A DNA stretch of 26,014 nt from a virus: positions 1 through 26,014 of IMG/VR virus record IMGVR_UViG_3300020477_000115, one strand, 5' to 3'. Position numbers and translations under genes: made by a program. The notes below the pieces were generated by a model. It saw only the letters and a list, made by a program, of their open reading frames with translations. It had not been told where the DNA came from and searched no databases. Of the stretch, positions 1 through 26,014 are shown piece by piece. How positions within the stretch are numbered: position 1 is the first letter of the stretch; the number at the start of each line of letters is the position of its first letter.

Positions 1-78
1 GTAATAATTGTCGTGCCTGTTGGGATAAACGTGTTACTAATGTTAGCTACCATAAACACTAGAAAGGAGAAATATAAA

Positions 79-351
79 ATGCAATTAAGATATGTATTAA
101 GAATTAATTATGCAATGCGAAAACCAGATGATAGGGCATATCCATATGATATGACAGAAGAAGCATTGGAGGGTATTACACATTTTTCTGAACATGCAGG
201 AAAAGATATACCTATTTTAGATATGGATATACTTCATGTTGTTAGAACATTGATGAAGAAAGAACATAGTACTCTTTCATCAAAAAGTAAATCAGCATTA
301 TCAAAAGTTAAAGGACTTCTTGATGAGCTTGACTTATCACTAAAGACATGA
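79..351 (+). CDS. Small hypothetical protein (90 aa)
   Basis: Start chosen at ATG 79 because an AAGGAG ribosome binding site (64-69) lies just upstream; an in-frame GTG at 13 has no such site. The product is a soluble, mostly helical 90-residue protein with no signal peptide, membrane segment or cysteine cluster. The C-terminal third is rich in Lys, Ser and Leu and may form a helix. I do not recognise the family. It is the first gene of the plus-strand block and is separated from the primase by about 480 bases of geneless sequence, so it may belong to a different, early transcription unit rather than the replication cascade. Confidence 0.7.
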   Translation: MQLRYVLRINYAMRKPDDRAYPYDMTEEALEGITHFSEHAGKDIPILDMDILHVVRTLMKKEHSTLSSKSKSALSKVKGLLDELDLSLKT

Positions 352-832
352 TATAAGGTTTATATACTTGGTTGCCGATAATGAAAACTCTTAAAAATCC
401 TTATCTAAACAGCTAGCAAGAAACTTTATGGTTTCATCTGTGTTTAGAAAAGGTAGAGATTACAGGCTAACGGCTGTAAAAATATACCTGTCCCAATGAA
501 TTAACATTGTGGGTATAAAATATGCCAAGTATATAATGTTTAGTAGTAGGCATAAATATAACAGGTTTCTTAGTAACTGGTCATTGTTGAAATCAAGACG
601 TTAAAAAAGGAAGGCTTACTAAGTGCTACTAATAAGTGTTAGCATTGCTACGGAAGTTGAATAACTTTTGCATTGACTAAGACAACATGGCTTGGGTAGT
701 GCCAAGTAGGATTGTGTTTGATGTTCAATAGGTGGAAACAAGACAAAACAATGGATATATTACACCCCATTTGAGAACTATTACACAAAGTAATCAAGAG
801 TTCCTGTAAACTACCCATAACAAAGGAGTGGA
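352..832 (+). ncRNA. Geneless, highly foldable stretch; candidate structured RNA
   Basis: The longest stretch without a supportable gene in the window. Reading frames inside are short and lack ribosome binding sites. Complementary pairs I can see by eye: 404-411 with 441-448 (8 bp) enclosing 420-424/431-435; 461-465/474-478; 483-488/512-517 enclosing 494-498/505-509; 521-526/549-554; 569-576/616-623 (8 bp); 654-658/663-667; 691-695/702-706; 775-779/799-803 enclosing 780-784/790-794. Loop bases 693-699 can also pair with 811-817 (7 bp), a possible long-range pseudoknot. Strand is assumed from the flanking genes. AT-rich DNA yields chance stems, and I could not match it to GOLLD, ROOL or a group I intron core. 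Alternatively it is an early leader or promoter region. Confidence 0.4.
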
Positions 833-1615
833 ATGTTACAAAACTTTTTAAAAGAATTAAATTTAAAAACTAACGAAAGTGTTAGAATAGATTGTCCTAT
901 TTGTTTTAACAAGAATACGTTCTCTGCTATAAATAATGGTACACAAACTATTTATAACTGTTTTCATGCGGATTGTAATATTAAAGGTAGGACTAGAAGT
1001 GAACTATCTAAAAGATTATTTAATGAGGTAGAAAAACAAAAAGAACCAGAAATATTTTACTATAGAAATCATTGGGAAGAAAATTTAGAAAATAAAGATT
1101 ATAAAAAATATGTTAGACACTATAATCTAGAAGAATATCATGAAATTATACGATATGATAGACACTTACATAGAGCAGTATTTTTAGTTAAGAAAGATGA
1201 CAAATTAGTTGATGCTGTTGGAAGAGCTTTATATAAAAATAAAAATCCAAAGTGGTATAGATATGGAAATTCGGGCTACCCCTTTATAACTGGTAAAAGT
1301 GATACCGCAATAGTTGTAGAAGATGTGGTATCTGCACTAACTATATCTAGATACTGTACAGGAATAGCTTTACTCGGAACTAACCTTTTACAAACCCATA
1401 TAGATGTGCTAAAGAACTATAAAAAGGTTGGAATAGCACTTGATAAAGATGCAAGTAAAAAAGCTGTTAAAATATTAGATGATTTAGCTTTAAGTATGAA
1501 TGTTAAATTTTTACTTTTAGAAGATGACATAAAAGAAATGATAGATGAAGATGTGGAAAAACTTGTGAATAAAGTGGATAAAAAAGCGTGGGGATGGCAA
1601 AATGATACTTACTGA
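833..1615 (+). CDS. DNA primase, zinc-binding plus TOPRIM domains
   Basis: Synthesises RNA primers for lagging-strand replication. An N-terminal zinc-binding domain is visible with C21-x2-C24 and C43-x4-C48. A TOPRIM-type core follows: acidic E163 in a VVED stretch, then DKD at 204-206, the pattern expected for the metal-binding glutamate and the DxD pair. The 260-aa length matches a stand-alone primase, i.e. the N-terminal half of T7 gp4 without the helicase half, which is encoded by the next gene. The start is supported by AAAGGAG at 822-828. The 3' end overlaps the helicase start by 14 bases, so translation of the two is probably coupled. It is the first gene of the replication cascade. 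Confidence 0.88.
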   Translation: MLQNFLKELNLKTNESVRIDCPICFNKNTFSAINNGTQTIYNCFHADCNIKGRTRSELSKRLFNEVEKQKEPEIFYYRNHWEENLENKDYKKYVRHYNLEEYHEIIRYDRHLHRAVFLVKKDDKLVDAVGRALYKNKNPKWYRYGNSGYPFITGKSDTAIVVEDVVSALTISRYCTGIALLGTNLLQTHIDVLKNYKKVGIALDKDASKKAVKILDDLALSMNVKFLLLEDDIKEMIDEDVEKLVNKVDKKAWGWQNDTY

Positions 1616-2828
1616 AATCCTATCAATTTGCTTAAACCACGAGCATTACCAAAAAGTTCGTAGATTTATTGATAAGGATATGTTTAATCGTGATTATGGT
1701 ATAGTATATACCCTAATTGAAAAAATACATGACAAATATCCAGAAAAGGTACTAAAACTGCGAGAATTAAAGGTCATGTATGCTGACCTATATCCCGCTG
1801 TACCAAAGGCTACAAGGCAAAATATAGTAGATAAGATAGATGAATTAGATGAAAATAGTTCCATATCGGAACTAAATTTTGATGCCATAAAAAACTTTTG
1901 GGCTAGACAACAAGCAAAAGAAATAGGAGAAAAAGCAGTTGACATTTATACAGGGGCTGACAAAGACGTAAGTGGTTTAAGACGATTAGTCGAAATGTTA
2001 GATGAACAAAACATGGTAGGTAGCGAAACTTACAATATTGTAGAAGAGGATATAGAAGAATTATTTACTTTAAATGGGTCGGAGGGTGAATTTAAACATA
2101 GACTACTGACAATCGCTGACAATGTCCCCGCACTAGATAGAGGACATTTTGTTATTCTTTTTGCCAGACCAGAGATAGGTAAGACGACATTTTCTAGTTT
2201 TAATGCTTCTGGTTATATTAAACAAGGGAAGAAAGTGACATACTGGGCTAATGAAGAGCCTGCTGTTAGAATTAAACTTAGAATAGTACAATCTTATTTT
2301 AATCAAACTAAAGAAGAAATTGCAGATAACATTGACAACTACAAAGAAGAATATCTAACAAATATAAAACCTTACTTAACAGTTTTTGATAGTGTAGGTA
2401 CACACATAGATGAAATAAATGAGTATGCACGAGTTTATAAACCCGATGTTATGTTTGTTGACCAATTAGATAAAGTTCACATTACTGGTCAATATAATAG
2501 AACCGATGAAAAATTAAAAGATGTTTATGTTCGAGCAAGAGAAATTGCAAAAAGACATGGTTGTTTATTGTGGGCGGTATCACAAGCAAGTTATGAAGCA
2601 GAGGGAAAATCAATTATAGATTATTCTATGTTAGATAATTCTAGAACAGGAAAAGCAGGTGAGGCAGATTTAATTATAGGTATAGGAAGAGGTGCTGATA
2701 ATCATGACTTGTCAGACCCTTATAGATGTATTACAATAAGTAAAAATAAATTAAATGGTTGGCATGGCTCTCGTCATGCAACTATAAGTATTAGGAGAGG
2801 AGTGTTTGAAAGTGATACTGACACTTGA
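1602..2828 (+). CDS. Replicative DNA helicase, DnaB-like
   Basis: Hexameric RecA-fold helicase expected to unwind DNA ahead of the polymerase together with the adjacent primase. Walker A is ARPEIGKT at residues 188-195, the DnaB form (ARPxxGKT) rather than the GxGxGKS form of T7 gp4. NEEP at 217-220 fits the catalytic glutamate region. Walker B is at 282-288, ending FVD. The SQ at 327-328 (motif H4) and a GKAGEAD stretch near 350-356 match DnaB sensor and arginine-finger regions. The first 150 residues are helical and divergent, in the position of the DnaB N-terminal domain. 408 aa is slightly shorter than bacterial DnaB. It overlaps primase upstream and exonuclease downstream. Confidence 0.88.
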   Translation: MILTEILSICLNHEHYQKVRRFIDKDMFNRDYGIVYTLIEKIHDKYPEKVLKLRELKVMYADLYPAVPKATRQNIVDKIDELDENSSISELNFDAIKNFWARQQAKEIGEKAVDIYTGADKDVSGLRRLVEMLDEQNMVGSETYNIVEEDIEELFTLNGSEGEFKHRLLTIADNVPALDRGHFVILFARPEIGKTTFSSFNASGYIKQGKKVTYWANEEPAVRIKLRIVQSYFNQTKEEIADNIDNYKEEYLTNIKPYLTVFDSVGTHIDEINEYARVYKPDVMFVDQLDKVHITGQYNRTDEKLKDVYVRAREIAKRHGCLLWAVSQASYEAEGKSIIDYSMLDNSRTGKAGEADLIIGIGRGADNHDLSDPYRCITISKNKLNGWHGSRHATISIRRGVFESDTDT

Positions 2829-3354
2829 TGTAGAAACAACTTTTGACGTTGATGAAGAAAATAAAATAACTTCAAGTCCATTTAATGATAACACATTAGT
2901 TTCTGTTGGATATAAAGTTAATGACAATCCTGTTGAGTATTTATGTTTTTATCATAGAGATGAACCACCAACACCAAATGCAAAAAAGATTTTACAAAAT
3001 GTTTTAGATAAAACAAGTATACTTATAGGACATAACATAAAATTTGATTATAGTTGGTTAATACAATGTGGATTTACTTATGACAAAAAATTACATGACA
3101 CTATGGTTATGGAATATATTATGGCACGAGGGGTTAAATGGGGATTTTCATTAGAGGATTGTTGTAAAAGAAAAGGTGTAGCACTTAAAAAAAGTGAACT
3201 AATTCAACCATTTATGACAAATAAAACTTCGTATGAAAGAATACCTTGGACGATTGTAGAAGAGTATGGTAAACAGGATGTTGAAAGTACTTATCAATTG
3301 GCTATGGCACAGTTGAGTAAATTAAAAATGAATTGGGGAGATTTATATGCCTAA
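2812..3354 (+). CDS. 3'-5' proofreading exonuclease, DnaQ/Pol I type, stand-alone
   Basis: Carries the DEDD-type exonuclease motifs of the Pol I proofreading domain. Counting from TTG 2806: Exo I LDVET with D8 and E10, Exo II GHNIKFD with D81, and Exo III YGKQD with Y154 and D158. It presumably proofreads for the polymerase encoded immediately downstream. I place the start at GTG 2812, where a GGAG (2799-2802) sits nine bases upstream; TTG at 2806 is an equally readable alternative two codons earlier. In most family-A polymerases this domain is fused to the polymerase; here it ends in a stop within the interdomain linker and overlaps the polymerase gene by eight bases in the +1 frame. Confidence 0.85.
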   Translation: MILTLDVETTFDVDEENKITSSPFNDNTLVSVGYKVNDNPVEYLCFYHRDEPPTPNAKKILQNVLDKTSILIGHNIKFDYSWLIQCGFTYDKKLHDTMVMEYIMARGVKWGFSLEDCCKRKGVALKKSELIQPFMTNKTSYERIPWTIVEEYGKQDVESTYQLAMAQLSKLKMNWGDLYA

Positions 3355-4900
3355 TGGAATAGTACCTACTATAAAACTTTCAATGGAACTAACAAAAGTT
3401 TTAGCTGACATTGAAATGAATGGTTTACATATTGATACTGACATATTAACAAGTATAAAAGTTAAATTTGAAAAAGAACTTGTTGACTTACAAAAATATT
3501 TAAATGACAAAGTAAAATATTTTATGGGTGATACGCCAATTAATTTAGATTCACCAGAAGATAGGTCGGTGCTTTTTTATTCAATGAAAGTAACTGACAA
3601 AAAAATGTGGGCGACAAGATTTAATATAGGATATGAATTAAGAGGTAATACAAAAAAACCTAAACGAAGAACTAATTTTGAAAGTGTAAGAGATTTTTAT
3701 ATAGAAATAAATTCAATGGCAAGACCAGTATTCAAAACACATGGAACTATTTGTCATAACTGCCAAGGAACTGGTAGATACACTTATATGAAAAAAGATG
3801 GTACACCAAGTAATGTAAAACGAAAATGTAAAACTTGTGATGAAAAAGGATTACTGTTTACAAATAAAGATGAGAGAGCAGGATTAAAATTAAAACCAAG
3901 AAATGTTATTGATTGTTCTGCTATGGGATTTAAAACTGACAAAGAAATATTAGAAAGTTATTTATCTACTGCTAGTGATGAGACACATGAATTTTTAGTT
4001 AAGTATGTACGCTATTCAGCTATACGAACTTATCTAAGAACTTTTGTAGATGGTATGCAAAAAGCTATAAGTAAAGATGGTATGGTACATCCACAATTTA
4101 TGCAATGTGTAACAAGCACAGGAAGATTATCATCTAGAAATCCTAACTTCCAAAATATGCCTAGAGGTAATACTTTTCCTGTTAGAGAATGTATTACTTC
4201 ACGATTTAAAGGTGGAAAGATACTAGAAGGCGATTACTCTCAACTAGAATTTAGAGTAGCGGGATTTTTAGCGAGTGACAAACAAGTACTTAAAGATGTT
4301 AAAGATGAGGTTGATGTTCATAGTTATACAGCTAGGATATTAGGTGTATCTAGACAAAAAGCTAAATCTGATACCTTTAAACCACTTTATGGAGGTATTT
4401 TAGGTACTCCAAAGCAAATGCAATATTATAGAGCATTTAAAAACAAGTATTCTGGTATTACAAGGTGGCATAGAGAACTACAGAATGAAGCACTTATGTC
4501 AAATAAGATAAAATTACCTAGTGGAAGACAATATTTCTTTCCAAATGTTGAACGATTACGTAGTGGAAGTGTAACAAATTCTACTGCTATAAAGAATTAT
4601 CCTGTACAGGGCTTTGCCACAGCAGATTTATTGCCTATTGCATTAATTAATTTAAAAAACTTGTTGACAAAAAGAAATTTAAAGACTATTATATGCAACA
4701 CAGTACATGATAGTATCGTTTTGGATGTGTATCCAGACGAAGAACAACAAGCTATCACAACTTTAAAGGAGGCTATGATGTCTTTATCCGATGAGTGTGA
4801 AAAAAGATATGGCTTTAAATATACGATGCCAGTAGGAATTGAGTTAAAACTCGGTGATGATTGGTTAAACATGAAGGAGGTTTATAAATCAAATGGTTGA
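3347..4900 (+). CDS. DNA polymerase, family A, polymerase part with DnaJ-like zinc-finger insert
   Basis: Replicative phage polymerase. Residues 1-35 match the start of the thumb-side domain after the proofreading domain. A DnaJ-type zinc module follows, CxxCxGTG at 136-143 and CxxC at 161-164. The catalytic core is intact: TGRLSSRNPNFQNMP at 258-272; motif A GDYSQLE at 295-301 with D296; motif B with R336, K340, F344 and Y348-G349 at the same spacing as E. coli Pol I; motif C VHDS at 453-456. The second motif C position is Ser instead of the usual Glu. The start is supported by GGGGAG seven bases upstream. From memory, a partial DnaJ domain in the polymerase is characteristic of HMO-2011-type phages. 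Confidence 0.92.
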   Translation: MPNGIVPTIKLSMELTKVLADIEMNGLHIDTDILTSIKVKFEKELVDLQKYLNDKVKYFMGDTPINLDSPEDRSVLFYSMKVTDKKMWATRFNIGYELRGNTKKPKRRTNFESVRDFYIEINSMARPVFKTHGTICHNCQGTGRYTYMKKDGTPSNVKRKCKTCDEKGLLFTNKDERAGLKLKPRNVIDCSAMGFKTDKEILESYLSTASDETHEFLVKYVRYSAIRTYLRTFVDGMQKAISKDGMVHPQFMQCVTSTGRLSSRNPNFQNMPRGNTFPVRECITSRFKGGKILEGDYSQLEFRVAGFLASDKQVLKDVKDEVDVHSYTARILGVSRQKAKSDTFKPLYGGILGTPKQMQYYRAFKNKYSGITRWHRELQNEALMSNKIKLPSGRQYFFPNVERLRSGSVTNSTAIKNYPVQGFATADLLPIALINLKNLLTKRNLKTIICNTVHDSIVLDVYPDEEQQAITTLKEAMMSLSDECEKRYGFKYTMPVGIELKLGDDWLNMKEVYKSNG

Positions 4901-5735
4901 AAATGGTACAGATACTAACGCTTTAGCAGTTCCAACTGACTTTAATACATTAAGTGATACGGAATTAATGAAGCTAACAGGACAAACAGACGGTGGTGGT
5001 GGACAAGGTTCAGTACTAGGTCGTTTGACAATTAATTATCAAACAGAAGATGAGAATGACAAACCGTTACCACGAGGTCATTTTGTTCTTCCTATTGATG
5101 GTGACAAAGTATATGCGAAAGAGGTTACTTTTAGACCTTTCATTCGTTTATACGCCTACAGTTATTGGGATAATAGTGAAGAGGAATTTACATCAAGTGT
5201 GCAAATGCCATCACTAGGAGACCAATTTGCTGATTCGAAAGGTAATTATAAGTGTGGAAAATTATCGAGAGAGGAAGTTGAAAAACTACCAGAGAATGAC
5301 CCACAAAGAATTATCCAAAGTGCGATAAAGTGTAATCAAGTTCTTTACGGCGTAGCAACGCTCACAGGTAAAAAATCTGACGAGCAAGAAGTAAATGTTA
5401 AGGAAGTTCCATGTGTATTATATGCTAAAGGTACAAATTATTTACCTTTTAGTAGTACACTATCTGGTTTAGCAAAACAGAAAAAACCAATGATAAGAAC
5501 TAATCTTATGTTATCTACGAAAAAACAAAAATCGGGTGGAAACACTTATTTTTCGATTAACATTAAGACAGGTTCTACAGTTGATTTATCTGATACAGAT
5601 AAGGAATTACTTAAAGAGTTTATGGTAGCTATAAAATCCGTAAACGAAAGTGTCATGGAGAAGCATCGTAGTGCTATTAAAAGTAAAACAAAAGATGGCG
5701 ACCACTCCCTAGCTATTGAGTTAGACCAAGAATAG
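4893..5735 (+). CDS. Putative single-stranded DNA-binding protein
   Basis: A 280-aa soluble protein with no motif I can name. Residues about 40-250 read as mixed beta-rich sequence. The N-terminus holds a Gly-rich patch (about residues 34-39), and the C-terminus is short and acidic (ending IELDQE). Acidic tails are known in SSB proteins and T7 gp2.5, where they recruit polymerase and helicase. Its place between polymerase and recombination nuclease fits that role, but the assignment rests on context and tail only. A strong AAGGAGG (4874-4880) precedes the ATG at a rather long 12-base spacing, and the start overlaps the polymerase stop by eight bases. Confidence 0.5.
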   Translation: MVENGTDTNALAVPTDFNTLSDTELMKLTGQTDGGGGQGSVLGRLTINYQTEDENDKPLPRGHFVLPIDGDKVYAKEVTFRPFIRLYAYSYWDNSEEEFTSSVQMPSLGDQFADSKGNYKCGKLSREEVEKLPENDPQRIIQSAIKCNQVLYGVATLTGKKSDEQEVNVKEVPCVLYAKGTNYLPFSSTLSGLAKQKKPMIRTNLMLSTKKQKSGGNTYFSINIKTGSTVDLSDTDKELLKEFMVAIKSVNESVMEKHRSAIKSKTKDGDHSLAIELDQE

Positions 5736-5738
5736 CAT

Positions 5739-6632
5739 ATGTTATCTACTCTAATAGAGAGTTTTCTCTATGATGCGGTTCGGGGGAAGGGAAAACTTTC
5801 CCCCGAAATCATATCTGAATTTAAAGAAGCTTGTGGTAAGGCTTTAGAAAAACAATTTAATGAAGAATCTAAGTGGAAAATGAGGATGTCGGGGTTAGGT
5901 AAACCCCTATGCCAACAACAGTTAGAAAAAAAAGGTAAAGAAAAAGAATTACAATATAATACAATAATTAAATTTTTAATGGGAGATTTACTTGAAGCGG
6001 TTGCTATAGCTGTTATGAAAGGGGCAGGAATACAAATTGACAAAATACAAGAGCCTGTAAAATTAAAGATAGGAGATACTGAATTAGGTGGCACTTATGA
6101 TGTTAAAATAGATGGTAAAGTTTGGGATATAAAATCTGCTAGTCCATCTAATTTTATGGGTAAATTTGGTGAATTTGGAAGTTATACGAAAATAAAAGGT
6201 GATGACCCTTTTGGGTATGTTATGCAAGGTCATTTATACGGAGAAGCTGACAATGTTCCTTTTGGTGGTTGGATAGCTATTAATAAAGTTACAGGGGAAT
6301 TTGCTGTATGTGAAGCACCTGTAAATCAAGAAGAAGATAGAAAAGAGATGCTACAAACAGCCACTGAAAATATTAAAGTTTTAGAATCTAACAAAAAGTT
6401 TGAAAAGTTATTTCATGAAGTTCAAGAAACTTATGTACCTAAATCGGGTAAACAAAAAGGAATTAGAATAGAAACAGGAAATACAACATTAGAAAGTATA
6501 TGTGGCTATTGTGATTTTAGAAAACATTGTTGGCCTAAAGCAGTATTACATGAAAAAGTAACATCAAAAGCTAAATCAAAGCCGATGGTGTGGTATAACA
6601 AATTAAAAAATACAGAGGTAAAAAATATATGA
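5739..6632 (+). CDS. PD-(D/E)XK nuclease with Cas4/AddB-type Fe-S cysteines
   Basis: RecB-family exonuclease of the type that processes DNA ends in phage recombination and host DNA degradation. Core motifs are visible: E86 in the GDLLEA helix, D121 in GGTYDVK, D130-I-K132 as the D-x-K catalytic pair, and a QGHLYG motif starting at Q163, all in the usual order. Four cysteines frame the nuclease domain: C58 upstream, and C255-x2-C258-x5-C264 near the C-terminus, the arrangement that binds a 4Fe-4S cluster in AddB, Dna2 and Cas4. No CRISPR genes are present, so a Cas4 role is not suggested. The ATG follows the upstream stop by three bases without a clear ribosome binding site, suggesting reinitiation. 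Confidence 0.82.
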   Translation: MLSTLIESFLYDAVRGKGKLSPEIISEFKEACGKALEKQFNEESKWKMRMSGLGKPLCQQQLEKKGKEKELQYNTIIKFLMGDLLEAVAIAVMKGAGIQIDKIQEPVKLKIGDTELGGTYDVKIDGKVWDIKSASPSNFMGKFGEFGSYTKIKGDDPFGYVMQGHLYGEADNVPFGGWIAINKVTGEFAVCEAPVNQEEDRKEMLQTATENIKVLESNKKFEKLFHEVQETYVPKSGKQKGIRIETGNTTLESICGYCDFRKHCWPKAVLHEKVTSKAKSKPMVWYNKLKNTEVKNI

Positions 6633-7027
6633 ACATACTTTGGTTATCTCATCCTTTTAGAAAAGATGATATTGTATCTAATAGAGATGCTGTTTGGGTC
6701 TATACTGACAATGAATTACGTGAAGGTGGAGGTGAAATGAAGGAATTTATGAGAGGAGTTGAGAATTGTCATGCTTTAATAACAAGGGAAACCATAGGTA
6801 AAAATGGTTATTTTAGAGAAGATAATATAGAAAGAAAAAAAAGAACTATACAAAATCATTTTAATGCTTTACAATTACGAATAAAACAAGGTAAATTAGC
6901 GATATTACCTTCTATAGAAATAAATGAGGCAATAATAGAAATGGATAAGCACGCACCTATTTTATCTGAAACTTTTAAAAAAGGTGTAGAAACTATTAAT
7001 AAATTTAAACTGACAACGCTTATATGA
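6629..7027 (+). CDS. Hypothetical protein (132 aa)
   Basis: Starts by ATGA overlap with the nuclease gene and ends by ATGA overlap with endonuclease I, so it is translated as part of the same cascade. The N-terminal half contains VWVYTDN followed by a Gly-rich REGGGE patch and ALITRE, a layout that weakly recalls phage proteins with a GDN...GxGG nucleotide-binding-like signature. The C-terminal half is helical and Lys-rich. No signal peptide or membrane segment. Function unknown; context suggests a role in DNA processing or nucleotide metabolism. Confidence 0.6.
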   Translation: MNILWLSHPFRKDDIVSNRDAVWVYTDNELREGGGEMKEFMRGVENCHALITRETIGKNGYFREDNIERKKRTIQNHFNALQLRIKQGKLAILPSIEINEAIIEMDKHAPILSETFKKGVETINKFKLTTLI

Positions 7028-7389
7028 AAAGAAAGGGATTTCGCTCTGAATTTGAGAGGGGAGTTGCCTTATTTTTAATTAAGAATAAAATAAAGTATGA
7101 ATATGAACTGCAATATCTTGAATATCAACCTAAAATAAAAAGATATACTCCCGATTTTTACTTACCTAAACAAAATATATTTATTGAAGCAAAAGGATTT
7201 TTTGATTTAGCAGATAGACAAAAGCATCTGTTAGTTAGAGAACAAAATCCAGATTTTGACATACGATTTTTATTTGTAAATGCAAAAAATAAACTTAACA
7301 AATCAAGTAAAACAACGTATGGTCAGTGGTGTGACAAAAATAAAATACTTTGGGCAGAAAAAAGGATACCACAAGAATGGCTGATTTAA
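7024..7389 (+). CDS. Endonuclease I, Holliday-junction resolvase (T7 gp3-like)
   Basis: Cleaves branched DNA to resolve recombination intermediates before packaging and helps break down host DNA. The 121-aa sequence matches the T7 endonuclease I pattern along its whole length: E11 in the first helix, D44 in YTPDFYLP, and E55-x-K57 in FIEAKG, corresponding to the catalytic Glu20, Asp55, Glu65 and Lys67 of T7. The family-typical TTYGQWCDK and RIPQEWL motifs are present near the C-terminus. It starts by ATGA overlap with the preceding gene and sits in a replication/recombination cluster, as expected. Confidence 0.93.
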   Translation: MKRKGFRSEFERGVALFLIKNKIKYEYELQYLEYQPKIKRYTPDFYLPKQNIFIEAKGFFDLADRQKHLLVREQNPDFDIRFLFVNAKNKLNKSSKTTYGQWCDKNKILWAEKRIPQEWLI

Positions 7390-7712
7390 CTAGGCTTATA
7401 GACGAAACAGAAAAGTTATCATTACTTCCCGATAGACTTTATTTAATCTTAAAACCTGTAAATGATGATAAAGGTGGATTTGATATGATGGCGTATGATA
7501 CAACAGACCCTAAAAAACCTCTTAGTCCTGCTTTTTATGTACTAAAAGGTATAATGGAGATGATGAATACGGATTTAGATAGACTTATATCATTAGGGCA
7601 AATGGCTGTTATGGATAGAATAGTGGATATACAAAATAATGGAGAAACCCCTACAACAGAAACAATAGATGATGAAAGTATAGAATTAGTAAATATAGGA
7701 AAAAAACATTGA
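7377..7712 (+). CDS. Small acidic hypothetical protein (111 aa)
   Basis: I start it at ATG 7377 (MADLTRL) because AAGGA lies about ten bases upstream; an in-frame TTG at 7350 would need a 40-base overlap with endonuclease I and has no better site. The protein is soluble, Asp/Glu/Met-rich, with an acidic C-terminal stretch (TIDDESIELV). No family recognised. It overlaps endonuclease I by 13 bases and the next gene by a TTGA junction, so it belongs to the same coupled operon. Confidence 0.65.
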   Translation: MADLTRLIDETEKLSLLPDRLYLILKPVNDDKGGFDMMAYDTTDPKKPLSPAFYVLKGIMEMMNTDLDRLISLGQMAVMDRIVDIQNNGETPTTETIDDESIELVNIGKKH

Positions 7713-8116
7713 GTAAAATAGAAGAAAACAACGGAAAAACATTAAAAGAATTAAAATCACATGATTTTTCTATAACTAAATTTAAGAAAGATTTAAAGTA
7801 TGGAAAGAAACACGAAAAACTTGTAATGAAATCACGGGAGAATTATGAATTAAAGACAGACCGATTGTCGCATAAGACAGGGAATGTATTTGTTGAGTTT
7901 ATGTCTAGAGGAAAGGAAAGTGGTATAAAGACTAGCAAAGCTGACATTTGGATATTTAGAATTGTGGATAAGAAAGATAAACATCTATTTTCTATTGAGA
8001 TTCCCCTTGACAGACTATGTGATTTGGTGTATAATAAATATACTATTGTCTCTGGTGGTGATAAATTAACTTCTAGGGGATATTTAGTTCCTATAATAGA
8101 TTTGGTAGCAATATGA
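7709..8116 (+). CDS. Possible PD-(D/E)XK-like phage protein
   Basis: Begins at TTG 7709, preceded by AGGA (7697-7700) at eight bases and overlapping the previous stop as TTGA. The middle of the protein reads YELKTDRLSHKTGNVFVEF, then SRGKESGIKTSKADIW. From memory, an ELKxD...TGNxFxE pattern occurs in phage proteins thought to carry a degenerate restriction-endonuclease fold, so E and K of ELK plus the later E could form a nuclease site. This is a pattern impression, not a proven homology. 135 aa, soluble, basic N-terminus, coupled to the oxygenase gene by an ATGA overlap. Confidence 0.55.
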   Translation: MSKIEENNGKTLKELKSHDFSITKFKKDLKYGKKHEKLVMKSRENYELKTDRLSHKTGNVFVEFMSRGKESGIKTSKADIWIFRIVDKKDKHLFSIEIPLDRLCDLVYNKYTIVSGGDKLTSRGYLVPIIDLVAI

Positions 8117-8781
8117 CAGAAGATTACAAAGATTACAAATTAAGAGGTACTGTGCATATGCCATTTAGCCCTATGCTAATGGAATTTCAGATACCACAGC
8201 CATACATAAATTTATTAAATACATATGGTGATAAAATATCTAAAAGTGCAAAGAAATCAGAACAATTAGATTGGTCGGATAATTTAGTTGGAAATGTTAA
8301 ACAAGAGCACAAAATTGAAGAACATATATGGAAAGAAAAGCCTAATGAAAATTTACCTACACTATTTAATTGGATGGCTCATTGTGTTAATACCTATGCA
8401 AAAACACATCTTAAACAAGGTGATAAACACGATAAAAATGCTGCTGAAAAAGGCATTAAGAAAGTAGCACTTCATAATAGTTGGTTAGTTAATTCTATAG
8501 CAGGTGATTTTAACCCACCACATATGCATTTTGGAATGTTATCAGCAGCAGGATGGTTAAGAATGCCAGAATCTGTAGAAAAAGATAAAGAAAGAGAACA
8601 CGCAGGTTGGATTGAATTTTTGTATGGTACACCTCAAGTTTGGATAGACCCTAAATATGCTGTAAAACCCCACGTAGGGCAGTTATTTATTTTTCCTAAC
8701 TGGCTGTTGCATCAAGTATACCCATTTAGAGGTAAAGGTATACGAAGAAGCATATCATTTAATGTAAGTGTTGAATTTTAG
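8113..8781 (+). CDS. 2-oxoglutarate/Fe(II)-dependent oxygenase family protein
   Basis: Matches the double-stranded beta-helix oxygenases common in marine phages (2OG-FeII_Oxy_5-like). FNPPHMHFGMLSAAGWLRMP at 133-152 supplies candidate iron ligands H137/H139. The distal part, GQLFIFPNWLLHQVYPF at 189-205, supplies H200, and RRSISFN at 211-217 supplies the arginine expected to bind the 2-oxoglutarate carboxylate. The substrate is unknown; a protein, nucleotide or DNA hydroxylation role is possible. The N-terminal 80 residues are additional and helical. It starts by ATGA overlap with the preceding gene and is embedded in the replication operon, not in a separate auxiliary island. Confidence 0.8.
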   Translation: MTEDYKDYKLRGTVHMPFSPMLMEFQIPQPYINLLNTYGDKISKSAKKSEQLDWSDNLVGNVKQEHKIEEHIWKEKPNENLPTLFNWMAHCVNTYAKTHLKQGDKHDKNAAEKGIKKVALHNSWLVNSIAGDFNPPHMHFGMLSAAGWLRMPESVEKDKEREHAGWIEFLYGTPQVWIDPKYAVKPHVGQLFIFPNWLLHQVYPFRGKGIRRSISFNVSVEF

Positions 8782-8788
8782 TGGAGAT

Positions 8789-9070
8789 ATGGAAATAACA
8801 AAAGAATTTTTAGACGAAGCTAAAAAGCTAGTAGGTGGGGATAGACAAAAAGATTATGGGGATAAGGTACAAAACCATACAAACATAGCAAAACTATGGT
8901 CTGCATACTTGGATATAGAAATTACAGCAGAAAATGTTGCTATAATGATGAGTTTATTAAAGGTAGCACGAACTAAGCTAGGAGCTACTAGCAAGGATAC
9001 TTATATTGATATGGCTGCTTATAGTGCTATAGCAGGCGAAATACGATTTAAAAATGAAAAAGATAGTTAA
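8789..9070 (+). CDS. DUF6378-like phage protein
   Basis: A compact helical protein with DYGD, IAKLWSAYL, ITAENVAIMMSLLKVAR and DTYIDMAAYSAIAGE in order, which matches my memory of the DUF6378 family, small phage proteins with MazG-like all-alpha features (acidic residues on helices, a YxDxxxY-like stretch). A nucleotide pyrophosphohydrolase-like role is conceivable but unproven. The start is uncertain: ATG 8789 has GGAG only two bases away, while GTG 8768 and TTG 8771 lie upstream in frame, overlapping the oxygenase end, but lack any ribosome binding site. Confidence 0.72.
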   Translation: MEITKEFLDEAKKLVGGDRQKDYGDKVQNHTNIAKLWSAYLDIEITAENVAIMMSLLKVARTKLGATSKDTYIDMAAYSAIAGEIRFKNEKDS

Positions 9071-9386
9071 AATACAAAAATTAAATGATATTGACCTAGA
9101 TGATTGGAAAATAACATTTGGGGATGAAACACATATCACTAAAAATCACGAGCAATTTTTTGAATTAGTTGAAAAAGGGCTTGAAATACATACTAAAAGG
9201 GAGATAATAATGAGTGAAAGACCGAAGGCGGAAGAAACATCAGCAATATTTGAAACAGATGACGAAGTAAGAAAAAATGAAAAAAGAAAAGTAAAGGAAT
9301 TTAGAGAGGATGTTAAAAATTTGAGTTTTTCACAATTTAATAGAAAATATCCATCACGAGAATTGGGAGATACCAAAAATGAATAA
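9054..9386 (+). CDS. Small charged hypothetical protein (110 aa) with a possible internal start
   Basis: Starts at ATG 9054 inside the end of the previous gene and ends in a TAATG junction with the next. The first half is a short mixed domain; the second half (from about residue 53) is a highly charged Glu/Lys/Arg helix. Inside the gene, ATG 9210 is in frame and preceded by AAAAGGGAG (to 9203) at six bases, a better ribosome binding site than that of the full-length start. The gene may therefore yield both a 110-aa and a 58-aa product, or the real gene may be only the shorter one. Family not recognised. Confidence 0.58.
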   Translation: MKKIVKIQKLNDIDLDDWKITFGDETHITKNHEQFFELVEKGLEIHTKREIIMSERPKAEETSAIFETDDEVRKNEKRKVKEFREDVKNLSFSQFNRKYPSRELGDTKNE

Positions 9387-9607
9387 TGGCAGTAACTTCA
9401 TCGACAATAGCTAGTTTTGATGTAAAGATTACATCTGAGGGATTGCTTGTTTTAGAAACAAAGCTAGCTAAATCTTCTGATTTTATGGAAGTTATGGATA
9501 AATGGAATCCCGAATATGAAAATACCCCTGTTATAGCATCTATGTTAGATTACTATGCAGGGGTATTTGATTTAATGTTAAAGGATAGTCAAAAAATGGT
9601 AACCTAA
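9386..9607 (+). CDS. Small hypothetical protein (73 aa)
   Basis: The last gene of the plus-strand block, begun by a TAATG overlap with its neighbour. It is a 73-residue soluble protein, beta-like at the N-terminus and helical after residue 45. No family recognised. Its stop codon overlaps the stop of the convergent hsp20 gene, leaving no room for a separate terminator between the two blocks. Confidence 0.6.
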   Translation: MAVTSSTIASFDVKITSEGLLVLETKLAKSSDFMEVMDKWNPEYENTPVIASMLDYYAGVFDLMLKDSQKMVT

Positions 9608-9999
9608 GATTGTATTTTGATAATCTTTGGTTTTTCTGATTCTGGAATTTCTCTATGGTAGGATACTTTAAGCATTCCATCCTCAAGTTTAGCACCATTT
9701 ACAACTATATGTTCATGTAATTTAAATCTTCTAGTAAAACTTCTATTAGCTATACCTTTATGAAGATAGTCTGTATCTTTAGATTCTTTACATCCGTATA
9801 TAGATAGAAGATTATCTTTTACTTCTATCTTTAAGTCTTTTTCTTTGAATCCTGCTACTGCTAATTCAATAAGACCTTTTTCATCCTTCTCCTTTACATT
9901 GTAAGGGGGATAAGTATTATGTGTTTTAACAAAAAAGTCTGAAAAAAAATCATCGTTAAAACCTAAAAAATGATTTTTTAATATGTCTAAATCGCCCAT
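9604..9999 (-). CDS. Small heat-shock protein, Hsp20/alpha-crystallin (IbpA-like)
   Basis: ATP-independent holdase chaperone that binds unfolding proteins in the cytoplasm. The 131-aa sequence carries the IbpA-type features: YPPYNV before the alpha-crystallin domain, ELAVAGF, the GIANRSFTRRF region, and LEDGMLKVSYHREIPES-KPKIIKI at the C-terminus including the I-x-I anchor (KIIKI). The start is ATG 9997-9999, seven bases after a perfect AAGGAG (10007-10012); a TTG 12 codons upstream has no site. It is the last gene of the minus-strand block but has its own leader and likely promoter. Hsp20 genes are known in cyanophages and other marine phages, where they may protect virion assembly. Confidence 0.93.
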   Translation of the reverse strand: MGDLDILKNHFLGFNDDFFSDFFVKTHNTYPPYNVKEKDEKGLIELAVAGFKEKDLKIEVKDNLLSIYGCKESKDTDYLHKGIANRSFTRRFKLHEHIVVNGAKLEDGMLKVSYHREIPESEKPKIIKIQS

Positions 10000-10053
10000 T
10001 GTATTTCTCCTTTGTAAGCGAGTTAAGTCAGCCAACCCATTATGGCGTTAGCT
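9997..10053 (-). promoter_or_regulatory. ROSE-like RNA thermometer in the hsp20 leader
   Basis: Read on the minus strand, the leader forms two hairpins. Hairpin I (10053-10030): AGCTAAC pairs with GTTGGCT (one G-U), with an inner GCC/GG extension. Hairpin II (10022-10007) is CTCGCTTACAAAGGAG: CTC and CTT pair with AAGGAG around one bulged G, closing on an ACA loop and hiding the whole Shine-Dalgarno. The anti-SD strand contains UCGCU, the U(U/C)GCU signature of ROSE elements, which control alphaproteobacterial small heat-shock genes and E. coli ibpA. The stem is short (6 bp), consistent with melting at modest temperature. Structure is by eye; no folding energy was computed. Confidence 0.65.
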
Positions 10054-10058
10054 TATTT

Positions 10059-10077
10059 AGTATATATAATATACACT
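10059..10077. repeat. Near-perfect 19-bp palindrome over the hsp20 -10 region
   Basis: AGTATATAT-A-ATATACACT: two 9-base arms complementary except for one position that would be a G-U pair in RNA. It covers the proposed -10 box, so it could be an operator for a dimeric regulator. Simple TA composition makes chance occurrence quite possible. Confidence 0.35.
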
Positions 10078-10090
10078 AAAAACTTTTCAA
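10062..10090 (-). promoter_or_regulatory. Candidate sigma-70-type promoter for hsp20
   Basis: On the minus strand, TTGAAA (10090-10085) is followed after 16 bases by TATATA (10068-10063). Initiation would fall near 10055, just before hairpin I, so the predicted transcript would begin with the two-hairpin leader. The -10 match is only moderate and the region is AT-rich, so this is supported mainly by its position. Confidence 0.4.
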
Positions 10091-10135
10091 TAGTTTAAAC
10101 TGGTTTACACTTAATTTGGTATAAAAAATCTGTTG

Positions 10136-10702
10136 TTAATTTGCTAAAGGGTTATTTGATTTTAGCTTAATTTCTTTAATTTCTGCATCTTGTACTTCGT
10201 TTTCTTTAGATACAATAGCTAGTTTTTTACTTATTTCTGCCATAGTGTCTTCTATTATTTTTATACTTTCTTCAAGTGGTACAAGATTAATTTTTGCTAA
10301 ATTTGATAATACTCTAACCATTTCTTCACTTAATCTTTTAAGTTCTTTTGATATAGGTTTTAAATCTACATCTTCTGGAATATCAAGCATAGCAATTTGT
10401 TCTCTAATTTTTGCTATCTCTTTAAATACAATAGTTAAATCTACAGGCTGTATTTTATCATCAACCTTTTTAATTCTATCTATTAAATCTACTTTGTATT
10501 CATTAGCATATAATAAAACATCATCAAATTGTTTTGTTAATTCCTTATCTTTTTCATGTAATGGTTTTAAATTAACTGGAGGTGTTCCTTCTAATGCATC
10601 AAGCCTTGAATTAAACTGGCCCCATGTGTAAAAGCCTCCCCCAATAGCTCCAATTACTCCTAAGAGTGCCGCATAGGTACTAAGTTTTTCAATTATTTTC
10701 AT
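10136..10702 (-). CDS. Membrane-anchored coiled-coil protein (188 aa)
   Basis: One N-terminal hydrophobic segment (about residues 8-29, AALLGVIGAIGGGFYTWGQF) is followed by about 150 residues of charged heptad-like sequence, so the protein should be an inner-membrane protein with a long periplasmic or cytoplasmic coiled coil. I recall similar GGGFYTWGQFN proteins in marine phages but no assigned function. The architecture (N-terminal anchor, long coil) is that of an i-spanin or a membrane-tethered assembly factor. It overlaps the end of the 619-aa gene by 14 bases and is the last gene of the envelope run before the hsp20 leader. Confidence 0.72.
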   Translation of the reverse strand: MKIIEKLSTYAALLGVIGAIGGGFYTWGQFNSRLDALEGTPPVNLKPLHEKDKELTKQFDDVLLYANEYKVDLIDRIKKVDDKIQPVDLTIVFKEIAKIREQIAMLDIPEDVDLKPISKELKRLSEEMVRVLSNLAKINLVPLEESIKIIEDTMAEISKKLAIVSKENEVQDAEIKEIKLKSNNPLAN

Positions 10703-12548
10703 TTCGTAATGCCTCCAATTCTAATTTTAATCTATTAGTTTTGTTTTGTGCTTCTAGTAGCTGTACCCTATGTACTTCTACTGGGTCATTTTGTGAATAA
10801 CTAGCAAGAGTTATATCACTATAAATTTCTTTATCATAGACACCTAAATCTATTTGATTATTAAATAAATCTAATCCTTGGTCAGTATATATATCTTTTG
10901 ATTTATAAAATTGTATTTTATTATAGGCATCTAGTGTATTATTCTTAAAAAATAAATCCTCTTTTGTTAAGTTTTGAGTTGTTTGTTTTGTTACTTTTGC
11001 TATTTGTTTAGCTATCTTTTTTAAATTCTGTTTTAATTTACTTTCTACTTCTGCAACATCTGTAGTAACCCTGTTGTCGGTGTCCACCTCTGTGTCTTCC
11101 GATTGTATATCTTCTTGCTCTCCACTGTCTTCTGTTGGTACCTCGGATTCTTCAGTTCCCTCGCTATTGGGTTCCTCTTCCGGTGATTCTTCTTGTGGCT
11201 CTGCTTCCTCTGTCGGTTCATTTTGGGCTACTTCCTTTTCTTCTATTTCCGATTCCGGCTCAGATGCAACTTCCATTGTTTCTTCTTCAGTTTCAACAGT
11301 CTCTGGTATGCTTTCCTCGTCAGTTGCGATTTCTTCCATCGGTTCCTCAAACTCTTCAAAAGATTCCTCAGTAAGTTCATCATTAAACTCCTCCTCGGTT
11401 ATCTCTTCAAAAAATTCTTCTGCTGTTATGCCTTCGTCTTCTAGAAACTCCATGAACTCTTCTTCCATGCCTGTTTCTTCTAAAAATTCAGTAAAATCTT
11501 CCTCAAATTCTTCCGTAAATATTTCCTCCATTATTGCTGTTGGAGGTTCCATTGTATAATCCTCTTCAAAAAATACCTCTTCAATTATAGGCATTTCTTC
11601 AAAAGTTTCAAACTCTTCAAAGTCTTCAAACATTGGTGGCTGTTCAAAATCACCAATATCAAATTCGTCTATTTCAAATTCTTCAAAGTACATATCTTCT
11701 TCCATAGTGTACTCTTCTTCAAAATAGAAATCATCTTCTAATACATATTCATCTTCCCAAGTATATGTATCTTCAAATACTATATCATCATTATACCAAT
11801 CAAAATCTTCTGGTAAATCCTCTATTATATCTACAATATCTTCATCAATATCATCTATAACATCTTGTGTTTCTTCATTAATAGGTGGTATATTTTGATA
11901 CGTTATATTTAATGTAACATTATCTACATCTGGCCCACGATGATAGTTATCATAAGTTGTACCTGCAGTCTCATTATACATTTCTGCTCTGATTGTAAAA
12001 TCTGTTTGTGTATTTGAGCCATGAGTATAGCTATTTGTATAATTTGTAAACTGACCACCATTCATTGACCTGCTAGGGTCATGGTCATTTATATCTCTAA
12101 CTTGTGTAGATACTGAACCATCAGAACCTGTAACAGTTTGTTTAAGAGTAAATGTGTTTTCAATACTGTTCCAAAACCATACATCTGCCGCCATGGTTGA
12201 GGTAAAGCCTTGATTCATTTGATGTTGTGTTAAATGACCATCATCAACTAAATCTACATCTTGATATACATTGTCTTCCTCATGACCTTCAAATGCTAAT
12301 ACACCACCACTATCATCCATGCCTGTTTGATATGGAAATCCCCATTCACCATGTGTGTGAATACCGTCGTCACCACCTGTTGACCAACCAGTTGTAGTTG
12401 TAGTATTGCCTGTTCCAAACGTAGAGTTTGTAAGTATGTTTCCTGTATTTATTGTTTCACCAAAAACTATTTTAGAAAATAGTATTAACGAACAAAGAAA
12501 TAGTAAAAAATACCTCCAATTATACTTATATCTAAACAGATTGACCAT
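10689..12548 (-). CDS. Exported, extremely acidic repeat-rich protein (619 aa)
   Basis: Residues 1-30 form a classic signal sequence (basic start, then FLLFLCSLILFSKIVFG). Residues about 35-220 look like a beta-sandwich resembling carbohydrate-binding-like domains (NILTNSTF at the start, aromatic and Gly/Thr-rich strands). Residues about 224-503 are low-complexity Glu/Asp with recurring Phe/Tyr/Met (motifs such as EEDYTM and EEFEE), about half acidic in the densest part. Residues 504-619 switch to a Lys-rich, partly coiled segment. No ribosome binding site precedes the ATG; an out-of-frame small ORF overlaps its start. Function unknown; a periplasmic, cell-surface or virion role is possible. 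Confidence 0.75.
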   Translation of the reverse strand: MVNLFRYKYNWRYFLLFLCSLILFSKIVFGETINTGNILTNSTFGTGNTTTTTGWSTGGDDGIHTHGEWGFPYQTGMDDSGGVLAFEGHEEDNVYQDVDLVDDGHLTQHQMNQGFTSTMAADVWFWNSIENTFTLKQTVTGSDGSVSTQVRDINDHDPSRSMNGGQFTNYTNSYTHGSNTQTDFTIRAEMYNETAGTTYDNYHRGPDVDNVTLNITYQNIPPINEETQDVIDDIDEDIVDIIEDLPEDFDWYNDDIVFEDTYTWEDEYVLEDDFYFEEEYTMEEDMYFEEFEIDEFDIGDFEQPPMFEDFEEFETFEEMPIIEEVFFEEDYTMEPPTAIMEEIFTEEFEEDFTEFLEETGMEEEFMEFLEDEGITAEEFFEEITEEEFNDELTEESFEEFEEPMEEIATDEESIPETVETEEETMEVASEPESEIEEKEVAQNEPTEEAEPQEESPEEEPNSEGTEESEVPTEDSGEQEDIQSEDTEVDTDNRVTTDVAEVESKLKQNLKKIAKQIAKVTKQTTQNLTKEDLFFKNNTLDAYNKIQFYKSKDIYTDQGLDLFNNQIDLGVYDKEIYSDITLASYSQNDPVEVHRVQLLEAQNKTNRLKLELEALRNENN

Positions 12549-12588
12549 ATAATATATAGTCTAATCATCCATAATGTTGCATTCTTTA

Positions 12589-13380
12589 TCATTTATGAAC
12601 ATTAATTATCCTTACTTCTTTTGTTTGTAAGTCTGTTTCAATTATAATATTACTAACTTCTTCTTCTGCTTTTAATGTTTCTAATTTTTTCTTTTCTTCT
12701 TCTATTTTTTTAACCAATGCTTCTTGTTCTAATCTAAGTCTTTCCGCTTCTTCTTGTCTAGCAATTTCTGCAAGTTCTTCATCTATACGAGAACGATTTT
12801 CTAATTTAGATATATAAGAATCATAATCTGGTCTTTCAATGTCATATTTATTCCATTGGTCTAAAGCTTGTTTACCAATTTTACCTTCAAACGGACAAGG
12901 AGTTCCTGCCATTTGCATAGCTTCAAAAACTCGCTCATCTTGACACAAAATTGACACAGCCGCAACTTTCATACCATAATCATATAGTACCTTTGAAAGT
13001 TTTATTCTTTCACAATTTAAATCCCTAATATGTTTGCCAACAGAAGCACCAAAACCAAGGGTAGAAACGGAGCCACTAACACCCATGCTACACACATCTT
13101 GAGACATTGAGGAGTAACTTGGTGCATTTGCTGAGTTGACAGGTACATCTGACCCATTGGTAGTTGTTGTATTTGTAGTTGTTGATGTTGTTGTGTTCGT
13201 CTGTCCATCATTATTATTTGTTGTTGTTGATTGGTATCCGCCAGTTATTTGAGTATTACTTCCCGAAGAATTAGTTTGGGAATTTGTATCATTTGTAGAA
13301 TCAGCTATAACAGGTTTTGCCCATATAGCTATTAGTATTAATATTGTAAGTAGTATAAAGTTGTTTCGTACCCATTTCAT
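12589..13380 (-). CDS. Exported cysteine-containing protein (263 aa)
   Basis: A signal sequence at residues 1-26 (ILLTILILIAIW, cleavage likely after VIA) is followed by a Thr/Asn/Ser-rich linker (about 27-85). The core (about 92-180) has four cysteines, C97, C123, C146 and C162, likely forming two disulfides in the periplasm, with the stretches NCERIKLS, GMKVAAVSILCQDERVFEAM and GTPCPFEGKIG. I recall this core from many marine phages, but without a function. Residues about 195-245 form a charged coiled coil. The start overlaps the preceding stop (ATGA, 13377-13380). Confidence 0.78.
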   Translation of the reverse strand: MKWVRNNFILLTILILIAIWAKPVIADSTNDTNSQTNSSGSNTQITGGYQSTTTNNNDGQTNTTTSTTTNTTTTNGSDVPVNSANAPSYSSMSQDVCSMGVSGSVSTLGFGASVGKHIRDLNCERIKLSKVLYDYGMKVAAVSILCQDERVFEAMQMAGTPCPFEGKIGKQALDQWNKYDIERPDYDSYISKLENRSRIDEELAEIARQEEAERLRLEQEALVKKIEEEKKKLETLKAEEEVSNIIIETDLQTKEVRIINVHK

Positions 13381-13688
13381 TTATTTTTTTCCCATTTTTT
13401 CTTAGACTTTAAAGTCCATTCTTTCATTGCTTCTTTAGTAACTTTTTTATTTACTAAAACAGCACCTTCGGGTATTTCATTATATAATTTTATTACTTTA
13501 CCATCCTTTATTTCTACTATAGCTTCACCACAAAAAGCATCTTTTTTAAATTCTTTATCTCTTGCAAGTATTCTTTTTTCTTTTAAACAAGAAGATAAGT
13601 TTTCCATAGGAATATACTGAGTAAGTCTATCCTCTGTATCATTCATATTTCCAAAAAGGAACATTACTATTATACTAATAACTTCCAT
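13377..13688 (-). CDS. Small exported or anchored two-cysteine protein (103 aa)
   Basis: A short hydrophobic N-terminus (EVISIIVMFLFG) reads as a weak signal or anchor. The mature part contains C34 (LSSCLKEKRI) and C53 (AFCGEAIVEI), probably one disulfide, then a basic C-terminus. It overlaps its upstream neighbour by 14 bases and its downstream neighbour by ATGA. I recall LSxCLKxKR...CGEAIVE proteins in marine phages, function unknown. Confidence 0.65.
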   Translation of the reverse strand: MEVISIIVMFLFGNMNDTEDRLTQYIPMENLSSCLKEKRILARDKEFKKDAFCGEAIVEIKDGKVIKLYNEIPEGAVLVNKKVTKEAMKEWTLKSKKKWEKNK

Positions 13689-14040
13689 TATTACTTGCCC
13701 TTATTTTATCTTTTAATTCTTCAACATCTTTTTGTAATTTAGCAACTTGGTCTTTTAAAAAATCAATATTAACTCTGTTGTTCATCATTGATTCCATTTC
13801 CTTTTGAATACCTTCTTGATTTTTGGCTAGCCATTCCACCAACATTGTCTGCTCCATATCGATAGGCTTTTGGTCAGCAGCTTTTAATAAATCTGCTTCC
13901 ATTAATTGCTTAGATGTTTCTAGCTCCGTAATTCTTTGAATCAAGCCAAAATATGCCCACGTTCCGACAGCAACAAGCGTGATAAGGCTAACAACTGTTT
14001 TAAGTGGCATCTGCACATTTGTGTGTTCAGATACTTTCAT
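13675..14040 (-). CDS. Membrane-anchored coiled-coil protein (121 aa), spanin-like layout
   Basis: One transmembrane segment at about residues 14-33 (TVVSLITLVAVGTWAYFGL) is followed by a coiled coil to residue about 115. Size and layout (short cytoplasmic N-terminus, one TM, periplasmic coil) are those of Rz-type i-spanins, though no outer-membrane partner lipoprotein is recognised. Its ATG overlaps the stop of the 25-aa basic gene (TAATG) and lacks its own ribosome binding site, suggesting translation coupled to that gene. Confidence 0.68.
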   Translation of the reverse strand: MKVSEHTNVQMPLKTVVSLITLVAVGTWAYFGLIQRITELETSKQLMEADLLKAADQKPIDMEQTMLVEWLAKNQEGIQKEMESMMNNRVNIDFLKDQVAKLQKDVEELKDKIRASNNGSY

Positions 14041-14117
14041 TATTTTTTCTTTTTCTTTTTAATTCTTCTTCGTTTAACTAAGAACCAATTATATTGTTTT
14101 TGATTATTTTTTGACAA
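14040..14117 (-). CDS. Tiny very basic peptide (25 aa)
   Basis: TTG start at 14117-14115, preceded by GGAGGT with five bases between GGAGG and the start codon; the stop at 14042-14040 shares its last base with the next gene's ATG (TAATG). The peptide begins MSKNNQKQYNWFLVK and ends in RRRIKKKKKK, so about half of it is Arg/Lys. It fills the otherwise empty gap between the holin-like and coiled-coil genes. The GGAGGT also encodes Gly-Gly of the upstream protein, which could be coincidence. Confidence 0.5.
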   Translation of the reverse strand: MSKNNQKQYNWFLVKRRRIKKKKKK

Positions 14118-14541
14118 GACTACCTCCAAAGTACAATCCAATAATTGCAGACATTAGGTGGGTATCTAGAGGTGTAATAACTACACCAAAATATTCTTTA
14201 TCTAATACAATTTCTTTTTGTTCTATTAAGAATAAAAACCCTCTAGTAAATTCTGTCCAAGTTAAATAAACACTTGTATCAAAAAATACAGGTACTATTT
14301 TAGGCCATCCAATAATAAAGAATACAGCAGTTAATGCTATAATTCTTCTAGTCCATTGAAAACCTTTATTTTCATACCGTCTTGCTTTGTCAATTTCTTC
14401 CATTTGAAATTTACCACGAGCAAGTAACATTTTTTGTTCTGCTTGTTTTGCTTTAATGCTCTGTCCCCATATGGTCATAAATCCACCTAGTACACTAGAA
14501 CCTAGCATTGTAATCATTTCAACAGGTAACCCACCTAACAT
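14104..14541 (-). CDS. Three-TM holin-like membrane protein (145 aa)
   Basis: Hydrophobic segments at about residues 8-27, 66-86 and 126-142 suggest three membrane spans. The RRIIALTAVFFIIGWPKI stretch and overall layout resemble the 3-TM holin family described for gene-transfer agents and marine phages. A holin would permeabilise the inner membrane at lysis, but no endolysin is visible in this window. AGGAG lies about nine bases before the start. A charged linker (28-62) separates spans one and two. The assignment is by topology and memory, not alignment. Confidence 0.6.
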   Translation of the reverse strand: MLGGLPVEMITMLGSSVLGGFMTIWGQSIKAKQAEQKMLLARGKFQMEEIDKARRYENKGFQWTRRIIALTAVFFIIGWPKIVPVFFDTSVYLTWTEFTRGFLFLIEQKEIVLDKEYFGVVITPLDTHLMSAIIGLYFGGSLVKK

Positions 14542-14565
14542 TATTTTATCTCCTATATTTATTTA

Positions 14566-14673
14566 TTAAAATATATAACTATATATGATTATTAAAAGAA
14601 TAATTCCTAAAGCACTGGTAAATATTTTACCTTTCTTGCTTAAATTATTCCACATATCTTTCAATTTACTCAT
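14566..14673 (-). CDS. Small single-span membrane peptide (35 aa)
   Basis: ATG 14673-14671 is preceded by a strong AGGGAGGAT ribosome binding site. The peptide has an amphipathic, basic N-terminus (MSKLKDMWNNLSKKGK) and then one hydrophobic span (IFTSALGIILLIIIYSYIF) reaching the C-terminus. It lies between the 64-aa TM protein and the holin-like gene, in the only gap of that run. The size and layout recall small holins, antiholins or toxin-like membrane peptides. Confidence 0.62.
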   Translation of the reverse strand: MSKLKDMWNNLSKKGKIFTSALGIILLIIIYSYIF

Positions 14674-14685
14674 AACTTATCCTCC

Positions 14686-14880
14686 CTAGTCAGTTATTTT
14701 TATAAAAGCCCAAATAGCACCGAGTATACCCCCGATTGCTAAGAAAACTTTTATCCCTCCAACCCCCATGTTTGAGGTTTTATTTAAATCTCTTATTTGT
14801 TTTTGCATAATACTAATATCGTCTCGAATATAACGAACATCTGTTTTTAATTCTGCAATTTCTTTTTCCCATTCAGCCAT
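14686..14880 (-). CDS. Tail-anchored coiled-coil membrane protein (64 aa)
   Basis: Residues 1-35 form a charged heptad helix (EKEIAELKTDVRYIRDDI), followed by one C-terminal membrane span at about 42-61 (GIKVFLAIGGILGAIWAFI). This is the XhlA/haemolysin-type layout, found near holins in many phages. The neighbours are small membrane or exported proteins, which supports a role in the same envelope module. No clear ribosome binding site. Confidence 0.7.
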   Translation of the reverse strand: MAEWEKEIAELKTDVRYIRDDISIMQKQIRDLNKTSNMGVGGIKVFLAIGGILGAIWAFIKITD

Positions 14881-14883
14881 AAC

Positions 14884-15120
14884 TTAAATCCCCACTCCTG
14901 TTTTACTTAATCCACTAATTGGAAAACTTTTAAATCCTATACAGTATGCATCTATTGCTAATCCTGCTTTATAATCCTCTGGTCTTGCATCATATAACTC
15001 TAATAATTCATACCTTGCCATTTGGCATTCTGCTTCATCTGGATATAAAAAACCATTGTATTTAACCGATGGTGCATTCGGCATTGATATTAGCACCAAC
15101 ATAAACCATATTTTTATCAT
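14884..15120 (-). CDS. Small exported two-cysteine protein (78 aa)
   Basis: The N-terminus (MIKIWFMLVLISMP) reads as a signal sequence. The mature part has C32 (DEAECQMAR) and C60 (IDAYCIGFKSFP), a likely single disulfide. I recall NGFLY...EEC...YC-F proteins of this size in marine phages, uncharacterised. It begins four bases after the 1550-aa gene ends and leads into the envelope run. Confidence 0.68.
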   Translation of the reverse strand: MIKIWFMLVLISMPNAPSVKYNGFLYPDEAECQMARYELLELYDARPEDYKAGLAIDAYCIGFKSFPISGLSKTGVGI

Positions 15121-15124
15121 TGTA

Positions 15125-18100
15125 TTAGTATACGAAGCCTAATTTCTCCATTTGTTTTTCTGGCGTAGGTCTTTCGTAAGCTCCTTCGTGTTCTTCTACA
15201 GGAAATTGTTGACTTCCTTCTGGGAACATTGTTGTGTATTGTTCTTGTTTAGACATATCAGGTGTAAGCCATTCAATTGTTTTAGCAGGTGCTTTTATTA
15301 TTTTTTCAGTATCAATAAGAGGTATACCTAATCCAAAGAATGATGGTATATCCATCTTTTCAGATTCTGGTTCTATTATAGCGGTTTCTATGTATGCTGC
15401 TTCTAGTACTCTACTAAAATCCATATTAAGTTTTTTATTTATAACACCCCTATCTATAATTTCATTTACAACTCGTGCTGCATCTTTACTTTTGAGCATT
15501 TCTTTTATAAAATCACCTTTACCTTTATTCATAGCTCGTAAAGCTAATTCTGATGCAACAAATCTAAATCCAATAACACCTCTAGCTAAACCATATATTC
15601 TACTAAGTATAGCCGGTAATCCAAGACCTGCAGGGAATACCATTTGTCCACCTTTATCAATTACTTTAAGTATATCCTTTTGAATCATTGCAGACATATC
15701 TACTGTTGAACGAAGATAGTTAAAATGGTCGTCATCCATTATTTGTTTTAAAGAAGGTTCGACAGAATCTAGCCATCCTTTAAATCCATCAAAGTCAAAA
15801 CCATTTAAATTTTTAGATATTCCTTTGTGTACCCATTTGCCGCCCACATTTTGATTAGAGAAACTCATTGTAATGTAGTCTCCAATCATATTAGAAACAG
15901 CCATATTAAATTCACCTTTATTTTTAAAGGTTCCTTGTTTAAGCATGGTTTCTCTAAGTGTAATTAAATCTAATCCTGTTTTAACATCACCTTCTTTACC
16001 TATAAATCGTTCAATAAATGTTTTGTTATCAGATAACCCATCACTTAATTTTCCTACTTGATTAAGTATTTTCTGTTCAGCTTGTTGGTTAAGTTTCCGT
16101 ATTGTTGCTCCATCTACATTAGCTTTTCTTACTAAATCAGATTGTAATTTAACTATTTCTGAATTAAGTTTTGTATTTTTACTTAACTCTGTAATGATAG
16201 CTTTTTTATTATTTATAAGATTATCAATTTCGTAAAGTGCAAATTTTGTACCATCAATTGAATCAACAGAAAGTTTGTCAGCAAGTTTTATAATATCATG
16301 AAATAAATTTATTGAATGTCCATCTGTATCTACAATTTCACCATCAAGTATTCTATACTTACCAGTTGTAAACTTACCTATATTTTTTCTAAATTCAGCA
16401 CCAAGTTGTTCATCAATCATTCTTGTTATGTGAGCTTTCCACATAAGTGCCTTGTTACTTGTAGGGTCAATAAGATAACCTTTTCCTTTAACATAAGTAC
16501 CTGCGTTTAATGAAATTTGGTCTCTAAAAAGTTCTGGATTTTTCTTTATTTCGTTAAAGTTAATCCATGTTGTTGGATGGTTTTTAAGTGTTTTACCTGT
16601 AGGAAAAGAAGGGCCATACGGAAATTCTTGTCCTAGTTGTGAATAGGTAAGCCACTTAGAACCAATTTTAGCTATATCACTTTCTTTATCTAAGTATCTA
16701 TTTGCATAGTTATACTTAAAGTTTTCACGAGCATTAAGTAAATCATCTTTTAGATTTGGATATGCTTCTTTATACTTTTCAGCTAAATCATCTATTAGTT
16801 TTTCAGAATCATCAAATAAAGATGCAAATACTCCTGCGGAAGTATCACCTTGTTTTGATAAGACAAAATCTATTCGTTGAAATTCTCCACGTAACTTACT
16901 TAATTCCTGTATATTAAATGTTAATGGAAATGCTGCTTCATCACCTCCAACACTTTTTCTTAACCATTCAAACATGGTCATATGGTCTATTGTGTTAGGT
17001 TTAACATTAAGTTGTTCTGCTAAAGCAAATTGTTTTTCTTTAAACCATTTTTTATATTCTAATTCTTTTAAATTTGAGGTAAGACCATCAATATACGCCT
17101 CTCCTTTATCTAGTATATGAAGTTTTCGTATTTGTCTTTCGGCCGCTCCATCAAAAATACCTTTTATTTGTTTAAATTGTCGAGGAGCTTTTTCGTTTCC
17201 TCTCCAAAAAACTTTTTTACCACTAATTAAATTGTCTTTATCTCCAAAAGCTTTCCAAAAACTTTCAAACAAATTAAATCCATCTATATTAGCATCTCCG
17301 TACTTTTTATAAACTTTATTATATTGCCCCATTGCATTCGTAAATGCTTCTCTTTCAAATACAAGTAGTCCTTTTGCTAAATTAAAGTTAAGAGGAACAG
17401 ATGATTCACTGGAGTTATTAATAACTTTTGTAATCTGTGAACTTATACTGTCAGAAAGACTTTTGTATCGTTGAATATCATTAATTAAACTTTCATACTG
17501 AGGCTTATTAATCATTTCATTTAGGATAGGGTCTTTCTTCATAAAGTCAAAAAACTCATCCATTCTTGCTAAGTTTTCATAGAGAATTTCTGAATTACTC
17601 CACATAGGATGGTCGGGCTGCCCTATATTATCAAAGAATTGTTTACTATCATCTAATAACTTTGCAAATTCTTGTGTTGTTTCTAATTGATTTTGATTTA
17701 TAAAGTTTTGAAGAGAATCTTGCATCTCTTTAATTTGTGTTTGAGCTAATGCACCTTCTTCTCCCGGCACCCCTCTTACTGATTTATTACTTATTTCATC
17801 TAGTGTATCTTGTAATGATTTTATTAAGAATTGATGTGTTGCAAGGTTATTTAAAAAATCTGGATTGTCTTTACTGAATAAAGTTGCTACACCAGAATTG
17901 CCAACTTTTGCTGCATCTCTTGCTGCCATCATTGGGCCAAGCATAGATATAATAGCAAACTCTTCATGAAATAAATGAATATTTTCTGAACCTAAAACTT
18001 TTTCAAAGTTAGATACCATTTGTTCATAGTTTTCTATGTTTGCTTTTAAGTGCCTCATAACATCTGGGCCACCTTCATTTAATTTCATTGCAAACTTTTC

Positions 18101-19777
18101 AAACTGTGCAAATTCTGCCCAATTTATTTCACGGTAAGCATTTAATTTTTTATCCCATATTTTTGTTTCACGTAAAATTTGTGGCTTTAATCGTATTACA
18201 TCACCTTCAAATCCTAATGAACCATTTCGCATAGCAACAGTAGCTATATCTAAAAATGATGCTAATCCGTGATACCCAGTTCTTCCTATTCCTAATAGCC
18301 AATTACCACCCATTCCAACAGAAAGACCGCCTCCGGCTCCACCTAATAACTCAAACTGGTCTCCAAAAACTCTTGATGTTAAAACAGCACCTGATGCAAA
18401 TCCTAATTCCATTGCTGCATCCTGCTTAAATATGTTTGGTACACCTTTTATTGAATAACTTAACTGTTTAAATTTTAAATCTCTAACATTATCACTTAAT
18501 TTTATTAGTTGTTGCTTATCAATTTTACCGGCATTAAATTTTATAAGACCATCGTCATAAACTTTTTGTGCATTAAAAATATCTTTTTCAAGTTTATTAG
18601 CCATTCGCATAAACTCTTTTGATTCTCGTGCTTGCATTCCTGTTTTAATTTGACTGCTTCCCCAAAATCTAGAGAAAAAATTTGATTTTAATTTATTTGC
18701 AGTATCAGTTGCAGGATAATTCTGTTTAATATACTCATTAAATATATCATCATCCGTCATCCCCTTTTTAAAGTCTTTTGATTTTTTAAATTGTCTTGAC
18801 CACTCAGTAAATCCTTTATATTTCTTCAATGCATTTCTGTACATTGCTGTACTGAACCCTGCTGCTATAGGAGCAAAGTCAACTATATAACCTGTAGTTT
18901 GTGTTGCAAAACCACCGGCATCTTTTTTTAAGTCTTCTAAAACTTCAATAGGTACTTCAACTCCTAAGTTTTTACGTATTCTATTTTGCCACCATTCAGT
19001 AGACGTTGGTATTTTTCCTTCTAAAAATATCTCTAGTTTTGTTTGTTCTTCACCACGCAATAAATCTAACTCTTCTAGAGTTTTATTTTTAAGATTACCC
19101 ATCATTGATATTGTAGGTATATCATCCCAACGGCCTTCTATAGCTGCTTGAATTTCATTTAGTTTTAATTGTGATTGTTTTGCATTTACATCTTTTAATA
19201 AGTTAGGAGGAAATGCTATGTAGTTATCCCATAGGCCATCTACCATACTTAATAAACCAATCGTTTTATCAGCATCTTCCACATAACCAGTATTTCGCTT
19301 AAATGGTAAAGCGAAGTTTCCTTCTATAAGTATTTTTTGAACGTCTGGGGAAAGTTTATGTTTGCGGAGAACTTGAGCTTGGTTAGTATTGTATTCGTTA
19401 ACATATTCGGGTTCACCAAATATAGCAATACTTTCTAATTGCTCTTCTTTTTTTTGTGAGATTACCTGCTGTTGAATTTCATCTAAGTTCATACCCTCAA
19501 AAGGGTCTACTTTTTCTTTCGGAGCATTTAATTCTAAATGCTTTTGAAATAAGTCTTCGTGAAACGCAGGGTCAACATTAGGGTCGTTTAAATAAATTGG
19601 TTTATTGTTTTTTCCGTAAGGATAAATAGGAGTACCACCATCAAAAACGCTTTTTCTGTAGGAATCAGAATACATATTAGCATTATTTTCATCAAGAAAA
19701 TCTGCACTCTGTTCTTGCTGTACTTCTACTTGGTTTTCTTCTTCGTTAAGAAGAGTTTCTACTTCATTGTTTACCAT
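15125..19777 (-). CDS. Giant putative internal virion/ejection protein (1550 aa)
   Basis: The largest gene in the window. The first 150 residues are acidic and Asn/Gln-rich, followed by long helical, charged sequence with scattered hydrophobic Gly-rich stretches (near residues 290-310 and 460-510, the latter GGAGGGLSVGMGG). No enzyme motif (lytic transglycosylase, peptidase) was recognised by eye. In short-tailed phages, proteins of 1000-2000 aa near the tail genes are usually internal core proteins that are ejected to form the genome-translocation channel, like T7 gp16; that is my best inference. Start supported by AAGGA about eight bases upstream. Confidence 0.7.
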   Translation of the reverse strand: MVNNEVETLLNEEENQVEVQQEQSADFLDENNANMYSDSYRKSVFDGGTPIYPYGKNNKPIYLNDPNVDPAFHEDLFQKHLELNAPKEKVDPFEGMNLDEIQQQVISQKKEEQLESIAIFGEPEYVNEYNTNQAQVLRKHKLSPDVQKILIEGNFALPFKRNTGYVEDADKTIGLLSMVDGLWDNYIAFPPNLLKDVNAKQSQLKLNEIQAAIEGRWDDIPTISMMGNLKNKTLEELDLLRGEEQTKLEIFLEGKIPTSTEWWQNRIRKNLGVEVPIEVLEDLKKDAGGFATQTTGYIVDFAPIAAGFSTAMYRNALKKYKGFTEWSRQFKKSKDFKKGMTDDDIFNEYIKQNYPATDTANKLKSNFFSRFWGSSQIKTGMQARESKEFMRMANKLEKDIFNAQKVYDDGLIKFNAGKIDKQQLIKLSDNVRDLKFKQLSYSIKGVPNIFKQDAAMELGFASGAVLTSRVFGDQFELLGGAGGGLSVGMGGNWLLGIGRTGYHGLASFLDIATVAMRNGSLGFEGDVIRLKPQILRETKIWDKKLNAYREINWAEFAQFEKFAMKLNEGGPDVMRHLKANIENYEQMVSNFEKVLGSENIHLFHEEFAIISMLGPMMAARDAAKVGNSGVATLFSKDNPDFLNNLATHQFLIKSLQDTLDEISNKSVRGVPGEEGALAQTQIKEMQDSLQNFINQNQLETTQEFAKLLDDSKQFFDNIGQPDHPMWSNSEILYENLARMDEFFDFMKKDPILNEMINKPQYESLINDIQRYKSLSDSISSQITKVINNSSESSVPLNFNLAKGLLVFEREAFTNAMGQYNKVYKKYGDANIDGFNLFESFWKAFGDKDNLISGKKVFWRGNEKAPRQFKQIKGIFDGAAERQIRKLHILDKGEAYIDGLTSNLKELEYKKWFKEKQFALAEQLNVKPNTIDHMTMFEWLRKSVGGDEAAFPLTFNIQELSKLRGEFQRIDFVLSKQGDTSAGVFASLFDDSEKLIDDLAEKYKEAYPNLKDDLLNARENFKYNYANRYLDKESDIAKIGSKWLTYSQLGQEFPYGPSFPTGKTLKNHPTTWINFNEIKKNPELFRDQISLNAGTYVKGKGYLIDPTSNKALMWKAHITRMIDEQLGAEFRKNIGKFTTGKYRILDGEIVDTDGHSINLFHDIIKLADKLSVDSIDGTKFALYEIDNLINNKKAIITELSKNTKLNSEIVKLQSDLVRKANVDGATIRKLNQQAEQKILNQVGKLSDGLSDNKTFIERFIGKEGDVKTGLDLITLRETMLKQGTFKNKGEFNMAVSNMIGDYITMSFSNQNVGGKWVHKGISKNLNGFDFDGFKGWLDSVEPSLKQIMDDDHFNYLRSTVDMSAMIQKDILKVIDKGGQMVFPAGLGLPAILSRIYGLARGVIGFRFVASELALRAMNKGKGDFIKEMLKSKDAARVVNEIIDRGVINKKLNMDFSRVLEAAYIETAIIEPESEKMDIPSFFGLGIPLIDTEKIIKAPAKTIEWLTPDMSKQEQYTTMFPEGSQQFPVEEHEGAYERPTPEKQMEKLGFVY

Positions 19778-19786
19778 GTGTTATCC

Positions 19787-22168
19787 TTACTGTAGTGTTG
19801 AATCTGGTGTTGCATCGTCATCAACAAGACCACCTAATAAACTCCAATTGTCTTTTACTATATTAGATGAATCTTGAATATCGTTTTCTTGAAAGTGGGT
19901 TTTATAAGTATCAAAAACCGGGTCATCAAAGTCTGCATAGTTTTCTTTGACAGTATCATAAAATCTAGGAAAATATTTTTCAACATCTTCTAATTTCATT
20001 GGCATACTTGTTGCTTTATCTCCACCTTTAAAGTAGTTAAAGTAAACAATATTTTTTCCGTCTTCTGTTTTTTCTCTTGTTGGTGTTGCTCCCGGTGTAT
20101 ATTGTCCTTGATACGCTAATCCATTAAAGTAATCATCTTTTTGCATTGATACTTGTACTGTTGGTTCAGAATACCCCATTAACATATCACGCAGTTTAAA
20201 ATACTCTTTTTTTCCATTAAATTGAAGTAATCGTTCATACATCATTGCGGCTTGCATATTTTGCATTGCATTTGGATTAGACAAATCTGTTTTGTATTGA
20301 GCAAGAGTAATTGGTAGCTCAATTGTTTTGTAGATAGATTCTAATGCTGAAAGATTTAGTCCTTGAGATGTAAATAAACCATTATACATAGCTCTATCCA
20401 TAATTTCATAGTCAGTATCAGATATTGTTTTACCTCCTGTACCCCCTTGCAAAATCATAGAAACAGTATAGTTTAATGCTGTAGCAAAAAATTTTCTTTG
20501 AGCTGCTACTTGTAGCCTTTTATCCATTTTGTTATTAATTTGGTCTGCTATATTATATGTTTTACCATCTAATTCAAAAGTTGATACAGCTTGTCTAGCT
20601 TTTGCACCTAATTTATTATCAGTATATATTTGTTGTAAAATTGAATTAGCTTCATTCGCACCAAATGTCTGTGGTAATAGTCCTGCTTGCTCTGTAATTC
20701 CTTCTAATAATACCATTAAATCAAGTGTACCACCAACAAATGGAGAACCACCATAACTCGGTTCATACGTTGTAAGTATATTTCGTATTAAATCTAGAGT
20801 TGTTGTTCCTTGTTGACCAACATTTTTTATATCAGCTATCATAGTATCACTTGGAGCAACAATACGTTTTTGTGCTTCATCAATTTTAGAAGCATCTAAA
20901 ATATTTACAAACATAGGGTCACTATCATCTGTTAATACAGGAAGTACACCTAAAGCTAAACTTTCTAGTCGTGCTTCATGATTTATTCCTACATATCTTT
21001 TTGAACCATCTGGTAATGTTGTATAACCATCAGAGGGGCCATAAACTTCTTCATTAGCATTCCAAAAAGCAACAAGTTCATTTCCTGCACTCATTCTTCC
21101 TGTTGTTGCAAATTCATTAGCGTGCTTTACAGCGAGTAAATCTTGTGGTCTATCTTTTAAATTATAAATAACTTCTAAGTTAGCTTCTACACCTGTTGTT
21201 CCCGGTTGATGTAACTCTGGGTTATACGCTTTTGTAATTTCTGCTAAAGCCATAATATCATCTAGTGGCATATCTGGATATAATTTAGTAATATCATCTT
21301 GTGTTAAAATAAAATCATATAAACCATCTTCACTTTCTTTTGTAAAAGCATTGGTTATATTTTTATTTTTCTTTTTTGCTTCTTGAAAAGTTAAAGCTTT
21401 AATGTAATTAGTAGAATCTTCATAAGATGTTTCCATACCAAGTACGTCAGGAAATTTTTCTGTGTCAAATAAATTTTGAAATGCACCTTTACCTTGTTTA
21501 TTTGGTTTAATACGTGCCCATGCTAAAAATTCTCCTGTGTCAGCTTTACTTGCATTACTAACACGGTACTTATTAAATAATTGTGTTGCATAAGTTTGAA
21601 ATCGTTGTAATTCTGAATCTGGTAAACTTAATACAATATCTTTAAATCCCGGTATTGACCAAGCTTCATTCAAATCTTCCATTTTTTTTGCATCCCACTC
21701 TGGCCCAACTTTAGGATTGTTGTTGTTATCAACATATTGATTTAATCTAAAACTCGATTCTCCTTGTCCAAAAACTTCAAATCCACTTGCTTCTGCTAAT
21801 GCATTAGAAGCACTTGCAAGAGTGTCTTTATGTGTTTCAAGTTTTATTGCGTTGGTATTTTTTAAGTTTTCCAGTTCTAAAGTATTTAGATGGTCTTGCT
21901 TTGCCTCTTCACTATCCCAACCTCGTTCCATTCTTGCTAAGTCTATAGCATTTAGATGTTGTAAATTTGTGTTAGCTAAACTCTGCTGATGTTTATAATC
22001 TGCTAAATTATATTGATGATTTCTATCTTCAACGAGTTTTTGCATTTCCCAAATTTTTTCTTGTTCGTTTAATGCCGCTTCATAATCAGCAGCCGACTTT
22101 GCTTTTTTACGTTCGTTGTATCGTTTTAATAAACCTGTTCCAAATGATACTAATAAAGGTGATACCAT
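19787..22168 (-). CDS. Putative virion protein (793 aa)
   Basis: Starts after a strong GAGGAGGT. The N-terminal 130 residues form a long charged, Gln/Asn/Leu-rich helix likely to be a coiled coil; the rest is a mixed soluble domain without recognised enzyme motifs. It is followed closely by the 1550-aa gene and preceded by smaller structural-type genes, matching the gp15/gp16-like internal protein position of podoviruses. No signal peptide. Family not recognised with certainty. Confidence 0.65.
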   Translation of the reverse strand: MVSPLLVSFGTGLLKRYNERKKAKSAADYEAALNEQEKIWEMQKLVEDRNHQYNLADYKHQQSLANTNLQHLNAIDLARMERGWDSEEAKQDHLNTLELENLKNTNAIKLETHKDTLASASNALAEASGFEVFGQGESSFRLNQYVDNNNNPKVGPEWDAKKMEDLNEAWSIPGFKDIVLSLPDSELQRFQTYATQLFNKYRVSNASKADTGEFLAWARIKPNKQGKGAFQNLFDTEKFPDVLGMETSYEDSTNYIKALTFQEAKKKNKNITNAFTKESEDGLYDFILTQDDITKLYPDMPLDDIMALAEITKAYNPELHQPGTTGVEANLEVIYNLKDRPQDLLAVKHANEFATTGRMSAGNELVAFWNANEEVYGPSDGYTTLPDGSKRYVGINHEARLESLALGVLPVLTDDSDPMFVNILDASKIDEAQKRIVAPSDTMIADIKNVGQQGTTTLDLIRNILTTYEPSYGGSPFVGGTLDLMVLLEGITEQAGLLPQTFGANEANSILQQIYTDNKLGAKARQAVSTFELDGKTYNIADQINNKMDKRLQVAAQRKFFATALNYTVSMILQGGTGGKTISDTDYEIMDRAMYNGLFTSQGLNLSALESIYKTIELPITLAQYKTDLSNPNAMQNMQAAMMYERLLQFNGKKEYFKLRDMLMGYSEPTVQVSMQKDDYFNGLAYQGQYTPGATPTREKTEDGKNIVYFNYFKGGDKATSMPMKLEDVEKYFPRFYDTVKENYADFDDPVFDTYKTHFQENDIQDSSNIVKDNWSLLGGLVDDDATPDSTLQ

Positions 22169-22169
22169 A

Positions 22170-22742
22170 TTATACCTCCTCTGATGGTGATTGATTATCC
22201 ATTCCTATAAATCCTTCTGGTTCTTCGTTAATTGGTTTTGCTGCATTTGCTTTTCTAAATTCTTGTTCAGCACCTACTTCTTGTAAAATCATTTTTAATT
22301 GTTCTGGGTTTCTATCAGCCATCATACGTAATGCTGATTCATCATCCATTGTATCTGCTTCATCTGGTTTGTTACCATCTGAAAATACCTTAACAGGAAT
22401 ATCCGCTTCTAAAGCCATATTAATTAATACAAGTGCAATAGGGGGTTTAATAATTTCTGCTGCATCGGGGGATATAACACCTCCGGCAAATCCACCTAAT
22501 CCAATTGTATTTACTATTTCTTCGACACTCATACCGGCAAACATAAGTTTTTGAAAACGAGCTTGATTTTCTGGTTGCATAAGTTTATCAACAATAAAAT
22601 CTACTGCATCATCGGGGTCAGCAAACATAGGAGGTTGTTCATATGGTCTACTGCCCGGTGTATCTGTTAAAGAATGACCCGGAACAGGTCTATTAAAACG
22701 ATTAATTGGTTGTTCTTCTGTTAATGTTTTTTGTATAGCCAT
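22170..22742 (-). CDS. Conserved marine-phage protein, probable structural (190 aa)
   Basis: The N-terminus NRFNRPVPGHSLTDTPGSRPYEQPP followed by an acidic helix is a pattern I recall from many marine phage proteins annotated as structural or hypothetical. The central part is Met/Leu/Ile-rich with a Gly-rich GLGGFAGG patch; the C-terminus is acidic. Only one base separates it from the next gene. Function unknown; a virion or assembly role is inferred from position. Confidence 0.62.
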   Translation of the reverse strand: MAIQKTLTEEQPINRFNRPVPGHSLTDTPGSRPYEQPPMFADPDDAVDFIVDKLMQPENQARFQKLMFAGMSVEEIVNTIGLGGFAGGVISPDAAEIIKPPIALVLINMALEADIPVKVFSDGNKPDEADTMDDESALRMMADRNPEQLKMILQEVGAEQEFRKANAAKPINEEPEGFIGMDNQSPSEEV

Positions 22743-22746
22743 ATTT

Positions 22747-23445
22747 TTACCCTATCTTACTTGATTCAAGTTTCATTGTTGGCCCACTTGATTGATATAT
22801 AGAAATCATTTCACCACTATTTATACCACCAGACCAAATTTGCTTATAATTAGGATTACTTAAAATATTATATAATGATGATTGAACATATCTATTTCTA
22901 TAACCCGGTTTTATTTGTGCAGAAGCTGATTGAAATCCTCTATGTGGAACACCAGATGTAAGTCTACTACCATGAGGAGAACGTACTTGTATATTTTGTA
23001 TTTTATCACCGGCAGATTCTTTTTCACTTTCTTTTAAATACTTCTGTAAAAAACTACTTGCTATTTTTCCACCTGATGTATCACCACCTACAAAACCTCT
23101 TAACTTGTCTACACCTTTACCTAAAAATCCTGTTTGATATTTTTTTGTTTCTACCATTTCACCCGCAGGTGTCCAAACTTTTTGACCGGTTCCAACTAAT
23201 TTAGTTCCAAACCCAAACTTATCATTTAAATTTGTAAAGTATCCTTTAGGGTCACTTACCATACCACCAATATTACTAGCACCTCTAGCAAATAAACTTT
23301 GTTGACTTTCACCAAATGGAACAAATCCACCAATAATAAGTGATGCTGTTATTGCAGGGTTTTCAATAATTTCATTAGGTATAACTTTTCGTAATTGCTT
23401 CTTAAATAAATTAAGTTTCTTTTTTACTGATTTAAAAAATCCCAT
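22747..23445 (-). CDS. Putative virion-associated protein (232 aa)
   Basis: Starts after AAGGAG at eight or nine bases. The N-terminus is strongly basic and amphipathic (KSVKKKLNLFKKQLRKV), followed by one moderately hydrophobic segment (ITASLIIGGFVPF) and a Gly/Ser/Lys-rich, low-complexity remainder. This could bind membrane or DNA. Family not recognised; it lies inside the structural block. Confidence 0.55.
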   Translation of the reverse strand: MGFFKSVKKKLNLFKKQLRKVIPNEIIENPAITASLIIGGFVPFGESQQSLFARGASNIGGMVSDPKGYFTNLNDKFGFGTKLVGTGQKVWTPAGEMVETKKYQTGFLGKGVDKLRGFVGGDTSGGKIASSFLQKYLKESEKESAGDKIQNIQVRSPHGSRLTSGVPHRGFQSASAQIKPGYRNRYVQSSLYNILSNPNYKQIWSGGINSGEMISIYQSSGPTMKLESSKIG

Positions 23446-23457
23446 CTATATATCTCC

Positions 23458-25035
23458 TTAACTAAACATATCACCGAATATACCATCAAGTACAGCCGAA
23501 CCTAATTCTGCCATAAAGATATCATTCTTTTTTGTTTCATACATACTCTGGTCAAAATTACTTGATTGTGCAAACATTGCTACATCATGTGAACGCTGTT
23601 TCGCATTTTCTGCAGTTTGTAAAGCCCAAGATGCTTCATCTCTATAGCGTTGCCATAATTGATTTAGAGCAGTTTGATTCATCTCTAATAAATTTAATGC
23701 ATTTAATCTATTAGATTCATTTTGAACAGTAGTGTTAGCTGTATTAATTTGTCTTCGCCATGCAGCGTTACTTTGATTTATTTGTAATGTCATATTAGCA
23801 TTAAATTTATCTCGTGCATCTTGCATAGCAGCAGTAAATCTACTAGCTGTATTCTTTTGGTCAGCGTTAAATTGTTCAGTAGCAGCTAATCTATTTTTAT
23901 TAGCATTCTCTGCTTGAACACCTAGCTCTGCAAAAAATTGGTCTACTTCATTCTGTGATTTTGCATTAAATTGTAAAGCCGCATTCTGTGCAGCTTGGTC
24001 TTTCCATAGAGATTGTAACTTTCCATTGTAGTTTAATTCATTTGTTTTTTGGTCATTAGTCAAGTTTTGAACATCTATAGAAAGAAATGCTCGTGCATTA
24101 TTAATTGCTGCTTGTGTTTTAGCATCCATTTCTAATTTGTCCATGGCTGCATAAGTCATAGCATTTTGTAATACTGCTTGTTGTTCGTGTTTTAAATTTT
24201 GTAATTGAATTGCCGCATATTTTTGAGCATCAGCTTGGGCTATAGGAATAGCTGATTCCATAACAGCTTGTGTCATTGCTGCTGCTGCCATACTAGAAGC
24301 ACCTAATCCACGTTGAGCCATTATTGCTGATACTTTTTGTACAGCAGGTGATGCCCACGCAGGCATTTGTGTTCCTGATTGAACAGCATTAAAGAGTTGT
24401 TCTAATTGATAAGTAACAGTAGCTTTGGGGTCTAATGTACCTGTTTGTGCTGCTACTTGAGATTGTTGTGATACAGCACCTTGTATATTTCCTATTTGAG
24501 CTTGTGAAGATAAAGCCCCTTGTGCTGCCTGTGCAGTTAAACTGTTATTAGGTACATAAGCGGAATAAGTTTGTGCTGTTTGTGATTGAGGTACAGATAT
24601 ATCTAAGCTACCAGTTGGAGCCGTATCTGTAGTTACACTAGGAGTTGTACCTAATGTTTGACTACTCAAAATTTCTGGAGTTTTTTCAGTAACTAAAGTT
24701 GGAGATATTGAAGTTCCTGTGGGAAGAGTAGGTGATTTAGGTTGACCAGTTGTAGGGTCAATACCTGCCTGTTCTGTTAATGCTTCCTCAGTAGCTGTTT
24801 TTATATCTGGAGGAGTAGTACCACCAGTTTGCATCTTAATAGCACCACCTTTTTTTGCTTCTAAAATAGGATTACCTTCTCTATCAAATCCAATAATAGA
24901 ATCTTTTGATTTCATATATTCAGTAAATTCTGCTAAACCTTCATCATCACCTTTAGATTTTAGTGTATTATAAATTCCATGTAATCGTTTTATTCTATTT
25001 GGATTTAATTGCTGTTCTTCTTTTGGTATTGCCAT
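23458..25035 (-). CDS. Ala/Gln-rich putative internal virion protein (525 aa)
   Basis: The N-terminus contains a KKGGAIKMQTGG motif (about 64-75), a lysine-glycine patch I recall from many marine phage proteins. A Pro/Thr/Ser-rich disordered linker follows (75-200), then an Ala-rich region with RGLGASSMAAAAMTQAVMES and a long Gln/Asn/Ala-rich helical array with near-regular repeats (FNADQK, FNANMT, INQSNAAW). Such helical arrays are typical of gp14-like internal virion or ejection proteins. The start has AAGGA about nine bases upstream. Confidence 0.65.
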   Translation of the reverse strand: MAIPKEEQQLNPNRIKRLHGIYNTLKSKGDDEGLAEFTEYMKSKDSIIGFDREGNPILEAKKGGAIKMQTGGTTPPDIKTATEEALTEQAGIDPTTGQPKSPTLPTGTSISPTLVTEKTPEILSSQTLGTTPSVTTDTAPTGSLDISVPQSQTAQTYSAYVPNNSLTAQAAQGALSSQAQIGNIQGAVSQQSQVAAQTGTLDPKATVTYQLEQLFNAVQSGTQMPAWASPAVQKVSAIMAQRGLGASSMAAAAMTQAVMESAIPIAQADAQKYAAIQLQNLKHEQQAVLQNAMTYAAMDKLEMDAKTQAAINNARAFLSIDVQNLTNDQKTNELNYNGKLQSLWKDQAAQNAALQFNAKSQNEVDQFFAELGVQAENANKNRLAATEQFNADQKNTASRFTAAMQDARDKFNANMTLQINQSNAAWRRQINTANTTVQNESNRLNALNLLEMNQTALNQLWQRYRDEASWALQTAENAKQRSHDVAMFAQSSNFDQSMYETKKNDIFMAELGSAVLDGIFGDMFS

Positions 25036-25037
25036 TT

Positions 25038-25259
25038 TTATTTATCCTTTTTACTATTCTCCTTAAATAACTTTTCACCTTCTAATGTTGCTTTTAATCT
25101 CTGTATTTCTCTTTCCTTAGATTCTAAAATAAGTTCTAAGTGAGCAATACGAGTATGAGCAGCATTACGTTGTGAAGAAATTTTTTCGTTCACTGCTTGC
25201 TGTAATTCTATATTTAATTCAGCTTGCGTTTTTTGTTTTGGTTGTTGTTCAGTAGTCAT
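25038..25259 (-). CDS. Small coiled-coil protein (73 aa)
   Basis: Begins after AAGGAG at six bases. Residues about 15-60 are a clean charged heptad-like helix (HLELILESKEREIQRLKATL) with a Lys-rich end. It lies between the tail fibre and the 525-aa virion protein. It could be a scaffold or chaperone for either; no family recognised. Confidence 0.6.
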   Translation of the reverse strand: MTTEQQPKQKTQAELNIELQQAVNEKISSQRNAAHTRIAHLELILESKEREIQRLKATLEGEKLFKENSKKDK

Positions 25260-25313
25260 AGTTTCTCCTTTTTTACGACCACTCCCTATGCTTTGAAATT
25301 TTTTTTTTAGCCA

Positions 25314-26014
25314 TTAAACTGCTGTTGCTGGTACTCCATCTGACGAGACAAATGGAAATTCTGCCCACGCACAATATATCATTGTATCATCACCACCATT
25401 TATATTATCCCCTTCTTCCCAAAATTTAAATCCATTACTAAGAAAATCTAGTTGATAATATACGTGTGATTTTGTTGCATCGGCAGTATCTGCTTCAAGT
25501 CTTGTTTGCATTTCATTCCCCGCATGGATTCCATATGTTCCACCAGAATACATATGCCATGCACCAGAATTATTAACTCTTTTTATCATTACCAAAGATG
25601 GTTTGAATCCTGTCCAAATACAACGGCCATCATCATTACCATTACCTACAAAGCTACCAAATCTACTGTAGCCTTGTATTGGTGTCCAAGAATAACAGAC
25701 AATATCTTCTGATTCATTTACATCAGAGTTTCCTAAAGTAAAAATTGAGCTAGTTGGTGTTGATTTAAAATTATTATTTGTACTTGACTTTGCAGCAGTT
25801 GTCATAAATAAATATTCTGTTCCAGAAAGTGATTGATGTTGTATAACCCAATTTCCAGTTCCTGCAACAGCACCATCCCTGCTTTTAAACATAGAAAATC
25901 CGGGTACTGCACCTAATCCATGCCCGATAGTTTGGTCATCAGTATTATTTCCTGTATAAGTTATTACAGAAAATCCACTTGTTGAATCTGTTTGTACTGT
26001 TGTCGTAATATCTC
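25314..26014 (-). CDS. Tail-fibre/receptor-binding protein fragment, DUF7483-like (5' end outside window)
   Basis: The frame is open from the window edge to the stop at 25314; upstream of the ATG at 25892 the reading continues (TGFSV-like strands, then GNNTDDQTIGHGLGAVPGF), so the true start lies beyond the window. The repeat unit is typical of marine phage fibres: HGL-G-xPGF, then SRDG, a VCYSWTP and FGSFVGNGNDDG region, GFKPSLVMIKRV, and a WxEFPF ending. These C-terminal beta domains sit at the fibre tip and contact the host surface. It ends the tail-fibre gene and is transcribed ahead of the virion genes. Confidence 0.8.
   Translation of the reverse strand, partial: DITTTVQTDSTSGFSVITYTGNNTDDQTIGHGLGAVPGFSMFKSRDGAVAGTGNWVIQHQSLSGTEYLFMTTAAKSSTNNNFKSTPTSSIFTLGNSDVNESEDIVCYSWTPIQGYSRFGSFVGNGNDDGRCIWTGFKPSLVMIKRVNNSGAWHMYSGGTYGIHAGNEMQTRLEADTADATKSHVYYQLDFLSNGFKFWEEGDNINGGDDTMIYCAWAEFPFVSSDGVPATAV

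Follow-up and report, generated by a model that had tools for sequence, protein, structure and literature searches.

The gene hsp20 is a core gene of T4-like cyanomyophages (PMC9004378), yet the reason that phages retain it is unclear. The leader of one viral hsp20 gene, which is predicted to fold over its own Shine-Dalgarno (SD) sequence, raises the question of whether viruses control this chaperone through a ROSE-type RNA thermometer. We consider it likely that this leader is a cis-regulatory RNA of the ROSE type, built of two hairpins, which acts as a heat-opened switch on Hsp20 and has been kept across phages, with the reservation that there is no temperature experiment and that thermosensing is inferred from the family. 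New here is the virus-borne ROSE-type element, and its breadth across phages is the striking part.

The hsp20 Gene and Its Leader

The gene belongs to a viral sequence record 26,014 bases long (the whole stretch analysed, here called the window), which also codes for a primase, a DnaB-like helicase, a family A DNA polymerase and a Cas4-type exonuclease. The helicase is nearest to those of HMO-2011-type phages of marine alphaproteobacteria (Roseobacter phages CRP-212/235 and Pelagibacter phage HTVC033P). The polymerase (3347-4900) shows a weak match to a DnaJ CXXCXGXG-like zinc finger at residues 132-172 (E = 0.001, below cut-off). The hsp20 coding sequence (9604..9999, minus strand, as are all features below) specifies a small heat-shock protein of 131 amino acids (PF00011, E = 1e-17; PHROG 432 Hsp20, E = 2e-33) and begins with the AUG at 9999-9997. 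In the window and in its relatives, the leader ends directly at the AUG of hsp20.

An initial annotation of this locus had described a two-hairpin leader at 9997-10055, in which the SD pairs with CUCGCUU around a single bulged G. Its coordinates and its pairing are right as judged from the sequence, and the two-hairpin form is borne out by folding and, for hairpin I, by covariation. Hairpin I (10030..10053) consists of the stem AGCUAAC/GUUGGCU, an inner CCA/UGG and the loop UAA, with a second bulged G at 10046 that the annotation lacked. Hairpin II (10007..10022), the putative sensor, joins the anti-SD strand CUCGCUU (10016-10022) through the loop ACA (10013-10015) to the SD AAGGAG (10007..10012). 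Within the anti-SD strand lies the ROSE motif UCGCU (10017..10021), the bulged G being at 10019.

A promoter is inferred at 10061..10090 from TTGAAA (10085-10090), an 18-nt spacer and TATATA (10061-10066), an arrangement that is kept in relatives. In most leaders that have such a promoter-like word it lies 58-77 nt upstream of the AUG (picking the word nearest 75 nt biases towards this), so that the 5' end would fall at the foot of hairpin I. The annotation had predicted a transcription start at about 10055; we infer a start near 10054. A strict consensus promoter scan did not list the TTGAAA/TATATA word upstream of the leader.

Prevalence among Phage hsp20 Leaders

For the prevalence count, loci were collected by Hsp20 protein similarity only, loci picked by motif being excluded, and the motif was defined as T[CT]GCT lying 2-9 nt before the SD. 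By this definition it is present in 63/72 (88%) non-redundant hsp20 leaders and in 183/204 overall, as compared with 10 of 507 leaders (2%) of other SD-led genes from the same loci. The perfect anti-SD, CUCCU (CTCCT in DNA), occurs in 0/204 hsp20 leaders. The variants found instead are mainly CUCGCUU (44/64) and CUUGCUU (14/64), that is, U(U/C)GCU. Close Hsp20 relatives keep both hairpins despite changes in the stems; they fall into a clade that has U(C)GCU and another that has U(U)GCU. When viral contigs were scanned for the motif, at least 120 matches were returned and, among the matches listed with a readable gene start, nearly all precede an Hsp20-like gene. The identical scan of bacterial and archaeal genomes returned 11 matches, most of them upstream of marine alphaproteobacterial hsp20.

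The element is found in cyanophages (S-PM2, S-SM2 and P-SSM4), in P-TIM68, P-SSM5, P-HM2, S-CAM22, S-SSM7 and ACG-2014f, in HTVC008M, HTVC115P, HTVC103P, Melnitz, C48C1, Atu_ph07 and Phosso and, by covariance model, in Pseudomonas phage vB_Pa-PAC2. Besides cyanophages, the carriers include pelagiphages, a methylophage and jumbo phages that infect rhizobia or Pseudomonas, and the scope of the element widens from the single phage of the initial annotation to most of the hsp20-carrying phages sampled. Related leaders without SD pairing would have refuted that annotation, and most leaders do not meet this condition. The exceptions are S-TIM5, the Vibrio phages IBT_VpB-34 and PWH3a-P1 and the contigs L256/L257, in all of which, as in the freshwater DSL-LC02, the element is missing or doubtful. 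From the occurrence of the same element before hsp20 in most phages examined, a heat-sensing chaperone switch may be in use by many viruses, although its opening with temperature has not been shown.

Covariation and Conservation in the Hairpins

MAFFT alone misaligned the hairpins, and a model was therefore built from length-matched cyanophage leaders, to which the remaining leaders were aligned; an alignment of distant Hsp20s could not seed a scan, its sequences being too diverse. The resulting model, R1, rests on eight cyanophage leaders only and leaves out both the window and its clade. It nevertheless finds the hsp20 leader in the window with E = 2.3e-8 (next best, 0.023), and it also detects most other phage hsp20 leaders tested. 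R1 also matches weakly at two other window positions, 19010 and 11529 (E 0.02-0.03); these were set aside as chance, there being no ROSE motif paired to an SD.

In an alignment of 42 leaders, 98.1% of cells pair, seven pairs are changed on both sides, and 68 cells carry a two-sided change as opposed to 16.8 in shuffles. The covariation score is 0.398, compared with 0.124 for shuffled alignments, none of the 500 shuffles reaches it, and sliding the partners abolishes the signal. This alignment was fitted to R1, which leans the pairing counts towards the model. An alignment-free check points the same way: a bulged-G hairpin of at least 7 pairs is present upstream in 89% of the leaders but in 9% of shuffles, and its outer stem uses A-U, U-A, G-C and C-G.

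The two hairpins are supported in different ways. Hairpin I is kept in 62/63 leaders, and six of seven pairs vary on both sides among the 42 phage leaders. Hairpin II, kept in 63/72 leaders with 99.2% of cells paired, is near-invariant and retains its bulged G; only one change recurs regularly in its core, from C-G to U-G at the Y position of U(U/C)GCU. The support for hairpin II consequently comes from conservation and not from compensation, and it is hairpin I that covariation backs. The compensatory changes that the initial annotation proposed to look for in related phages are strong in hairpin I.

Relation to Bacterial ROSE Elements

At gathering thresholds, Rfam gives no match in the window or in 27 related loci. 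An open search, however, aligns ROSE_3 over the full length of the window leader at 17.3 bits, with the lowest E-value of the table (E = 0.16 over 4,227 families; divided by that number, about 4e-5 for a single family). ROSE_3 is the only match to the S-SM2 leader (24.9 bits, E = 0.0014) and the best match to a second phage leader, L009 (26.0 bits, E = 8e-4). The gathering score of ROSE_3 is 43 bits, all leaders tested fall below it, and annotation pipelines would therefore miss the element. Freshwater-2, preQ1-II, a CRISPR repeat and STnc300 also gave sub-threshold scores on the window; they were rejected, as they do not recur in S-SM2 and L009, where ROSE_3 is on top. A check against the Rfam ROSE models, which the annotation had called for, thus yields full-length similarity that stops short of the cut-off.

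A second model, R2, was trained on the 42 phage leaders only. Run on E. coli and one related enterobacterium, it matches ibpB and, at ibpA, overlaps the elements assigned by Rfam to ROSE_2. Across 398 Pseudomonadota genomes it gives three matches, all hsp20/ibp leaders and one of them an enterobacterial ibpB, under strict filters by which weak members may be missed. Within a marine alphaproteobacterial order there is exactly one match in each of 27/60 genomes, and all those inspected precede hsp20, which suggests host-phage exchange of the element, at the level of sequence comparison and with the direction unsettled. A Rhodobacteraceae bin (G003) has six R2 matches on different contigs, three of which were inspected (L353, L356, L357) and precede different hsp20 genes; these are probably phage contigs binned with the host. 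The ROSE-type identification made initially is supported, then, by the motif, the two hairpins, the gene context, covariation, the sub-threshold similarity to ROSE_3 and the matches of the phage model to ibpA/ibpB.

Comparison with Known RNA Thermometers

The nearest likeness is to ROSE_3 (RF02523) of Pseudomonas ibpA (PMC3669281), which shares the two hairpins, the leader of about 60 nt, U(U/C)GCU on the SD with a bulged G, the form of hairpin I (GAUGCC...GGGUC with a bulged G) and the small heat-shock gene downstream. The phage element differs in being virus-borne, in scoring 17-26 bits against a cut-off of 43, in its variable loop and linker lengths, in the absence of any sigma32 promoter seen for it and in having a thermal response that is inferred only. 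ROSE_2 (RF01832) is the element of enterobacterial ibpA, whose leader is more complex and stands in a chromosomal operon. The rhizobial ROSE (RF00435) ends in a hairpin with the same motif but has three to four hairpins in all, the additional ones being 5'. R2 has no match on the two rhizobial plasmid elements that Rfam calls ROSE, which places the phage form closer to the gammaproteobacterial type.

The lambda cIII leader (PMC4166951) is an older example of a phage RNA thermometer, with the opposite sign; unlike the present element it has two alternative folds, its translation is lowered by heat, and its gene and motif are unrelated. ROSE-G (PMC12857270) likewise has a bulged G in the SD-pairing strand, but carries CUGCU and two opposed bulged Gs upstream of ABC transporter genes. 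Identity with ROSE-G is rejected, the phage motif being UCGCU and its SD strand having no bulge, as is a FourU thermometer, in which four U pair with the SD, because the anti-SD here is CUCGCUU. The initial annotation knew of no ROSE element in a marine phage, and the open-access literature searched likewise contains no report of a ROSE element or hsp20 thermometer in any phage; subscription journals were outside the scope of the search, and priority is unproven. A study of cyanophage small heat-shock proteins does not mention the leaders (PMC5028025).

Proposed Mechanism

In Pseudomonas, a leader of this two-hairpin design carrying U(U/C)GCU has been proven to act as a thermometer, and hairpin II alone suffices for thermosensing (PMC3669281). 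In the ROSE family, heat melts hairpin II and frees the SD, whereas hairpin I remains closed (PMC3669281, PMC11342760). By inference, transcription of the phage gene would begin at or just upstream of hairpin I, which, to judge from Pseudomonas, may serve as a stable 5' stem that aids folding and mRNA stability. Hairpin II would mask the SD by means of U(U/C)GCU. The bulged G is presumed, from the family, to weaken this hairpin, such that warming exposes the ribosome site and more Hsp20 is made during infection. The element was probably acquired along with the gene from a proteobacterial hsp20/ibpA, with the direction of exchange left unsettled as above, and selection would have retained it in numerous phage lineages, those that infect cyanobacteria among them.

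A bolder reading holds that phages as a group own a ROSE lineage, a near-universal heat switch on viral hsp20, cyanobacterial phages included, and that the window's clade has gained a second, start-codon-closing state, making it a bistable switch. We regard this combination as unlikely.

Alternative Explanations

The leader might be mainly a binding site for phage Hsp20, which would repress its own synthesis until aggregates of client proteins titrate it, in the manner of E. coli IbpA. On this view the RNA fold would serve as an operator for the protein and may sense heat in addition. IbpA binds the ibpA 5'UTR and represses its own translation, for which Arg93 is required (PMC10474464), and an Arg is aligned at this position in the window Hsp20 as well as in each of the five further phage Hsp20s examined. 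This residue (R102 in the Hsp20 alignment) is, however, nearly invariant across the Hsp20s compared generally and may be structural. The conservation of hairpin I in nearly all leaders, although it is dispensable for thermosensing in Pseudomonas (PMC3669281), indicates that it may need another role. There are no data on binding of phage Hsp20 to the leader, and such feedback is compatible with thermosensing. As the main function of the leader it is possible without being probable, and we treat IbpA-type feedback as a serious companion hypothesis.

Predicted folding exposes a weakness in the window's clade. That hairpin II encloses the SD, as initially annotated, holds for the window leader folded up to the AUG (SD 3-12% unpaired at 10-37 C, RNAfold), but not once at least 12 coding nt are included (82-88% unpaired), since RNAfold at 10-45 C then pairs the ROSE strand with the start-codon region. 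This rival helix, spanning 9987..10026 and known from RNAfold prediction only, joins 10015-10026 (UUAA, UCGCUUA) to 9987-9998 (UGGGCGA, UUAG); its formation would occlude the start codon and expose the SD. In this clade the leader could thus act by occluding the start codon and not the SD, or it could switch between two states, with AUGGGCGAUUUAG becoming the partner of the ROSE strand after the coding region has been transcribed. The rival helix is favored at 37 C (-6.3 versus -2.2 kcal/mol for the local fold), and codon 2 of hsp20 is GGC in 14/14 loci of the clade although GGC accounts for 34/441 Gly codons in the window genes. This argument from codon use carries little weight, since another Gly codon of the gene is likewise invariant. 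Moreover, most other clades lack the rival helix, and hairpin II is the first to form during transcription. We find start-codon occlusion, or a two-state switch, rather doubtful as the explanation, even for this clade. On the folding model, the rival helix does count against the exact SD mechanism, though in this clade alone, and either fold would restrain translation.

Across 65 leaders, the SD is predicted to be less than 30% unpaired at 20 C in 89% when folded to the AUG and in 65-71% with 12-33 coding nt, as compared with a closed SD in 32% of AAGGAG-led control genes. From 10 to 45 C the SD is predicted to open only modestly (medians of 0.08 to 0.21 unpaired). Such small opening, together with the modest temperature shifts that are generally known for the open ocean, would fit a conserved leader that is merely a fixed translation damper or mRNA stabilizer with no temperature response. 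A plain damper needs no destabilizing bulge, yet the phage leaders retain the bulged G and none of the 204 has a perfect anti-SD, and the core of hairpin II varies in a regular way only at the Y of the ROSE motif. In a comparable calculation E. coli ibpA, a published thermometer, shows an even smaller predicted opening. A fixed damper therefore appears improbable. A chance hairpin, for which only the common closure of control SDs could be cited, is refuted by the motif prevalence, by the independent R1 match and by covariation.

If the leader is indeed a heat-opened ROSE-type switch, ROSE elements extend from bacteria to viruses, and water temperature is tied to phage gene expression. A conserved thermosensor predicts that phages dose the chaperone by temperature, which is testable in the isolates S-PM2, S-SM2, HTVC008M, Atu_ph07 and vB_Pa-PAC2.

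Unusual Arrangements of the Leader

Several loci depart from the simple order of leader and gene. In L256 (1148-1203) and L257, whose leaders are HTVC008M-like, CUGUCUAAACAAGGAGG replaces the ROSE motif, and L256 retains hairpin I; these leaders may represent a divergent sensor. In L325 (888-1260), L334 (879-1260) and L023, the ROSE leader precedes a small open reading frame of 71-79 amino acids, which is followed by an hsp20 with no motif at its own start. The order looks as though an extra gene had been inserted between switch and chaperone. One of these small open reading frames is weakly phasin-like (PF09361, E = 0.014). In P-HM2 (L375, 133301-133798), the element and its SD lie inside the annotated hsp20 reading frame and end at a later AUG, indicating that the annotated start is probably too early.
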